Both the position numbers and the translations under genes were made by a program. Positions 1 to 64,000 of a DNA stretch of 64,000 bases are shown piece by piece (position 1 is the stretch's first letter; each line of letters begins with the position of its first letter). Below the pieces are notes generated by a model, which saw nothing but the letters and a program-made list of their open reading frames with translations, did not search any database and was not told where the DNA came from. The stretch comes from Methanolobus psychrophilus R15 (GTDB taxonomy: Archaea > Halobacteriota > Methanosarcinia > Methanosarcinales > Methanosarcinaceae): positions 248,001 to 312,000 of the forward strand of contig CP003083.1 in the NCBI GenBank assembly GCA_000306725.1, read 5' to 3'.

Positions 1-2
1 AT

Positions 3-89
3 GTGGATGCTGCACATCTGGAGTATGCAGATAGGGTCTTAAAAGACCATGCAGAACTTCAAGGATATCTCCGGGAACTCTACGCCTGA
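3..89 (+). CDS. C-terminal end of an unidentified protein (5' end outside window)
   Basis: An open frame enters from the left edge and ends at TGA 87-89, giving the last 28 residues of a protein (VDAAHLEYADRVLKDHAELQ, then GYLRELYA). The segment is charged and looks helical. Too little is present to name a family. The glycosyltransferase gene that follows is on the opposite strand, so the two genes converge with only about 20 bases between them. Confidence 0.5.
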   Translation: MDAAHLEYADRVLKDHAELQGYLRELYA

Positions 90-109
90 ATAAATAAGAC
101 GATAGAAAT

Positions 110-1240
110 TTATTCTTCATTTGAGTTTTCCAATAGCTCCCTTACAAAGGCAGGGCCGTAGAACACCTCTGCTTGCTGCCTTAATTTTTCTGTGTTCTCC
201 ATGAATCTGCCTTTATAGACAACTTCCCTTATCATAGAAAGAATCTCTTCAGAAGATACAGAATAATCAAGCTTTCTGCCATACTCCATGTCCTCCACGA
301 CTTGGGCATTGTTCTCCTGCTCATTATGACCTTTGTCAGGGAATGAGAACAAAGGCAGTCCAAAGCTTAGAGTTTCCATAAGGGTCCCATGCCCACCTGC
401 AGAAATTACAAGATCACTTGCTTTGTAATACGGGAACGGGTCTGCTATAAATGTGCAAATGTTAACATTCACGGGAACTTCGTGCAAGTCATCTTTACCA
501 ATAGCAGGACCGGTTATGAAAGTATATTTGATAGATTCATCCATTCTGGCAGCGCCCATAATATTTTCCAATATTTTCTTCCTGTAACCAAAACCACCTA
601 CAGTGCACAATACCTGCGGCCTGGATAGGTCCTTTGCAAGCACTTCACCATACCTTTTTCGAACAAGTGGACCGCTGAATTTCACTTTACCTACAACATC
701 TGCCGGGAATGCAAGATTGCGTACACATACAGTATGCGGTTTTGGGAAGTCAGGAACTACGATGATGTCTACTTTCCTGTAGATGTAGTGATAGAAATTC
801 CGGACAAATCTTCCAAGTAATCTCACAACCTGTCCTTTATTAGCGAAGAACTCTTCCATGTTGGACTGGTTCACTATCATGCAGGTTCTGATTTTTTTGG
901 ACTTTGCTGCCAGTATTGCAAGATAATACCCGTCAGAGACAACTACATCAGGATTTATTTTCCTTATCAGGGAAAATACGGAGCGAATATCCTTTGCTGA
1001 GATGTTTTCCATTGTCTTCTTTATGGAAGCCTCCAGGTCAAAACTTCCAGCTTTGCCTTCCAGCCGGAGTTCCTGAGGTATAAAAGAAACTTCATACCCT
1101 GAACTCTCAATAAGCTCTTTTGAGAAGCCATATGCTCCAAAATGGACAATATGCCCTGCTGATAATAGTTCCCTGCCAAGGGAAATACTCCTCCCCGTGT
1201 GGCCCAGACCCTCGCCACATGTGAAAATGAAGAACTTCAT
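110..1240 (-). CDS. MJ1255-type GT-B glycosyltransferase, paralog 1
   Basis: This encodes a 376-residue GT-B fold glycosyltransferase of the MJ1255/VC2487 type, related to MurG-like enzymes that transfer a sugar from a nucleotide-sugar donor. The N terminus has the glycine-rich motif CGEGLGHTGRS near residues 8-18. The C-terminal donor-binding half has SAGGHGTLMETLSFG. The ATG at 1240 is chosen because the paralog at 2530 starts with the same MK-x-x-IF motif; the open frame extends 34 codons further upstream but that part looks non-coding. In the first 50 residues it matches the paralog at about 38 positions. The PHP gene lies divergently upstream. Acceptor and donor are unknown; a cell-surface glycan or lipid role is an inference. 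Confidence 0.85.
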   Translation of the reverse strand: MKFFIFTCGEGLGHTGRSISLGRELLSAGHIVHFGAYGFSKELIESSGYEVSFIPQELRLEGKAGSFDLEASIKKTMENISAKDIRSVFSLIRKINPDVVVSDGYYLAILAAKSKKIRTCMIVNQSNMEEFFANKGQVVRLLGRFVRNFYHYIYRKVDIIVVPDFPKPHTVCVRNLAFPADVVGKVKFSGPLVRKRYGEVLAKDLSRPQVLCTVGGFGYRKKILENIMGAARMDESIKYTFITGPAIGKDDLHEVPVNVNICTFIADPFPYYKASDLVISAGGHGTLMETLSFGLPLFSFPDKGHNEQENNAQVVEDMEYGRKLDYSVSSEEILSMIREVVYKGRFMENTEKLRQQAEVFYGPAFVRELLENSNEE

Positions 1241-1427
1241 AATATCGTGCTGTCTATTTTTGTACAATATTAATTTACATTGCATATGAGAATTGTAGTA
1301 GATAGTATATTTGTGTATAGAATATATATTAACATGACTCAAATATATTATATATACATAAAGTATTTACTTATGGGCTGTTATATAGACAAATGTTAAT
1401 TGAAGAATTTGAGACCAATAAAGAGGA

Positions 1428-2429
1428 GTGATGATCTTGCCCCATAGGATAGATCTCAATAAACAAAAAATCATTTCTTCCGAAAAGGCTGTCGAAATTC
1501 TGGGAAACGGTTGGCATAAAGCGGATTTGCATGTACATACCTGCTGCTCATATGATGTGCCACCAACAGAATCAATGCGTCCAGAGAACCTACTCCAGAA
1601 AGGGAAGGACAATAGTCTTGATTTTGTAACATTTACAGACCATGATACTGTAAAGGCCTATGACATCCTTGGCTGGAAGCGAGACGACCTGACACCTGGC
1701 GTGGAGCTATCGGTCAGCGATCCGGTGAATGTGGGGCACACCGTGCATATTAACGTTTTTGGATTTGACAGGCAACAATATATGGAGTTCAGCAACCTTG
1801 CCAAGAAGGAGTGCAATATCTACAGCACCATAGATTATTTCAGGAGCAATGATCTTCCATACATATACAATCATCCATTCTGGTTCCAAGTTGGTGATAG
1901 GCCCAATATCTTCGCAATTCCCGAAATTGCCAGGCACTTCCCGGTGATAGAATATAACATGCAGGACCTGAAGCAGAAAAATCTGTTTGCGATGATCCTT
2001 GCTCAACGATATGGAAAAGGAATGGCGATAACAACCGATAGCCACACCGGAAGCATCGGTAATGTATATACTGTTGCCGAAGGTGACACATTCCACGAGT
2101 ATTTCTCCAATATATGCAAAGGGCGTTCATATATGGTAGTAGACCAGCCTATATGGAAACACATCACAGGAGAACTGAATGCATGGATAGAGCTTGTTTT
2201 CAGCATGAGGAGAGATATCAGGGAGGAAATGGGTTTCACTACAGGCATGGGTGCCTTTGACAGGCTGGTTAGTATCATGGAGAGCGATATACTGGGGAAA
2301 AGCCCTCTGGTAAATAACGCTGCAAAAGAATTTATTAAACATATTTCTGGATCAGGGCTGCCTGTCCTTTTGTATATGATCTCAAAGCAGCCACAGGTTT
2401 CAAAAATCGGCAGGATGATTAACGGTTAA
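1428..2429 (+). CDS. PHP-domain metal-dependent phosphoesterase
   Basis: This is a PHP-domain protein, the fold of polymerase/histidinol phosphatase metallo-phosphoesterases. Metal-binding motifs are HVHT near residues 35-38, FTDHDT near 70, NHPFW in the middle, and TDSHT further on. The C-terminal third has no motif I recognise. The start is uncertain. GTG 1428 and ATG 1431 overlap the Shine-Dalgarno stretch GAGGAG (1423-1428), while TTG 1437 lies at normal spacing from it, so the true start may be TTG 1437. The gene lies between two paralogous glycosyltransferases, divergent from the first and co-directional with the second. A role in removing phosphate from a glycan or lipid intermediate is plausible but inferred. 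Confidence 0.85.
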   Translation: MMILPHRIDLNKQKIISSEKAVEILGNGWHKADLHVHTCCSYDVPPTESMRPENLLQKGKDNSLDFVTFTDHDTVKAYDILGWKRDDLTPGVELSVSDPVNVGHTVHINVFGFDRQQYMEFSNLAKKECNIYSTIDYFRSNDLPYIYNHPFWFQVGDRPNIFAIPEIARHFPVIEYNMQDLKQKNLFAMILAQRYGKGMAITTDSHTGSIGNVYTVAEGDTFHEYFSNICKGRSYMVVDQPIWKHITGELNAWIELVFSMRRDIREEMGFTTGMGAFDRLVSIMESDILGKSPLVNNAAKEFIKHISGSGLPVLLYMISKQPQVSKIGRMING

Positions 2430-2529
2430 GTTTTGCCTGCAAGGTCATTAGCATACAAAGATCATTTTACATAAAAAGGATTAAATAAAATTCACATAAT
2501 GTCCGGGAGAACACAAACTCTGGTGCAAA

Positions 2530-3753
2530 ATGAAAATAATGATATTTGTGTGTGGAGAAGGACTCGGACACACCAGCAGGTGTATCTCGCTGGGAAGAGA
2601 ACTAAAAGCTGCAGGACATGATGTACATTTTGGTGCATATGGATATTCAAAGGAACTCATCGAGAAGAAAGGATATACTGCACATAAAATACCCTCAGAA
2701 GTCACGCTTGTAGGAAAGGCCGGCACATTGAACCTGAGAAAATCGGTCTTTGCTACCTTCAAAAGAGGACAGTTCCTGGGTTTGCTTAAACTCGCAAGAA
2801 TATTGAGGCGTATCATGCCTGACGTTGTTATCTCTGATAGTTACTATATGGGCGTTCTGAGCGCAAAAGCCCGAAAAATCCCTTGCTATCTAGTTCTTAA
2901 TCAGTCGAACATGGAACAGTTCTTCGTTCAGAAGGGTATCTCTGGAAGGATAGTAGGAGATATTATAAGACGATTCTATACAGAGGTATTCAGGATGGCC
3001 GATGGTATCCTGATACCTGATTTCCCAATGCCGCACACTATATGCCGCAAAAATCTGGATTTCACCGAGGATATATGGAAAAAAGTCCTCTATACAGGTC
3101 CGCTTATTGGAAAGAAATATGGAGAGGTCGAAAGACTGGATCTTAAAAGGCCTCATGTTATTTCCACACTTGGTGGCTTTGGATACAGGGAACCAATTTT
3201 TAGAAAAGTTATCCAAGCTGCACAATTGGACAGCAAGATACAATATACCCTACTCTCTGGACCCTTTATAAACCTTGATTCTTTTAAGCCCTTACCAGAG
3301 AACGTAAGGATGCTTGAGCTCATTGAAGACCAATTCCCCTTCCTTGCATCCTGCGATATTATAATCGCACCCGGAGGGCACAGCACTATGATGGAAGCCA
3401 TGAGCTTTGGTATTCCCATGCTTTCAGTACCCGATATTAACCATAGTGAACAGCACAACAACGCTTTTGCTATCGATGAGGATTCACTGGGTAAGATGAT
3501 AGAATATTCAGCTTCAGCCAAAGATATCCTTGCAGAGATACAGGAGTTACTTTGTGATAATAAATACAGGAAAAATGTGCTGAAACTAAGGAAACTAGCA
3601 GAAAAATATGACGGTACAACATTCATTCTTAAGATGCTGGAATCAAAACACAGCGTAAGAAGGGGCAAAGAGATAAACGCCAAAGATTATTTTGTATTAT
3701 CCCGACTAAGAGGCAAAACACCGGCAAAAAGGATGCAAAAGAAGAGGAGCTAA
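2530..3753 (+). CDS. MJ1255-type GT-B glycosyltransferase, paralog 2
   Basis: This 407-residue GT-B glycosyltransferase is a close paralog of the gene at 110-1240. It has CGEGLGHTSRC near the N terminus and APGGHSTMMEAMSFG in the donor-binding half. It differs by a basic C-terminal tail of about 35 residues rich in Lys and Arg (ending KTPAKRMQKKRS), which could bind membrane lipid head groups or nucleic acid. It follows the PHP gene by 100 bases on the same strand. The divergence in the middle of the protein suggests a different acceptor from paralog 1. The donor sugar is unknown. Confidence 0.85.
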   Translation: MKIMIFVCGEGLGHTSRCISLGRELKAAGHDVHFGAYGYSKELIEKKGYTAHKIPSEVTLVGKAGTLNLRKSVFATFKRGQFLGLLKLARILRRIMPDVVISDSYYMGVLSAKARKIPCYLVLNQSNMEQFFVQKGISGRIVGDIIRRFYTEVFRMADGILIPDFPMPHTICRKNLDFTEDIWKKVLYTGPLIGKKYGEVERLDLKRPHVISTLGGFGYREPIFRKVIQAAQLDSKIQYTLLSGPFINLDSFKPLPENVRMLELIEDQFPFLASCDIIIAPGGHSTMMEAMSFGIPMLSVPDINHSEQHNNAFAIDEDSLGKMIEYSASAKDILAEIQELLCDNKYRKNVLKLRKLAEKYDGTTFILKMLESKHSVRRGKEINAKDYFVLSRLRGKTPAKRMQKKRS

Positions 3754-3931
3754 AAAAGTTCCTTCTATAGAGAACAGTTTCTTCATAAACTCGGTTACTC
3801 TTCATTTTCAGAAAAATATTTGAGAGTGAACATACTTTTAAAATCTTCCTATACCTTTTTTTAACATAACATGGAACAGGTAATATCTAAAAATATTTTG
3901 GTGCTCTGGGCGTGTTGAGAGGGTTGATGCT

Positions 3932-4174
3932 GTGAGCTCTGATAGATGGATGCTTCGCAGGATGAAAACTCCCAAGGAAAACATGAGTCACCAGCAGATC
4001 AAGGCCGAACTGGAAGAGCTGAACACGGCTGAAGCTAAACTTACGGATATCAAAGAATTGTAGGCAGAACTGGAAGAAGAAATGGATCCCCTCCTGCGTC
4101 CTTGGGAGCGGGACAGGTCCAAAGCCGAACAGAAAATCCTTCAGTTCTCGCCATCCTTGAAGGGCAAGCCCTGA
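3932..4174 (+). pseudogene. Small coiled-coil ORF interrupted by an in-frame amber codon
   Basis: From GTG 3932 an open frame runs to TAG 4061 and continues in the same frame to TGA 4172, for 80 codons in total. Composition is uniform on both sides of the amber: KAELEELNTAEAKLTDIKEL before it and AELEEEMDPLLRPWERDRSK after it, both charged and heptad-like. Either this is a gene with a nonsense mutation, or TAG is read as pyrrolysine, which Methanosarcinaceae can do. I found no clear ribosome binding site. No family is recognised. The remaining 3754-3931 stretch is AT-rich and shows no gene. Confidence 0.45.
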
Positions 4175-4221
4175 TAATGGTTCATCGATGTCAGGCTGTC
4201 ATGTCCCTGCCTCAGACACAC

Positions 4222-4276
4222 TTATATAGTCCAAAACCAATGTCTTACTTGTCTTACATAGATCTCTATGCAAGAC
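4222..4276 (+). promoter_or_regulatory. TATA box and long operator palindrome of the MazEF-like operon
   Basis: TTATATAG (4222-4229) is a good archaeal TATA box. About 25 bases downstream, at the expected transcription start, lies an inverted repeat from 4251 to 4276: GTCTT-A-CATAGA, spacer TC, TCTATG-C-AAGAC. It pairs over 12 bases per arm with one mismatch. It sits 53 bases upstream of the antitoxin start, a position that suits autoregulation by the AbrB-like antitoxin or the toxin-antitoxin complex. Confidence 0.6.
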
Positions 4277-4328
4277 GCGATGAAACTCTATTTAAGAAAG
4301 AAATAAAGAAAGAAAAGGAGAATAGATA

Positions 4329-4574
4329 ATGTCTATTGTAGACATAAAAACTGCGACAATAACAAGCAAGGGCCAAATTGTTATCCCTTCTTCCATGCGT
4401 AAGGGACTTTTTGAAGTCGGGAATAAGGTTGCAGTCATAGCAAAAATAGACTCTATAGAGATTCGACCCCTCGACGACGTCGAAAGGAGAATGAGTACAG
4501 CTATAGCATCGGAGAAGGCCCTTGCAAAACTTTGGGACACTCCCGAAGAAGACGAAGCATGGAACTATTTATAA
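4329..4574 (+). CDS. AbrB/MazE-family antitoxin
   Basis: This is an 81-residue swapped-hairpin AbrB-type DNA-binding protein. Residues 9-35 carry the family signature ATITSKGQIVIPSSMRKGL followed by FEVGNKVAV. The acidic C-terminal half (about residues 48-81) would wrap and inhibit the toxin encoded next. The start is ATG 4329, preceded by AAAAGGAGAA. The toxin gene follows after 21 bases. Known members of this family neutralise MazF/PemK toxins and repress their own operon; the palindrome upstream at 4251-4276 fits that. Confidence 0.85.
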   Translation: MSIVDIKTATITSKGQIVIPSSMRKGLFEVGNKVAVIAKIDSIEIRPLDDVERRMSTAIASEKALAKLWDTPEEDEAWNYL

Positions 4575-4595
4575 ACGAAAACTTGAGGTAAAACA

Positions 4596-4931
4596 TTGAG
4601 TAGGTTCCAAAAAGGATCTATTGTAATATTGCCATTTCCGTTCTCGGATTTGACTGCAACGAAGAAACGCCCAGCATTAGTGATTGTTGATATAGAGGGA
4701 GACGATCTTATTTTATGCCAGATTACTTCCTCTAATCGACAAGACTCTTATGCAATCTCTTTGAATCAAAACGATCTCAATAGAGGCACTCTTAAAATTG
4801 ATAGTCTTATACGTACCAATAAAATATTTACGGCAACTGGCGACATAATAGAATACGAACTCGGCAAGATCACGGAAGCTAAGTTAAAAGAGGTTGAGGA
4901 TAAGCTTGTAGAGATTATTCTGAAGAGGTAA
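4596..4931 (+). CDS. MazF/PemK-family endoribonuclease toxin
   Basis: This 111-residue protein has the MazF/PemK fold. It begins with the conserved pattern GSIVILPFPFSDLTATKKRP followed by ALVI, and has a central ICQITSS-like strand (here LILCQITSSN). Such toxins cut mRNA at short specific sites and are held inactive by the partner antitoxin. Translation starts at TTG 4596, with a Shine-Dalgarno sequence GAGGT at 4584-4588; the weak start may keep toxin output below antitoxin output. The length is normal and no catalytic loss is obvious, so the pair is probably functional. Confidence 0.85.
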   Translation: MSRFQKGSIVILPFPFSDLTATKKRPALVIVDIEGDDLILCQITSSNRQDSYAISLNQNDLNRGTLKIDSLIRTNKIFTATGDIIEYELGKITEAKLKEVEDKLVEIILKR

Positions 4932-4966
4932 TTACATATCTCTTTTTTTAAATCGATCTGTTAGTT

Positions 4967-5408
4967 TCAAGAATATATAATCCAGGTCGTGAATGACCAG
5001 TGCCAGCAGTGTGGAGTCAGTCGCTCATCCGTCTGGCCATGAGGGACATGGATGCCCGGATCATCCAGTCCTTGAGTACCAGGTCCTTTTCCTGAAGGAT
5101 CAGCAGCTCTTCCCGCCGTAGACCGCTTTTCGCAAGTAGTATGTGTATGGTCTTGTCCTGCTCTACGCATGATTATTCTGGCAGTATCTATCGGTACGAA
5201 CTGGCGTTTATCAGGATGGACTGTCCAGCGAGGAAGGAAGATCTTCTTGAAGGTCGGTATGGGGTTGTGCCAGCTCGTTGGCCAGGAGAATATGCAGGTA
5301 ATCCTCCAGATGATCGTTTGTCACTCGCCGAGGATCCGGATAATACTTCAAGAAATGCCTGACATCTGACACGTAATTTTCTATTGCATGTTTACGAAGT
5401 TGCCGCAA
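4967..5408 (-). pseudogene. Decayed tyrosine recombinase (integrase)
   Basis: Pieces of a XerC/integrase-type recombinase lie in order but in different frames. The SAM-like core-binding domain (NYVSDVRHFLKYYPDPRRVT, frame starting at 5408) comes first. It is followed by a linker (IPTFKKIFLPRWTVHPDKRQ), then the first catalytic segment SGLRREELLILQEKDL, where R is the first catalytic arginine. The C-terminal box is LTPHCWHWSFTTWI, related to the family's TPHxLRHxFATH motif. At least three frame changes are needed to join them, and the segment between the catalytic boxes is shortened. The tRNA-Glu gene 160 bases away is a typical integration target, so this is likely the relic of an integrated element. 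Confidence 0.7.
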
Positions 5409-5486
5409 CCCAATAAATCTCTCAAATTCTGATCAAAATTCATCCCTTCACCAGAACACTAACTGTACGAACATATTTAAGCGCGC

Positions 5487-5511
5487 TATGTACATACATA
5501 ATTAGTACATA
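5487..5511. promoter_or_regulatory. Inverted repeat in the AT-rich region upstream of the integrase relic
   Basis: TATGTAC (5487-5493) and GTACATA (5505-5511) form a perfect 7-base inverted repeat with an 11-base AT-rich spacer. It lies about 80 bases upstream of the first codon of the integrase relic, in the stretch before tRNA-Glu. It could be an operator or part of an old attachment region. Nothing else is recognised in 5409-5570. Confidence 0.35.
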
Positions 5512-5570
5512 TAGTTATAAACTATTCTGTGTCGGTAAATGTTGATTTTAGAAAAGGGGTGAGGGTCAGG

Positions 5571-5645
5571 TGCTCCGATCGGGATTCGAACCCGAGTCTT
5601 CGGCTCGAAAGGCCGGAATGATTGGCCGGACTACACTATCGGAGC
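5571..5645 (-). tRNA. tRNA-Glu (anticodon TTC)
   Basis: The complement strand folds as a tRNA. The 7-bp acceptor stem is GCTCCGA/TCGGAGC, with discriminator A at 5571. The T arm contains GGGTTCGAATCCC. The anticodon loop CTTTCGA carries TTC, which reads GAA and GAG. No CCA is encoded. One oddity is a C-A mismatch at the top of the anticodon stem (CCGGC against GCCGA), where most relatives have T-A. A TTTAATA box about 45 bases upstream of the mature 5' end, near 5693, is a likely promoter. The decayed integrase next door suggests this tRNA was used as an attachment site. Confidence 0.95.
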
Positions 5646-5712
5646 ACGTCGATTTCGCTCTAAATGAGCGACTCCAACATAGTACATATCAGTATTAAAG
5701 CTTTCGCCCAGA

Positions 5713-6063
5713 TCAGTATATTTCACCCTGTTCTTCGCCTGTTTCAAGATTCATTACCCAGAATGTGAGCTTTGCACAGCTTTCCGGCTGGCATGCATCC
5801 CTGCAGCCTGCACAGGGGGAGAATACCTCCCCTGCCATGAGTAACTCAAAAACCGGCTTTTTTTCCTCTTTCACTTTCAGAAGGTACGTCCTGGCGCCAT
5901 TGGAAACGGCCTGCTCACGAATAATGAGCTCATCCTCCAGAAGCTTGGAAATGACCCTGGAGCACTTGCGGCTGTCTATATCCAGCATCTTCCACAGCTG
6001 GTTCTGAAAAACGCCACCCTCCTGAGAGCGAATGACATTAAGAGCAGTTTCTTCAATACTCAT
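5713..6063 (-). CDS. Winged-helix regulator with a C-terminal four-cysteine cluster
   Basis: This is a 116-residue protein. Residues 1-65 form a winged-helix DNA-binding domain of the MarR/Lrp-like kind, with VFQNQLWKMLDIDSRKCSRV as the recognition region. Residues 84-96 hold CAGCRDACQPESC, a C-x2-C-x3-C-x4-C cluster that could bind an Fe-S centre or zinc. That makes it a candidate redox- or metal-responsive regulator. It lies 39 bases downstream of the LSm gene on the same strand, so the two may be co-transcribed. The target genes are unknown. Confidence 0.75.
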   Translation of the reverse strand: MSIEETALNVIRSQEGGVFQNQLWKMLDIDSRKCSRVISKLLEDELIIREQAVSNGARTYLLKVKEEKKPVFELLMAGEVFSPCAGCRDACQPESCAKLTFWVMNLETGEEQGEIY

Positions 6064-6099
6064 ATCAATTTACCACTACATCAGTAACTACTTTAGCAG

Positions 6100-6324
6100 T
6101 TAGCCTTCAACTGGAATGACAAGAATGATATTGTTTCCACGAAGGACAACGGAACCTAGGGACCTTAAACGCTCACCATTTGCTATTTCAACGGTATCGA
6201 CAAGATGGAGGTTCATGTAATCATCTGCGCTGCTAAGAGTTCCTTCAAGCAGGTGAAGGTCACCTTTCATCTCAACCTGGATTTTAGATCCAATCATTTT
6301 CTGGACTTTCTTATTCGGGAACAA
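6100..6324 (-). CDS. Archaeal LSm (Sm-like) RNA-binding protein
   Basis: This is a 74-residue Sm-fold protein. Sm motif 1 covers residues 12-40 (IGSKIQVEMKGDLHLLEGTL followed by SSADDYMNLHL), and Sm motif 2 covers about 56-66 (GSVVLRGNNIILV). Archaeal LSm proteins form rings that bind U-rich RNA and tRNA precursors. In many archaea the LSm gene precedes the ribosomal protein L37e gene; here the winged-helix gene takes that place and no L37e gene is seen. Confidence 0.9.
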   Translation of the reverse strand: MFPNKKVQKMIGSKIQVEMKGDLHLLEGTLSSADDYMNLHLVDTVEIANGERLRSLGSVVLRGNNIILVIPVEG

Positions 6325-6462
6325 AATTAATCCTCACATCATTTTAAAACAACATTAGAGCCTTTCCGGTTATAGGCTAATACAATAATACAATCTAATA
6401 TTTATTACTGGCGATTTAACCTTTACTGTATCCCTGGAGGGAACTGCTCATACCCGAGATAT

Positions 6463-6837
6463 TCACATGTATCCCTGAATCTCAGTAGTAGCTTGCTGCG
6501 CTTCCGCATCATCTTTCTTATTCATGTTCTCATGCGGCCTCCTTATAGGGCCAAACATCTTCTCATAATCCTGGATATGCTGATTAAGCCATCTTGCAAG
6601 CTCCAGGGCAGCCAACGGGGAAAGGATTACCTCTGTTTCAAGCTTCCTCTGGATCACCTGTTCCTCCGATGCCTTATCAGACGGCAGAGGTGTGTCATTA
6701 TAGAAGCCAATCCTGAAATCGTACGGACTGTGTCCCCCCACAGCTCCGATAGAGTAGACCTGTTTGAAATCATCAGGCTTGAACAGTTCTATCCTTACTT
6801 TTCTTTTTCCTTTTATCCCTTCTGATTTTTCACTCAT
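6463..6837 (-). CDS. DUF3467 family protein
   Basis: This is a 124-residue protein of the DUF3467 type. The family pattern is visible as YSIGAVGGHSPYDFRIGFYN in the N-terminal half and EVILSPLAALELARWLNQHI followed by QDYEKMFGPI near residues 75-105. The C-terminal 20 residues are polar and probably disordered. The function of the family is unknown. It lies 108 bases downstream of the helicase gene on the same strand and may share its transcript. Confidence 0.8.
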   Translation of the reverse strand: MSEKSEGIKGKRKVRIELFKPDDFKQVYSIGAVGGHSPYDFRIGFYNDTPLPSDKASEEQVIQRKLETEVILSPLAALELARWLNQHIQDYEKMFGPIRRPHENMNKKDDAEAQQATTEIQGYM

Positions 6838-6945
6838 ATTAATGTTTCCTTGCAGACTGGCTCATGCATCATCTGTCCTACCTTATCTGTCGGCATCATT
6901 CTAAAGCATTATGATAACACGTTGCGATATGATGAACATATCCGG

Positions 6946-9423
6946 TTACCCTTCTATCTCTTTTTTAAGCCGGCGAGCTTCAGATGCGATCTCTCTTTTA
7001 GAGTAAGTCTTTGCTATCATCTCAACAGCATCAAGATTACGTACTGCACTGTCCAGATATCCGAGCACATCTCCCGGATAGGCGGTAATCCCGTAGAGAT
7101 TCTCTATTTTCCTCACAATGCCTGCCGGATCGTACCCTTCTGTCCTGATCATGATGATCTTTTCGGAGAACTTGCGCTCAGCACAGCCGCAATATGGAGA
7201 ATCCCTGCAACTGCAGGCCAGGAACTCGGACGCAAAATCAAATAGCTGCTCTCTCAAAGAGATATCGAGCTTTCCCATATTCTCCCCCTCAAAGAGGATA
7301 TCCAGTGAAGCCCCCTGAAAGACCCGTGAAGGAAGATTAACGTTAAGAGCTGCAGATATCCGGGAAACATACTTGAAATACACCCCGTCGAAGAACTCAA
7401 GGTTAGTAATGATAGCAAGCGGATCGTGGTCCATCAGCACAGCATCCCGTATAAGGAAAGCCCTGGAAACAGAAAGGAAGTGGCCTGCAGCGATCTTGCC
7501 AAAACTTGTCAGCTCAATTGTGCCTTTTTTCCTGTAAAGGAATTTCTGTCGTTCAAGCCTGCGCACAAGCACATCCACCGCATAGCCGGCAAGCATATCC
7601 CCATGTATCTTCATCAGGTCCTTCTCTGAAGAGGTTATGGCCGCGGTTGCGAGGATCTCCTCAAGCTTCTCCTCTTCCCCGTACTCCACCTTTGTATGCA
7701 GCATCTCTCCCTTTAACAGTTTCAAGGCTACAGTATCCTCCGTATCACCCTGATCACCCGTGTACCTCTTCCCAGGTACCGCAAGCAGCACTACTTCTCC
7801 AAGGTCATGGTAATCCGGCCTGCCGGCACGGCCCAGCATCTGGAGGAATTCCTGCATGTTAAGCCACTCGATACCCATAGCAAGGGAATCGAATATCACC
7901 TGCGATGCCGGAAAATCGACGCCTGCTGCAAGGGCGGCAGTGGTAACTACAACAGGAAGCCTGCCTTTTGCAAAGCCCACTTCCACTTTCTTGCGTTCCT
8001 GGCTTGTCAGCCCTGCATGATAAGGAGCCGAAGGAATAGAAAGGGCTTCGGATATACGATGGCAGTTACGTCTTGAGTTCGTGAAGATAATGGTCTGACC
8101 TCTGTGCCCCTTTGATGAAACCTTGCTATACTCATCCCTGGCAAATTTGGTCATGATATTTATCTTTGAATGCTCCGGGCAGAGCACGAGATGCCTTTCA
8201 ATAGGCACCGGCCTGTACTCATACTCTATAAGCTTTGCATTCAGATGCTTTGCCATTATTTCCGGCTTTGCGACAGTCGCGGACAGGTAGATGAACTGTG
8301 CATCAGGTGCGCTGTACTTGAGCCTTGCTATCACTCCGTCGAGCCTGTGACCGCGCTCCGAGTCCTCGATAGTGTGTACTTCATCCACGACAACAGTACC
8401 TACCTGACCCAGCATGTCCGCAGCACCGGTCCTTAAGATATAGTCTATGCCTTCATAGGTGCCTACAATGATATCAGAATCAAGGGATCTGCGCATTGAA
8501 TCCGTTTTAGATGCCTTTATACGTGCGCTTCCGACCCTGATGGATGTCTGTATCCCCAATCCTGAGTACCTATCAGTGAACTGGTCATATTTTTGGTTCG
8601 CAAGCGCTACCAGAGGCACAAGATACAGCAGTTTTCCCTTCCTGCGCAGGATGTTCTCGATACCCGCAAGCTCACCGATAAGTGTCTTACCTGTAGCTGT
8701 CACCGAGGTCACAAGCTGGTTCTGGCCTTTCAGAAGGCCATTCTCCACTGAAATTGACTGCACCGGCAGGAGCACATCCGACTTTTGAAGTAGAAGCTCC
8801 TTGAATTTCCTGTTTATCGGCAGGTCCCGTATCATAGATGTAGAGACCTCTGTATTTGCTGCTATTGAATCAAATCTTGTGAGCTCATGATCAAGTTCTT
8901 CGGGGCTGAGCATGGACAAGGTTCTGTCAAGGTCCCTTGTACTTAGCAGTATTTCCTCCAGTCTCTCACATACTTCCTCGCCATAAGTCACCTGCGAACT
9001 TGAGAGTACTCTGGACAGTTCGTCCTTTGCACAATCCGCGCATATTTTCTCCCGATGATATCTCACTGATCTTCTGTTGAGAAAATTGAACATGTTCTTC
9101 AGCAGGCAGAACCTGCAGGCATCCACAATATCAGCGCGAAGCTGGAATCCCTGTAACATATCAACAACAGCAGCTGTCTGCTGGGCATCCCCGTCCTTTG
9201 CTATCATGATTCGATCAGCAGTCCTCAAGAGTTCGGTCAGCTCGGAGGGAGGATGCAGCTCCTCTTTATTATTCAGGACAACCTTGAATTTGTGGGGCCG
9301 TGGTCCTGTAGCAGTCGTCTGCATGACCAGTTCCCCTACAAAAAGAGGCCTTTTCATTTTATCCCGTATCGGTAGAACGGTTATTTTCGCCCTGTCGGCA
9401 ATTATTAGTATCCAGAGAGTCAT
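6946..9423 (-). CDS. Large archaeal DEAD/DEVH-box helicase (DUF5814-type N terminus)
   Basis: This is an 825-residue superfamily 2 helicase. An N-terminal zinc-ribbon-like region carries Cys 103, 106, 128 and 131. Walker A is TATGKT (about 242-247), Walker B is DEVH (about 347-350), motif III is SAT (about 381-383), and motif VI is QMLGRAGRPDY. The C-terminal part holds a second Cys cluster (CSCRDSPYCGC, about residues 737-747). The layout resembles Hel308/Ski2-like enzymes with added metal sites, of the archaeal group carrying a DUF5814 N-terminal domain. Substrate and partners are unknown; DNA repair or RNA turnover are both possible. It is divergent from the KaiC-like gene with a shared AT-rich promoter region. 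Confidence 0.88.
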   Translation of the reverse strand: MTLWILIIADRAKITVLPIRDKMKRPLFVGELVMQTTATGPRPHKFKVVLNNKEELHPPSELTELLRTADRIMIAKDGDAQQTAAVVDMLQGFQLRADIVDACRFCLLKNMFNFLNRRSVRYHREKICADCAKDELSRVLSSSQVTYGEEVCERLEEILLSTRDLDRTLSMLSPEELDHELTRFDSIAANTEVSTSMIRDLPINRKFKELLLQKSDVLLPVQSISVENGLLKGQNQLVTSVTATGKTLIGELAGIENILRRKGKLLYLVPLVALANQKYDQFTDRYSGLGIQTSIRVGSARIKASKTDSMRRSLDSDIIVGTYEGIDYILRTGAADMLGQVGTVVVDEVHTIEDSERGHRLDGVIARLKYSAPDAQFIYLSATVAKPEIMAKHLNAKLIEYEYRPVPIERHLVLCPEHSKINIMTKFARDEYSKVSSKGHRGQTIIFTNSRRNCHRISEALSIPSAPYHAGLTSQERKKVEVGFAKGRLPVVVTTAALAAGVDFPASQVIFDSLAMGIEWLNMQEFLQMLGRAGRPDYHDLGEVVLLAVPGKRYTGDQGDTEDTVALKLLKGEMLHTKVEYGEEEKLEEILATAAITSSEKDLMKIHGDMLAGYAVDVLVRRLERQKFLYRKKGTIELTSFGKIAAGHFLSVSRAFLIRDAVLMDHDPLAIITNLEFFDGVYFKYVSRISAALNVNLPSRVFQGASLDILFEGENMGKLDISLREQLFDFASEFLACSCRDSPYCGCAERKFSEKIIMIRTEGYDPAGIVRKIENLYGITAYPGDVLGYLDSAVRNLDAVEMIAKTYSKREIASEARRLKKEIEG

Positions 9424-9447
9424 CTGCGCACTCAGATAGCACAGTGA

Positions 9448-9457
9448 GTATAAATAA
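9448..9457 (+). promoter_or_regulatory. TATA box of the KaiC-like gene
   Basis: GTATAAATAA is a strong archaeal TATA box. Transcription would start about 25 bases downstream, near 9475-9480. That excludes the upstream start codons at 9444 and 9468 and supports ATG 9531. The complementary strand (TTATTTATAC) could serve the divergent helicase gene. Confidence 0.55.
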
Positions 9458-9530
9458 TATTGGCTTTATGGAAAGCATAAGTAAAAATATAAATAGCAAT
9501 ATATTACTTCTTGCTTACAGGAACAGGACA

Positions 9531-10361
9531 ATGTTAACAACCAAATCTTTTGCGGCAAACTCCTTTATGCAGGATGAGATATCAAAGGACCAGGAAGAAG
9601 TGTCACTATACGACAGCCTCAAAAGAACATCCTCTACTGTGACATACCAGGAAGAGCCAACTTTACTTTCAACAGGCATATCAGTCCTTGACAGGAATCT
9701 TGGCGGAGGCCTGCCTGCTGGTTCAGTATCTTATTTTTCAGCCGATCCCCGTTCGATGTCAGAAGTATTCCTTTATCAGTTCACACAATCCCGCAGGACA
9801 TTCTACTTCACAACCGGACGCAGGCCCAAGTTCGTTCTCAATGATATCATCAACCTGGGATTTGACCCGTCCAACATAATCTTCGTTGATGTATATAGTG
9901 AATATTATTTCAGCGCATGCGGTGAAATGTCAGAAAATGTAGGCAATGAATATATCGATTCCAAGATAATAGAGTTCACTGAATACAACCTGCGTAACAT
10001 TGCCAACGATTCAACCGGTGAGGAGATCAACCTCATAATCGATTCCTTCTCATTTTATATGAATCTCCGCGTTAACCCCGGGCTTATCCGCCAGCTGACC
10101 AATGTCATTTATGAGGTCACCAAGGAGATACAGTGCCTGACACATCTCTACGGTCATAAGGGCAGCACCCCGGAAAAAATGGGAAATGAAGTCTTCGCCA
10201 CAGTTGATGTGATATTTGAGTCCTCCCTGGAGACAAGCTCTGATAAACTGGTCAGCAAGCTAGCCATACCAAAGATAAGAGGAATGGTGCCAAGCCCAGA
10301 GCTGATCAAGTTCAAGATAGGAGAGGGAGTACAGATAGATACTTCAAGGGATATTGCCTGA
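9531..10361 (+). CDS. KaiC/RAD55-like ATPase homolog lacking a Walker A motif
   Basis: This is a 276-residue protein with the RecA-like KaiC fold. It has the family opening LSTGISVLDRNLGGGLPAGS near residue 46. The position of the P-loop then reads YFSADPRSMSE where active members have G-x4-GK[ST]. The Walker B strand INLIIDSFSFY is kept. It therefore probably does not bind ATP in the usual way and may be a structural or regulatory partner. ATG 9531 follows CAGGAACAGG and suits the TATA box at 9448. It is divergent from the helicase and converges on the phosphorylase gene. Confidence 0.75.
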   Translation: MLTTKSFAANSFMQDEISKDQEEVSLYDSLKRTSSTVTYQEEPTLLSTGISVLDRNLGGGLPAGSVSYFSADPRSMSEVFLYQFTQSRRTFYFTTGRRPKFVLNDIINLGFDPSNIIFVDVYSEYYFSACGEMSENVGNEYIDSKIIEFTEYNLRNIANDSTGEEINLIIDSFSFYMNLRVNPGLIRQLTNVIYEVTKEIQCLTHLYGHKGSTPEKMGNEVFATVDVIFESSLETSSDKLVSKLAIPKIRGMVPSPELIKFKIGEGVQIDTSRDIA

Positions 10362-10393
10362 ACCCTGCCCCTCCGGATGAACTGTGCTTGTAC

Positions 10394-11206
10394 TCACAGA
10401 CAGGCATCTGTGTCTGCCGCATACCTGCAATTGCAGCTGCGCTGATCAGGGATATTGCCAATGGTATCAAGCAGAACCCCCAGAAGTATCTCCTGCCTTT
10501 CCTGAAGTGTTCTGACGACCTCTGAAGCTGTGACTTTCTGAGCACCCATACCACAGGCATTATTTGTAACAGTGCAGATAGAAGCATAACACAGGTTCAA
10601 CTCTTTTGCGAGGACCACCTCAGGCATGCCTGTCATTCCCACGACATCCCCAAACCTGCTCATCATCCTTATTTCTGCCCTTGTCTCAAACCTTGGGCCT
10701 TCGGTACAGACATATATGCCATCTGCAAAACCAACGTCCTCTTTTATGAGCGCCGCCCTAAGGCTTTGCCGTAGCTGCGGGCAATAAGGCTCCGTCATAT
10801 CAACATGTACGGTCCTGTTATCGTGGAAAGTGGATATCCTGTTACGCGTCAGATCCACAAGATCATCCGGCAGAACGAAACTGCCGATGGGATGACCCTG
10901 CATTGTACCCACAGAATTTACCGATATGGCCCTTTCAATGCCAAGCTCCATGACTGCCCATATAATGGCCCTGTAATTTACCATGTGCGGAGGGACATGT
11001 TTCTGACCGTCAGCATGCCTTGGTATCAAAACGCAGTTCCTGTCTTTGGCATCAAAAGTGTAAGCCCGGACCACGCCAAAAGGCGTTTCCACAGTTATGT
11101 TTTCAGAAGCTTCCGGGAAAGAGAAGTTCACACCTCCGATCACTGCAACATCAAAGCTGGGACCTGTGGTAGATTCTGACCTATGTGTCCGCATTATTGC
11201 TACCAT
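10394..11206 (-). CDS. S-methyl-5'-thioinosine phosphorylase-like enzyme (PNP/MTAP family)
   Basis: This nucleoside phosphorylase of the PNP/MTAP family cleaves a purine nucleoside with phosphate. Visible motifs are RHADGQKHVPPHMVNYRA (phosphate and sugar site), TEGPRFET, and GMTGMPEVVLAKEL. At the base-specificity loop MTAP has TDYD, whereas this protein has TNNA. The N-x-A pattern is that of enzymes that prefer 6-oxopurines such as methylthioinosine. It would act in methylthioadenosine salvage after deamination. The start (11206 or ATG 11194) overlaps the end of the upstream DUF373 gene, so they are co-transcribed. The last 20 residues are a Cys-containing tail not typical of the family. 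Confidence 0.85.
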   Translation of the reverse strand: MVAIMRTHRSESTTGPSFDVAVIGGVNFSFPEASENITVETPFGVVRAYTFDAKDRNCVLIPRHADGQKHVPPHMVNYRAIIWAVMELGIERAISVNSVGTMQGHPIGSFVLPDDLVDLTRNRISTFHDNRTVHVDMTEPYCPQLRQSLRAALIKEDVGFADGIYVCTEGPRFETRAEIRMMSRFGDVVGMTGMPEVVLAKELNLCYASICTVTNNACGMGAQKVTASEVVRTLQERQEILLGVLLDTIGNIPDQRSCNCRYAADTDACL

Positions 11207-12305
11207 TTAAAACCTGTTTCTCTTCCATCCTGATACTTGCAGAGACCTTTATTCCCCCCAGGGCAATGATTATAGCTGCAATTATAGAATAAACGAAATA
11301 CTGCACTCCCACTGCAGGGTCGATAGTACTGCCACCTATGACTGCGCTTATGGATATCAGGTATGTGCTTGCACCCCAGAATAGCAGGCCCATGGATATC
11401 ACAAAGAAAGCAGGTATGATGTACCTGAAAGTGGATGTCCTGTTCTTATAGCAGTCAATTATCTTCCCGACGTCTGCTATCAGGATAGCACTTACATATA
11501 GCCATACAGTGGTGTTTATGAAAACTGTTGCCAGAGGTATCAGTCCATAGTACCAGATGCCTTCACGCGTGTAAAGCTCCCATACCCTGCTAAGACCAAG
11601 TACGCTTGCAGCGACCATTACAAGAAGTGCGGCGAGGTATGTCAGGAATGTCATCCGTCCTGAATGGAAAGAGTCCTTAAGGCGCTCCCCATAAACAGAT
11701 ATCGGGTCTCCGAAACCCCTGTAGAGCATATAGAGGCCTACTGCAGCGAGTATCCCGATGATAGCGCCCTGAGGATAATTGATCATAAGGAAAAAGGCAT
11801 AGATAAGCGATGCCAGTCCCAGGGGTACGAAAAATGTCTGGGATATCTTGGGATCATTAAAAGCATGCTTGATGATGTAATAGGTACTTTCCAGGTTCAC
11901 ACTCTGCATAACTACAATACGCTTGACAGAATCCACCTTCATCCTAGACTGCACGATGGGGAGCAGGGACTCATCCTCCGCCCCGTCAGAAATGAATATA
12001 GCAGAGCCAAAGTTGAAACGCTTAAGGAGGACATCGAGCTGGTTTGCTATCTTCTGGTCGGATATGATGCCTATGTTCTTATCCCCGGCAAGGGTGATAA
12101 GCTCCGCATCAATATCTCTTGCAGCCAGATCATCAAGTACCTTGATACCGCCAAATATGGTGTTGGCATCCGAGTCCTCGGGATCCGCTGTGGCAAGTTT
12201 TACGGCGGCCTCTACGTTTGCCTCCCTTCCAATAACAGGGCCTCTTACATTAGCTTTTACGCCAAGGTCATCGTCTCTGTCTATACAGAGGATCAGTATT
12301 TGCAT
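11181..12305 (-). CDS. DUF373 family membrane protein
   Basis: This is a 374-residue protein of the archaeal DUF373 family. The soluble N-terminal half begins MQILILCIDRDDDLGVKANV and contains a conserved core with FGGIKVLDDL and FISDGAEDE. The C-terminal half has five to six membrane segments. ATG 12305 is chosen because it starts the conserved core; the frame is open for eight more codons upstream. It ends with TAG, so amber is used as an ordinary stop here. Function is unknown. It overlaps the phosphorylase gene by 26 bases. Confidence 0.85.
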   Translation of the reverse strand: MQILILCIDRDDDLGVKANVRGPVIGREANVEAAVKLATADPEDSDANTIFGGIKVLDDLAARDIDAELITLAGDKNIGIISDQKIANQLDVLLKRFNFGSAIFISDGAEDESLLPIVQSRMKVDSVKRIVVMQSVNLESTYYIIKHAFNDPKISQTFFVPLGLASLIYAFFLMINYPQGAIIGILAAVGLYMLYRGFGDPISVYGERLKDSFHSGRMTFLTYLAALLVMVAASVLGLSRVWELYTREGIWYYGLIPLATVFINTTVWLYVSAILIADVGKIIDCYKNRTSTFRYIIPAFFVISMGLLFWGASTYLISISAVIGGSTIDPAVGVQYFVYSIIAAIIIALGGIKVSASIRMEEKQVLNGSNNADT

Positions 12306-12410
12306 ATAACTCCACTTGCTATGTGACACGGAAATATAAATAGATTCTCATAAAATCGTTACAATGACAGACTGTTAAATGTCAGGCCTCCACACCCATG
12401 GAGCCGTTCC

Positions 12411-13043
12411 TCATTGCGAAAGTAACTCCCTTATCAGCCTTTTGGCCCACTGCAGCTTCTTCTTCTTTGTAGGGGTAACGTCCTCATCATTAAAATCAAA
12501 GCCTATGAGAATAATTTTGGCCGCACCGAATTCTTTTGCAAGGAAAACACATCTGTCACCATCGCTGAAACCACCGAAGTTATAGACATTTTTAAGGGGA
12601 ACTGACTGGGTGCTTCCGACAATGCTGTGAAGAAGAGGCACATATCTCTCAAGTTTGTCAATATTATCCCCGTGGGCGTGCACAACCATGAGTGAACCCC
12701 TGTTATTGGCGATAATTTCCTTTTCAACGTCCCCGTCAAGGTCTGTCACTATTATATCGGGCACTATCCCGGAATCAAGGATAACAACCGCGGCCCCGTC
12801 AGCAGCTATGACCACATAGTTCCCTGCATTAACAGATCCCAGCTCTTCTTTAAGACATGGCGCATTGCCGCATACCAGAACGTTCTTCCCGCCTATCAGT
12901 TCATAGAGGACGGATACATCTGCATTCCCTGAATGGTCCAGCAGGCGGGAGAGAATGAGAGCTGCACGCTCATCCTCTTTCCTGCTGAAGCCCATGTCCT
13001 CAAGTATCCCTGAGTATACAGGTTCCCATTTTTCAAATTCCAT
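12411..13043 (-). CDS. mptE: 6-hydroxymethyl-7,8-dihydropterin diphosphokinase, MptE type
   Basis: This is a 210-residue MptE-type (DUF115-related) enzyme. It transfers pyrophosphate from ATP to 6-hydroxymethyl-7,8-dihydropterin, a step towards tetrahydromethanopterin or tetrahydrosarcinapterin, the C1 carrier of methanogens. Family features are VLVCGNAPCLKEEL, the acidic core IVTDLDGD near residue 100, VHAHGDN, and NFGGFSDGDRC followed by the lysine-rich end. The length is typical. It lies 32 bases downstream of ileS on the same strand and probably shares its transcript. Confidence 0.9.
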   Translation of the reverse strand: MEFEKWEPVYSGILEDMGFSRKEDERAALILSRLLDHSGNADVSVLYELIGGKNVLVCGNAPCLKEELGSVNAGNYVVIAADGAAVVILDSGIVPDIIVTDLDGDVEKEIIANNRGSLMVVHAHGDNIDKLERYVPLLHSIVGSTQSVPLKNVYNFGGFSDGDRCVFLAKEFGAAKIILIGFDFNDEDVTPTKKKKLQWAKRLIRELLSQ

Positions 13044-13075
13044 GCTTCTCCTTTGGGTTTTGGTGCGGCTGCGTT

Positions 13076-16000
13076 TCAGGCCGGTGAAATGCCGATGCTC
13101 ATAGACACACCTTCGACATCCCAGTCCTTGCTGAGGCTTCCGCTTGCATCCACGTCAAGGCCTATTACCTGCACATCCGCCCTGATCTCCTTTGCAATAT
13201 GCTGCTCAAGATCGAGTACAAGACCAAGTACCCTTTGGTCACTGATCCTGATATGCACCCTGATGCTCTCATCAACAGCAAGGTCAAGCTCCTTGCGCAT
13301 GTCCTGCACCCTGCGGATGACTTCCCTTGAAAAGCCCTCAGACTCGAGTTCCCGGGTCAGTTTTGCGTCAACATATACGCTGCCTGCGTTGAATTCTGCA
13401 CTTGCGACCATTTCCGGCAGTTTTTCCTCGAATTTGACCATTTCCGGTGTGATAGTTGCCATACCTCCGGGAACTTCAACTTCTGCCTGCCCGTTTGTAG
13501 CGAGGGATTTCCTGAGGGATAGCACATCAGTTTTCTTTATCGCAGCCAGGACCTTTCCTGCATCGCCCTTGAAAACAGGGCCGATGGTGCTTGGATTGGG
13601 GATAGCTTCATAGTTGAGTTCATCCCATGGCTGTCCCGCAGTCGTGAGTACGATATCCTTCGCATTGGTCTGGTCCATGAGCACGGACTTAAGGCTTGCC
13701 ACAGCCTCTGCGACCTGCTCATTGGACGGAGCGACCACTATCCTGGATACCGGCCACCTGAGTTTCCTGCCTGCTTTCTGGCGGGCATTGGAAGATGCTT
13801 CCACCATGGACCTTATCATATCCATGTGAGTCTCAAGTTCCTTGTCCACAAGAGACTCATCAGCAACAGGCCAGTCGTTCATATGGACTGATTCCGGTGC
13901 GTCAGGATAAACGTTCCTGACGAGGTTCTGGTACATCTCCTCTGCAAGATGTGGCATGAAAGGAGCTATGACCTTGGCAGTTATGGCAAACACCTCATAC
14001 AGCACCCTGTATACAGCCAGTTTGTCGGGGTCATCAGCCTCAACCCATGTCCTTGGACGGATGAGCTGGATATACCACCTGGAGAGGTCCTCAAGGGCGA
14101 ACTCGTTGATGGAACGCAGAGCTCTTTGCAGGGTGTACTGGTCCATAGCCTTGTTGACATCATTGATGAGCGACTGAGCCCTGGAGAGTATCCACTTATC
14201 TTCCTTCCTCATGTGCTCCCTTACAGATTCCAGGGACACTTGTGATGGGTCGAACTTGTCCAGCACCATATAGGGCAATGGGAAGCGATACACGTTCCAG
14301 AGGATATTCAATGTCCGGTTTATGGTCCCCAGTTCCTCGCTATTGAACTTGAGATCGTCCCATGGAGCACTGGCTGACATCACAAAGCAGCGAAGAGTAT
14401 CGGCACCATATTTTGAGATGACCTCTTTTGGCTCTATCACATTTCCAAGGCTCTTTGACATCTTCTTGCCTTCACCGTCAAGGGTAAAGCCGTGCATGAG
14501 CACACTCTTGTAGGGAGCTTTGCCAAATGCTACCATGCTTGCTCCAAGCTGTGAGTAGAACCATCCACGGGTCTGGTCGTGCCCTTCAGTGATGAAGTCT
14601 GCCGGCCACCACTTATCAAAGTCCTCTGCATTCTGTGGGAACCTGAGGGTTGCCCAGGAAGCTACAGCTGAATCGAACCAGACATCGAACACGTCTTCCA
14701 CACGTTTCATCTTCCCGCCGCAGGGGCAGTCAAAAGTGACAGCATCGACATAGGGTCTGTGCAGCTCGATGTCACCGGAGATGCCTGACATCTCGAGGAG
14801 TTCCTGTTTGGTTCCGACAACATGCATGCTGTCGCATGTCCGGCATTTCCACACGGGTATTGGGATTCCCCAGTACCTCTGCCTGGAAACACACCAGTCG
14901 CGGGCTCCCTCGACCCAGTCCTTGAACCGTGAAGAGCCTGCCCATGAAGGATACCAGTTCACTTTCTCTATCTCGGAGAGCATCTGTTCCTTGAGATCTG
15001 ATATCTTAATGAACCACTGTTCTGTGGCAAGATATATGATAGGTGTCTTGCAGCGCCAGCAGTGCCCGTACCTGTGAGTTATCTTGCTCTGGGCAAGAAG
15101 CAGGCCGCGCTCTTTGAGGTCTTCGATGACACTCGTGTTCGCATCCCTGATATGCATCCCTGTGTAATCACCGGCTGCTTCTGTGTACCTGCCGTCAGAA
15201 CCTACAGGGCAGAATATGGGCAGGTTGTTCTTGATGCCGATATCAAAGTCATCCATACCGTGCCCAGGTGCGATATGCACACAGCCGGTGTTCTCGGCGG
15301 TCACGAAATCGGCAAGATAGATGTTATGCTCCATAGCTGCCTGTCTTGGCACCTTATCTGCAAGGGGGTGCTCGTAGGATAGCGAAGTGAGGTCCTCACC
15401 GAGCATGCTGCCCAGTATCTCATAACCGGCGTAGCGTCCTTTCTTCAGGACGGCTTCCACAAGCTGTGAAGCAAGAATGAGCACCTCTTCCCTGCCTTCT
15501 GAAGTTGTTGCCTTTACCCTGGAGTACTCAAATGAAGGGTGGACTGCCACTGCAATGTTGGACGGGATGGTCCATGGAGTGGTGGTCCATATTACAACAT
15601 AGGTGTTTTCCTCGCCCTTGAGCCTGAACTTGACGAATATGGAAGGGTCCGCCCTGTCGCTGTACTCTACCTCAGAGTCAGCAATGGCTGTTTCGCACCT
15701 GGGACACCAGTTGACAACGCGCTTGCCCTGCTCCAGCAGGTTCTTCTCCTGGGCACGCTTGAGGGTCCACCATGCAGCCTCGATGTACTCGTCACGCAGG
15801 GTCATGTAAGGGTCCTTCCAGTCAAGCCATGCGCCCAGCATGCGGAACTGCCCGGTCATGTCGTCCTTCTGGTTCAGCGCGAATTCCTTGCACTTCTCGA
15901 TGAAATTCCCGACGCCGTATTTCTCAATATCCTTTTTGGATGTGAAACCGAGCACCCCCTCCACCTTGACCTCGATGGGCAGGCCATGCATGTCCCAGCC

Positions 16001-16252
16001 TGCACGGTCAAGTATGTCATAACCTTTCATTGAGCGGTAACGCAGAATGGAGTCCTTGATTATCTTGTTCCACGCAGTGCCCAGGTGGATATGTCCTGTG
16101 GTATACGGTGGACCGTCAACGAAAAAGAACTTCTTTCCGCCTCTTCTGTGCTCACGTACCTTTGAGTACGCATCTGATTTTTCCCAGAAGTCCTGGATCT
16201 TCCTTTCCAGTTTTTCCGGGCTATATTGATTGGTAATCTCCTCTAACATCAA
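13076..16252 (-). CDS. ileS: Isoleucyl-tRNA synthetase
   Basis: This is a 1058-residue class I synthetase that charges tRNA-Ile. The HIGH motif is HIHL at 54-57 within [16 protein letters not shown], and the KMSKS motif lies near residues 599-603 ([10 protein letters not shown]). The editing domain lies between them, with the [13 protein letters not shown] motif. The C-terminal region continues for about 400 residues (anticodon-binding and archaeal/eukaryotic-type extension). The length fits the archaeal form. It starts at a double ATG (16252/16249). mptE follows 32 bases downstream. Confidence 0.97.
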
Positions 16253-16547
16253 AGGTCTCCATACTCTAATTCGATCTGGATATTCCTACTGCAATATTTG
16301 ATTTAATAATTATGGATGAAACTCACAGGTTATAATTAAATTTTATTGAAAATGTGAGCTTGGGGAGGGGATTGGGATGAGGTGTGGGGATTCAATTTAC
16401 ACATTAGTGAATATCACGCTTTGATAGCATTCAAAGGAAATCTTCAGTCATATAATGAGAATATATAATTAGCTCCTGAAACCATTGTTCTAATTTGACG
16501 GCGTTCCTTAGTATTTCACAATCCGCATTCATGCAGTGAAATATAAA

Positions 16548-16645
16548 GACACGGATTAACACGGGATTAACACGGATCTCATTTTTTGCGGGGTTCTAAG
16601 ACCCAATGTTATTGTAAATCAGTGTAAATCCTGTAAATTTGTGTC
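16548..16645. repeat. Imperfect inverted repeat of GTGTAAATC-like units
   Basis: The gene-free stretch 16253-16789 holds one clear structure. The left arm (16548-16577) is built from the unit ACGGATTAAC repeated, and the right arm (16614-16645) reads GTAAATC-AGTGTAAATC-CTGTAAATTT-GTGTC. The reverse complement of the right arm matches the left arm over about 30 bases with scattered mismatches. The intervening 36 bases contain a smaller GGGGTTCTAAGACCC hairpin. Similar units occur between genes in many prokaryotes. No ORF is convincing in this stretch. Confidence 0.55.
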
Positions 16646-16789
16646 TAGACAATAATTTGAAAAATAGAAGGCCTTAATGAAAGAATGAATAGACTTTTAA
16701 ATCTGAATTCTAATTTGATGGCCTTATAATGAAAGCCAGCATCTAACAAAAACATGAACTTTTATTGTCTACCTGTGCAATGTGAAATG

Positions 16790-17977
16790 TCAGGCCTTAA
16801 GCTCCTTGGAGAGAAAGCCTGCTACCTTGGGAACAAATTTGAATGGTACAGCTACCGCACTGAGCTGGCTTACAGTGCCTGTAATTATCATGTCTATCTC
16901 CGGACAGTAGAATAACCATGCGCTGGAAACCCCTGTGTGTCCACGAAGCTCCGGGAAAGACTGGATGAGGGAGAACAGCGGAGGGGGTTTAAAGCGCATC
17001 ATCCCGAGACCATATTCAATAGGCCATCCGGGAGCAACGGGACTCAACTGGAAACCAAACATGTTCCAGTTACTTTGCATCAGCTTAACCGTGGCCGGAT
17101 CATCAATGATCTCTCCCCCGATAAGTGCCCTCATAAAAATTATAAGTTCATCTGCTGTGCTGATCAGATCCCGGGCAGATTCCAGGGCGTATGGGATGTC
17201 CAGGCTCTGGTCTTTATACCAGATAGTAGCGGCTGCCGGAAAGTTTTTGTAAGCTGATTTCGAGGGAAGATAGGTCTTTTCTAGATTGAGGGGGCTGTAA
17301 AACATCTCATCAAAAACTTCCTGAAGAGGCTTGCCGGTAACATTTTGAATTATTGCAATAAGCAACTGGAAGTTAGTGTCAGAATAACGTGACTTCCATT
17401 TTGTCGCATCCATTGGCTGGGGCTGGAAGAGAGGCCGGTTCACATTCCTGACAAGCTGCATGGTGTCTTCGATGGACCATGAGCGATCGCCATCTTCAAG
17501 AATGCCGTCCCACAGGCGTTTCTCGCCTTTTCGGTGGATCTCAAGATAGTCAGGAATGCCCGAGGAGTGGTTTAACAAATGCAAAAGGGTTATCTTATCA
17601 CTATGATCCACACCATCTTTTGTCCTGTTAAGTCCTGCTGTTAAACTTCGGGGCAAATATGATGTCATTCTCTCATAGATACTAAGGCGTCCCTGTTCAT
17701 GCAATTTGAGTACTGCTGATGCTATGTACAGTTTAGTGACACTGGCTATCCAGAAGGGAGTGCTTGTTCTCATGAGTGTCCCATCGGGATGTGCTATTCC
17801 TGTTGCGCCGGACCAGTGAAAGGACCCGTCCATACTCTCAACTGCCAGGACAGCATGATTGGCATATCTTACCCCGGCCATACTGTTCAGTATCTCCTGC
17901 ATTTTGTCTGCTATGCTTTCAGGAGCAGTATTCCTTTTGTGTGGTTCGTTACGGTCAGCTGTTCCCATATTACCCAC
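16790..17977 (-). CDS. Beta-lactamase-fold serine hydrolase (class C / PBP-like)
   Basis: This is a 395-residue serine hydrolase of the class C beta-lactamase and penicillin-binding-protein-like family. The catalytic SxxK is SVTK at 79-82. The tyrosine motif is YSDTN near the middle, and HTG near residue 345 replaces KTG. No signal peptide is seen, so it is probably cytoplasmic. Archaea lack murein, so a cell-wall role is excluded; members act as esterases or peptidases on various substrates. It is flanked by a gene-free stretch and the DUF2769 gene and appears to be a single transcription unit. Confidence 0.88.
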   Translation of the reverse strand: MGNMGTADRNEPHKRNTAPESIADKMQEILNSMAGVRYANHAVLAVESMDGSFHWSGATGIAHPDGTLMRTSTPFWIASVTKLYIASAVLKLHEQGRLSIYERMTSYLPRSLTAGLNRTKDGVDHSDKITLLHLLNHSSGIPDYLEIHRKGEKRLWDGILEDGDRSWSIEDTMQLVRNVNRPLFQPQPMDATKWKSRYSDTNFQLLIAIIQNVTGKPLQEVFDEMFYSPLNLEKTYLPSKSAYKNFPAAATIWYKDQSLDIPYALESARDLISTADELIIFMRALIGGEIIDDPATVKLMQSNWNMFGFQLSPVAPGWPIEYGLGMMRFKPPPLFSLIQSFPELRGHTGVSSAWLFYCPEIDMIITGTVSQLSAVAVPFKFVPKVAGFLSKELKA

Positions 17978-18093
17978 CTGAACACTATGAGCACATCATG
18001 TAAATCGTTAATTTCTTGCTTATCATTGAGGTTTAGATCCTCTGGGTCAGAATTTTTGAAAAAGAAAAGATGTTCGTTGTTTAGAACATCTGT

Positions 18094-18390
18094 TTACCTG
18101 CCACCCTCATCCAAACAGTAATACACCTTTGTGAGGTTGTTCTCTTTGTACACTGCGCATTCAGGACATACACATCCTTTATCATCTGTGATGCAGTTGC
18201 TTTTTCCAAAGGCACAGAACATTCCCTCTATGTGATCTGTTTTTGAAAGGTCCCCTTTGAATGCCCCTTTAAGGAGCTCCGCTGTATTGGATGGCATCGA
18301 TTTCACCTTGCAGGCAAAAGTATAGCTTGGACATTTCTTCAAACAGATGCATTTCATGAGATTCTCTTTGTTCTTTTCCACTCTTTCCAC
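18094..18390 (-). CDS. DUF2769 cysteine-rich small protein
   Basis: This is a 98-residue cysteine-rich protein of the DUF2769 kind common in methanogens. Cysteines occur as KCICLKKCPSYTFACK near the N terminus and FCAFGKSNC, then GCVCPECAVY, near the C terminus. The spacing suggests a metal-binding site, zinc or Fe-S. No membrane segment is seen. Function is unknown. An alternative start is the ATG at codon 12 (MKCIC). Confidence 0.75.
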   Translation of the reverse strand: MERVEKNKENLMKCICLKKCPSYTFACKVKSMPSNTAELLKGAFKGDLSKTDHIEGMFCAFGKSNCITDDKGCVCPECAVYKENNLTKVYYCLDEGGR

Positions 18391-18543
18391 TCAGATCACC
18401 TTCTTTTTGTCTTTACCCAAACGCTCTGAAAAACTATCTGTACGCACAAGTTGCATACCAATATAAATGAGATTATGGATGCTATTTAATTGTTTTTACT
18501 TGGTCATCGTTAAGAAGATTTCCTGCCTGAAAGCTATAGATGT

Positions 18544-19227
18544 TTGTGTCATGTCGAAGACATAGCCATTGTAAAATTGGGTGGCACTCCTTCACGTAAA
18601 GTGAAGGGATATTGGGGAGGAAACATTTATTGGCTAAGTTCTGGTGAAATTGCAAATTGTCGCATAACTTCTTCAAAAGAAACGATAACCGAAGAAGGAT
18701 TGCAAAACAGCAATGCGAAAGTTAATCCTCCTAAAACAGTGCTAATAGCAATGATTGGTGAAGGAAAGACGCGGGGCCAATCTGCCATTCTTGATACTCA
18801 TTCATGCACCAACCAGAATGTTGCAGCTATAGTATTTGATACTGAGTACGTGTCTCCTGAATATGTTTGGAGATGGGCTCTTGGTGAGTACGAAAATAAT
18901 AGAGCAGTTGGACGTGGAGGATCACAACCTGCACTCAATGGCCAAAAAGTTAGAGAACTGATTATTCCTCTCCCTCCCCTCCCCGAACAGCAGGAAATCG
19001 TCCGTCGGGTCGATGCGCTCTTTGCTTTTGCCGACTCCATTGAAGCCAAAGTTGCAGCAGCCAGGGAGAAGACTGAGAGGCTCAGGCAGTCCATTCTTGC
19101 AAAGGCATTCTCTGGGGAGCTGGTGCCGACCGAGGCGGAGATTGCTAGACAGGAGGACAGGGAATATGAGAGTGCGGGGGAGTTGCTGGAGAGGATTAGA
19201 AAGGAAGGTAAGGTTTCTGCAAAATGA
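18544..19227 (+). pseudogene. N-terminally truncated type I restriction specificity subunit (HsdS)
   Basis: This 227-residue frame encodes the second half of a type I restriction-modification specificity subunit. It starts inside a target recognition domain (IAIVKLGGTPSRKVKGYWGG) and continues through the typical LPEQQEIVRRVDALFAFADS coiled-coil and LRQSILAKAFSGELVPTEAE. A full HsdS has two such domains and about 400 residues, so the first half is missing. No hsdR or hsdM lies nearby, so it is an orphan remnant. TTG 18544 is only the first possible start. Another HsdS C-terminal relic lies at 21714. Confidence 0.8.
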
Positions 19228-19330
19228 GATTCATGGACTCCCAATATCAGAAATTGAGAATATTCATACCGATTGGTGCTGAAAATTTGTAGAGGGGCAG
19301 AAATGGAAAGACGATGCAAAGAAAAAAATG

Positions 19331-19999
19331 TCACCAATAAATGGTGTAATCCTTCACAATTCCTGGTTCCTCATAAGCTAAACGTGCAGTAAAAATTGGC
19401 TTTCGAATATATGGAGCACTTTTTTCTAAATTGACCGTAGAATCATAATTATTACCTGCATGATTATCAGGGGAGCCGGTACTATCAATGAATATTAACC
19501 CTCTATCTGTTGTGTTAAATACATTCAATGCATGCCCTATCTCCTCATCATAGAAGGTTACACTTACATAACCTGCTCTGATTCCTGCTTTTTCGGCATT
19601 GTTGTGTACTTTTGCTGCATATTCTGCACATACGAACGCATCAGGCTTGTAGATTATAGTATCTGTTCTATCATTCATAATAAATCGGATTAATTCATCG
19701 TATGTAGGGTCTTTTGCGGTGTGGTAATTATGCAAGTATATTTTCTGTCCAGCTCCTGTAACTGGCATTAATATTCTCTCATATTCTGTTTCACCGTCAT
19801 AATACAAATCATTTGGTGAATCGACTGAGCCTATAATAATACCAGTGAACAGTGATAGTAAAACAAGGCCAAAAACAATAGTATATGTGAAATAATTTGT
19901 ACTTGATGATGATGCTTTAATCCTAACACCGCAATGTGGACAGATTTCAGCCTCTTTGAACTTTAATTCGGTTCCACATATAGGACAATAGTTCGCCAT
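19331..19999 (-). CDS. Zinc-ribbon membrane protein with a transglutaminase-like Cys-His-Asp domain
   Basis: This is a 222-residue protein. Residues 4-24 form a zinc ribbon (CPICG ... CPHCG). One membrane segment follows (about residues 33-55), then an external domain. In that domain Cys in DAFVCAEYAAKVHN, His in EEIGHALNV and Asp in FIDSTGS are spaced like the triad of transglutaminase or papain-like proteins. A peptidase-like or ligand-binding role is an inference. ATG 19999 begins the zinc ribbon; the upstream 12 codons look non-coding. It lies 42 bases downstream of another zinc-ribbon gene with an almost identical N terminus. Confidence 0.65.
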   Translation of the reverse strand: MANYCPICGTELKFKEAEICPHCGVRIKASSSSTNYFTYTIVFGLVLLSLFTGIIIGSVDSPNDLYYDGETEYERILMPVTGAGQKIYLHNYHTAKDPTYDELIRFIMNDRTDTIIYKPDAFVCAEYAAKVHNNAEKAGIRAGYVSVTFYDEEIGHALNVFNTTDRGLIFIDSTGSPDNHAGNNYDSTVNLEKSAPYIRKPIFTARLAYEEPGIVKDYTIYW

Positions 20000-20041
20000 C
20001 AAGAACACCGTTTTAGTAAGTACGTAAATTGGCAATTGTCT

Positions 20042-20368
20042 TTAAGCTTCCTTAGCCTCATTGGAGGCATCAATCGCAAATGCTACTAGCATGAAAAAGG
20101 CAGCAATCCAGTACCATATATCAAAATATTGATCAGGAACGCTAAAAGTCCATATAAGACCAGGAATAAGACTAATTAATAGCAGTGAAGCAAAAACTTT
20201 TCTTGTTCCTACATATAAATATCCTACGCCCGGAATAATAAAATTCAATATTGCTGCCAGTAAAGGATTTTTTTTACTCGTTAACCTAATTCGAACTCCA
20301 CACTCTGGACAAATCTCTGCTTCTTTATATTTCAGTTCAGTTCCACATGTTGGGCAAAAGTTGGGCAT
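20042..20368 (-). CDS. Zinc-ribbon protein with TM2-like membrane hairpin
   Basis: This is a 108-residue protein with an N-terminal zinc ribbon (CPTCG ... CPECG, residues 5-24). Two to three membrane segments follow, including the TM2-like NFIIPGVGYLYVGTRKVFAS. The ribbon matches that of the next gene almost residue for residue (ELKYKEAEICPECGVRI against ELKFKEAEICPHCGVRI), so the pair arose by duplication or domain swapping. Function is unknown. It is probably the first gene of a two-gene unit. Confidence 0.65.
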   Translation of the reverse strand: MPNFCPTCGTELKYKEAEICPECGVRIRLTSKKNPLLAAILNFIIPGVGYLYVGTRKVFASLLLISLIPGLIWTFSVPDQYFDIWYWIAAFFMLVAFAIDASNEAKEA

Positions 20369-20604
20369 AGCAAATCACCACGATATATTCAACAGTAAAA
20401 GTATAGGGTATTAACACTATATAACTATATTTACTAATTTTGTGTTGAGTGAGAGATTTGATTAATTACACGCACTTTAAGCATGATTTCTTAAATCAGA
20501 TTTTTAAGTGATCAATTATACTTCTCACAAAAATAGAAAACTTTATATCAATAAATTTCAGAACGCCTGTAAGAAAGGAAATCGTAGAATCCCTACTTTT
20601 CAGT

Positions 20605-20808
20605 TTATGGTTTCCTCGCCCCACTCTTATACTTCTCGTACCTGCCACAAGCCGTCTTGTACGATCCCCACGAACAGGCGTTACCCATTTCGATATACCT
20701 GTAGATCTTCCGGGGCTCGATTTCGTGTACCTGACATACTTTCATGAACTGCCGGATGTCAAATGATGTAAGGGAATCTATGTCAGATATCTGGGAGGAA
20801 TGATCCAA
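20605..20808 (-). pseudogene. Remnant with C-terminal SYKTAC-x2-YEKYK block
   Basis: A 67-codon frame whose C-terminal part reads CSWGSYKTACGRYEKYKSGA. The same block, NSYKTACAKYEKYKRGSRK, ends another frame at 22520. The two copies indicate fragments of one gene family, although I cannot name it. The upstream part (QFMKVCQVHEIEPRKIYRYI) looks coding. It overlaps the end of the membrane protein gene at 20783 by 26 bases, and the start is uncertain. Nothing else is seen in 20369-20604. Confidence 0.4.
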
Positions 20809-21295
20809 TAATCACTATAATAATTGCTATTATTATAAATAAGGCCAAAGGTATGATTAACAATATTTCCCACCATCTAAAAGGTTTTAAAGGTAAATCT
20901 GGCTGTGATTTGTTCCAGTAAAAATTCATTACCCTAATAGGTTCTATAAACGCTAGAAAAGTAAACATGGAAATTAACCATAAAGGGTCAGGCAATCTCT
21001 GTAAAAATACAAGTACTACAAACAAAAGTGCAAGCAGGCTTGCGCTGTTTTCACCGAATTTTTTATCATATTCGATATCTTCTGCAAATTTAGAGACTTT
21101 AACAAACAAACTGTGGATAAAAAATAGACCAAAAATTGATCTCCAAAAAGGTCTTACTTTTAATTCATTTCGATTTTTGAAAAACTTCCACTGTTTATAC
21201 ATCCAGTATACTTCATAAATTCCAAACGTTATTACTGATAGAAAAATAAATTTCCAGATAGGAACTTGATTTGAATATTCTATATTTTTAGTCAT
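20783..21295 (-). CDS. DUF4234-like membrane protein
   Basis: This is a 170-residue membrane protein. It begins with a typical DUF4234-like stretch, FIFLSVITFGIYEVYWMYKQ, near residues 16-36. Three further hydrophobic segments follow, the last at the C terminus (about residues 142-165). ATG 21295 is preferred to the codon four earlier because it begins the conserved region. Function is unknown. Codon use is AT-rich like its neighbours, in line with a transferred region. Confidence 0.65.
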   Translation of the reverse strand: MTKNIEYSNQVPIWKFIFLSVITFGIYEVYWMYKQWKFFKNRNELKVRPFWRSIFGLFFIHSLFVKVSKFAEDIEYDKKFGENSASLLALLFVVLVFLQRLPDPLWLISMFTFLAFIEPIRVMNFYWNKSQPDLPLKPFRWWEILLIIPLALFIIIAIIIVIIGSFLPDI

Positions 21296-21545
21296 ATTGT
21301 AAATCACAGGTTTTTAACATATATATCTTTTTCTAATTGTTCCCCATTAATGCACAATAATGTGAAACATGTGGTGTATTAGCAAATTCTAATTACTAAA
21401 ATATGAATAACTTTAAAAAAAGGAGTCTAAAAAGAACTCTATCATGAAAGTTCTTCAAACTTTATTAAAGCAACTTTCTTTCTCGATATAAACAAAGAAT
21501 TTCGCGGCCCTGTATAAACCCCCCCACCTGCATCGCTAAGTGTTT

Positions 21546-21713
21546 TCAAATAGGCTGTCTTTCACATTGGACAATGCCATCCTCTGCGGCATCGATTCTG
21601 TCGGTATCCCATATCGCATTAATCGCAACTGAAACCACGCTCTTCTTCCAGAAGGACCGCCCAAACTCAATCCCGCAGGCACCAAGCGCATTGTAGCCAA
21701 AGTTGACTAGCTC
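21546..21713 (-). pseudogene. Unidentified protein fragment
   Basis: An open frame without its own start ends at TGA 21546-21548. It reads GYNALGACGIEFGRSFWKKS, then VVSVAINAIWDTDRIDAAED and a short tail. The codon use looks coding, but I do not recognise the family. It is head-to-head with the HsdS C-terminal fragment at 21714, which suggests broken-end joining in this region. The rest of 21308-21881 holds no other gene. Confidence 0.35.
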
Positions 21714-21812
21714 ATGGCTCTATGTGATGAACTTGAGATGAAGATAAAGCAATCAGAGCACGACTGCCAGAAATTGATGGAGGCTACGGTTAACAGCCTT
21801 CTCAGTGCATAA
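21714..21812 (+). pseudogene. C-terminal fragment of a second HsdS
   Basis: The 32 codons read MALCDELEMKIKQSEHDCQK then LMEATVNSLLSA and stop at TAA. This is the typical C-terminal helix of one class of type I specificity subunits (CDELE ... LMEAAVNSLL). It differs from the C terminus of the HsdS remnant at 18544, so it comes from a different system. Everything upstream is missing. Confidence 0.55.
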
Positions 21813-21881
21813 TAACTTGTAACATAATATTTAAATGAAAAGTGAAACAATATATATTAGCTTTTCACTCGGATCAAGATT

Positions 21882-22466
21882 ATGTTTTCAGATGTAGAGA
21901 TTAAATTAAAGAAAAGAAATACAATATTGTTTTCTCGTGATAGTCACTGCTTACAGGATTTGATAAAACTAATTCAACTGCAGAATCACCGAACCATTGT
22001 AATGTGGGCATTGGATTGTGCAAAAGTGCCTTTGGAACAGTTTGAAGCAAAGTATCCTGATGAATACAGACCAAGAACCTGTTTAGAACTTTGTGAGGAT
22101 TGGGCAAGGGGCAAAGTTAAAATGCCTATTGCAAAAAAAGCAATTTTAAATTCACATGCTGTGGCAAAAGAAATCAATGACAGAGAATATGGTGCTTTGT
22201 GTCACGCAATTGGTCATGCCGGAGCCACAGTGCATGTAGAAACACATGCTTTGGGTTTGTGCTTTTATGAATTGACAGCAATAGTCTTAAAATACGGAAA
22301 AGATAACTTCCACAAACCAGTCACGGAAAAGATAGATTATTATTATGACCGATTGATATATTGGAAAGAGAACACCGATAAACCTGGACTTAATTGGGCA
22401 GATTTTTTATTGGATGACACCAGACCCAACAAAGAAAAGTTATTGAGTGAAAAGAAAATAATCTGA
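21882..22466 (+). CDS. Imm5-like putative immunity protein
   Basis: This is a 194-residue protein resembling the putative immunity proteins of bacterial polymorphic toxin systems (Imm5-like). Marks are HRTIVMWALDCAKVPLEQFE followed by YPDEYRPRTCLELCEDWARG, then the Ala/His-rich repeat AGATVHVETHALG near residue 115. No toxin gene is seen next to it. Codon use is AT-rich. In an archaeon it may protect against toxins of neighbours, or it may have another role; the function is inferred from family resemblance only. Confidence 0.65.
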   Translation: MFSDVEIKLKKRNTILFSRDSHCLQDLIKLIQLQNHRTIVMWALDCAKVPLEQFEAKYPDEYRPRTCLELCEDWARGKVKMPIAKKAILNSHAVAKEINDREYGALCHAIGHAGATVHVETHALGLCFYELTAIVLKYGKDNFHKPVTEKIDYYYDRLIYWKENTDKPGLNWADFLLDDTRPNKEKLLSEKKII

Positions 22467-22519
22467 ATACTAATCTGATAATATATGTCTGCTGATGGTT
22501 TTTAGCTTTACAAAAATGT

Positions 22520-22600
22520 TCACTTCCTCGACCCGCGCTTGTACTTTTCGTACTTGGCACAGGCCGTCTTGTAAGAATTCCATCCCAAGTTTGACAGTTT
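22520..22600 (-). pseudogene. Second copy of the SYKTAC-x2-YEKYK block
   Basis: The frame reads KLSNLGWNSYKTACAKYEKY then KRGSRK and stops at TGA. It matches the C terminus of the remnant at 20605-20808 (GSYKTACGRYEKYKSGARK). No open frame precedes it. The copies flank the Imm5-like gene and the HsdS fragment. Apart from this and the hairpin at 22750, the stretch 22467-22834 shows nothing. Confidence 0.4.
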
Positions 22601-22749
22601 TCACTCCTTGATGAATGAGAACGTCTTCTTTATTAGCCAAATTTTTTCGTTTTTTGTCAGGAGAGACTGTCGGAAAATAAAGTCAAATAGTCATGACAAT
22701 TATGAAATCACTATCAATGACAACTTTAAAGGAAACTGGAATTGTAGAT

Positions 22750-22778
22750 AAAAGCCGCTATTCTTAACAGCGGCTTTT
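22750..22778. terminator. Perfect 10-bp hairpin AAAAGCCGCT/AGCGGCTTTT
   Basis: AAAAGCCGCT (22750-22759) and AGCGGCTTTT (22769-22778) form a perfect stem around a 9-base loop, followed by T-rich sequence in both directions. It lies downstream of the P-type ATPase gene (minus strand), about 56 bases after its stop. It is symmetrical enough to end transcription from either side. Confidence 0.55.
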
Positions 22779-22834
22779 CAAGAACTGTTTACATTCACCC
22801 CTATATATCAATTCTATTGAAGACAATACTCTCA

Positions 22835-25516
22835 TCAGTGCGCTGATTTCCTGTCTACTTCCTTTGTGTTACTCCTGATTGCAAACTTGATTCCCTCTAT
22901 TATGAGCAGAGTAAGGAATGCTGCTCCTACAGGCAGTATCCAGTCCATCAGACTCAGAGGTGTCAGTTCGAATACCGTCTGCAATATAGGAACATATACC
23001 ACAGACAGGATCAGCAGGAAAGTTATAAGCATTCCTATCAGCATCGATCGGTTGGAGAATAACTCCCTATTAATAGCAGACCCATCAAGAGATCTAAAGG
23101 CGGTGGGTACGAATAGCGCCATGCTAACTATTGTCACGAAAGTAAGGGTTCTTGCCTTCTGCAGGTCCGCAAAGGGGTCAGCCAGCAGGAATACCAGGAA
23201 GGAAACAATGCTCATAGTAAGCGCTGTGCTGATCACAAGGGTAAGATTCCTCCGTCCAAGGATTTCTTCTTTAGGGTCACGAGGTTTCCTGGACATTATA
23301 TTTTCTCTCACAGGTTCCATACCCAGGGAGATAGCGGGAACTACTTCGTTGAACATGTTAATGAAAAGGATCTGCAGTGCCAGTAGAGGTATGTAATCGA
23401 ATCCCAAAAGTGCTACTGATATCAGGATCAGCATAACCTCGGTGAAGTTGCGGGACACCAGATATGTGGTGAACTTCTCTATATTAGAGTAAATACCCCT
23501 GCCCATCTTCACAGCTTCAACGATAGTGGCGAAATTGTCATCCTGAAGTACCACTACGCTGGCTTCTCTTGCTACATCGGTGCCTTTGATACCCATCGCG
23601 ATGCCGATATCAGCTTTCCGCAGTGCCGGTGCATCGTTGACTCCATCTCCGGTCATCGCTACAACATGCCCTCTCTCCTGTAGTGATCTGATAATCCTAA
23701 GCTTCTGCTCGGGGCGTGCTCGTGCATATATACTCACTTTTTCCACTACGTCACCGAACTCTTTATCGCTAAGATCGTCAAGTTCTCTGCCTGTAATGGC
23801 ACCATCAGCCAAAATGCCCCTTATTTTTTCATCTGTAATCCCTTCAAGAGATACAGTACCATCAGATAGGCCAATCTCTCTGGCAACGGCTTTTGCAGTC
23901 TCCTGATTATCTCCTGTGATCATAACTACTTTAATACCTGCCTTATGGCAGGTTTCAATGGCTCTTTTTGCCTCTTCCCTGGGCGGGTCTATCAGAGCTG
24001 CAAGTCCCAGGAAAATCATATTGTTTTCCAATTCTTCACTAACACCGTGAATAGGCCTGTATGCCAAAGCTAGCACACGATAGGTTTCCTGCGCAAGTGT
24101 ATAGTTGATCTCAAATATCTCCTTGCGGTCTTGTCCTGTAAACTCCCTCACTCCTGAAGAACTATGAATGTACGTACACCTGTCAAGCACCATCTCAGGA
24201 GCGCCTTTTATAAAGACCATGTCCTTCTCCTGTGTACTGTGCACTGTACTCATCATCTTCCTTTCAGAAGTGAAGATTATTTCCTGCAACCGGGGCAGTT
24301 CTTCTTCAAGTTTACCTTTCCATATACCGGCTTTAGCTGCAGCCACCAGTAAAGCTATCTCCGTAGGATCTCCAATGCCTTTCCATTCTTTGTCCAATTC
24401 TTCCAGTGCAGCATTGTTGCATAGAGTAGCGGCCCTCAGCAAGAGTTCCAGTCCCTTCTCATTTACAAGATCAATAGACGAATTATTGGAAAGCAGCTCT
24501 CCAATGGGTTCATAGCCTTTTCCAGTTACATTAATCTCCCGACCAGATAGAATTATTTTTCTTACAGTCATCTCGTTACGGGTAAGGGTGCCGGTTTTGT
24601 CAGTACAGATGACAGTAGTAGAACCCAATGTCTCTACACCCAGCATCCGGCGTACAATAGCATTATGTTGTGCCATATGACGCATCCCGTTTGCAAGAGT
24701 TATGGTCATGGTAAGGGGTAGCCCTTCAGGCACTGCTGCCACAGCCAAAGCAATTGATATCAAAAGCATCTCTGATACTGGTGCACCGTTATATATTCCT
24801 GAAATTAAGGTCACCAGAGAGGCAATCAATGCTATAATAGCAAGTGTGCGTGTAAGCCTTGCAATCTTTTTCTGCAGAGGAGTGGCCTCTTCAGCCTGCT
24901 GTACCAATCCGGCTATCTTTCCAAGTTCTGTGTTCATGCCGGTAGCAATCACAAGTGCGCTGCATTTACCACGTACGATTTGAGTGCCGGCAAAGATAGT
25001 TTCATCTTTTTCCTTGTTCACGGGTGCACTCTCACCGGTCAGTGCTGCCTCTTCTATCTGCAAACCAATCATTTCAAAAACGAGAGCATCGGCTGGTATA
25101 ATATCTCCACTCTCCAGCACAAGGATATCTCCAGGAACAACATCATGTGAGGGTATTTCTTGCAATGTCCCTCCTCTGCGCACTCTTGTGAGAGATTGCA
25201 CAAATTTCTTAAGAGCTTCCATGGACTTTTCTGCCCTGTACTCCTGCAAGAATCCCATTACTATAACGAAAAGGATGATGCCGGTTATAGCCCAGAAATT
25301 TATCACTTCATCAGCCAGCAATGCTATGATAGCTGCTGCAGCCAATACCCAGATTATTACGTTAGCAAGTTGTCTTACCAGCACTTTAACAGGTGTGACC
25401 CTATTCTTTTCTTCAAGTTGGTTAAGACCGTAAGTTTCAAGCCTATTCGTAACTTCTTCTTTTGATAGCCCCTCGAGGGAACTATTATACTTTAAAAAAG
25501 CTTCTTCAGTTTTCAT
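22835..25516 (-). CDS. P-type (P2A-like) cation-transporting ATPase
   Basis: This is an 893-residue P-type ATPase, most like calcium pumps of the SERCA/PMR1 class. It has an N-terminal cation-ATPase domain, TGES at 160-163, the M4 motif PEGLP at 263-267, the phosphorylated Asp in DKTGT at 306-310, and the hinge TGDGVNDAPAL. Six C-terminal membrane segments follow. The Asn and Asp pattern in M6 (LFINMFNEVVPA) is not the standard calcium-site NLVTD, so the ion may differ (calcium, manganese or sodium/potassium-type). It lies 36 bases downstream of the CorC-like gene on the same strand, probably one operon for cation homeostasis. Confidence 0.92.
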   Translation of the reverse strand: MKTEEAFLKYNSSLEGLSKEEVTNRLETYGLNQLEEKNRVTPVKVLVRQLANVIIWVLAAAAIIALLADEVINFWAITGIILFVIVMGFLQEYRAEKSMEALKKFVQSLTRVRRGGTLQEIPSHDVVPGDILVLESGDIIPADALVFEMIGLQIEEAALTGESAPVNKEKDETIFAGTQIVRGKCSALVIATGMNTELGKIAGLVQQAEEATPLQKKIARLTRTLAIIALIASLVTLISGIYNGAPVSEMLLISIALAVAAVPEGLPLTMTITLANGMRHMAQHNAIVRRMLGVETLGSTTVICTDKTGTLTRNEMTVRKIILSGREINVTGKGYEPIGELLSNNSSIDLVNEKGLELLLRAATLCNNAALEELDKEWKGIGDPTEIALLVAAAKAGIWKGKLEEELPRLQEIIFTSERKMMSTVHSTQEKDMVFIKGAPEMVLDRCTYIHSSSGVREFTGQDRKEIFEINYTLAQETYRVLALAYRPIHGVSEELENNMIFLGLAALIDPPREEAKRAIETCHKAGIKVVMITGDNQETAKAVAREIGLSDGTVSLEGITDEKIRGILADGAITGRELDDLSDKEFGDVVEKVSIYARARPEQKLRIIRSLQERGHVVAMTGDGVNDAPALRKADIGIAMGIKGTDVAREASVVVLQDDNFATIVEAVKMGRGIYSNIEKFTTYLVSRNFTEVMLILISVALLGFDYIPLLALQILFINMFNEVVPAISLGMEPVRENIMSRKPRDPKEEILGRRNLTLVISTALTMSIVSFLVFLLADPFADLQKARTLTFVTIVSMALFVPTAFRSLDGSAINRELFSNRSMLIGMLITFLLILSVVYVPILQTVFELTPLSLMDWILPVGAAFLTLLIIEGIKFAIRSNTKEVDRKSAH

Positions 25517-25552
25517 AAATACTCTTTATTCTTCGCAAAGCATCACAAAAAT

Positions 25553-26857
25553 CTATGGAATCTGTAAAGTTCTCATGACCAACACCTTGTCAACTTTATT
25601 TCCATCCATATCCACTACTTCATAACGAAGTCCACTGATCTCAACGTGGTCTCCTGTTTTTGGTATACGTTGTAAGGTTAACATCATCAATCCTGCAATA
25701 GTCCGATAATATCCCTGTTCCTCTTGTGGAAAAGAATCTACAGAGAGAATATCTTTTAGTTTTTCTATAGGTGTATCTCCATCAATGAGCCATGAGCCAT
25801 CTTCTCTCAAAACTACCGGCATTTCTATTGGCTCACCAAGAGATCTAACATCACCCACTATAGCTTCAAGGATGTCATGCAAAGTAATAAGCCCTTCAAT
25901 ACTGCCATACTCATCAGTGATCAAAGCAATATGTACACCACGTTCCTTGAACAACTCAAGAAGTTTCAGGATAGGAAGAGATTTAGGTACAAAATGAGGC
26001 TCTATAGTATTGTCTCTTATATCTACAGTCCCTGATTCCACCAGATTTGCCAAAACCTGCTTTACAGACACTATCCCGATAATATTGTCCAAATCCTTTT
26101 CGTATGCAGGAAAATAAGACCGACCACTGCGGATCATTTTCTGCAGATTCTCATTGGTATTATCATTCAAGTCTAAAGCTATGATATCTGTGTGATGGGT
26201 CATTAAAGATTCAACACGAAGATCTCCAATTTCAAGCACACCTTCAATCATGCTCAGTTCTGCAGTTTCAAATACACCGGCCTGAGTTCCCTCCTCAAGC
26301 ATGATCTTGATTTCCTCTTCTGTCACTGGAGGCTCATTAGTTTTCTGGATCCGCATTAGTCGAAGCACAGCCTCTGTCGAAAAACTGAGAATGATAACAA
26401 AAGGCCTTGCTATGAAAGAAAGGAACATCATGGGCCTAGCAACCTTCGTGGCAATATCTTCCGCTTTATTCAGCGCAAGTCTTTTTGGGACAAGCTCCCC
26501 AAATATTAAGGTCATGTAAGTTATTACGACCACCACAAGAATTATGCTGAGCACATTGCTGTATGGACTTAGGATCGTTACTCCTCTTAAATAGTTTGCA
26601 AGCCCCTCCGCAATAGTAGCTCCACCGAATGCACCGGCAAGAATACCTATCAAAGTAATCCCTATCTGGATCGTTGAAAGGAATGGAGTTACATTATTTG
26701 CAAGCCCTAATGCAGCGGATGCTCCTGTATTTCCCTCATCGCTCATTTTTTTGAGGCGAGTTTTTTTAGATGAAACAAGAGCAAATTCTGACATAGCAAA
26801 GATGCCATTCAATAAAATCAAAATAGCAACAATGACAATTTCAAAGGTATACGACAT
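25553..26857 (-). CDS. CNNM/CorC-HlyC family membrane protein (DUF21-CBS-CorC)
   Basis: This is a 434-residue protein with the CNNM/HlyC layout. The DUF21 membrane domain has four helices (about residues 1-190), two CBS domains cover about 205-335, and a C-terminal CorC_HlyC domain covers about 345-430. Family members are implicated in magnesium or other divalent cation export and sense nucleotides through the CBS pair. It is the upstream gene of the pair with the P-type ATPase, which supports a shared role in cation balance. Confidence 0.9.
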   Translation of the reverse strand: MSYTFEIVIVAILILLNGIFAMSEFALVSSKKTRLKKMSDEGNTGASAALGLANNVTPFLSTIQIGITLIGILAGAFGGATIAEGLANYLRGVTILSPYSNVLSIILVVVVITYMTLIFGELVPKRLALNKAEDIATKVARPMMFLSFIARPFVIILSFSTEAVLRLMRIQKTNEPPVTEEEIKIMLEEGTQAGVFETAELSMIEGVLEIGDLRVESLMTHHTDIIALDLNDNTNENLQKMIRSGRSYFPAYEKDLDNIIGIVSVKQVLANLVESGTVDIRDNTIEPHFVPKSLPILKLLELFKERGVHIALITDEYGSIEGLITLHDILEAIVGDVRSLGEPIEMPVVLREDGSWLIDGDTPIEKLKDILSVDSFPQEEQGYYRTIAGLMMLTLQRIPKTGDHVEISGLRYEVVDMDGNKVDKVLVMRTLQIP

Positions 26858-27068
26858 TTTCTTGTAATCATAGACTGGCTATATATTTAAGCATATTTCT
26901 TCGTTGAATTTCTCTGCTTGCAGAGGACTTAAGTATGTATCCTGGATGTCAATAACTACAGTGTATATGGCAATAGGTGTCACTTGCATCAAAATCAAAT
27001 AACAAAACTAAATACAATCAAAAGGAGGAATGTAACTGTATCAATATGTTTGATATAAATGAATTACT

Positions 27069-27277
27069 GTGAAGAAAATACTGAGCATACTTTTGGTTTT
27101 TGTTATGATCGGACTGGTTGCAGTTTCCGGTTGCACTGACACAGCTGACGAAGGAACTGAGACGAGGCAATCGTTGACGATGAAACTGTCGTTGACGAGA
27201 TAACTGATGATGAAGATGCATCAAAAGACGCAATCAATGAAACAGTCGCTGACGTCAATGAGACTTCCGGGGAATAA
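27069..27277 (+). pseudogene. Small lipoprotein gene with a one-base frameshift
   Basis: From GTG 27069 the frame reads VKKILSILLVFVMIGLVAVS followed by GCTDTADEGTE, a lipoprotein signal with the lipobox VSGC. It then runs into stop after a shift near 27161-27168. The other frame continues as an acidic tail, EAIVDDETVVDEITDDEDAS, to TAA 27275. One base is missing or extra; it is either a real mutation or a sequencing error. Acidic tails of this kind are common in archaeal surface lipoproteins. A TTTGGT/ACCAAA hairpin followed by T-rich sequence (27340-27365) may be its terminator. Nothing else is seen in 26858-27525. Confidence 0.55.
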
Positions 27278-27525
27278 GATCCTGTTGTAGAATAAGATAT
27301 CATATTTATACATATTTATATAAATTTTTGTTGTGACATTTTGGTTTTAGGACCAAACTTTTTCTCTTTTCTACAAGTATTTCATTAAGCTTGAAGTGAC
27401 AACTTGTCATTATTCCTGACTTCAATGACACCATTATGGAATTTAATATCTGAACCAATACTTCGCAAAGAGAATAACATGCTAGGGACAAACCTATTGA
27501 TACAGTTGAAAGTAGGTGGTATGAT

Positions 27526-28758
27526 ATGAAGAATAATAAGTTAAAAATAGCATTGATAACCGCTGTTGTGTTATTCCTGTCAATCGGGTTTGCCAGCGCA
27601 GCCTGTTATCTCAATGATGTTCAGGAAGATAGCATTGAGTATGAAGGATACCTGAATGTTAGTTTGGATGTGTCAACATCAGCTCCATATACGGCTGAGA
27701 TGATGCTGACAGATGAAACACAGGCCTTTTTCCCTGATGCAACTATCGAGACCATATTGCTCAATGTTCCTGTGGATCAGATAGAGAGCGTAACTGATGC
27801 AGAGGGAAATGAATGGGAAGTAAACGAGATAAGTGAAGAAGCAAATGGTTTTGGTATCTTTAATGTCAGCATTGATCCAGGTGATGATATAGAAATTGAC
27901 CCTGCGACAACAATCACTATAAATTTGGTTGACGCCTGGGACCAGTCATTTCCACGGAATGATGCAGGATATCTCATAGCAACTGAGATAAACGGCATCG
28001 GAGAAAATGCCGATGATAGTGCATGGGTGACCCTTGGGTTCTGCGAAGCACCGACACCTATAGTGGACGAGGAAGAACCTATCGAAGAAGTCCCAGTTGA
28101 AGAGCCTCCAGTTGAAGAACCTCCAGTTGAAGAGCCTCCAATTGAAGAAACCCCAGTTGAAGTACCAGCTGAGGAAACTGTCTGTTATCTGAATGTAGTT
28201 CAGGAAGACAAGAGCGAATATGAAGGGCAGCTCAATGCGACCTTGATCATCGATAATGAGACAAACACTGCCGAAATAGAGCTGGCAAATGAGACTCTTG
28301 AGGAATTCCAGGAAGCTCAGATGAACAGGATACTGCTCAATGTTCCTGTGGATCAGATCGAAAGTGTGACTGATGCTGAAGGAAACGAGTTTGAATTTGC
28401 AGAGGCCGAGGGAGAGATCAACGATAATCCATTCGGGGACTTCATTACAATGATCACTGTAATGATGGATATGGAAGACCACGGTTTTGGAGATTTCATC
28501 ACTGAGATAACAGTATCTGAAACTGGAAATATGACCGGTCCGATAACAATAACCTTTACGGATGAATGGGAGGGGGAACTCCCTCCAAATGATGAGGATC
28601 ACGTTATTGCAACAGCCATTCAGAACATCGGCGAGATGGGCGATGATAATGCATGGATCACTATTGGATTCTGCGAAGAAACGAGTGCATTACCTATAGA
28701 TGATACTGTGCCAGAGAATGAAACGGAGGCTGATTTAGTCATCACACTGCAGAGTTGA
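27526..28758 (+). CDS. Secreted protein with a duplicated domain and PVEEPP linker
   Basis: This is a 410-residue exported protein. A signal peptide (KIALITAVVLFLSIGFASA) ends near residue 25. Two homologous domains of about 140 and 170 residues follow. Each begins CYLN-x-VQED, carries YEG-x-LN, and shares LNVPVDQIESVTDAEGNE-like strands and a C-terminal IGFCE. They are joined by an acidic Pro-rich linker with PVEEPP repeats (about residues 185-215). Each domain keeps two Cys (CYLN and GFCE), which could form a disulphide. It is very acidic and probably a cell-surface protein. I do not recognise the domain family. Confidence 0.7.
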   Translation: MKNNKLKIALITAVVLFLSIGFASAACYLNDVQEDSIEYEGYLNVSLDVSTSAPYTAEMMLTDETQAFFPDATIETILLNVPVDQIESVTDAEGNEWEVNEISEEANGFGIFNVSIDPGDDIEIDPATTITINLVDAWDQSFPRNDAGYLIATEINGIGENADDSAWVTLGFCEAPTPIVDEEEPIEEVPVEEPPVEEPPVEEPPIEETPVEVPAEETVCYLNVVQEDKSEYEGQLNATLIIDNETNTAEIELANETLEEFQEAQMNRILLNVPVDQIESVTDAEGNEFEFAEAEGEINDNPFGDFITMITVMMDMEDHGFGDFITEITVSETGNMTGPITITFTDEWEGELPPNDEDHVIATAIQNIGEMGDDNAWITIGFCEETSALPIDDTVPENETEADLVITLQS

Positions 28759-28895
28759 AATGATGTGGTTCTGAATTGCTTAAGGAGTTTATCTTAAGCG
28801 GCTCAGAAGAATCTTTTATGCAGATCAGAGGACTCTGTTCATATATAAGGAAAGGGTCCTCTATCCTGTGCTGCAGACAGGGTATATAAAAGATC

Positions 28896-29636
28896 GGCAT
28901 TGGTAAGTATATATAGTTATATATTATGATAGCCTACACATAAAGCGTGAATTGTCCCAAGTGCAATAGCTTTAATAACAAAAAGAACGGTAAAATCAAT
29001 GGACTCCAACGCTATCAATGCCATGAATGTAGATACAATTATACAGTAGAACTTAAGTCTACTGCCTCTCCTCCCTCCGTTAAAAGACAAGCTTTACAGC
29101 TATACCTTGAAGGATTGGGATTTCGTTCAATAGGACGTTTTTTAGGAGTAAGTCATGTTTCGGTTCAAAATTGGATAAAGACATTCGGACAGGAATTAGA
29201 GGATCTAAAAAGCGAAAACGAGATAGAGATCGTTGAATTAGACGAAATGCATACTTATATTGGAAACAAAAAAAATATTGTTGGATCTGGATTGCTGTTG
29301 ATAGAGCTGGGAAAAAATTCATCAACTGCTCTTTTGGTAGCAGGGGAACCAAAACAGGACAAAAGCTCTGGGAGAAACTAGAGAAGAAAGAGATAGGGAA
29401 AGTGATGACCGATAACTGGAAAGCATATGCAGAGTTTCTTCCAGATGAGGTTCATACACGATCAAAAGCAGAAACCTATACAGTGGAAGGATATAACAGC
29501 ATATTCAGGCACTTTCTGGCAAGATTACGAAGAAAAACAAAATGTTATACTAAGAGTCTTGAAATGCTAAAATACTCTGTTCTTCTTTTGATGAAGTATA
29601 GAAATAATGAACTAACTATACTTAATTAACAATGCC
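28896..29636. mobile_element. IS1-family insertion sequence with perfect 8-bp target duplication
   Basis: The 741-bp element is bounded by imperfect terminal inverted repeats (20 of 24 positions match). Both ends begin GGCATTG. The sequence AAAAGATC occurs immediately outside each end (28888-28895 and 29637-29644), an 8-base target duplication typical of the IS1 family. The intact duplication means the insertion is recent or undisturbed. It lies between the surface-protein gene and the YkgJ gene and breaks no recognisable ORF. Confidence 0.9.
28947..29629 (+). pseudogene. IS1-family transposase, frameshifted at an A8 run
   Basis: The protein has an InsA-like zinc finger (CPKCNSFNNKKNGKINGLQR then YQCHECR), a helix-turn-helix (SVKRQALQLYLEGLGFRSIG), and a DDE domain. 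The frame from GTG 28947 leaves the correct path at eight adenines (29268-29275). After a -1 shift it reads YCWIWIAVDRAGKKFINCSF, then GTKTGQKLWEKLEK, then MTDNWKAYAEFLPDEVHTRS to the stop at 29627. IS1 uses programmed -1 frameshifting at an A-run, but normally between InsA and InsB, upstream of this site. Here the shift is inside the catalytic domain, so it could be a deletion or an unusual programmed site. Confidence 0.8.
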
Positions 29637-29751
29637 AAAAGATCAATTCAATGAGTAAAACTTTACGGATATCTTAAAGTTAAGCGGGCCATTCTTTCTC
29701 CATGAATAAGTCCTGCTCATAGAATCAACTGGCCTGTTGTTCAATTTATGT

Positions 29752-30810
29752 TTACAATATGAGTCCATAACTTGGCTCGGTAGCCAGGTATCCGTCCGAG
29801 AAGATAATTGTTTCCTTAATCGCATCTGCATCTATTCTATCATGTCCCTCAAAAGCCGCGAGCAGATTTGCTCTTAATAGAAGTGATGCAGCAATACCGT
29901 CAATGTAAGCGGTTGCAAGATTACTGAGTGACGCTTTCCTTTTCTGCTCCAGGGCACGCAGGTATATCACGCCTGCAAAATGATCTCTTTTCACGATTAT
30001 TCCAAGATACCTCCTTAAGGCATTAATAGCATCCGCAGACAAGGGCTTAAGTGAAAAAAAGGAGTAATCAATGTTACCGGTGGTTTCTATTTCGCCTGTA
30101 CGCTCCAGCTTCAATCTTTCCAATAGCCTGCCATTCAGCCTGAAAACAAGCCATTGCATATCCGCTGTAAGGTATGTCGGCAGATCAATGAAATCTTCAG
30201 AGGAGAGCTGGGATGCAAAGTTATCCTTGTTCTTTTGAGTAACTATCTCATTACTGATATCCATACAGTTTACATGTTCCAGTGATCTAGTCTGCAGGAC
30301 GCTGGGGGATATGTAATCTGACAGTTTTCCAGGCAAGGAGTCATACATCTCCCTGGCTTTTAGTATCATCTCCTCTTTCATTTGGGCCGGTAGCTGCTCC
30401 ATCATCTCTTCTCCCTTTAGACGAAAGGCACTGGAATTGCTGTCCTGTGAAAATCCTCTGCAGACCTGGCTTGTATACAGCTGGACCCGTTGCCCGAAAA
30501 AGATCTTTATGGGGAATATCCTGCACAGGAGAGAACGAACAGAATATATGCCGCATCTGCGATCCTCCCTGAGGAAGATGCAGGCACCTCTTTCCTGGTG
30601 CTGTCTCATCGTATAGACATTGCAAAAATAAGGGTCTGTAGTCACCCATTTTTTAAGCCCGTTCCTGTCTATTTTCAGTATAGCATTGAAACCCGGCTCG
30701 CATTCCCTTACCTCTGCCGGGAAAGTGCAGCAAAAACCGCAACCTTCCAAGCATGTAAAATCCATTCCTTCAAGTAGAGCATAGTCAATTTCGGTGGTTA
30801 TACTAAACAT
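29752..30810 (-). CDS. YkgJ-family cysteine-cluster protein
   Basis: This is a 352-residue protein with an N-terminal YkgJ-type cluster (CLEGCGFCCTFPAEVRECE near residues 19-37) and further Cys in GACIFLREDRRCGIYSVRSL followed by LCRIFP near residues 96-122. Together they form the zinc or Fe-S binding site of the family. The remaining 230 residues are mostly helical and poorly conserved. YkgJ proteins have been linked to metal handling, but no reaction is established. It stands alone on this strand next to the IS1 element. Confidence 0.8.
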   Translation of the reverse strand: MFSITTEIDYALLEGMDFTCLEGCGFCCTFPAEVRECEPGFNAILKIDRNGLKKWVTTDPYFCNVYTMRQHQERGACIFLREDRRCGIYSVRSLLCRIFPIKIFFGQRVQLYTSQVCRGFSQDSNSSAFRLKGEEMMEQLPAQMKEEMILKAREMYDSLPGKLSDYISPSVLQTRSLEHVNCMDISNEIVTQKNKDNFASQLSSEDFIDLPTYLTADMQWLVFRLNGRLLERLKLERTGEIETTGNIDYSFFSLKPLSADAINALRRYLGIIVKRDHFAGVIYLRALEQKRKASLSNLATAYIDGIAASLLLRANLLAAFEGHDRIDADAIKETIIFSDGYLATEPSYGLIL

Positions 30811-30974
30811 CCCCTGAAAAACACGACACCGGTAATAATTATAGTATTTTCGACGATGCCGATTTTACAATTACTGTTGATAAATTAAGATCTCCATATT
30901 TTAGAAACGGCTGCTAATTCTGCAGTAGATGTTCATTCAAACATTTAAGCCTTTCACATGATCTTTTGCTCGAT

Positions 30975-31598
30975 ATGATTCTTTTAAATATTCGCAACAC
31001 AGATTATATCCCCGTGGCCGAGTATTCCTTTGTCAAAGAACTCCTTCGTAAGGGTATTCATCTTACATCCTTACTGATAGTGCTGATCTATGCCTTTTAT
31101 GGCAGGCAGGCTACCCTTATCTTGCTTATATCATATCTGGTGCTTATTCTGATTATCGAGCACCTGCGTCTTGACAGGGGCCTGGAACTCCCTTTTGTCA
31201 ATTATCTCTTTCGCCGGAAAGAGGTCTCAAATATCGGCTCTCATGTGTTTTTTACGCTAGGTGCTCTTGTTGCTGTTGCAGTGTTCAGTAAAGAAGTCGC
31301 CTATGCTGCTATATTGATGACCACGTTCGGAGACATGAGTGCAGCACTTGTTGGCAGAAAGATTGGAAAACATCGGTTCCTTAGCAGCGGGAAGTCAATA
31401 GAAGGGTGTACTGCTGAGTTTATAGTTGATCTTTTAATTGGATATGTTTTCCTGTCAAGCCTGCCTCTTGCACTGCTAATGGCATTTACAGCAACCCTTG
31501 TGGAAACCCTCTTTGTGAATATAGATGACAATCTGACAATTCCTATATTTTCAGGATTTGTGGTGGAAACGTTCTTATACATAAAATACATAGTATAA
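30975..31598 (+). CDS. Dolichol kinase/diacylglycerol kinase-like CTP-dependent membrane enzyme
   Basis: This is a 207-residue integral membrane protein with about six segments. It resembles the SEC59/dolichol kinase and CTP-dependent diacylglycerol kinase family: the signature FGDMSAALVGRKIGKHRFLS followed by GKSIEGCTAEF lies near residues 115-145. Such enzymes phosphorylate a polyprenol or diacyl/dialkylglycerol with CTP. In an archaeon a polyprenol or archaeol-type substrate is likely. ATG 30975 is taken rather than the upstream TTG 30966. A TATA-like region precedes it. Confidence 0.8.
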   Translation: MILLNIRNTDYIPVAEYSFVKELLRKGIHLTSLLIVLIYAFYGRQATLILLISYLVLILIIEHLRLDRGLELPFVNYLFRRKEVSNIGSHVFFTLGALVAVAVFSKEVAYAAILMTTFGDMSAALVGRKIGKHRFLSSGKSIEGCTAEFIVDLLIGYVFLSSLPLALLMAFTATLVETLFVNIDDNLTIPIFSGFVVETFLYIKYIV

Positions 31599-31626
31599 AT
31601 TATAATATATAATTAAGTAGGATAGT

Positions 31627-31697
31627 GAGGCACCCGGAAACCACCACGCTTTAGGGTGCCTCTCTCCTTGCGAATCCGAGATATTCCCCAATATCTC
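31627..31697. other. Two adjacent perfect hairpins, terminator or small RNA
   Basis: GAGGCACCC (31627-31635) pairs with GGGTGCCTC (31654-31662) over 9 bases with an 18-base loop. Sixteen bases on, GAGATATT (31678-31685) pairs with AATATCTC (31690-31697) around CCCC. They follow the kinase-like gene by 29 bases. The first could end its transcript; the pair could equally be a structured RNA. The rest of 31599-32008 is AT-rich and includes the palindrome CAAGTTAACTTG at 31894-31905 but no gene. Confidence 0.4.
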
Positions 31698-32008
31698 TGT
31701 TAAGCCACTCCCATAACCCGCAATATGTAATTGGAGTCTGTTTTATTTAAATTGACCCTTGTTTATTTTATAGAGTATCTAATTTATTCAAAAGACTCTT
31801 AAAATCATGTCCTTACGTATATTTTGATGACGTTAAAATTTAATTCACTGAATTAATCCAGTATCCTCTAATTTGTACAGCACCGCATTAAATCAAGTTA
31901 ACTTGGTTTTCTCGCAAATTAGTTTTTTGAAAAGTTATTTATATGCCGATGGTATAGGATATTATATACGAAAACAAACTTTTCGGAAAACATAAGAGGT
32001 AAATAAGT

Positions 32009-32188
32009 ATGACATCATGGGAATATGAAATAAAGTCAGTTCGCTTTGGCGAATGGAACCTGATGAAAGAGGATTTGAACGAACTTGGCGTTGATGGTTG
32101 GGAACTGGTTAAGTTCTCAGGTGATGTAGATGAACAGGGAATGACCAAAGCCTTCCTGAAAAGACCGCTTGACATACTTGAAACCTGA
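32009..32188 (+). CDS. Small DUF4177-like protein (59 aa)
   Basis: A 59-residue ORF starting at ATG 32009 with a good Shine-Dalgarno AGAGGT at 31995-32000 and a TATA box (TTATATAC near 31971). The sequence MTSWEYEIKSVRFGEWNLMK, then LNELGVDGWELVKFSGD, is that of DUF4177-like small proteins, with the typical WEY...LNELG-x-x-GWELV pattern. Function of this family is unknown. It stands alone and looks intact. Confidence 0.75.
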   Translation: MTSWEYEIKSVRFGEWNLMKEDLNELGVDGWELVKFSGDVDEQGMTKAFLKRPLDILET

Positions 32189-32359
32189 TCCTTTTTAATA
32201 ATTTCTTTTCTGTCTTTTCATTTGAGACTTTCTGATTTTATTATAGTCTTGCTGTTTTCATCTATGCTTATTACAGTTTTTAATAAGTGCATTGCAGGCT
32301 CACTTGCGACATAAAGGTATTTCTATTCATTTGCTCAATGTTATTAATGGGGTTTGTTA

Positions 32360-33169
32360 ATGAGAAATGAAACAATAGTTTTTTTGGTTCTGATGTCCGT
32401 ATTCTTAGCTATTGGATGTACCGCTGCACAGGATGAAGACGAGCCAGGCATTGACAGTCCGGAAGTGCCGCCTGCTGCTCCTGATCCTGTGCAGGCTGAC
32501 CTCCCCGGGCCGGAAGGCAGTGAGGTATATAATTACATAACTGAAGAGAACAACTACCGGGACTGGGATATATGGCCTTTGAAAGATGAAGTGTATTCAA
32601 GCGTCAGTATTCATGGCCCGCTGTTAACTACATACGTATCAGAGAGTGCAGTACCTGCCATCCAGAACCGGGCAGGCACCTTGCCCTACGAGAGCATGGT
32701 AGTGAGGGAAAGTTATGACGCTGATCGCCAGCTCAGAGAAATAGGTGTCCGGTATAAGGTGGAAGGTTATGACCCTGACCATAACGATTGGTTCTGGGCT
32801 GCTTACACTCCCGAAGGAGAAGTTATAGTCGAGGGAAGGGTGGAGTCATGCCAGAGCTGCCATTCGGTTGAGGCGCGTAACGACTACATTTATACCGCTT
32901 ATATAACAGGCACTCCTTATCCGGTAACAGATGTGGAAATCAGGGATTTCAGCTTTGACCCGGCCTCGGTCACCATTGCAGTGGGAAATTCAGTTAGATG
33001 GACCAATATGGATTCAGCCGTACATACAATAGATGGTGGAATGTTCAGGTCTGGGGCGCTCGCACAGGGAGAATCCTACAGTTACACATTCACAGAAGCA
33101 GGCACTTATTATTACATGTGTACTGTGCATCCTTACCAGACAACGGGGCAAATCATTGTAACAGGATGA
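32360..33169 (+). CDS. Lipoprotein fusing a cytochrome P460-like haem domain to a cupredoxin
   Basis: This is a 269-residue exported lipoprotein (lipobox AIGC, Cys 20) with an acidic Pro-rich spacer to about residue 52. Residues 55-180 resemble cytochrome P460, with one c-type haem motif CQSCH at 164-168. Residues 190-269 form a cupredoxin domain with copper ligands His 222, Cys 254 and His 257. The axial position that is usually Met is Gln 260 (C-x2-H-x2-Q), as in stellacyanin-like proteins. It would carry one haem and one copper outside the membrane and could move electrons or handle a nitrogen species such as hydroxylamine or NO. ATG 32360 is the start; a second cupredoxin gene follows. 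Confidence 0.8.
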   Translation: MRNETIVFLVLMSVFLAIGCTAAQDEDEPGIDSPEVPPAAPDPVQADLPGPEGSEVYNYITEENNYRDWDIWPLKDEVYSSVSIHGPLLTTYVSESAVPAIQNRAGTLPYESMVVRESYDADRQLREIGVRYKVEGYDPDHNDWFWAAYTPEGEVIVEGRVESCQSCHSVEARNDYIYTAYITGTPYPVTDVEIRDFSFDPASVTIAVGNSVRWTNMDSAVHTIDGGMFRSGALAQGESYSYTFTEAGTYYYMCTVHPYQTTGQIIVTG

Positions 33170-33265
33170 GTCTCTTTGCCATTACTTTTTCTCTGAGGTT
33201 TCCAGGCATCATTACTTCCGGTAATGCTATTAATTATGCTTACTCTATCTTATATGGGGAGAATC

Positions 33266-33619
33266 ATGAGAAGAGTACTTTTTATCTTTACGCTGATCGC
33301 AGCGGTTGCTTTAATCTCCGGATGCACGGATTACCTGTCACCAATGGAGAGCCAGCCGCCTGGAGAAGTTGAAACTACAGAAGTCATTATGCAAAATTAC
33401 CGCTTCCTGCCTCAGGATATCAGGGTTTCTGTTGGAGATACGGTCACCTGGGCAAATGATGATAGAGTAACCCACACTGTGACTGCGGACAATGGTGGCT
33501 TTGATTCAGGTGAGTTAGAGCCAAGTGAGACTTTTAGTTATACCTACGAACAGGAAGGCATCTTTGGCTATTCTTGCACGATACATCCCGGTATGATCGG
33601 TACTGTGACAGTAAAGTGA
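33266..33619 (+). CDS. Cupredoxin lipoprotein
   Basis: This is a 117-residue lipoprotein (signal to ISGC, Cys 20) with a plastocyanin-like cupredoxin domain at residues 38-117. Predicted copper ligands are His 70, Cys 104, His 107 and Met 110 (SCTIHPGM), the full set for a type 1 site. Start ATG 33266 has GGGGAG upstream. It follows the haem-copper lipoprotein by 96 bases on the same strand, so it may exchange electrons with it outside the cell. Confidence 0.85.
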   Translation: MRRVLFIFTLIAAVALISGCTDYLSPMESQPPGEVETTEVIMQNYRFLPQDIRVSVGDTVTWANDDRVTHTVTADNGGFDSGELEPSETFSYTYEQEGIFGYSCTIHPGMIGTVTVK

Positions 33620-33646
33620 ATATTTAAAATTGACAGGGGGAATCAA

Positions 33647-34345
33647 TTGAAACTTAAGGGCCGGGTAGCTCTTGTGACAGGGGGAGGCAGGGGCATAGGA
33701 AGAGCCACATGCCTCGCGCTGGCAAAGGAAGGTGCAGATATCATTGCAACTTCAAGGAGTCAGGATGAGCTAGAAGCGGTGCGTGAAGAAGTTGAGAGCA
33801 TGGGCAGTAATTCACTGGCCATCCAGGCAGACATCAGCAAGGAGTCGGATGTCATTAGTTTGGTGTCTGAATCAGCTAAACACTTCGGAAGAATAGACAT
33901 CCTTGTGAATAACGCCGGAGTAGCTGTAAGGAAACCCCTGATCGAAACCAGCGCCGGGGAATTCGATAATATAATGGGTGTCAATGTAAGGGGCTTATTC
34001 CTGTGCACGAAGCATACCTTGCCCAATATGCTCAGGGAAGGCCAGGGCAAAGTGATAAACATCTCTTCCGGCGCAGGCAAGACCGGGATTAGAGAACTTT
34101 CAGTATACTCTGCATCAAAGTTTGCAGTCATCGGCCTGACCCAGTCGCTGGCTCAGGAAGTTTCAGGAAAGATTGGAGTATATGCGGTCTGTTCTGGGAG
34201 CGTCGATACAGGTATGTACCGTTCTTTGTATAATGATAAGCCATCCCTCAAACCGGAAGATGTGGCCGCCAAAATCGTGGAGCTGTGTCTTCCGGGATCA
34301 AGGGTTGCTTCAGGCTCCTGTGTTACAATTTATGGCTGTGGTTGA
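33647..34345 (+). CDS. Short-chain dehydrogenase/reductase
   Basis: This is a 232-residue SDR enzyme that uses NAD(P)H to reduce a carbonyl. The nucleotide site is TGGGRGIG near residues 11-18, NNAG is near 88-91, catalytic Ser is in INISSGAG, and YSASK holds the Tyr and Lys. It is most like 3-oxoacyl-ACP reductase (FabG-type), but archaea lack that pathway, so the substrate is open. Translation starts at TTG 33647, preceded by GGGGG. It opens a run of co-directional genes with the phosphoribosyltransferase and PEBP genes. Confidence 0.85.
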   Translation: MKLKGRVALVTGGGRGIGRATCLALAKEGADIIATSRSQDELEAVREEVESMGSNSLAIQADISKESDVISLVSESAKHFGRIDILVNNAGVAVRKPLIETSAGEFDNIMGVNVRGLFLCTKHTLPNMLREGQGKVINISSGAGKTGIRELSVYSASKFAVIGLTQSLAQEVSGKIGVYAVCSGSVDTGMYRSLYNDKPSLKPEDVAAKIVELCLPGSRVASGSCVTIYGCG

Positions 34346-34379
34346 GGAGCAAAGTGATGTTGTCAGTATTCAGGGCGAT

Positions 34380-35017
34380 ATGATGGTCTTCAGAGACAGA
34401 AGGGATGCAGGTGAAAAACTTGCCCCTGTACTGGAAAAGTACGGGGATGAGAATGTACTGGTGCTGGCCATTCCCCGGGGTGGGTGGAAGTTGGATGCGT
34501 GGTGGCAGAACACCTGCATGTGCCTTTTTCATTGTTGATCACAAGAAAGCTGCCCTTTCCCGACAATCCTGAGGCGGGATTCGGAGCTATAGCCGAGGAT
34601 GGCAATGTTTTTATTTTTGAGGATATGGCAATGTGGCTTCCGCAGGAGGAAATTGACCTGATTGTAAATGAGCAGTCAGAGGAGATACGCAGGAGGATAG
34701 AGGTTCTAAGAGGGAGCAGACCTTTGCCTGAAATGGCTGGCAGGACAGTCATACTGGTTGATGATGGTCTTGCCATGGGTTCTACCATGCGCGCTTCTAT
34801 ACTGCTGTGCAAGAAAAGGGGTGCTCGGAAGATTGTAGTCGCTGTGCCTGTAGCATGCAGGGAAGTCGCTGAGGATATCTCCCGGATGGTCGACGAACTC
34901 GTGGTTCTGGAAACCCCTGTGCATTTTATGGCAGTTGCCCAGGTCTATAGTAACTGGTATGATATCTCTGACGATGAGGTATCGTCGATACTGGAACACG
35001 GTTGCACTAAAAGTTAA
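34380..35017 (+). pseudogene. Phosphoribosyltransferase-domain protein with a one-base frameshift
   Basis: The protein is of the COG1926-type phosphoribosyltransferases. The frame from ATG 34380 gives MMVFRDRRDAGEKLAPVLEK and LVLAIPRGG. It then leaves the correct frame at about 34481-34486 (GGTGGGTGG), where one G seems missing. The second frame continues with VEVGCVVAEHLHVPFSLLIT, KLPFPDNPEAGFGAIAED, and the PRPP loop VILVDDGLAMGSTMRAS. Adding one base restores a full-length enzyme of about 212 residues. It is either a recent mutation or a sequencing error; the rest of the gene shows no decay. Confidence 0.75.
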
Positions 35018-35041
35018 ACGATTGGAAGGTGAATGAAAGAA

Positions 35042-35469
35042 ATGATAGTTACCAGCAGCGCTTCAAACAGGGGGAAATGATCCCTGCCAGATACACCTGT
35101 GACGGGGAAAATATCAGTCCACCACTGAATTTTGAGGACGTGCCTTCAACCACAGTTAGCATTGTTGTGATAGTTGATGGTGTTGATTCTTCCTCAGGCA
35201 CAATGAATCACTGGATAGTATGGAATATAGACTTTGTTGAATGGATAGATGAGAACACAGTTCCGGGAGTGGAAGGTGTGAACGACTTTAATAGGATATC
35301 CTATTGTGGCCCCTGTCCTTCTAAAGGCACGCACCGATATTACTTCATGGCATATGCCCTTGAGACCAGGCTGGACTTTATAACAGGGACAGGCAGGAAT
35401 AAAATTGAGGATGCTATGCAGCCCTATATACTTGACAAAGGTGAACTCATGGGAGAGTACGCAAGATAG
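35042..35469 (+). pseudogene. PEBP (YbhB/YbcL) family protein, probable frameshift after codon 6
   Basis: A phosphatidylethanolamine-binding-protein fold protein. The body reads FKQGEMIPARYTCDGENISP, then MNHWIVWNI, GPCPSKGTHRYYF and YALETRLDF, all family motifs for the anion-binding pocket. The family N terminus is usually M-x-[IV]-x-S-x-A-F. From ATG 35042 the sequence reads MIVTSS and then loses one base at about 35060, after which the right frame continues. In one piece the frame starts only at GTG 35029, giving an abnormal MNERNDSYQQR N terminus. It ends with TAG. Confidence 0.7.
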
Positions 35470-35617
35470 GAGGCGCTTTCAGATGTTGAGGAAAAAGGAT
35501 GAGATGAGTTAGTTCTTATTAAAGTCATTTGTTTAAAGCTGGATGCAAACCCACAGGCTTGGCACATAAGAGTAAAACCTGACGCACGCAGAGAATTTAT
35601 TCTTTCTAAAAATCCAA

Positions 35618-36430
35618 TTAAAGCTTATTGCTGATTCCCCGAAGAAAGCTGCGTACCTCTGTGTTGAAGATCTCTGGAGCCTCAAGGTTACTCTCATGGC
35701 CGACGTCTGGAATGATTACAAGCCTCGATCTTGGAATCCTGGAATACATGTTCCTGGCAATTTCGAGGGGAGAGCGCTGATCGGCTTCACCGTAGAGCAG
35801 CAGTGTAGGTACCTCGATAGTTGGAAGCACGTCACGAAGATCAGCTTCAGCGAAGGCAAAGAGCATTGATCTCATTCCTGCAGGATGGAATTCGGACATG
35901 ATTGCTGCGCTTTCGCTGACCACTTCGGAAGGTACTGATCTGGTGAATAGTGTCGGCATCCACATCTCAACGACCTGTTCAGGCGGCAACTCGGATTGCT
36001 GAAGTCCTTGGCGCAGGCGTTCTTCTACGACCTCGGGCGGAAGGGAGCCTTTCCACCCGGCATAAGCCGAAGCCAGTATGAGGGACCTTGGAATGCCTGG
36101 ATAGCGGCGGTAGAGTTCAAGTGCAAGTCCGGAACCGAATGACAGGCCCAGGAGATGAGGTTTTTCTATGCCGATTTTATTAATAAATGCAGCAAGGCAG
36201 TCTGCAAAATCAGGCAGGCGGAAAGTCTCCGGTGGATCTGCCGAGCGGCCACAGCCGGGTGCGTCCCAGGCCACCACTGTGAACTCATCTGATAACTCCT
36301 CAAGCTGCCTGCGCCATGTACGGCTGTCGCTGAGAGCACCATGGAGGAGTACGAGAGGCACACCCTCACCCTTTAGTTCATAAGCAATGCTTAATTCATC
36401 GATTTTGACCTTTTGCATGTAAAATCCCAT
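35618..36430 (-). CDS. Alpha/beta hydrolase
   Basis: This is a 270-residue alpha/beta hydrolase. The oxyanion strand is LVLLHGALSDSRTW, the nucleophile elbow is GLSFGSG (Ser near 98), the acid lies in LLYGEADQRSP, and the His is in GHESNLE near the C terminus. The relation is to esterases and lactone or enol-lactone hydrolases. The start may be ATG 36430 or ATG 36418. It converges on the PEBP gene. The substrate is not predictable. Confidence 0.85.
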   Translation of the reverse strand: MGFYMQKVKIDELSIAYELKGEGVPLVLLHGALSDSRTWRRQLEELSDEFTVVAWDAPGCGRSADPPETFRLPDFADCLAAFINKIGIEKPHLLGLSFGSGLALELYRRYPGIPRSLILASAYAGWKGSLPPEVVEERLRQGLQQSELPPEQVVEMWMPTLFTRSVPSEVVSESAAIMSEFHPAGMRSMLFAFAEADLRDVLPTIEVPTLLLYGEADQRSPLEIARNMYSRIPRSRLVIIPDVGHESNLEAPEIFNTEVRSFLRGISNKL

Positions 36431-36623
36431 CCCAGAAACAGGTTTATCATTTGCCTTTATCTATTTTGTGAATCTAAAGTAATGTGGTTTCTGTCCTAAC
36501 AATCAATCGATTCTTGCATTTTGTATCAATTCATGGACTTATCATTATGCGAAATTCCCCTTGCCAGATTTCTTTAACTAAGTTAAACTTATATATAATG
36601 AAAAAGGTAATGGGATTCTGACT

Positions 36624-36716
36624 ATGTATGATATAGATATTCAATCAGAATCAGCGGTTAAGGGCAGTCAAATACGAAAAGAACAAAAAATCACAGGAAC
36701 ACAGGCAGAAGGGTAA
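36624..36716 (+). CDS. 30-residue ORF, possible leader peptide
   Basis: ATG 36624 opens a 30-codon frame ending at TAA 36714-36716, three bases before the ATG of the membrane protein at 36719. A strong TATA box (TTATATATAA near 36589) lies 35 bases upstream, so transcription would begin just before it. The peptide (MYDIDIQSESAVKGSQIRKE, then QKITGTQAEG) is hydrophilic. The tight spacing suggests translational coupling, but no family is known. Confidence 0.4.
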   Translation: MYDIDIQSESAVKGSQIRKEQKITGTQAEG

Positions 36717-36718
36717 TA

Positions 36719-37144
36719 ATGACAGATTTGGCATCGAATACAATGGAGATCTATATCCCAAGAACCAACAGCCTCAGGACTGTCCAGTTCTATTTCTGGC
36801 TGGGAATTATATCAGCTATCCTGGTCAGGATGGTAATTATCGCGGACCACTACAACGGGCTCCTGTCAAAAGCTTTCTTCTATCTGGGTGTCATTGGCTA
36901 CTTTGCATTTTTCGCTCACAGGTATCATATTGCAACTCGGCGTGTAGGTGTCCTGAATGATCTGGAACTGCTCCGGAAGGTGGAAGAAAGAAGGCCCTTG
37001 AACGAAACCGATTACGAAGGGCTCGAGTATATCGTAAGGAGTATCTCGTTATCAAAGGAACGTGTGAACTACCTCGTGATCATTGCGTTCTCGCTGATAG
37101 CCATATTCCTTTCCCTGACGCTGGATTTTGGTATAATAGCATAA
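36719..37144 (+). CDS. Small membrane protein, function unknown
   Basis: This is a 141-residue protein with two N-terminal membrane segments (about residues 26-42 and 50-66), a charged cytoplasmic middle, and one C-terminal segment (about 119-139). It begins at ATG 36719, directly after the 30-codon ORF. I do not recognise the family. Confidence 0.65.
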   Translation: MTDLASNTMEIYIPRTNSLRTVQFYFWLGIISAILVRMVIIADHYNGLLSKAFFYLGVIGYFAFFAHRYHIATRRVGVLNDLELLRKVEERRPLNETDYEGLEYIVRSISLSKERVNYLVIIAFSLIAIFLSLTLDFGIIA

Positions 37145-37203
37145 TTGTGATAATCCTACTATAAACGATTGAAGAATGTTGAACAAAGAAAGACTGAACA
37201 AAG

Positions 37204-37521
37204 GTGAATAATGTGGACTCTATAAAGGAAAAGATCATTGACAGGGCAAAGAATGCTGTCATAGATCTCAATGAGAGAGCAGTTGAAGAAATAGCACTCG
37301 AAGCCATCGAAGCAAGTGTGGACCCGGTGCAGCTTATAGAGCATGGTTTCATCGAAGGCATGAAATCCTTTGGTGACCTTTTTGAAGAGGGCAGGTGCTA
37401 GTTGCCCCAAATGTTTGCAGCATCCCGGATCGTTGAGTCAGGGATCTCTGCGCTCACACCGCTGCTGACGGGTTCAAAAAATGAGAGGTGCTGTTTTGGC
37501 AACATCATTGTAGAAGTGTGA
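37204..37521 (+). pseudogene. Methyltransferase corrinoid protein fragment with in-frame amber codon
   Basis: The frame from GTG 37204 (or GTG 37213) matches the helical N-terminal domain of corrinoid proteins that serve methylamine or methanol methyltransferases: AVEEIALEAIEASVDPVQLI followed by HGFIEGMKSFGDLFEEG. At TAG 37399 it stops, but the same frame continues LPQMFAASRIVESGISALTP then LLTGSKNE and FGNIIVEV to TGA 37519. Relatives usually have Phe (or another hydrophobic residue) where the amber is. The protein ends before the D-x-H-x-x-G cobalamin motif, so it cannot bind the cofactor. It is a relic; the amber is most simply a mutation, although pyrrolysine readthrough cannot be excluded. 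Confidence 0.75.
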
Positions 37522-37667
37522 TTTCCCTATAAACTCTCCATCCAGAGGTTTCGCCACAATGCGAAACCTCCCTCCTTCCATATCAAATATTCTTTTCTAA
37601 TGGTTCTGTTAACTTTACAATCTTCTCTGAATATTCTTATATACCTGCAATCCAAGAATACCCTACT

Positions 37668-37865
37668 ATGAGAAACGCTCATACTTCCATGCGCAAACTC
37701 AGTGGTAAAAAGATGGCTGGAACCAAGGAGGCATCTTATCCTGCTGAAGAACGATTTAATCCTGAGTTCATCAAAGAAGTGGAGCAGAGTATACAAGACG
37801 TTAAAGATGGAAAAGGAATCAAGTTCAAAACAGCAGATGATTTATTTGATTATCTTAAAAAATGA
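37668..37865 (+). CDS. RelB-like antitoxin
   Basis: This is a small acidic protein of up to 65 residues located directly before a RelE-like toxin. The C-terminal part (EVEQSIQDVKDGKGIKFKTA then DDLFDYLKK) resembles the toxin-binding tails of RelB/Phd-type antitoxins. Its TATA box (TTATATAC near 37637) is so close that the ATG at 37668 would be nearly leaderless; ATG 37713 is an alternative. Its stop overlaps the toxin ATG (ATGA, 37862-37865), which couples translation. Confidence 0.7.
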   Translation: MRNAHTSMRKLSGKKMAGTKEASYPAEERFNPEFIKEVEQSIQDVKDGKGIKFKTADDLFDYLKK

Positions 37866-38125
37866 CTTATGACATAATTATATCACCTACTTTTGAGAAA
37901 GATGCCAAAGCCATCCTCAAGAAGGACTCCGCTCTTTCCACTCGAATTCACAAGACTGTCACTAGTATCCTTGAAAATCCTGAATGTGGTAAACCTCTAC
38001 GCAACGTGTTAAAAGGCTATCGCAGGGTCCATGTCGGGCATTTTGTTATGATATACAAAATAGATGATACCAGCAACACTCTTACTCTTTTGAAACTCAC
38101 TCATCACGATAAAGCTTACAAGTGA
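37862..38125 (+). CDS. RelE/ParE-family toxin
   Basis: This is an 87-residue toxin of the RelE/ParE fold. Features are the N-terminal strand YDIIISPTFEKDAKAILKKD, the central LRNVLKGYRRVHVGHFVMIY, and a C-terminal LTLLKLTHHDKAY with His and Tyr near the end as in RelE nucleases. It probably cleaves mRNA at the ribosome unless bound by the antitoxin. It overlaps the antitoxin gene by four bases, the standard arrangement. Confidence 0.85.
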   Translation: MTYDIIISPTFEKDAKAILKKDSALSTRIHKTVTSILENPECGKPLRNVLKGYRRVHVGHFVMIYKIDDTSNTLTLLKLTHHDKAYK

Positions 38126-38434
38126 TTTGATTCTACTCTGCCAATCATCGGGGTAGCTTAGTTGGAAGCACAGATAAACTTAAAAGCAGTTTTTTCCTTC
38201 GGAGGAAGGTCTTCAGGGGGGATTCACCTTTATGATTTATATTTACAAGTCTTTGTGCCATGATTGAAAAAGGGTTAGCGGCAGCTGATTAATTTTATTC
38301 GTTTTTCGGAGTTAGTCTGCTTTTGGCAGGATGGTTGCTTAATGAAGTTACTCGAACACATATGAAAATTGAAACAAAAAGGTAATATAAAAAGTTCCTA
38401 ATGTGACATTATCAAATATAAATGAGTGACAAAA
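38126..38434. other. Gap with a degraded membrane-helix ORF tail
   Basis: No complete gene is seen. A short frame ending before 38390 reads FYSFFGVSLLLAGWLLNEVT then a basic tail and stop, like the C-terminal membrane helix of a lost protein. AT content rises towards the next gene, and a weak TATA-like stretch lies near 38388-38420. Confidence 0.3.
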
Positions 38435-39352
38435 ATGAATTTTTATATTCTGAGGTTATCTTTCAATAAATTACAACAAAGACATGTCAATAAAAAAGAG
38501 TTCCATGGAACCAGAATGGAATTAATTGAAGAATTGCTGCAAGCAAAATATGTCTATAAAAGAGAAAAAATCAGAGGCTATGTAGATTTTCATTTAGGAA
38601 ATTTTAAAATTATTGAAAATTCAGATGATAAGGACATATTTTTTGCAACTTTGGGAAAATACAAAGAGGTAAAGAAAGACAAATATAATGAAAACGAAAA
38701 GGAACACTATAGAGAAAAAGAAACATTATCGCCTTGGGTTGCATTTTTAATTGATCCTACAGAACAAGTATTCATTATTCAAAAAAACACGTCTGCTTTT
38801 CCCAATTACAACTCACTTTTCAACTCAATTGAAGAACACCTTAACCGTTTGTTGTATGATTACGAACTATCAGTATCTATTGCTCCGATTTCATTACCAA
38901 ACGATTTTTGGGTACAAGTGAGTGAATATAATCGAATCTATGTAGCTAAATTTGAGTTATTCATGCCAAATCATTTTGGTCACACTAACGAGTCAGTTAA
39001 AGACATGTTACTAGATACCAAAGAAGAAGTCAATGCGGATGAAGTAGTAGAGCAGGTAAGCAATAAAGAAGGAAAATTGAAATTATCTAAAGACAACAAA
39101 AGAATTAATAAATTGCTAGATTGGATTGGAAAAGGTGGTGGAAAATGGCTTCTAAGATGCTCAAAGGGAGATGACAGTGATAAAAACACAATCACAAGCA
39201 CTAAAGAAGCACAAGCATTTGGAACCTCAAAGGATATAGACACAGAAACAATAGAAGAGGAAAAGAACTTTAAAGACATTGTGAATTCAGTAATTAGAGA
39301 TCTTAAGAGGCATTATGCCACACACCAAACAACTAAAGATAAAAAAGAGTAA
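38435..39352 (+). CDS. Low-GC hypothetical protein, first gene of a two-gene cassette
   Basis: This is a 305-residue, AT-rich, Lys-rich soluble protein. It starts at ATG 38435 or at GTG 38426. The N-terminal part (MNFYILRLSFNKLQQRHVNK) and the centre (WVAFLIDPTEQVFIIQKNTS then FPNYNSLFNSIEEHL) look like a folded alpha/beta domain. The last 100 residues are charged and probably flexible. It overlaps the next gene by 38 bases, so the two are translationally linked. No family is recognised. The pairing of a soluble protein with a two-helix membrane protein, the base composition and the neighbouring toxin-antitoxin and IS genes suggest a defence cassette, as an inference. Confidence 0.6.
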   Translation: MNFYILRLSFNKLQQRHVNKKEFHGTRMELIEELLQAKYVYKREKIRGYVDFHLGNFKIIENSDDKDIFFATLGKYKEVKKDKYNENEKEHYREKETLSPWVAFLIDPTEQVFIIQKNTSAFPNYNSLFNSIEEHLNRLLYDYELSVSIAPISLPNDFWVQVSEYNRIYVAKFELFMPNHFGHTNESVKDMLLDTKEEVNADEVVEQVSNKEGKLKLSKDNKRINKLLDWIGKGGGKWLLRCSKGDDSDKNTITSTKEAQAFGTSKDIDTETIEEEKNFKDIVNSVIRDLKRHYATHQTTKDKKE

Positions 39353-39588
39353 AATCGTTCAAAAAAGAAAAGATTACCTCTATTTAGCTAGTTTCATCAT
39401 AATTTCTTTTATACTAGCATCTGGTGTAGACACATCTAACGGCATCCAAATTTTGACTTTGTTAAGCACTTTGATGGGAATATTGTTTAGCGGGACATTA
39501 GCATCGTTATCAATTATAATTTCACTATTAAGTTATAATGAGTTATATTTAATCAAATCGAAGAAAAATGGAGATAAAAAATACTATA
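39315..39588 (+). pseudogene. Membrane protein truncated by the IS5 element
   Basis: The frame starts at ATG 39315 inside the end of the preceding gene. It encodes a basic N-terminus and two membrane helices (DYLYLASFIIISFILASGVD and IQILTLLSTLMGILFSGTLA), then a cytoplasmic stretch to about residue 91 (SKKNGDKKYYR). There the IS5 left end begins at 39589. The codons read afterwards belong to the IS. The original C terminus is not found beyond the right end of the IS, so it is lost. The layout recalls membrane effectors of two-gene defence systems. Confidence 0.6.
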
Positions 39589-40469
39589 GAGCCTATTTCA
39601 TAACTTCTCTGAATCCTCTTTTCCAGCACAACATGAAACATGCAATATCTAAGAATCCTTTGAAAACGATGTTAAGTCTTTCATATCTGATTGCTAATTT
39701 TCTAAATCCCATCTTCAGCCATGCAAAGAATCGTTCTATTGCTCCTCTTTTAACATAAGTTTCTGGATTGAATCTTGTAGGTCTTCCTCTTTTTCTTGTT
39801 TTAGTATTCCTCGGATTTATCGGAATGTTGCTTTGTATTCCTCTAGACCTTAAATGTTTTCTTATGTCTACATCATCGTAAGCTGCATCTGCCAGTACCT
39901 GTAAGGGTCTTGTTCTCGGTCTTCTTTTAATCTTGATCTTGATATCTTCGATTACTTCAATGAAATGTTTTCTATCGTGCTCTGTTCCATAAGATAGTTG
40001 AACGGTCAAAGAAAATCCTTCACAGCTTACACAAGCATGGATCTTTATTCCATTCCTTTTCTTGTGACCGTTATATGCGGAATCTTCTCCCCTTTTTTTG
40101 TTTCGACAAAAGTACTATCAACACATACAATGTCCATAGAGAACATATTATTTTTGTAAGCGGAATCCCGAAGGGATTCCATGATCTTACCCCATATTCC
40201 TTCTTCAGACCACCTTTTTAGCCTTCTCCATGCAGTTGCATAGGAACCATAACGTTCAGGCATATCTCCCCATCTACAACCTGTTATCAGGACAAAGAGA
40301 ATGCCATTGATGACCTTGCGGTCATCAGCTCTCTTTCTCCCGGTTATTGGCTGTGGTGGTAAAAACGGTTTAATAAATTTCCATTGTTCATCAGAGAGTT
40401 CTCTGAATTCCATTAACATCCCCATAATACCATTATGGAAAGTGGTATTTATACTTTTGATATGGGTTC
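39589..40469. mobile_element. IS5-family insertion sequence
   Basis: The 881-bp element has terminal inverted repeats GAGCCTATTTCATAA (39589-39603) and GAACCCATATCAAAA (complement of the right end), with 11 of 15 matches. I see no target duplication at its ends. The left flank is a membrane protein cut off at its C terminus, and the right flank is a FilR1 pseudogene cut off at its C terminus. This mismatch of flanks implies an IS-linked deletion or recombination after insertion. Confidence 0.8.
39593..40425 (-). CDS. IS5-family transposase, two frames joined at A7G4
   Basis: The upstream frame (start 40425, 40419 or 40413) carries the DUF4096-like N-terminal domain (LSDEQWKFIKPFLPPQP, then INGILFVLITGCRWGDMPER) and the first catalytic Asp in VCVDSTFVE. 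At seven adenines followed by four guanines (complement of 40089-40099) a -1 shift leads into RGEDSAYNGHKKRNGIKIHA, then SLTVQLSYGTEHDRKHF, the second Asp in LADAAYDD and the Glu in RGAIERFFAWLK. The slippery A AAA AAG site makes programmed frameshifting likely, as known for some IS5 subgroups. It ends with TAG inside the terminal repeat. Confidence 0.8.
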
Positions 40470-40816
40470 AATATGTATTTACACCATTCAGGATCAACTC
40501 CGAGAATAGTATCTGGTAATCAGGATAAAGAAAGTTAGTGACTACAAAAGTGGATTCTGATTTTTTTGAGTATTCATGGAAATCTTCCTGAACACTGTAT
40601 GTTTCCGCAATATTAGGCTTTATTATCTTGCATTCCCCAAGTTCATATATTCTTTTTACAAGGGAAGGAGGGATGAATTTCAAATCATGTTCTCCCCAGT
40701 AATCAATATCACTATCAAAAACGCTAATGGTGTTTAACAAAGGAATCTTGCAGTAATAGGAGTACATGTTTTCTCTTCTCGGATGCAAATATCACATCAG
40801 GCAGTGATATTCTCAA
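40470..40816 (-). pseudogene. FilR1-family regulator, internally deleted and cut by IS5
   Basis: The N-terminal segment (from TTG 40816, LPDVIFASEKRKHVLLLLQD) is in one frame. A deletion of about 55 codons then removes most of the helix-turn-helix. The sequence resumes in another frame as PLLNTISVFDSDIDYWGEHD followed by LKFIPPSLVKRIYELGECKI, typical of the FilR1 middle domain. It runs to TFVVTNFLYPDYQILFSELI and ends at the IS5 boundary near 40470. The intact relatives at 59464 and 62011 have about 262-264 residues. It cannot be functional. Confidence 0.75.
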
Positions 40817-40951
40817 GTGAGCACATCCTGATAACCAATTGTAATTTCAATTAGCTTCAGATTAAACGATGTGACATTACTATATATAGTAAATTAAATA
40901 AGAGTTGCATGATTATTTTAATGTTTTAACAGACTTAACTTCGAAATTCAA

Positions 40952-41212
40952 TTATTTCAACCCTGGAGATTTCAGGGAAACTCGAAAATCCCAATTTAAC
41001 TTATTTTTATTTACAGGTACGAAATTACATCTGATCATCGCTTCTTTGAACTGCTTATTGGTGATAAAGAAACCATCTTGTGATTCTTCAAACAGATTTT
41101 TAAGTGCATAACTGGTGTAATTTTTATTTGGTGTTTTTTGCGGGAGTATATTTAATATTATCCAATTGTCCAGGGCTTTTTTTTCAATTTCGGTCAATTC
41201 GTATTCACTCAT
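40952..41212 (-). CDS. Phage-associated-type hypothetical protein (86 aa)
   Basis: An 86-residue AT-rich protein starting at ATG 41212 (MSEYELTEIEKKALDNWIIL). The pattern LPQKTPNKNYTSYALKNLFE, then GFFITNKQFKEAM and a final NWDF, resembles small proteins found in bacterial phages and mobile elements (SY-x-LKH-x-FE ... GF-x-[IV]TN-x-QFK). It probably came with a mobile element. Function is unknown. Gaps 40817-40951 and 41213-41431 hold no other gene. Confidence 0.55.
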   Translation of the reverse strand: MSEYELTEIEKKALDNWIILNILPQKTPNKNYTSYALKNLFEESQDGFFITNKQFKEAMIRCNFVPVNKNKLNWDFRVSLKSPGLK

Positions 41213-41431
41213 TTTTCTCACTCCTATGTTTAATAATTTGTTACCAAAGTACACTGAACTGTGCCTTGATTTCCTTTACTTGTGTTTCATACATTTATAA
41301 AACCAACCTAAGATCACAGAGGCAAGAGCCAATATAGCCTGATGGTGACAAAAACAGGGGGAGAGTGAGGTGATTCTACCCTTCAGATACTGCCTTATGA
41401 AAAAATTAGATAGTTAAGGAATCTTAAGAAT

Positions 41432-42157
41432 TTACGATGTATTTTTCTTTTTCTTCCCAGGTGACACAGGCTCATTTAAAAAGAATCCAAATGATGCGAG
41501 ATCTTTGACATACATTTTGTGAGGTTTCTCACCTGAAGAGATAGCAGGAGTTATGAAACGGAAAAACTCACGGGCAAAATGCTCGTAGCTAAACCCCTCC
41601 GCCTCGATTACCAGTTTCCATTTATTTTCCATTGACAAAATTCCCATGAAGGATATCATAAGGTACATCGAGATCATGAATGGATCGATATCGGCCCGGA
41701 TCGTACCGTCATCAATACCCTCCTGGATCGCATCCCGCAGGATCATACGGCATGTACCATATCCCCTTCCAATCTCTGCGGTACACGGATTCTCTTTAGA
41801 AAAACGTTCAGAACCGTAAAAATGGATCACTCGAAGATAATCGGGGTATTCCTGTGAATATTGGTAATAGGCCTGGCCCATCAGGGCTACCTTGGCAACA
41901 CCAGGCACTTGTTTCTCCATGCATTCAATATATTTTTCTTTAAGGATCTGGATACCACGGAGTACAATACTTGCAAAAAGAGTCTCCTTATTCTTAAAAT
42001 ATAGATAAATGGTAGCTTTGTTCAGTTCGACTTCGTGGGCAATGTCTTCCATGGAAACATCTTCATAACCCCGGGAAAAAAAGAGACGTTCGGCTGCATC
42101 GATGATCTCGGTCTTTCGCTGTTCCTTTTCCCGCTGTCTTCTATCGGCGATTCCCAT
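41432..42157 (-). CDS. TetR-family transcriptional regulator
   Basis: This is a 241-residue TetR regulator. The N-terminal helix-turn-helix is at about residues 16-62 (IIDAAERLFFSRGYEDVSME then IAHEVELNKATIYLYFKNKE). The C-terminal ligand-binding domain (about 80-210) is variable, and a basic tail follows. It lies 42 bases downstream of the flavodoxin-ferredoxin gene on the same strand and probably regulates that operon. The ligand is unknown. A palindrome upstream of the operon (43146-43162) is a candidate operator. Confidence 0.85.
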   Translation of the reverse strand: MGIADRRQREKEQRKTEIIDAAERLFFSRGYEDVSMEDIAHEVELNKATIYLYFKNKETLFASIVLRGIQILKEKYIECMEKQVPGVAKVALMGQAYYQYSQEYPDYLRVIHFYGSERFSKENPCTAEIGRGYGTCRMILRDAIQEGIDDGTIRADIDPFMISMYLMISFMGILSMENKWKLVIEAEGFSYEHFAREFFRFITPAISSGEKPHKMYVKDLASFGFFLNEPVSPGKKKKNTS

Positions 42158-42199
42158 ATCTATTCCACCTAAGCTCGATTTTATTCAAAAGCTTATTCG

Positions 42200-43000
42200 T
42201 TAGATAAAACATTCTGGTTCCTTCCGTTGACTATAGAGCGTATGGAGGCGCACTGATGCGTCTTTGACCGGCCCCGGTTTCATCGATCTGGCACTTTGCG
42301 GACAGTTTTTGATACACGCACAGCAGGTAATGCATTTTTCCGTATCGATCAAAAGGGAATTTTCTACATCAATAGCACCAACAGGACACTTCTCTGCACA
42401 GATCCCACACTGTGAACACTCATCACTGACTGCGATAAAGTCAACAATCCATAATTTTGTAACTCCTCCATAAGGATAAGTGCCAGGCACCTGCACATCA
42501 GAAACCTGAGAGATTGATGAGATAGATTGGAGTTTTATACGTATTTTCTGTCCAAGTACTTCTGCATGGTTCAAATCCTTTTCATCGGGACGTCCTTGTG
42601 CTGTCGGTGTCTCGGAATCTGAGAATGAGTGTTCCCCGATATATGCTGCACAGGCAATGGGGATACATCCACATTTCATCACAATGTTTTTTAGTTCGAG
42701 TAATGCATCGTCATATACCCGATTACCATAAACCACAACACAAACCGTCGGTGTATTATGAGCTTGAATTGCATTCAGCCATTCATTTAATAATGCCGGC
42801 ACTCTTCCCATATATACGGGAACTGCAACAACAAGCAATTCATTTTCCAAGGTCAGTAATGATTTTTTTCTTGCATCTGGCCTGGTAATATCAATCAATC
42901 CCACGGTGCCTGGATCAATACCACGCGCAATGCCCTGAGCAACCGCTTTTGTTGTCCCGGTCGGTGAAAAATAAACTAATTTCACAGATTCCATTTCCAT
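42200..43000 (-). CDS. Flavodoxin-like/2[4Fe-4S] ferredoxin fusion (EFR1 family)
   Basis: This is a 266-residue protein of the EFR1 type. The N-terminal flavodoxin-like domain begins VKLVYFSPTGTTKAVAQGIA (phosphate-binding loop SPTGTT). The C-terminal part has two [4Fe-4S] motifs, CSQCGICAEKCP near residue 198 and CITCCACIKNCP near 226. It would carry electrons between FMN and Fe-S centres in the cytoplasm. Start ATG 43000 has GGAG upstream. The TetR regulator follows directly, so redox stress or a xenobiotic may induce the operon. Confidence 0.88.
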   Translation of the reverse strand: MEMESVKLVYFSPTGTTKAVAQGIARGIDPGTVGLIDITRPDARKKSLLTLENELLVVAVPVYMGRVPALLNEWLNAIQAHNTPTVCVVVYGNRVYDDALLELKNIVMKCGCIPIACAAYIGEHSFSDSETPTAQGRPDEKDLNHAEVLGQKIRIKLQSISSISQVSDVQVPGTYPYGGVTKLWIVDFIAVSDECSQCGICAEKCPVGAIDVENSLLIDTEKCITCCACIKNCPQSARSMKPGPVKDASVRLHTLYSQRKEPECFI

Positions 43001-43145
43001 TTCATTTACTCCATCAATTATGTATAAATTTACAAACAGTGTTTTTCATCCGATATCAATCTCAAGATGTCCGGATTCGCTTTCCTTGCAGTACACTCTC
43101 AGATTTTTTATTGACTATATCTGCTCGAAGTTATATTATAACTAC

Positions 43146-43162
43146 TAGTTAGTAAATAACTA
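43146..43162. promoter_or_regulatory. Palindrome TAGTTA-N5-TAACTA upstream of the EFR1-tetR operon
   Basis: TAGTTA (43146-43151) and TAACTA (43157-43162) form a perfect inverted repeat in an AT-rich stretch. It lies about 145 bases before the EFR1 start, close to a possible TATA box on the minus strand. It is a candidate binding site for the TetR protein of this operon. The half site resembles that of the MarR operator at 59365 (TTAGTTAG). Confidence 0.4.
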
Positions 43163-43269
43163 TTATTTAGTATAAATATGTATCTCACGGAAAGATATCA
43201 GATACCTGATGAAGGATAAAATTCTACATGGGATAGATAAGGAATTAAAAAGAACAAAAGTAAAATTTC

Positions 43270-43365
43270 TCGCTTATTCAAATTGCTGCTTCTATCCTAA
43301 AGCAGCAAGAGAACTCCTTTCTTCTTCTCTGATACAAACAGCACATCAAGCAATGATCTCTTCAT
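43270..43365 (-). pseudogene. FilR1-family N-terminal relic with an amber codon
   Basis: ATG 43365 opens a frame reading MKRSLLDVLFVSEKKKGVLL then LL, and TAG follows where the intact copies have Gln (CAG). After that only DRSSNL and decayed sequence remain. The match to the first 23 residues of the regulators at 59464 and 62011 is plain. Other bases in 43001-43495 hold the operator at 43146 but no other gene. Confidence 0.55.
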
Positions 43366-43495
43366 TTACAGCGCATTCTCTAAACTAATTGCAATTAAGA
43401 ATACTCCGCTCAAAAATAGTGGTTATGTGTTTCTTACCAATACAGAAATTCTTACGCTGCTTTAGAGCCTGCTTTCGTATTTTTGAAAATATGCA

Positions 43496-44818
43496 TCACT
43501 CCTCCAGTTGGAAAAATGTCCTGAATATCTCGATGGAATCCAGGAAGTCCTGTTTGCCCATCAGCTCCCTGGCTGAATGCATTGCCAGCATCGGCACTCC
43601 TGCATCCACCACATGAACAGGCACATATTTGCTAAGCAAAGGACCCAGGGTCGTTCCTCCGGGTTGGTCTGAATGGTTCACGAATTTTTGATATTTCACA
43701 CCGGCTCTGTCACACAGCTGCTGAAAAGCTGCAATGGTCTCCACTTCTGATGCATAGGAACGATTACAACTACTCTTAATAGCTATCCCTCTGTTCATTA
43801 CAGGTTTGTTGGTGATATCGCTCTTTTCACCGTAATTGGGATGCAGCCCATGGGCACAGTCAGCCGAGATCACAAAGAAGTTCATCATCTGATGGACGGA
43901 TTGCTGTTCCCTTCCCGACGTTCCCATGCGGATCCTCTCCAGAATATTGCTCAGCATCATGGAGTCAGCACCCTGCCTGGTCATGGAACCAATCTCTTCA
44001 TTGTCCATGAATGCCACCATATTGATCCCGTCCTTATGCTTTGACTTTATAAGAGCTTCCATAGCAGCATACACCATGGACAGGTCATCGATCCTCGGAC
44101 AGGAGATGAATTCCTCTTTTAAGCCCACCAGCATACCTTCTTCACAACAATAGACACTCAGGTCCATGTCCAGAATATCTTCACGGCCGACCCCGGCTTC
44201 CTCCGCAACCAGATCCAGCAGGTAATTATCCCTGACCTCGTCTTTAATCAACTGGGTCAGGAGAGGTTGCATCTCTTTTTGAACCTTGATCTCCACACCT
44301 TTATTGACGTCGCGGTTCATATGGATGGCCAGATTAGGGATGATAAGTACAGGTCTTTGAAAATCCAGATGGATCACTTTGGGCTTTAGAACCTCATCCG
44401 ATTTCACAGCTATTCTTCCGGCAATGGATAACGGACGATCGAACCATGTGTTCAGGATAGGCCCGCCGTAACGTTCTACATTCAGCGTCAGCATTCCTTC
44501 ACTGCTTACCTCTGGATTGGGTTTTATCCTGAATCCAGGATTATCCGTATGAGCAGCAATCATCTTCACCCCTTTTGTAGGAAATTGACCGCTTCCGATA
44601 GTAAAGCCCACCAGCATGGAAGGATAGGGGGTCAGATAGTATTTCCCCGACGCATTCAAGGCCCATGGGTCATTCATTTCCAATTCCATGAAACCTTCAG
44701 CTTCCAGACGTTCTCTTATGGAATCCACCGTCTGGACGGATGTTGTCGCTTTTTTCATAAATCCAAAAAAATCACTGATATAATCCCTGATATGACCCAT
44801 ATTTGCCACCTTTCTCAT
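43496..44818 (-). CDS. M18-family zinc aminopeptidase
   Basis: This is a 440-residue peptidase of family M18 (aspartyl aminopeptidase group). Zinc and catalytic motifs are AAHTDNPGFRIKP (first His, Asp), DNEEIGS (Glu pair), and HSDQPGGTTLGP at the C terminus. It would release N-terminal residues from peptides in the cytoplasm. The length is normal. Start ATG 44818 is taken; ATG 44800 is a possible alternative. It stands alone. Confidence 0.9.
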   Translation of the reverse strand: MRKVANMGHIRDYISDFFGFMKKATTSVQTVDSIRERLEAEGFMELEMNDPWALNASGKYYLTPYPSMLVGFTIGSGQFPTKGVKMIAAHTDNPGFRIKPNPEVSSEGMLTLNVERYGGPILNTWFDRPLSIAGRIAVKSDEVLKPKVIHLDFQRPVLIIPNLAIHMNRDVNKGVEIKVQKEMQPLLTQLIKDEVRDNYLLDLVAEEAGVGREDILDMDLSVYCCEEGMLVGLKEEFISCPRIDDLSMVYAAMEALIKSKHKDGINMVAFMDNEEIGSMTRQGADSMMLSNILERIRMGTSGREQQSVHQMMNFFVISADCAHGLHPNYGEKSDITNKPVMNRGIAIKSSCNRSYASEVETIAAFQQLCDRAGVKYQKFVNHSDQPGGTTLGPLLSKYVPVHVVDAGVPMLAMHSARELMGKQDFLDSIEIFRTFFQLEE

Positions 44819-45246
44819 GATGCCCTATTCATTCAGCTTTGCAATTGACTTTGAAGCAGTTCTCTCCATAACGTCTCATTGTGTGAGAGATCACATAATG
44901 ACAAAATCTATTTTCTTTTGTTTTAGCGCCATAGTAGATAATAGATTCTCAGTATACTTAATACTGTAACTTAACACTGAATCCATTTCAAAACTCCTTT
45001 CCTCTCTTTCTTTTTTTCTTTTATTTCTTTATTGGATATATTAAACACTTGGATGACTTTCATACATGCCGGTTATTTTCAACAGGAAAGGTACTAAGTG
45101 TTTATAAATGGAGTTTTGATAATCCCACTAGCAAAAAGGATATATACAGAAACTAGCTACTCTTCTCTAAATTTTTATTTGGAAGTTGCCATGCCTTAAA
45201 TATTTTGATTCAGAAATCATTCAAACAATAGGAAGAAAGAACGACA
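44819..45246. other. Intergenic stretch without gene
   Basis: No convincing ORF. It contains a polypyrimidine run (about 44992-45035, CTTTCCTCTCTTTC...) and AT-rich promoter-like sequence before the acetyltransferase gene at 45247. Confidence 0.5.
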
Positions 45247-45858
45247 ATGAACATTTCTATCAGATTAGAAGAAGAAAATGACTTCAAAAGTATAGAATAT
45301 ATGACAAGAGAAGCATTCTGGGATTTATATAAACCAGGGTGTGATGAACATCTTGTAGTGCATAAAATAAGAAAGGTGCCAGCATTTGTAAAAGAATTGG
45401 ATTTTGTTGCATGTGATAAGGATACAATTGTCGGCAATATCATCTATTCAAGAGCTAAGGTCCGAAATGAGGAAAATAAAGAATTCGAAGTTCTATGCAT
45501 GGGTCCATTTGCAGTATTGCCATCATATCAAAAGCAGGGGATTGGTTCTTTATTAATGAATCATTCTATCGAAAAAGCAAGGCAGTTAGGATATAAGGGT
45601 ATTATTATTTTTGGAAATCCCGACTATTATCATCGTTTTGGTTTTGTCAGTGCTAAAGAATATAATATCCAGACATCCTGGGGTGATGATCTTGATGCAT
45701 TTATGGCATTGGAACTCTACGATAGTAGCTTGGAGGGCATTTCAGGAAAATTTAATGAGGACAAGGTTTTTAAAATAGAAAATGAGGAGCTGGAAGATTT
45801 TGAAAAGCAATTTCCCTACAAAGAGAAGCATGTTACAGACACTCAGTTAAAGCTATAA
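45247..45858 (+). CDS. GNAT-family N-acetyltransferase
   Basis: This is a 203-residue GNAT acetyltransferase that uses acetyl-CoA. The acetyl-CoA loop is VLPSYQKQGIGSLLMNHSIE near residues 92-111, followed by GNPDYYHRFGF, a mark of the YhbS-like group. The C-terminal part is charged. Codon use is AT-rich, like nearby accessory genes. The acceptor is unknown. Confidence 0.88.
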   Translation: MNISIRLEEENDFKSIEYMTREAFWDLYKPGCDEHLVVHKIRKVPAFVKELDFVACDKDTIVGNIIYSRAKVRNEENKEFEVLCMGPFAVLPSYQKQGIGSLLMNHSIEKARQLGYKGIIIFGNPDYYHRFGFVSAKEYNIQTSWGDDLDAFMALELYDSSLEGISGKFNEDKVFKIENEELEDFEKQFPYKEKHVTDTQLKL

Positions 45859-46212
45859 ATAAAAAAGGAGCAACATGAATTAATTTTTTGCGAAATTTAT
45901 GGCAGTTAGGATATACTCCACAGCCAAATATAGTCATGAATTGATTTCACAAGTATAAAGACTTCTATCTCTAATAGTATTATATAAATCTAAATGGGGT
46001 TTGAAGAAGTCTCACATGAACAGTGCAAATATATTAAGCTACTTCTACCACTACAACACATGACCGGGAAAAAGGGGTTAGGCGGGGGGGTTTTGAAACA
46101 GGTTCATAGTGTAAGTCTTGTTCACTTCACCTATCATAATTACTGAAAGACTCGAAATATCTTATGAGTGTAATTTCACAAAGATTAAATATAACTGTCT
46201 TAATGTAAAAGT
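45859..46212. other. Intergenic stretch without gene
   Basis: No convincing ORF. It contains a G-run (GGCGGGGGGG near 46081) and AT-rich sequence before the peptidase gene. A short string (GGCAGTTAGGATATA at 45900-45914) repeats one inside the GNAT gene near 45583, possibly a small duplication. Confidence 0.4.
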
Positions 46213-47376
46213 ATGATCGATATTGCTCACTTATCAATTGAAAGACCAATTGGAAGCAAATTCAACACTCAGATTCTGGAATTGATTAAAAAAGAGTTTG
46301 CAAATCACAACTATGAACTTATTTCTTTACCAATAAAATGTCTATACTGGAAGAGAGGGATCTCTTTTTTAAAACAAGGTAGTATCAAGTATGTTCTTTT
46401 AGCAAGCCCGTTCTCAAGCAAATTTAGTGGACGAGGAAAGTTAATTGTTTGTTCAGAAGTTTCAGATTTAGAAAAGAGTGAAATTGAGAATAATATTCTT
46501 CTGTTGAAGAATGAGATTACTCAACTTCCGGTGATGCCTAAAGACTTTCCTTTCTACTTCCCGGAGGAACACAAAAAGTTATATGAAACGATTGAAAAGT
46601 CTAATCCGTCCTGTATAGTAACCCTGACCGGAAAACATCAAATGTCCGGACTAGATCCATATCCCTTTTTTGAAGATGGGAATTTCAACATTCCATCCTG
46701 CTACGCATCAGATAAGCTTGACTTGAAAGATATCAATCTTACAGAAGGTGTTGAGATAACTGTTGATTCAAGCACTGAAGAAAGGGAAACAGAACAACTA
46801 CTCTTACATAAGAAAGGCAATTCGGATGAGGTAATAGTTGTCTGTGCACATATGGATTCAAAATATGAAACCTGTGGAGCACTTGATAATGCGGCTGGAT
46901 TATATGCTCTATTGCAGATTGCTGACAAGTTATCTAAAATTAAAACAAAATCAGATATACATATTGTTCCTTTTAATGGAGAAGAGTATTACGGCGTAAG
47001 CGGTCAATTAAAGTATCTGGATTATTTGAAGGAAAATGATAATAAAATTAAATTAGTTATTAACATTGATTCTCCCGGATACAATGGCTCAAAAAATGCT
47101 TTATCGTTTTACAATATTGAAGAAGATAAAATTGATGATATCTTAAGCAATAAAAAATATGATATTGAGAAGGGAGTAAATTGGTATGCAGGAGATCACG
47201 CAATGTTCGCTTTTCAAGGCTTACCTTGTATTGCAGCAACATCAAGTAACCTGTTTGAAAAAGCAATAAGTGTCACACATACATCAAAAGATGTTTTAGC
47301 AAATGTGAATATCGACTTGCTGAATAGGTTGTCTGAGGATTTAATTAAGATTATTCTAGAGTTCGATTGCAAATAA
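46213..47376 (+). CDS. M28-family metallopeptidase
   Basis: This is a 387-residue peptidase of family M28. The zinc ligands are visible as CAHMDSKYE, GALDNAAG (Asp), NGEEYYG (catalytic Glu and ligand Glu), INIDSPGY (Asp) and a C-terminal SVTHTSKD (His). About 180 residues precede the catalytic domain. There is no signal peptide, so it is cytoplasmic. The start is ATG 46213. Base composition is AT-rich. Confidence 0.85.
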   Translation: MIDIAHLSIERPIGSKFNTQILELIKKEFANHNYELISLPIKCLYWKRGISFLKQGSIKYVLLASPFSSKFSGRGKLIVCSEVSDLEKSEIENNILLLKNEITQLPVMPKDFPFYFPEEHKKLYETIEKSNPSCIVTLTGKHQMSGLDPYPFFEDGNFNIPSCYASDKLDLKDINLTEGVEITVDSSTEERETEQLLLHKKGNSDEVIVVCAHMDSKYETCGALDNAAGLYALLQIADKLSKIKTKSDIHIVPFNGEEYYGVSGQLKYLDYLKENDNKIKLVINIDSPGYNGSKNALSFYNIEEDKIDDILSNKKYDIEKGVNWYAGDHAMFAFQGLPCIAATSSNLFEKAISVTHTSKDVLANVNIDLLNRLSEDLIKIILEFDCK

Positions 47377-47741
47377 AACATTTCATCTCCTTTTTTGTGC
47401 TCTGTAGAAAACCTGTACCTTAATATGGACCACAAAAGTTCACAGGGAACAGTGAGAGTGGAAACTCAAGAAGAAAATGTAAGCGGCACCCTGTGGATTC
47501 CATGTTCTCTGGGGTGGGCTTTGTTGATGTATCTCCCACATGAGAATTTCTACAGACCGTTTGAGCTTATACATACAATAAATATTGTGCAGTGTGGCTT
47601 ATGGAAAACCTGCTCTAATCACTGATAGAGACAAAAAATTGCCTAGTTTTGTAATGATCGAATCATTTTTCAATAAGTAATTTTGTTATCGAAAATAACT
47701 TATCTACTGAGATTATTCAATCTATTAGGGGGTTATAATTA
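47377..47741. other. Intergenic stretch with a weak open frame
   Basis: A 76-codon frame at 47395-47625 contains VETQEENVSGTLWIPCSLGW but has no match I recognise and no ribosome binding site. It may be a gene relic. TATA-like sequence near 47700 probably serves the lipoprotein gene that follows. Confidence 0.3.
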
Positions 47742-48089
47742 GTGAGAAAACAACTGATAATATTGTTTGTAGTGCTGACAGCTGTATTTACGGCTATCGG
47801 ATGCACCGAAGGTGGCGATGTTAATGTAACACCGCCAGAGGCTGACATTGAAGGTGGTGATGTTGATGTTAACGTAACACCGCCAGAAGCTGATATCGAA
47901 GGTGGTGACGTCAATGTAACACCACCAGAGAACATAACGGTGCCTAACGTCGATGTCGATGGTGGCGATATTAATGTAACACCTCCAGAAGTGGATATTG
48001 GTACAGAGAATGTGAGTATACCTGAACCTGAGGTTGATGTAGGTACAGAGAATGTAACTGTACCTGATATAGATGTGGATAGCAATTGA
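47742..48089 (+). CDS. Repeat lipoprotein with GGDVNVTPPEADIE units
   Basis: This is a 115-residue lipoprotein with a signal MRKQLIILFVVLTAVFTAIG followed by Cys 21. The mature part is made of about six degenerate repeats of 12-15 residues: GGDVNVTPPEADIE, GGDVDVNVTPPEADIE, GGDVNVTPPENITV, GGDINVTPPEVDIG, then TENVSIPEPEVDVG and TENVTVPDIDVDS. It is extremely acidic. NVT and NVS sites could be N-glycosylated. Translation starts at GTG 47742 with GGGGG upstream. It is probably a cell-surface spacer or sheath protein. Confidence 0.7.
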   Translation: MRKQLIILFVVLTAVFTAIGCTEGGDVNVTPPEADIEGGDVDVNVTPPEADIEGGDVNVTPPENITVPNVDVDGGDINVTPPEVDIGTENVSIPEPEVDVGTENVTVPDIDVDSN

Positions 48090-48266
48090 TTCCACTGAAA
48101 TTACTCGAACTCAAGAAGATACATTCTTCTAAAATGGTGAGTACGGACCAAATGATATCACAGTTTCTATAGGGGTAACTTTGATCAGGATTATCAGGAC
48201 AAGATAATTCACAAAAGATGCTTTTACTGGGAGAATAATTCGAAATTTAAGACCCAAAGCTCATTC

Positions 48267-48291
48267 AGGCATCGTGGCTGGCACGGTGCCT
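48267..48291. terminator. Hairpin AGGCATCGTG/CACGGTGCCT
   Basis: The 10-base stem has one G-U pair and a 5-base loop (GCTGG) and is followed by TTATCTTTCC. It lies about 180 bases downstream of the lipoprotein gene and is the only structure I see in 48090-48509. It may be a transcription terminator. Confidence 0.4.
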
Positions 48292-48509
48292 TATCTTTCC
48301 TCATATAATTTCTTTCCTTTCAATTTACGGTCTTAGTATGAAATTGGTATCCTTCCATTGTTTTTCACATCTCCAGCCGTTTCTCGCATATTTGATATTC
48401 CACTTAAAATGCGATTTTTAGATTATGGGGAAAAAAAATCGAACTATTGGAACCGGGTTACCTGTCCCTTAATAGCTAACCTCGAAAACTTAACAGCGAT
48501 AAAAAATAG

Positions 48510-48913
48510 TTAAAGCTCGGTTATTGGGATAGAGGCTTTCCGGCAATATTCAAATAATTCCTTTGCCCATTCAACTGCTTCTGGATCAAAGGATACAACG
48601 TGCTTGTGATCATACTCCTCGGTGATTGTCAACGGATTCATCCTCATATACAGGTCATTGTAAGCAAAGGACATGAATTTCATCTCCTTGCTATAAAATT
48701 GAAATATGAAAAAGCTCACTTTTAATTAGCTTTTCAAAGACTTTATTGGCATTAGTCATAGATGCGTCAAACATATCAGGGGAAGCAATGATTGCGATTT
48801 GTCTTGAGGGCGCTGAGAAGATATTTCATTTTCTTTGCCCCACTCTGTAGCAGCAGAAGAACTCCTTTTCTCTTCTCAGATGCAAATATGACATCAAGTA
48901 AAGGTTTCTTCAT
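48510..48913 (-). pseudogene. FilR1-family regulator with internal deletion and frameshifts
   Basis: ATG 48913 opens MKKPLLDVIFASEKRKGVLL followed by LLQSGAKKMKYLLSALKTNR, the FilR1-type N-terminus. The middle (about 120 codons) is missing. Fragments such as FDASMTNANKVFEKLIKS follow in another frame, and the C terminus reads YSKEMKFMSFAYNDLYMRMN then VEWAKELFEYCRKASIPITE. The intact relative at 59464 ends LEWGKELFQHYLENSQPVTE. It is a relic. Confidence 0.75.
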
Positions 48914-49249
48914 TTGTGGGCCTTCTATATCAAGCAATTATAATCTCAGATAAGACTATATTAAATTATGCGTCTTCTACTACTAATAATATTTTGAAGC
49001 GATTTATATAGTTAATATGGTGCCTTAAAGAATTTTTGCGGCATGGTTGTTTTATTTAACAATTTAGAGTAGTGTAAGCTTTTCTTAACAAAGACAGGAA
49101 TACATATTGAGTCTCGTGTGTTTGCAAAACGAATATTCCGATTTTTACAAAAATTATAAATATGAGAACATTAATATAAAGATGCCGGTTGCCTTCTAGC
49201 AAGCGGCATATAGATATAAGATAGATGTGATTGAAAAGGAGAAACAGCT

Positions 49250-49384
49250 ATGTCTGAAAATGAAGAGCGAGTATTTACTATTTCTCCCCTGCCACCCGTA
49301 TTACATGGATTCAGGTTAAGAGATGTGAAAACCCAAAACAAAGTACCTGCGATTCCTGATAGCCACGCAGCCATTGTAGAATGA
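49250..49384 (+). CDS. Small ORF (44 aa), unknown
   Basis: ATG 49250 is preceded by a good Shine-Dalgarno AAAGGAGA at 8 bases and a TATA-like AATTATAAATA about 90 bases upstream. The 44 residues (MSENEERVFTISPLPPVLHG, then FRLRDVKTQNKVPAIPDSHA) have no recognised family. The signals make translation likely. The stretch 48914-49249 shows no other gene. Confidence 0.5.
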   Translation: MSENEERVFTISPLPPVLHGFRLRDVKTQNKVPAIPDSHAAIVE

Positions 49385-49550
49385 TAGTTATCTTTCTATC
49401 GATAATTGGCCATTCGGGCAGAACTGGAATAAAAGGTTGTTATGAAGACCATTCTTCAGGACACCTTTTGCCTCTTCTAATCATTCGGTGCACTCATCCA
49501 GCTTCAAAGTATTATTCAAAGATCACTTATCGTTCGAAGGAGGCTTCTCA

Positions 49551-50162
49551 ATGAAACTACCTACGCCCATAAAACATGCCCTGATCGAAGCAACAATTTC
49601 AATGTATATTGAAACCTACCCGTCATCCCGAATCAGTAAAGAACCCCTTGCTTTTGCGATTCCCCCGGTCAAAATCTTGGAAGATACGGAGATATTTGGC
49701 ATCACAGACTCCGATATCCAGGCCACGGTCGCCGAAAACCCAAATTCCCTTTCATGCATCATAGACCCTGACGCCGTACAGTTCATTCCTCCATTTACCC
49801 GAACCTGCAACCTTTACGATAAGGTCCTCGATAATATCAAAACGAATACATCTATTGATCCAAAAACCACAATCTTTTATGACCCTGCAATAAAAGAAGA
49901 CCTCATCTACCATTTCTTCACAGGTTCCATAGTCCTGATGGTCCCCGAAGACATGTCTGACCTGTCACAGCTTAAATTCGCCCTAACGGCCGGAGGAAGT
50001 AAGCTCCGTGCTATTATTGATGTGACAGGTGGCTGGGTTTACCTTTTCCCAAAGCATATCATGCAGTCCCGGGAATGTGGCAAAATATTAGCCAAGGATA
50101 CGAATGTTGATCAGGTCCTCGCAAGATATCTGGACGAGATATTTCCCGAAGAAACTCTATAA
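49551..50162 (+). CDS. Conserved-looking hypothetical protein (203 aa)
   Basis: The ATG at 49551 follows a strong Shine-Dalgarno GAAGGAGG, so the longer frame from 49488 is rejected. The protein is soluble, with no membrane segment: MKLPTPIKHALIEATISMYI at the start, FIPPFTRTCNLYDKVLDNIK in the middle, and LARYLDEIFPEETL at the end. It looks like an ordinary well-folded cytoplasmic protein with codon use like the core genes. I do not recognise the family. Confidence 0.7.
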   Translation: MKLPTPIKHALIEATISMYIETYPSSRISKEPLAFAIPPVKILEDTEIFGITDSDIQATVAENPNSLSCIIDPDAVQFIPPFTRTCNLYDKVLDNIKTNTSIDPKTTIFYDPAIKEDLIYHFFTGSIVLMVPEDMSDLSQLKFALTAGGSKLRAIIDVTGGWVYLFPKHIMQSRECGKILAKDTNVDQVLARYLDEIFPEETL

Positions 50163-50261
50163 TTTATATCATTTCACTCTCAATCTGATATCTTGTTGAA
50201 CAAATAAGGCGGAAGGCTAATCCTTAAATGTTCTTCATGAGGGTCTTAAAAATAAAACACA

Positions 50262-50684
50262 TCATTCCCATTCTTCGTCATAAATGAATTGCCAGCCGAC
50301 CCCAAACTTATCAGTCACAAATCCATATAATTTACTCCAGAACGTTTCCTGAAGTTCCATACCTACAGTGCCATCAGCTTCAAGTTTGCTGAACATTGAC
50401 CTTATTTTATCCGTATCTTTACTGATAATTACAAGGCTGATATTATTCCCGACAGTGAATGGCATACTTGGCGGGATATCGGAAAACATCACAGTGCTTC
50501 CCTCGATATCAAGAGATGTATGCATTACCAGATCCTTTGTCTCTTGCGTAAGAGGAAAATCCTCATCTGCCGGCGCATCCTTGTATAACATGAGTTGAGG
50601 CTTTTCTGTTCCAAAGACTTCGGCATAGTATTCTACAGCTTCACCACAGTTCCCGTTAAAGTTTATGTATGTCTCTACAGACAT
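50262..50684 (-). CDS. VOC-family (PhnB-like) protein
   Basis: This is a 140-residue vicinal-oxygen-chelate protein. It begins MSVETYINFNGNCGEAVEYY then AEVFGTEKP, the typical PhnB/DinB-like start, with SDIPPSMPFTVGNNISLVI in the centre and WSKLYGFVTDKFGVGWQF at the end. The usual metal-ligand pattern is only partly kept, so enzymatic activity is uncertain. The start at 50684 matches the family; the frame is open five codons more. Confidence 0.85.
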   Translation of the reverse strand: MSVETYINFNGNCGEAVEYYAEVFGTEKPQLMLYKDAPADEDFPLTQETKDLVMHTSLDIEGSTVMFSDIPPSMPFTVGNNISLVIISKDTDKIRSMFSKLEADGTVGMELQETFWSKLYGFVTDKFGVGWQFIYDEEWE

Positions 50685-50910
50685 TTCTGACACTCCCATC
50701 TTTAAGTATACTTATAGTAACTGATGCCTACTCCATTAAATAGCTTACTCATGGTCCAAAACCTATTATGGATCACTGGAAGGAGGGGAGTTTAATATAG
50801 AGGTTGTGAGAAAAGGTAAAACGCCTATTCAGACCGTGCTGGCCAATACCAGCCCATCGGCCGTGAACCTCACTGAAAAGCATCCCAAAAACTAAAAGGA
50901 AGTACCTGAA

Positions 50911-51720
50911 ATGCCATCGTTGTATCTGATATCATGCAGGATGTTCGAAGATGAGCTTGTTCATATATTTGAAGATGAAGATGAGAATACTCGTCTGATA
51001 CTGATCGAGAATCAAAATATCAGTGAGATCGAAAAGAAATTAAGTGAAGCATTTGTAGAATATAAGAGGACATCATTTGAGGACCTGCCTCCTAAAATCA
51101 ATCCAGCAGATGACTTTATTGTTGTTCTGGATCTGCTGGAATTTGCACTGGATGCTAATCCTCAGACACTCAAAGAAAAGGTTTACAGAGCCATTGAAAC
51201 AAGAGGAGAATTATTTGATGGGATCCTTGTCTTTTATGGGCTCTGTGGCAATGTGCTCGGCTCTCTTGAAAGTGATTTTGCCTACCTGGAAATTCCTATA
51301 AGAATACTTAGGGATGCACATGGGGAAATTGTGGATGACTGCATCTGTGCCGCCTTTGAGAGCAGAGGTGCTTATGCAGAGGCCATGATGGGTGAAAAAA
51401 GGGGCGAAGGAACATATTTCCTCACACCGATGCAGGCGGCTAACTGGAGAGAGATGCTGGTCCTTGCCAAACTGGCTCCCAACCCTGATGACACCGAAAT
51501 GATGAAAATGGTCTTTGATTACTCAGGTTACAAGAATGTCGGAAAGGTGGACACAGGTTTATGCTATGAAAAAGAGTTCCATAAAACCGTGGACGAATTC
51601 GCCAACCTTTTTGATTTGAAGATACGGTCTTTCACAGGTTCTACAAAGGTAACAGACGGATCATATCATTCTATCAAGAAAGATATCATTCAGGAAGCAT
51701 CTGAAAAACCTGTACTTTAA
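50911..51720 (+). CDS. DUF1638 family protein
   Basis: This is a 269-residue protein of the DUF1638 family, which in methanogens often sits near methyltransferase genes. Marks are the N-terminal LISCRMFEDELVHIFEDEDE, FDGILVFYGLCGNVLGSLES near residues 108-127, and GTYFLTPMQAANWREM. Conserved Cys residues at 9 and 115 and His/Asp in RILRDAHGEIVDDC suggest a metal or cofactor site. The reaction is not established. ATG 50911 has AAAAGGAAG upstream. A short coding-like relic lies at 50800-50895. Confidence 0.8.
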   Translation: MPSLYLISCRMFEDELVHIFEDEDENTRLILIENQNISEIEKKLSEAFVEYKRTSFEDLPPKINPADDFIVVLDLLEFALDANPQTLKEKVYRAIETRGELFDGILVFYGLCGNVLGSLESDFAYLEIPIRILRDAHGEIVDDCICAAFESRGAYAEAMMGEKRGEGTYFLTPMQAANWREMLVLAKLAPNPDDTEMMKMVFDYSGYKNVGKVDTGLCYEKEFHKTVDEFANLFDLKIRSFTGSTKVTDGSYHSIKKDIIQEASEKPVL

Positions 51721-51789
51721 TCATCATCCACAGGGTTCACAGAGATTTTCCAGGTCTGCTTCATGAAACTTTCCACATATCCGGAAAGA

Positions 51790-52566
51790 TCAAATCCCGT
51801 ACCATTTGTTCAAATACTTAAAAACAATATTGTTGAATTCATCGTATTGTTCTATCGAGCAGACATGTCCGCAATCATCAATTACCTCTACCTGGGAATT
51901 GCGGATTCTCTTACTATACTTCAAGGTGTCCTCTAAAAAAAGATAGTCCTGGCTCCCTGAAACGTATAAAACCTTGATTGCATCATCCAATTCATCCAGC
52001 CAGGGCAGACTGTTCGTTGTCTGTGGAATTATATCCAGCCATTTACAAAACTCATCATAGCCCAATTTCTTTGCTTCATTCACAAAGATAACTCTTGATC
52101 TTTTGTGGTTACTTTTTGGCATTATGATATAAGCAAAAAACCTGTAGAGTACCATATAGTTGATTGCTCTTTTGAATGTTATCGCCAGTAAAAGCAAAGA
52201 CCTTGTCTTCAAATTGAACCTGACTATACCTCCGCCCATGATCAACGAATTCACTTTTTCGGGGTACAGCACGGCAAATCGTAAGCATATCAGCGAACTA
52301 AAGGAAAATCCCAGTAAATTGGCTTTCCCGATTTGATAGTGATCCAGAGTATTTTTTATAAGCTCACATACTTGATCCAGGTCCAGGTCCTTATTTACTT
52401 CCCCTTTATGCATTTCCAGCACAAGCAGGTTATAATGTTTTGAAAAGAAATCGACCTGTTTTTTCCAGGTCCTTGCACTGCCTCCAAAACCATGGATAAG
52501 TACTATCCATTCAACAGAGCCAATCTTGTAGTAAACTTCGGCACTAAACTTTTTTTCTTCTGCCAT
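51790..52566 (-). CDS. Alpha/beta hydrolase in the radical SAM operon
   Basis: This is a 258-residue alpha/beta hydrolase. It has WIVLIHGFGGSARTWKKQ near residue 20, the nucleophile elbow GFSFSS (Ser near 92), an acid in YVSGSQDYLFLED, and the His in DDCGHVCSIEQYDEF near the C terminus. Its start overlaps the end of the radical SAM gene by 23 bases, so the two are translationally coupled. A short hydrophobic stretch (about 140-150) may touch the membrane. It probably acts on an ester or thioester in the same pathway. Confidence 0.85.
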   Translation of the reverse strand: MAEEKKFSAEVYYKIGSVEWIVLIHGFGGSARTWKKQVDFFSKHYNLLVLEMHKGEVNKDLDLDQVCELIKNTLDHYQIGKANLLGFSFSSLICLRFAVLYPEKVNSLIMGGGIVRFNLKTRSLLLLAITFKRAINYMVLYRFFAYIIMPKSNHKRSRVIFVNEAKKLGYDEFCKWLDIIPQTTNSLPWLDELDDAIKVLYVSGSQDYLFLEDTLKYSKRIRNSQVEVIDDCGHVCSIEQYDEFNNIVFKYLNKWYGI

Positions 52567-53824
52567 CGGTTATTCCTTTCTTGAAAGCAAAATACTTCAA
52601 GAACTTAGGAAAATTCTTCTGATTATGCTCCGGCATCTTCTTAAATAGTTCTTCTGCCTTCTCTTCCCACTCTTTGGCCCTTTCAAAACTTTTCATAGCG
52701 AGAGCTTCAGGAGATTCCGGGTTTGCCAGATGGGTCGATCTTGCTCCTCCGGCATTGACCACATCAATGATAGCCTGTGGATTATCTATCAAAGGGCAGG
52801 GCCTTAAAGGGTTTTGTGAGAATGGCTGAGCATCCCTAAAAGCAGTGAAGAATCTAGACCTTAGGGCTTCGGCAAGCGATACTTCGTATATGTTCGAATC
52901 CGAATAGTGACAGAAGGCACATGGCTCCACATCACCCTTGGCATTGATATGAGCAAAACCAACACCTGCACCAATACAACCGAAAGACAGATGGCCGTTG
53001 TTCCAGAAATCTATGATGACATAGTCATGTTTTATGCAATAATCCCTGATCCTTTCCTGTACGTATGCTCTTTGCTCGGCAGTGCACACTAATGAAGTAT
53101 CAGCATCGCTTCCCACCGGGATATACTGGAATAACCAGCCAAACCAGGCACCTTTTTCACGCATCTGATCAAGGAACTCATCACTGGCTATGGTCTTGTA
53201 GTTCCCGGAATGGTAGCAGGCAGAAAAAGCAAACGCAATGCCTCTGGATCTCAAAATATCCATGGCCCCGATGGCTTTATCATAAACACCCGGCCCTCTT
53301 CTGAAATCGGTTTCTTCTTTTGTCCCTTCGATGCTTATAAAGACATTCAAGTTCCCCAGTTCAGCCATTGCATCGGCGAGCTCTTCATCGATCAGAGTTG
53401 CATTAGTAAATGCACCAAACGTCATTTTGTTATGTTTTTTGCACAATTTCAGGATATCGTCTTTCCGGAGTAAAGGCTCGCCCCCGGTCATTAAACACTC
53501 CATGATCCCTAATTCTTCAGCTTGGTCTAACAGGTCGTCAAACTTTTCATATGAAATGTTATGCCCGCTTTTATAATCCTGTGACCAGCATCCCTTACAC
53601 TTCAAATTACAATCACTGGTCGGGTCTATCAAAAGATCTCTTGGAATAGAACTTTTGTTTTTGAATCCTTTATATAGTTCTTTGAGAGTAACGAAATTGC
53701 TCATGGCAAAATGGGTGGTCATTCCCTTCGCAAAAAAGAATTGCCTGCATTGGTAGACATAAGCCTTATGATGTGGGAAAGGAGGTATTTTTTCTCTTTT
53801 CCCGTTGATCATTAAATACTTCAA
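52544..53824 (-). CDS. Radical SAM/SPASM-like enzyme
   Basis: This is a 426-residue radical SAM enzyme. The cluster motif C-x3-C-x2-C is DCNLKCKGCW (Cys 72, 76, 79), followed by TGGEPLLR and FISIEGTKEETDFRRGPGVY. Cysteines in the C-terminal half (FGCIGAGVG, VEPCAFCHYSDSN and LRPCPLIDN) form the additional Fe-S region found in SPASM-type enzymes. About 60 residues precede the core. It is close to radical SAM proteins of methanogens that sit with alpha/beta hydrolases. The gene lies between the anchored protein (17 bases upstream) and the hydrolase (overlap 23 bases), all on one strand. Confidence 0.88.
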   Translation of the reverse strand: MKYLMINGKREKIPPFPHHKAYVYQCRQFFFAKGMTTHFAMSNFVTLKELYKGFKNKSSIPRDLLIDPTSDCNLKCKGCWSQDYKSGHNISYEKFDDLLDQAEELGIMECLMTGGEPLLRKDDILKLCKKHNKMTFGAFTNATLIDEELADAMAELGNLNVFISIEGTKEETDFRRGPGVYDKAIGAMDILRSRGIAFAFSACYHSGNYKTIASDEFLDQMREKGAWFGWLFQYIPVGSDADTSLVCTAEQRAYVQERIRDYCIKHDYVIIDFWNNGHLSFGCIGAGVGFAHINAKGDVEPCAFCHYSDSNIYEVSLAEALRSRFFTAFRDAQPFSQNPLRPCPLIDNPQAIIDVVNAGGARSTHLANPESPEALAMKSFERAKEWEEKAEELFKKMPEHNQKNFPKFLKYFAFKKGITDGRRKKV

Positions 53825-53841
53825 TTATAAAACTCCATATC

Positions 53842-54576
53842 TTATTTTTTCGTTACGGATACTTTCTGCGGAACGACTCCATCAAAAACGAATTCACCAT
53901 TCGAATTAGATGTCAGGCTGGTTATTTCAAGTCCGGGTACAACCGTATAGATCCGGGGGAAGTATTCTTCCATTACGCTTACACTTTCTTCCTCCATGTA
54001 TGAGCCTGGAAGTGGAACGGCTCCAAGGTAGAATGTTTCCGGGTCTCCGCTTAATTGGTTATTTGTTACACTGACTCGCCCTTTGCTATAAATGTTCAGA
54101 CTGTCAGGCAGGGGAATCGGAACATCACCTGCAACATCAGAATACAGATCAGTCTTCAGTCGCTTTATGTCAGCAGTACTCGAACCTTCCATAGTCCCAT
54201 CCGGTAAGACTTTCACCTGCAGGTTGTCAAACCACCAGAATCCAGGTGCAATCTCATTCAATAGAGCTGTAGCCTCTTCTTTGGTAAGAGTGAATTCCTT
54301 TCGTTCATAGTCTGAGAACTCAAAATTATAATCATGGATAGATTGCTTTTCAACATTCTTCTTGTATTCTTCCAGTTCTTCGCCGGTCATACCTTCGAAT
54401 TCTATCTGGATGCCGGTTTTTTCCAGAGCACTTACATAGTCCGCGTGAGTGTATTCAACCCCAAGATCTTTCGGTCCAAATAATGAAAAACTTGCATATA
54501 CCCAAGAAACACTAGCTAAAATTAATACAAATACTACTAATAATACGTATTTGAGTTTTCCTTTTTCTGCGCTCAT
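53842..54576 (-). CDS. Membrane-anchored extracytoplasmic protein, first gene of the radical SAM operon
   Basis: This is a 244-residue protein with one N-terminal membrane segment (KYVLLVVFVLILASVSWVYA, about residues 8-27) and a 215-residue soluble domain outside. The domain contains FEGMTGEELEEYKKNVEKQS, the predicted strand-rich SSTADIKRLKTDLYSDVAGD, and LPGSYMEEESVSVMEEYFPR. The C terminus is GVVPQKVSVTKK. I do not recognise the family; the sheet-rich part resembles lipid-binding or surface adhesion folds in style only. ATG 54576 is preferred; four more codons are open. Gene order suggests it works with the radical SAM product. Confidence 0.65.
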   Translation of the reverse strand: MSAEKGKLKYVLLVVFVLILASVSWVYASFSLFGPKDLGVEYTHADYVSALEKTGIQIEFEGMTGEELEEYKKNVEKQSIHDYNFEFSDYERKEFTLTKEEATALLNEIAPGFWWFDNLQVKVLPDGTMEGSSTADIKRLKTDLYSDVAGDVPIPLPDSLNIYSKGRVSVTNNQLSGDPETFYLGAVPLPGSYMEEESVSVMEEYFPRIYTVVPGLEITSLTSNSNGEFVFDGVVPQKVSVTKK

Positions 54577-54588
54577 TGTATCACCCAT

Positions 54589-54898
54589 TCATTATTCTAA
54601 GTTTATAATAATAAAGACTTCTGCTTTATTCTATTTAAGTTAATATCCTAAATATGAATATCAAAAGCAAGTAATGGCCTTGCATTTGTAGTATTCAACA
54701 GAATGTAAGAAAACAAAGGAATTTAACATCACATTGGCAGGAATATATGCTCTCCTATGATCATGTCCCGGTTGTAAACTTTTAATGCAGAATCGGATTT
54801 ACTCTATATTACATGAAATTTCAATATCCATCAAAGCACTGTCAGTCACAAACACTAAATACGACTTTCTCCAAATAAAAAACAGGAGATAATCAAAA
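54589..54898. other. Intergenic region between divergent genes
   Basis: It holds the promoters of the radical SAM operon (minus) and of the NnrU-like gene (plus). A TATA-like AAGTTAATATC lies near 54640. No gene or strong hairpin is seen. Confidence 0.5.
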
Positions 54899-55498
54899 TT
54901 GGTTTCATCAATACTTATCCTTATTCTTTGCCTGCTAGCATTTGCAGCAATTCATAGCGTCGTGGCGAGCCTGCGCTTCAAGCGTTTCCTCAGGCGACGC
55001 CTGGGACCCAGAGTGGATACATTGTATATGCCTGCTTTCAGTATCATGGCAGTGCTGACGCTATTGCCGCTTGCGTATGTTCTTTATAAGAACCCGGGAC
55101 CTTTCCTCTACATAATACCTTCTCCCTGGCGCTGGCTGATGGTTGGCGGACAGCTGGCCGCTGCAATCGTAGCTCCCATGGCTTTCAGGGATGCGCCCCA
55201 CAGGTTCAGGGTAAGCTCACAGCTATCCGGACCCGGGACCGCTGAAGCAGGCCCTCTTGATATCCGGGGCGTTTACCGCTGGGTAAGGGACCCCTTCCTG
55301 CTCTCCGGACTGGTCATAATGTGGCTCACACCTTTCATGACAGTTAACCTGCTCATTATCTACATTTTGACGACCGTATACCTGTACCTGGGATCACTGC
55401 ACTGGGAAAGCCGACTGGTGGCACAGTTTGGTGACGATTATCGTGAATATAAGAAACGCGTACACAGGATAATCCCGCGTTTGGGTGGATATAATTAG
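54899..55498 (+). CDS. NnrU/isoprenylcysteine methyltransferase-like membrane protein
   Basis: This is a 199-residue membrane protein with about five segments. It has GVYRWVRDPFLLSGLVIMWL near residues 128-147 and a C-terminal ESRLVAQFGDDYREYKKRVH, the marks of the NnrU/ICMT-like family, whose best-known members methylate isoprenylcysteine or act in NO metabolism. Translation starts at TTG 54899, placed 8 bases after the Shine-Dalgarno AGGAGAT. The substrate in archaea is unknown. Confidence 0.8.
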   Translation: MVSSILILILCLLAFAAIHSVVASLRFKRFLRRRLGPRVDTLYMPAFSIMAVLTLLPLAYVLYKNPGPFLYIIPSPWRWLMVGGQLAAAIVAPMAFRDAPHRFRVSSQLSGPGTAEAGPLDIRGVYRWVRDPFLLSGLVIMWLTPFMTVNLLIIYILTTVYLYLGSLHWESRLVAQFGDDYREYKKRVHRIIPRLGGYN

Positions 55499-55586
55499 AG
55501 CACAAGAGCATTTTATATCAAATAAATCTCATTTATCACAATAACTTCCATTATAATAACTCTAATTAGCTTATTAATGAAGATCA

Positions 55587-56279
55587 ATGGCAATCGATGA
55601 AACCATAAAGACTCTCCTTAAAGAACTAGGAGAAACAAAACTTGTCTGTGTTACCAAGACAGTGGACCCGGTTAGGATAAATGAAGCCATCAGGGCCGGA
55701 GCTACGATCATCGGGGAGAACCGGGTCCAGGAATTCGAGGATAAATGTGATGAGATCCTGCCCTGTGAAAAGCACCTGATAGGACACCTGCAGACAAACA
55801 AGGTAAAGAAAGCCGTCCAGCTCTTTGATGTGATCCAGTCGGTCGACTCCCTGAAATTGATCCAGGACATTGACAGGAAAGCCGCAGATAATAACAAGAT
55901 ACAGCAGGTATTCCTCCAGGTCAACGTCGGAAGGGAGCCACAGAAGTTCGGCTTCGTTGAGGAGGAGATTGGACAAGCGATAGCCGAGATTCGCTCACTC
56001 CGGAATGTCCGGGTGCAGGGACTCATGTGTATAGCCCCCTTTGTGCCTCCTGAGCAGACCCGCCCTTATTTCAGGAGCATGAAAATGCTTTTTGACAAGA
56101 TGCAGCAGGAGTTTCAGGTTACACTGAATGAGCAAGACAAGCAGGATATTCAGAACAACATCGACATCAGGAAGCTATCAATGGGAATGTCCGGGGATTA
56201 CAGGGTTGCCATCGAGGAAGGGGCTACAATCGTTCGCGTCGGTTCTGCAATATTCGGGGATAGGGAGTACAAAAGGTAG
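55587..56279 (+). CDS. YggS-family pyridoxal phosphate homeostasis protein
   Basis: This is a 230-residue PLP-binding protein of the YggS/PROSC family. The PLP lysine is Lys 24 (VCVTKTV). HLIGHLQTNKVKKAV, VFLQVNVGREPQKFGF and KLSMGMSGDYRVAIEEGATI followed by VRVGSAIFG are family signatures. It keeps free PLP at a safe level. Length is typical. It ends with TAG. It converges on lon, with a hairpin between them. Confidence 0.93.
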   Translation: MAIDETIKTLLKELGETKLVCVTKTVDPVRINEAIRAGATIIGENRVQEFEDKCDEILPCEKHLIGHLQTNKVKKAVQLFDVIQSVDSLKLIQDIDRKAADNNKIQQVFLQVNVGREPQKFGFVEEEIGQAIAEIRSLRNVRVQGLMCIAPFVPPEQTRPYFRSMKMLFDKMQQEFQVTLNEQDKQDIQNNIDIRKLSMGMSGDYRVAIEEGATIVRVGSAIFGDREYKR

Positions 56280-56415
56280 TATCAATTGCTTCCGGTGGAC
56301 AAGCACGGTGTATACCAAGATGACCTGCATATGCTTTAGAAATATGTCAACGACGGTCATGGCATTCTATATACTTTACCTTATTAACCCCGGGTTTAGG
56401 GAGAATAAAAATGAA

Positions 56416-56438
56416 TTTACGGCCCGCGCGGCCGTAAA
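56416..56438. terminator. Convergent hairpin TTTACGGCC/GGCCGTAAA
   Basis: The perfect 9-bp stem with the loop CGCGC lies between the stops of YggS and lon, which converge. It is stable enough to act in both directions. Confidence 0.6.
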
Positions 56439-56476
56439 CCCTCACATTCACGCACCCGGATGAACAGTCAGTGCAA

Positions 56477-58894
56477 TCAAATACTTTGTATCGATACTAA
56501 ACCATTCCCATTATGAGATACTATCGGCCTTGGCATGTCAATGCCCAGAGCTTCCCTGAGGACATCTTCGATAGTCTCTACAGTTACAAACTTCAGTTCG
56601 TTCCGGGCATCTTCCGGTACATCATCCAGATCCCTCTCATTCTCTTTCGGCAGAATCACCTTCTTTATACCTGCCCGGTGTGCTGCCAGCACCTTCTCTT
56701 TGATGCCGCCAACCGGCAGTACGGCTCCGCTTAGCGTGATCTCGCCTGTCATGGCAAGTTTGGGGTCGACTGTTTTACCGGTTATCAAAGACGTCAGTGC
56801 AGTGAAGAGAGTCACACCTGCCGAAGGGCCGTCCTTGGGGGTTGCACCTGAAGGCACATGGATGTGGATATCACTTGCAGTGAAGTCAAAGCTGCTCGCA
56901 GTGTTTGCAAGCCGGGACCTGACAAGGCTTAAAGATATATGCGCCGACTCTTTCATCACATCCCCAAGCTGTCCCGTAAGCGTAAGTTTCCCGGTGCCGG
57001 GCATGAATGTACCTTCTATGAAGAGAATATCGCCTCCCACAGGTGTCCAGGCAAGCCCGGTAACCACGCCAGGTACATTCTCTTTCCTGGCTTCTTCCTG
57101 ACGTATCAGTTCCTTTCCAAGGATCTGTGTGAGCATATCCGCCTTCACCATGTAGGGAAAACCGGCCTTTCCTGACACTATCCTCTCGGATATGAATCTT
57201 GCAGTTGTCGCAAGCTGTTTCTTAAGCCCTCTTACCCCTGCCTCGCGGGTGTATTTGTCAATGATCACCTTTAGGGCATCGTCCTTGACCTCTACTTTAC
57301 CCTCATCAAGGCCGTGCTCTTCCAGTATGCCGGGCAGTATGTGATCTCTTGCAATTGCGAGTTTCTCGTTCTTCGTGTAGCCCGAGATTTCAATTATCTC
57401 CATTCTGTCAAGAAGCGGTCCCGGGATACTTGCCAGAGAATTGGCAGTGGCTATGAACAACACCTCCGAGAGATCGTATGAGACTTCAAGATAGTGGTCT
57501 GAGAACGTGCTGTTCTGCTCGGGATCAAGGACTTCCAGAAGGGCACTTGCCGGGTCTCCTGAGTAGGAAGACGAAAGCTTGTCTATCTCATCGAGGATGA
57601 ATACCGGGTTCTTGGTGCCTGCTTTCCTTATGCCCTGGATGATCCTTCCTGGCATGGCTCCGACATATGTCCTTCTGTGACCTCTGATCTCTGCTTCATC
57701 CCTGACGCCTCCAAGACTGGCACGGACATATTCCCTGCCAAGGGCATCTGCAATGCTCTTTCCAAGACTTGTCTTACCAGTGCCGGGCGGCCCTGTGAAG
57801 AGAATGATCGAACCCTGCTTCTCATGCTTTAGTTTCATTACTGCCAGATGCTGGATTATCCTCTCTTTGACCTTTTCAAGTCCGTTGTGGTTGCCCTCAA
57901 GCACACTGCGGGCCTGATCAATGTCAATGCTCTTTTTCTCTTCCACTGCCCATGGAAGATCAAGCAGGAGGTCCAGATAGTTCCTGATAACATGGCTTTC
58001 AGGATTGTGATTTCCCCCGGTCTCGAGTTTCTTTAACTCTGAAAGCGCCTTCTTTTTCACTTCATCAGGCATCTTTGAGCTCTCAATCCTTTCTCTGTAT
58101 CCTCCTTCACCTGAAACAGGATCCTCGCTTTCATTGAGCTCCTCCTGGATGACCTTCAATTGCTCCCGAAGCATCGCCTCTCTGTGTGACTTGTTCACTT
58201 TCTCGGCAACTTTCCTTGCCACTTCGATCTGGATGTTGATGTTCTCTTTCTGGTTTGTCAGAATGTAGAGGAATGTCAGATAGCGTTCACGAGTGGAAAC
58301 TGTCTCGAGAAGATCCTGCTTCTCTTGCAGTTCTATCGGCATGAAGGGCATAACATATCCCATTATCTGGTCAATGGAATCCATCTTGTCAATTGGCCTG
58401 GTGAATTGTTCAGAACTCTGAAAACGGCTGCTTATCTCGTGGATCGTCTTCCTTACATCTCCCATTATCTGTTTGTGGAGGTCCTCATCAAGATCATCAA
58501 TATCAGGGACCGCAGTAGATGTGGCATAGAATAACCCATTCTTCTGATTCAGGGAAACAGAGCCTACTCTCTCAAGGGCCTGTGCATAGACAAGAAATCC
58601 TTCATCAGCCGGCTGTACAAATTTAATCTCGAGCAGGTTTCCTGTTCTGTACAGATCGTCTTCTGATAAGTCTGAAGATTTAGTTCCACTCTTTACAGTC
58701 AACCCTATTGCGCGTGCATATCCTTCATTGCGTATGTCATTTAGTAGTGTTTCTCCTATGGTCTTATCGGCCAGGAACTTTGTCTGGCTATTGGGGTAGA
58801 CTACGACTTCAAAGAGTGGTATTACAATACTTTCTTTGTTATTGTTGAGTTGTTGTGGGTACATTGGCAATTGTCTCATTTGTATAGTGTTCAT
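56477..58894 (-). CDS. lon: ATP-dependent protease Lon, bacterial LonA type
   Basis: This is an 805-residue soluble Lon protease. It has an N-terminal substrate domain (residues about 20-220), a helical region, the AAA+ domain with Walker A GPPGTGKTS near 365-373 and Walker B ILDEIDK, and a C-terminal protease domain with the Ser-Lys dyad near Ser 691 (KDGPSAGVT) and Lys 732 (GGIKEK). Most archaea have membrane-anchored LonB; this soluble form is of bacterial type and was probably acquired. The start may be 58894 or one of the next two ATGs (codons 6, 11). It is downstream of a MarR gene on the same strand, with a palindrome-like element over its start. Confidence 0.95.
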   Translation of the reverse strand: MNTIQMRQLPMYPQQLNNNKESIVIPLFEVVVYPNSQTKFLADKTIGETLLNDIRNEGYARAIGLTVKSGTKSSDLSEDDLYRTGNLLEIKFVQPADEGFLVYAQALERVGSVSLNQKNGLFYATSTAVPDIDDLDEDLHKQIMGDVRKTIHEISSRFQSSEQFTRPIDKMDSIDQIMGYVMPFMPIELQEKQDLLETVSTRERYLTFLYILTNQKENINIQIEVARKVAEKVNKSHREAMLREQLKVIQEELNESEDPVSGEGGYRERIESSKMPDEVKKKALSELKKLETGGNHNPESHVIRNYLDLLLDLPWAVEEKKSIDIDQARSVLEGNHNGLEKVKERIIQHLAVMKLKHEKQGSIILFTGPPGTGKTSLGKSIADALGREYVRASLGGVRDEAEIRGHRRTYVGAMPGRIIQGIRKAGTKNPVFILDEIDKLSSSYSGDPASALLEVLDPEQNSTFSDHYLEVSYDLSEVLFIATANSLASIPGPLLDRMEIIEISGYTKNEKLAIARDHILPGILEEHGLDEGKVEVKDDALKVIIDKYTREAGVRGLKKQLATTARFISERIVSGKAGFPYMVKADMLTQILGKELIRQEEARKENVPGVVTGLAWTPVGGDILFIEGTFMPGTGKLTLTGQLGDVMKESAHISLSLVRSRLANTASSFDFTASDIHIHVPSGATPKDGPSAGVTLFTALTSLITGKTVDPKLAMTGEITLSGAVLPVGGIKEKVLAAHRAGIKKVILPKENERDLDDVPEDARNELKFVTVETIEDVLREALGIDMPRPIVSHNGNGLVSIQSI

Positions 58895-58912
58895 TAGTTA
58901 GACTTAACCTAA
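58894..58912 (-). promoter_or_regulatory. Imperfect TTAGTTAG palindrome at the lon start
   Basis: TTAGTTAG (58894-58901) is followed by CTTAACCTAA (58903-58912). It covers the last base before the lon ATG complement and the 35-base gap to marR. The left half site is identical to that of the perfect palindrome at 59365, and the right half has insertions. It could let MarR repress lon apart from its own gene. Confidence 0.4.
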
Positions 58913-58929
58913 CCATAGGTGCCAAAAAA

Positions 58930-59349
58930 TCATCTCACCTTTCGCAGAATCTGTATCAGATCATCCATATCCTTTTCATCCAATGAATCTGCCATCTTTT
59001 CGATAAGCTTCAGCAGAGAGTTCTGTTCGGACCGGGCTATGATCTGTCCTTTTTCAGTCAGACGAATATAGAACATCCTGCCGTCATTGGAGGACCTTTC
59101 TCTGTATACACACTCCATTTTGACGAATTTATTGATCATTTCCGTGATAGTGGGCTTAGAGTTGCGGGTAATCTTCGCAAGCCTGCTGAAGGTTACTTCT
59201 CCATGTTCATCAATGGCTTTCAGGTATCCTATCTGCTTTACAGTGATATCCGATAAACCATATTCAGAGAAGATCTCACAAGAGCACTCGCTTTTGATCT
59301 TGAACAAGCCTTCAAAAACTGTGAACAAGTGCTCTTTTTTCTCCATCAT
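58930..59349 (-). CDS. MarR-family transcriptional regulator
   Basis: This is a 139-residue MarR regulator. The winged helix covers about residues 35-105, with VTFSRLAKITRNSKPTITEM as the recognition helix region and RSSNDGRMFYIRLTEKGQII as the wing. Two ATGs (59349, 59346) start it. A perfect 8-3-8 palindrome lies 16 bases upstream at 59365-59383, as expected for autoregulation. lon follows after 35 bases. Inducer unknown; Cys residues (21 and 23, CSCEIF) could sense oxidants. Confidence 0.88.
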   Translation of the reverse strand: MMEKKEHLFTVFEGLFKIKSECSCEIFSEYGLSDITVKQIGYLKAIDEHGEVTFSRLAKITRNSKPTITEMINKFVKMECVYRERSSNDGRMFYIRLTEKGQIIARSEQNSLLKLIEKMADSLDEKDMDDLIQILRKVR

Positions 59350-59364
59350 GCTTCTATCTGAAAG

Positions 59365-59383
59365 TTAGTTAGGTGCTAACTAA
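59365..59383. promoter_or_regulatory. MarR operator: perfect palindrome TTAGTTAG-GTG-CTAACTAA
   Basis: The two 8-base arms are exact complements with a 3-base spacer. On the minus strand a TATA-like CTATATAATT lies directly upstream of it, so the palindrome overlaps the expected transcription start of marR. MarR dimers bind sites of just this size. Confidence 0.75.
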
Positions 59384-59463
59384 TTATATAGTTGTCGGCT
59401 ATAAAAGATGCTAAAGAACGACAGAACCTTAAAAGGATTAACTTTAATGAAATAATTCCTCAC

Positions 59464-60258
59464 TTACAATTCAGTCACTGGTTGAGAATTCTCCAGATAA
59501 TGCTGGAAGAGTTCTTTTCCCCATTCAAGAGATTCCTGACTGGAACATAGAATATGATTTATATCAATATTCTTTTGGCTTGTCAACAGGCGCAGGAGAA
59601 GATAATAATCGTTATGGGCAACGACTTGAATGCCCATTTCCTTAGAGTGCACAAAGAGGTTGAATGATTTACTTCCAAGAAGCCTGTCAAAGACTTCATA
59701 GTGATATGTTCGCATTGTCTCAAGCACTTCTTTAGTAGTAATAATATACAGCTTGACGTTCTTCCGGATCATGTCAGTGAATACTGCCGGATAATCGGGG
59801 TGGAAAAAAGAAGTAATTACATAGAAAGCTTCAGACATGAAGGTTGTTCTGACAACTTCCTGGTTAAGCTGGTATGATTCTGTGATCGTGAGATTTACTT
59901 CCTTGCATTTTCCAAGTTTCCTTAGTCTCTCAAAAAGGCGAGGCGGGATGAAATCAAGATTATGCGTTCCCCAGTACTCAGTGCCATCATTGAAAACCTC
60001 AAGAATACCCAATAAAGGACCCATCTTATCCACAATCAGTTTTCCAAGAGTTGTTAATTCATAAGCATCTTTTGCACCGGTGACCAGATGATGGTCTTCC
60101 AGTATCCTTACCTGTGGAAGTAACGCCTGCCTTGTTGCTTTTAATGATTTGAGAATGAACTCCATTTCCTTAGGACCGTCATGCAACAATAAAAGGACGT
60201 TCATTCTCTTCTCTGAAGCAAATATAACATCAAGTAGTGGTTTCTTCATAAGTATCAT
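59464..60258 (-). CDS. FilR1-family helix-turn-helix regulator
   Basis: This is a 264-residue regulator of the FilR1-type family found in methanogens. The N-terminal winged helix covers residues 1-75 (KPLLDVIFASEKRMNVLLLL, then SLKATRQALLPQVRILEDHH), and the FilR1 middle and C-terminal domain runs from about 85 to the end (YWGTHNLDFIPPRLFERLRK ... ESLEWGKELFQHYLENSQPV). The start is ATG 60258 or ATG 60249 (codon 4, MKKPLLDV), the latter matching the relatives. It is next to the MFS exporter gene, which may be its target. Relatives here are at 62011 (intact) and 40470, 43270, 48510 (relics). Confidence 0.85.
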   Translation of the reverse strand: MILMKKPLLDVIFASEKRMNVLLLLHDGPKEMEFILKSLKATRQALLPQVRILEDHHLVTGAKDAYELTTLGKLIVDKMGPLLGILEVFNDGTEYWGTHNLDFIPPRLFERLRKLGKCKEVNLTITESYQLNQEVVRTTFMSEAFYVITSFFHPDYPAVFTDMIRKNVKLYIITTKEVLETMRTYHYEVFDRLLGSKSFNLFVHSKEMGIQVVAHNDYYLLLRLLTSQKNIDINHILCSSQESLEWGKELFQHYLENSQPVTEL

Positions 60259-60401
60259 AACCCTTGGAGTTCCGGCTCACTCTGTATTTTGGCACTATCC
60301 ATTAAAGCCAACTAACCCCTACAATATCACTATGTAAATAAGGCTATTTATAGCAAATCGAATGAAGCCCCGTAAAACCCTTGTATGAACCCCGATATTC
60401 C

Positions 60402-61874
60402 CTAAGGGCGAGCCGCTGGTTTTGTCTTTCCCCTCACAAGAGAAGCAAACACCCCCACAAGACAGAATATTGTGAACAAGACAAATACATAGTGCAGGCT
60501 TGTAACAAACTGCGGGTAATATTCAGGCGTGATCACTACAGGGCCGGTAACAACTGCAAGGATCATCATTGCAATTCCCATTGAAAGCATCTGGCCAAGA
60601 AGCCGCATGGTCCCACTCATGCCGGATGCAACGCCGTAGAATCTTTTATCGACCGAGCTCATGATTACATTGGTGTTAGGAGATGAAAATAGCCCGAAAC
60701 CTGTGCCAAGTATCAGGAGAGCGACTACCATGTACCATATAGGCGTCGTCTCTGCAATGAATGTCAATAGGAAGAGCCCAACCGTAATGATGGCCATTCC
60801 CAGAGATGCAATGAATCGAGGCTCAACTCTATCAGAGAGCCGGCCGGCAATGGGTGAGATTATAGCCTGGACAACAGGCTGTGCTATAAGGATAAATCCG
60901 GCCTGCTGGGGAGTGAAGCCTTTTGTGTACTGCAGGTCAAGGCTCAGTAGGAAAGTAACTGCAAATGTTGCACTGTAACTGATCAGTGCAGAAAGGTTTG
61001 ACAGGGCAAAGACCCGGTTTTTAGTAAGGAGTCTGATGTCAAGGACAGGATAAGGTATTCTCATCTCGTACAGGACAAAGATGATTACCCCGATAATTCC
61101 TGTTACTATGAGGAAAGCGCCTTCCATGTCAGGGAGGATCGAGAAGCCGTACATAACGGCAACCACCGCTGAGCCATAGATGACCGAACCAATTACGTCG
61201 AACTTTTCTCCTTTGCATTCGGTCCATTCCCCTCTAAGCCTCCATTTGATAAGAAGGATCGTTATGATGCCTATGGGTACATTTACCAAGAAAATACTCC
61301 TCCATCCAAGGTGCTGGGTCATTATTCCTCCAATAAAGGGGCCGCTGGAAAGTCCGATATAGACCGCAGTGATATAAATGCCCAGAGCCGTTCCCCTCTC
61401 TCCCGGGGGGAAGGCAGAAGTAACAATAGCAGCCCCCGTACCGAAGATCATTGCACTTCCCATACCCTGGATAACACGAATTACGATCAACATCTCTGTT
61501 GAAGAAACCATGACCATCACCAGGGATGCGAGGCTGAAGACCGCTATGCCGTAAAGAAATATCTTTTTTCTCCCGTAGATATCGGCTATCTTCCCAAATG
61601 GAACAAGGAACACAGCTGAAGAGAGCAGATATGCGGTCGCAACCCATGAAAGGGCAATAGCATCCATGTGGAATTCTGCCCCCAATGTCGGCAGCGCGAT
61701 ATTTACCGCTGAGCCATCAAAAGGAGTTATGAATCCTGCAAGTACAGCAATAAAGAGCACAATTCGTTTTTCGGAACTGGGAATAACATCAGGGGTATGG
61801 CATATCCCCAAAGATGCAGAACCTGATCCGGCATTTCCAGCAGATGGGACCGAGCTGCTTGTTTTCTTTACCAT
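60402..61874 (-). CDS. DHA2-family (14-TMS) MFS drug exporter
   Basis: This is a 490-residue major facilitator of the DHA2 drug:H+ antiporter type with 14 predicted membrane segments. Marks are FDGSAVNIALPTLGAEFH near the start and FGKIADIYGRKKIFLYG (motif A), with VIQGMGSAMIFGTGAAIVTS further on. Start ATG 61874 is chosen; the frame is open 17 codons further. A Ser-rich cytoplasmic N-terminus of about 35 residues precedes the first helix. It ends in TAG. It is flanked by two FilR1-type regulators, one convergent in layout and one divergent with a shared promoter region at 61875-62010. Confidence 0.9.
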   Translation of the reverse strand: MVKKTSSSVPSAGNAGSGSASLGICHTPDVIPSSEKRIVLFIAVLAGFITPFDGSAVNIALPTLGAEFHMDAIALSWVATAYLLSSAVFLVPFGKIADIYGRKKIFLYGIAVFSLASLVMVMVSSTEMLIVIRVIQGMGSAMIFGTGAAIVTSAFPPGERGTALGIYITAVYIGLSSGPFIGGIMTQHLGWRSIFLVNVPIGIITILLIKWRLRGEWTECKGEKFDVIGSVIYGSAVVAVMYGFSILPDMEGAFLIVTGIIGVIIFVLYEMRIPYPVLDIRLLTKNRVFALSNLSALISYSATFAVTFLLSLDLQYTKGFTPQQAGFILIAQPVVQAIISPIAGRLSDRVEPRFIASLGMAIITVGLFLLTFIAETTPIWYMVVALLILGTGFGLFSSPNTNVIMSSVDKRFYGVASGMSGTMRLLGQMLSMGIAMMILAVVTGPVVITPEYYPQFVTSLHYVFVLFTIFCLVGVFASLVRGKTKPAARP

Positions 61875-62010
61875 TACACACCTGCTAAGCAAAGTCATCT
61901 CTCTTTGAAAGGTAGAGTAATTCATTTGTTATAAATACTAATAGCCTCATAAGTAAACTGTTGAAGTGGTGCTATGTGCAAATGCAATTACTTGAGAGGA
62001 GATACCGTAG

Positions 62011-62796
62011 ATGAAAAAGCCTTTGCTTGATGTGCTGTTCATGTCAGAGAAACGAAAACAAGTGCTTTTGCTACTGCAGGAAGGACCGCAGGAAATGGAA
62101 GAGATCCTTAAGTCTCTTGGTACCAACAGACAGGCACTGCTTCCACAGATAAGGATACTGGAAGATCATTATCTTGTTGATCATTACAGAGATACTTACG
62201 AACTGACAGTTGTTGGAAAACTGATAGTTGATAAAATGAAACCTTTTTTAGATACTCTTGAGACCATTGATAGCTACATTTCTTACTGGGGAACTCATGA
62301 TATTGATTTCATCCCCCCTCATATTATAAAAAGAATTAAAGAGGTCAGAGGTTGCGAAGTCATCGAGCCGAGTCTGGTGAATATATATGAGATAAACATG
62401 GATTTTGTTGAGATGTCGAAGGGATCAAGCTCACTATTCTTTATATTTACTTTTATGCACCCTACTTTCCCTACGATAATGGAGCAATTTATCCGGAACA
62501 ACATAAATGTTTCAATAGTAATGTCCAGGGAAGTGCTTGCAAAAATAAAAGATGAGTGGCAGGATGAATTTTATAGGTTCGTTTCATCCGGGAAAGTTAA
62601 ATTCTACTTATGCCAAAAGGACATTCGATTGCTATCTTTATCTTTAAGTGATTATTGCTTCGTTTTACGACTATTCTCTAAAAATAATGAATTCAGCAAC
62701 AGGCAATTATTCTGCTGCAATCCTGAAGCATACCAATGGAGTAAAGATCTTTTTGAATATTACCTGAAGGATTCGATATTGGTAACTGCGTTATAA
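62011..62796 (+). CDS. FilR1-family helix-turn-helix regulator, second intact copy
   Basis: This is a 261-residue relative of the regulator at 59464. It starts MKKPLLDVLFMSEKRKQVLL and has LGTNRQALLPQIRILEDHYL in the winged helix. The C-terminal domain runs through SYWGTHDIDFIPPHIIKRIK to EAYQWSKDLFEYYLKDSILV. ATG 62011 has GAGAGGAGA upstream. It is divergent from the MFS gene with 136 bases between starts, the usual position of a local regulator. Confidence 0.88.
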   Translation: MKKPLLDVLFMSEKRKQVLLLLQEGPQEMEEILKSLGTNRQALLPQIRILEDHYLVDHYRDTYELTVVGKLIVDKMKPFLDTLETIDSYISYWGTHDIDFIPPHIIKRIKEVRGCEVIEPSLVNIYEINMDFVEMSKGSSSLFFIFTFMHPTFPTIMEQFIRNNINVSIVMSREVLAKIKDEWQDEFYRFVSSGKVKFYLCQKDIRLLSLSLSDYCFVLRLFSKNNEFSNRQLFCCNPEAYQWSKDLFEYYLKDSILVTAL

Positions 62797-62814
62797 AGCC
62801 GACATTAAGTGTTC

Positions 62815-63285
62815 TCAGAGGACACCTTTCATTTTTGAGATCATACTATCCGAAATTATGTGGACCTCTATTGAGAGGACTATGCCTGCTATGGCTGCTG
62901 CAATAAAGTTTGGAGGCATATTCTGCAGATCGACACCTGCAAGCAGAAGTAAAGGAACCACTATCAGTGCAAGATTTGCCACGATGGACAGGGGTCCGAG
63001 AATCGGGTTATGAGAGAAGCCCCTGTGTTTGAATATGACCTTGTAGGGCCACCAGAGTATCCTGAACATCTTCCATCTTCTGTAGGAATTGCTGTCGATG
63101 TCCAGGTCCGGGCTGAGGAAGAATGTTGCGAAAAGGTAGGCGACAGAAAAGATGAGTATAGTGTAAGTGTTAAGGTAGCTGCCAATTACAGCATTTCCAT
63201 ATTCTGTTGAAAGGTAATACAAGCCTGCTATTGAGGCCATCAGTACTACAGCATTAATCATTTCATGCGTTTTTCCGTCCGGCAT
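62815..63285 (-). CDS. DUF2227 family membrane protein
   Basis: This is a 156-residue membrane protein of the DUF2227 (putative metal-binding) type. It begins MPDGKTHEMINAVVLMASIA and contains FLSPDLDIDSNSYRRWKMFR followed by KHRGFSHNPILGPL. The His and Asp residues of THE, SPDLD and HRGFSH are those expected to bind metal. Four hydrophobic segments are seen. The function is unknown. Confidence 0.85.
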   Translation of the reverse strand: MPDGKTHEMINAVVLMASIAGLYYLSTEYGNAVIGSYLNTYTILIFSVAYLFATFFLSPDLDIDSNSYRRWKMFRILWWPYKVIFKHRGFSHNPILGPLSIVANLALIVVPLLLLAGVDLQNMPPNFIAAAIAGIVLSIEVHIISDSMISKMKGVL

Positions 63286-63425
63286 TGTTTATCGGTCCCC
63301 TCATTATGAATTGAAATATTCAATGTTGCGATCATTATTATAATCTTCGTATCCTGATAATGATTGTATGCGGGAATGACATCCTGTGCATTCTCACACT
63401 CGCTCACCTCCAGCCTGCTCATGGC

Positions 63426-63803
63426 TCATGAGGTAACCACCAAACTCAACCAAAAAGAAATGAGAATATATGAGAATACATTAAACTGAACCAGCAGCAT
63501 GTACAGCCCGGTACCTGCGAAAATGCTAACCATAACGTTGCGTTTCCACACGTGCAGCGCTGTGACTGAGACTATCGTGAAGAGTTCCGGTGCTCCGTAA
63601 GGAGCCTGGGACCATTGTACATCCTTGAGGCAATAGATAAGCAACAACAGGAGAATCATTGGTGGGAGATTGTTTTCGATGGTCGATAGGAGTTCCGGCG
63701 GTTCTCTTGAGCTGAAGAATACAAAAGGCAGGGCTCTCGTGGCAAATGTAGCCAAGGATACAGCTGCTATAACCACCAGCATATAGGCAGTTTCGTTCAT
63801 CAT
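63426..63803 (-). CDS. azlD: AzlD-family branched-chain amino acid transport protein
   Basis: This is a 125-residue membrane protein with three to four segments, of the AzlD type: ATFATRALPFVFF near residues 18-30 and NNLPPMILLLLLIYCLKDVQ near 44-63 are the family marks. AzlCD pairs export branched-chain amino acids or their analogues. Its ATG overlaps the azlC stop (four bases), the standard coupling of the pair. Confidence 0.88.
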   Translation of the reverse strand: MMNETAYMLVVIAAVSLATFATRALPFVFFSSREPPELLSTIENNLPPMILLLLLIYCLKDVQWSQAPYGAPELFTIVSVTALHVWKRNVMVSIFAGTGLYMLLVQFNVFSYILISFWLSLVVTS

Positions 63804-64000
63804 CTCTCCTCCTTTGGAGCAGTTTCAGCAACTGACCGATCTGCATGTTTACTTCTCATAGTCCTCTCATATATCATCAAAATAAAGGTGCCGATAATGA
63901 TAGAAAACAGCAGCATGTTTTCCGGGCTGAAGAGCATAAGAGATATGACACCGGCACCAATTGCCGCCATGAAGGGGAAACGTGTCTTTGAAGCATAATA
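63800..64000 (-). CDS. azlC: AzlC-family protein, C-terminal part (runs off the window)
   Basis: The frame enters from the right edge and ends at TGA 63800-63802. The 66 residues include two membrane segments (FPFMAAIGAGVISLMLF and MLLFSIIIGTFILMIYE) and a charged tail (ERTMRSKHADRSVAETAPKE). The position before azlD with a four-base overlap supports AzlC. The Shine-Dalgarno for azlD (GGAGGAG) lies within its last codons. Confidence 0.75.
   Translation of the reverse strand, partial: YYASKTRFPFMAAIGAGVISLMLFSPENMLLFSIIIGTFILMIYERTMRSKHADRSVAETAPKEER

Follow-up and report, generated by a model that had tools for sequence, protein, structure and literature searches.

A predicted surface lipoprotein of Methanolobus psychrophilus that joins a His-capped P460/c'-beta haem domain to a cupredoxin

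The window analysed here is a stretch of 64,000 nucleotides of the Methanolobus psychrophilus R15 genome, which is a single contig of 3.07 Mb. Near its middle lie two consecutive genes, ORF1 and ORF2, whose features are collected in Table 1. Residues 65-179 of ORF1 match the Pfam family Cytochrome_P460 (PF16694; 32.7 bits, cut-off 27) and residues 190-267 match Copper-bind (PF00127; 36.6 bits, cut-off 21.2). With a CQSCH motif also present, the first-pass annotation was right to see a c-type P460-like domain and a cupredoxin on one polypeptide. It had also credited both proteins with a lipobox, and this too is borne out: ORF1 has LAIGC20, ORF2 has its cysteine likewise at position 20, and the Gly-Cys pair is kept across the relatives of both. 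ORF2 (PF00127, 37.6 bits) has all four ligands of the classical His-Cys-His-Met cupredoxin that it had been taken to be. Its start is likely to be at 33266 (MRRV...) rather than at 33224, since the orthologues begin with MRR and the lipobox then falls at Cys20. The short-chain dehydrogenase gene that follows is a conserved neighbor in several relatives, and any functional link to the pair is hypothetical. A phosphoribosyltransferase gene at 34377-35017 has its frame broken by a one-base deletion near 34484 relative to loci L003 and L004, and is either a pseudogene or the result of a sequencing error. A viral-contig scan gave no match.

Table 1. Features of the haem-copper locus (positions in the window)
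Feature	Positions	Strand	Basis or detail
ORF1, fused lipoprotein, 269 aa	32360..33169	+	lipobox, P460/c'-beta domain, cupredoxin
Layout of ORF1			signal peptide with lipobox (Cys20); P460/c'-beta at about 47-182; cupredoxin at about 187-269
His85, haem-iron capping position	32612..32614	+	alignment to TtCP-beta Phe29, McCP-beta Phe32, NeP460 Phe41
Arg116, aligned with the cross-linking Lys (NeP460 Lys70)	32705..32707	+	alignment
Gly129 (distal carboxylate position in active P460s) and Arg131	32744..32752	+	alignment
CQSCH haem c attachment motif: Cys164, Cys167, proximal His168	32849..32863	+	invariant in 37 sequences
Type-1 copper ligands of the fused cupredoxin: His222, Cys254, His257, axial Gln260	33023..33139	+	alignment
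ORF2, cupredoxin lipoprotein, 117 aa	33266..33619	+	Cys20 lipobox; His70, Cys104, His107, Met110
Short-chain dehydrogenase (SDR)	33647..34345	+	conserved neighbor in several relatives; any functional link hypothetical

The nearest relatives of ORF1 are Methanolobus proteins of 94, 86 and 74% identity. The fusion is real and not a product of chance, because Cys164, Cys167 and His168 are invariant, the gene is under purifying selection, and the P460 part finds only P460 and c'-beta structures. As a model of the full-length protein had only copper proteins among the PDB matches listed, the haem domain was modeled separately. This model (pLDDT 84, pTM 0.82) matched thirteen PDB chains at E<0.001, every one a cytochrome P460 or c'-beta, the best being TtCP-beta of Thermus (7ead, TM 0.67). 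PDB matches to SAKe designed kelch proteins were discarded; they arose from six repeats of a short YDPDHNDW-like stretch, whose masking made them vanish.

The fold, together with a CXXCH motif near the C-terminus of the domain, places ORF1 in the P460/c'-beta superfamily, and the residues around the predicted haem pocket define its position there. Numbering follows PMC11928373 (that of NeP460 is offset by one residue between papers). Sequence-profile alignments to 7ead, McCP-beta and NeP460 are concordant at the two key positions that they share, His85 and Arg116, and the assignment of Gly129 comes from the 7ead alignment alone. Position 116, that of the cross-link, corresponds to Phe61 in 7ead, Phe61 in McCP-beta and Lys70 in NeP460; the carboxylate position is Gly82 in 7ead and Glu96 in NeP460. 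In an alignment of 45 sequences the capping residue is His in 44 of the subfamily members, where the characterized relatives have Phe or Arg. In the same alignment the nine intact Methanolobus fusions, and they alone, have Arg at the cross-link position, which is Lys in all 36 other relatives; the same nine have Arg at position 131, where 35 of the 36 others have Met. These nine form one clade (support 100/99), and hence the replacements reflect one fixed event that has been retained since, rather than nine independent ones.

Judged by its sequence, the haem domain of ORF1 is not a functional cytochrome P460, for both the cross-linking lysine and the distal carboxylate are missing. On the same grounds alone it shares with cytochrome c'-beta the absence of a haem-lysine cross-link, but it has His85 where the c'-beta proteins have a Phe or Arg cap. 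It therefore seems highly improbable that ORF1 is a genuine P460 that oxidizes hydroxylamine to NO or N2O and gives the electrons to copper. Such a role would suit the common superfamily and the CXXCH motif, and unfused relatives and the fusion at L052 do retain the lysine; however, Arg and Gly occupy the two positions in ORF1 and all nine intact Methanolobus fusions, and the characterized enzymes require both lysine and carboxylate (PMC11928373). Laboratory variants are instructive here: the K70R mutant of NeP460 is cross-link deficient and inactive toward hydroxylamine, K70A gains a peroxidase-like activity, and NeCP-beta, whose cap is polar (Arg) and whose haem lacks the cross-link, reacts with H2O2 to give a ferryl species (PMC11928373). 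Since Arg116 is the equivalent of the inactive K70R, ORF1 should not be a hydroxylamine oxidase, and the removal of hydroxylamine suggested in the first-pass annotation is unlikely. It is more likely that the protein passes electrons to peroxide, to NO or to another surface carrier.

The first-pass annotation had made its proposal depend on genes for haem c maturation, and a complete archaeal-type set is present. The host genome has ccmC, ccmB, ccmE and a split ccmF (F1 and F2), and an ABC ATPase adjoining ccmB and ccmC is consistent with ccmA; a streamlined CcmABCEF system suffices in Methanosarcina acetivorans (PMC9084895). Of the 112 family genomes, 83 have CcmE, among them all 34 with P460, and the 29 without CcmE all lack P460 (hypergeometric 4e-6, uncorrected for relatedness). 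Loading of ORF1 with haem is thus plausible. At another locus (L087:5522-6610) an old-yellow-enzyme-type gene lies beside ccmABC and resembles the flavin oxidoreductase gene that adjoins unfused P460 genes at L008, L058 and L059. The host genome also has hybrid-cluster (prismane) genes, which are unlinked to the ORF1-ORF2 pair.

In the fused cupredoxin the ligands His222, Cys254 and His257 are invariant (10 fusions), and the axial residue is not. Among the nine intact Methanolobus fusions it is Gln in seven, Lys in one (L005) and His in one (L044), whereas the fusion from another genus (L052) has the Met of a type-1 copper site and a ligand loop one residue shorter. A broken copy in genome G055 apparently has Arg; this gene (L007:6003-6840) carries three single-base indels and is either decayed or misassembled. 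In the Methanolobus fusions, then, loss of the axial Met and loss of the lysine go together, and Gln itself is not conserved. The His-Cys-His-Gln site described previously does exist in ORF1, but the conserved Met-to-Gln switch that it seemed to represent does not; with the axial position varying in this way, the lowered copper potential deduced from that switch is plausible only. Cupredoxin-fold proteins lacking the copper Cys were also seen in Methanolobus (L089, L111, L112 and L113).

Among the structural matches listed for the copper domain, which include the amicyanin mutants M98Q and M98K, the best is the Nitrosopumilus purple cupredoxin 5fc9. This brings in a second possible role, that of binding, transporting or sensing NO in the manner of cytochrome c'-beta, with the cupredoxin serving either as redox partner or as an NO-oxidizing copper site like that of Nmar1307; the Nitrosopumilus purple cupredoxin is reported to oxidize NO to nitrite (PMC6790972). 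The haem domain would be suitable, in that c'-beta is its closest structure and it lacks the cross-link lysine and the distal carboxylate as c'-beta does (PMC11928373). A His cap and two additional arginines are, however, unlike the hydrophobic c'-beta pocket, and no NO-handling gene was found linked to the pair in the neighborhoods compared, so that we regard this role as decidedly unlikely.

How widespread is this arrangement? A profile search of the 112 family genomes placed PF16694 in 34, and among 393 genomes of the phylum P460 turned up only in the order of the window. The first-pass annotation had proposed a search for conserved gene pairs, and this recovered the fusion in 11 genomes, ten of them Methanolobus (one copy broken) and one of another genus (G030). 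An ORF2 orthologue adjoins the fusion in six loci (the window, L003, L004, L005, L007 and L052) and lies about 1 kb away in L050; at L044, L045, L046 and L048 none is found beside it. In two fusion-bearing genomes an unfused P460 gene is followed directly by an ORF2-orthologous cupredoxin gene (L020, and L062 with a 4-base overlap). The fused cupredoxin falls outside the ORF2 group in the tree, and therefore its origin as a recent duplicate of the neighboring gene, which we had considered, is unsupported. Both domains of ORF1 and ORF2 are under purifying selection, with dN of 0.03-0.27 against dS of 0.2-3.5. The Methanolobus and L052 fusions may have a single origin, which an AU test did not reject (p 0.15).

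Similar associations recur elsewhere in the order. In a second family (L074-L076) the fusion partner of a Lys-bearing P460 domain is a cupredoxin-fold domain devoid of copper ligands. In a third (L077, with partial L078 and L079) a P460 domain of another type is joined to a cupredoxin that retains His-Cys-His; from their place in the order both families are likely to be of ANME type. The occurrence of fusions or pairs in several lineages means that the pairing of haem and copper was made or kept several times, and this repetition argues for a physical coupling. The second domain may also be structural, as the ligand-less versions suggest, and the loss of the ligands in another family indicates that not all such proteins need copper. 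Two loci of the second family (L074:3626-5072 and L076:4274-5736) have a further ligand-less cupredoxin-fold lipoprotein adjoining the fusion. At L077:3532-4437, where the fusion is differently built, both domains score above their Pfam cut-offs. The unfused P460 genes of five Methanolobus genomes (L009, L056, L057, L060 and L061) lie beside a metal ABC transporter and genes which, from their sequence, we take to be ycaO and tfuA.

The initial impression that such proteins are unusual in methanogens does not hold, since both c-type cytochromes and cupredoxins occur widely in this order. Of 238 genomes of the class, 185 match the profile, mostly through the cupredoxin part, and cupredoxins have also been described in this class (PMC6315138, PMC10470525). 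In a third possibility, ORF1 would be an extracellular electron relay: with His85 as an iron ligand the haem would be bis-His and low-spin, and together with the two coppers it would form a surface wire to minerals or partner cells. The lipoprotein anchor, the two to three electron-transfer centers and the near-invariant His85 at the position above the iron all fit such a wire. Expression data fit as well: Methanosarcina barkeri up-regulates cupredoxins when it engages in direct interspecies electron transfer (PMC6315138), and Geobacter alters the expression of its monoheme P460 cytochromes in co-cultures of this kind (PMC10470525, PMC10989804). Yet the known potentials of cupredoxins, +150 to +680 mV, lie far above the -165 mV of methanophenazine (PMC6315138), one haem by itself would hardly serve as a conduit to minerals, and the neighborhoods compared showed no multihaem gene next to the pair. 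On balance we consider a relay possible but doubtful.

Our tentative preference is for a haem/type-1-copper protein at the cell surface in which copper would supply the electrons and a small oxidant, either peroxide or NO, would be reduced. From the domains, ligand motifs and anchor signals we infer that ORF1 would be a lipid-anchored redox protein with two loaded metal centers in one chain. A c-type haem would be held covalently in the P460/c'-beta fold without a lysine cross-link; on its distal face His85 would stand above the iron, and Arg116 would take the place of the cross-link lysine in the Methanolobus fusions. Haem peroxidases classically pair a distal His with an Arg close by. The haem would bind and reduce H2O2 or NO, taking its electrons from the fused copper domain, which in turn would be recharged by the ORF2 cupredoxin or by another surface carrier. 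Reduction of an oxidant accords with the fold matches, with Arg116, Gly129 and His85 at the pocket positions, with the chemistry of the NeP460 mutants and NeCP-beta, with the ccm genes, and with the recurrent association of P460 and cupredoxin. Against it, His85 could itself bind the iron and so close the pocket, relatives in another family have a cupredoxin-fold part without copper ligands, and the neighbors of the pair (the SDR, the phosphoribosyltransferase and a PEBP-like protein) include no conserved gene linked to a substrate.

A more specific and, in our view, unlikely version of the oxidant-reducing role would make ORF1 a His-capped P460-fold haem-copper peroxidase or NO reductase of strict anaerobes. 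The change from Lys to Arg would block the peroxide-driven cross-link and open the way to peroxidase chemistry, the copper would be retuned by loss of the axial Met, and in the unfused relatives that keep the lysine, peroxide could switch the haem through the cross-link. If ORF1 does handle peroxide or NO, it would belong to an extracytoplasmic line of defense of methanogens.

The family of ORF1 extends the P460/c'-beta superfamily by a branch that is archaeal and His-capped, and provides a natural counterpart of the laboratory mutant K70R. With a P460-fold haem and copper in one chain, it also makes the role of the "halfway house" members of the superfamily testable in a single two-domain protein. 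The presence of a P460 domain in archaea is not new, since some archaeal monohaem cytochromes have been modeled on P460 (Kletzin et al. 2015, PMC4429474). A 2025 review of the superfamily lists Phe or Arg caps only and leaves archaea unmentioned (PMC11928373), and a literature search for P460-plastocyanin fusions found no such protein described. As far as the literature examined shows, what is new is the capping by His, the natural occurrence of a K70R equivalent and the fusion to a copper domain.

With the cytochromes c'-beta (TtCP-beta 7ead, Methylococcus McCP-beta 6hih and Nitrosomonas NeCP-beta 7s5o) ORF1 has in common the fold, the CXXCH haem site and the absence of both cross-link lysine and distal carboxylate; it differs in its His rather than Phe or Arg cap, its Arg at the lysine position, its fused cupredoxin, its lipoprotein nature and its archaeal origin. 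The cytochromes P460 (Nitrosomonas europaea 2je2/2je3 and Methylococcus 6hiu) share the fold and align through the lysine motif VKE, but ORF1 has Arg for Lys, Gly for Glu/Asp, and the His cap. Its copper domain has the cupredoxin fold and the His-Cys-His ligands of amicyanin, plastocyanin and the Nitrosopumilus cupredoxins 5fc9 and 9cck, from which it departs by Gln for the axial Met (Lys or His in orthologues) and a ligand loop one residue longer; its score against the NCBIfam amicyanin model is 40.3, where the cut-off is 110.2. Finally, the surface cupredoxins of Methanosarcina and Methanothrix that have been linked to interspecies electron transfer (PMC6315138, PMC10470525) are also membrane or surface copper proteins, from the same class, but none of them is reported to carry a haem domain.
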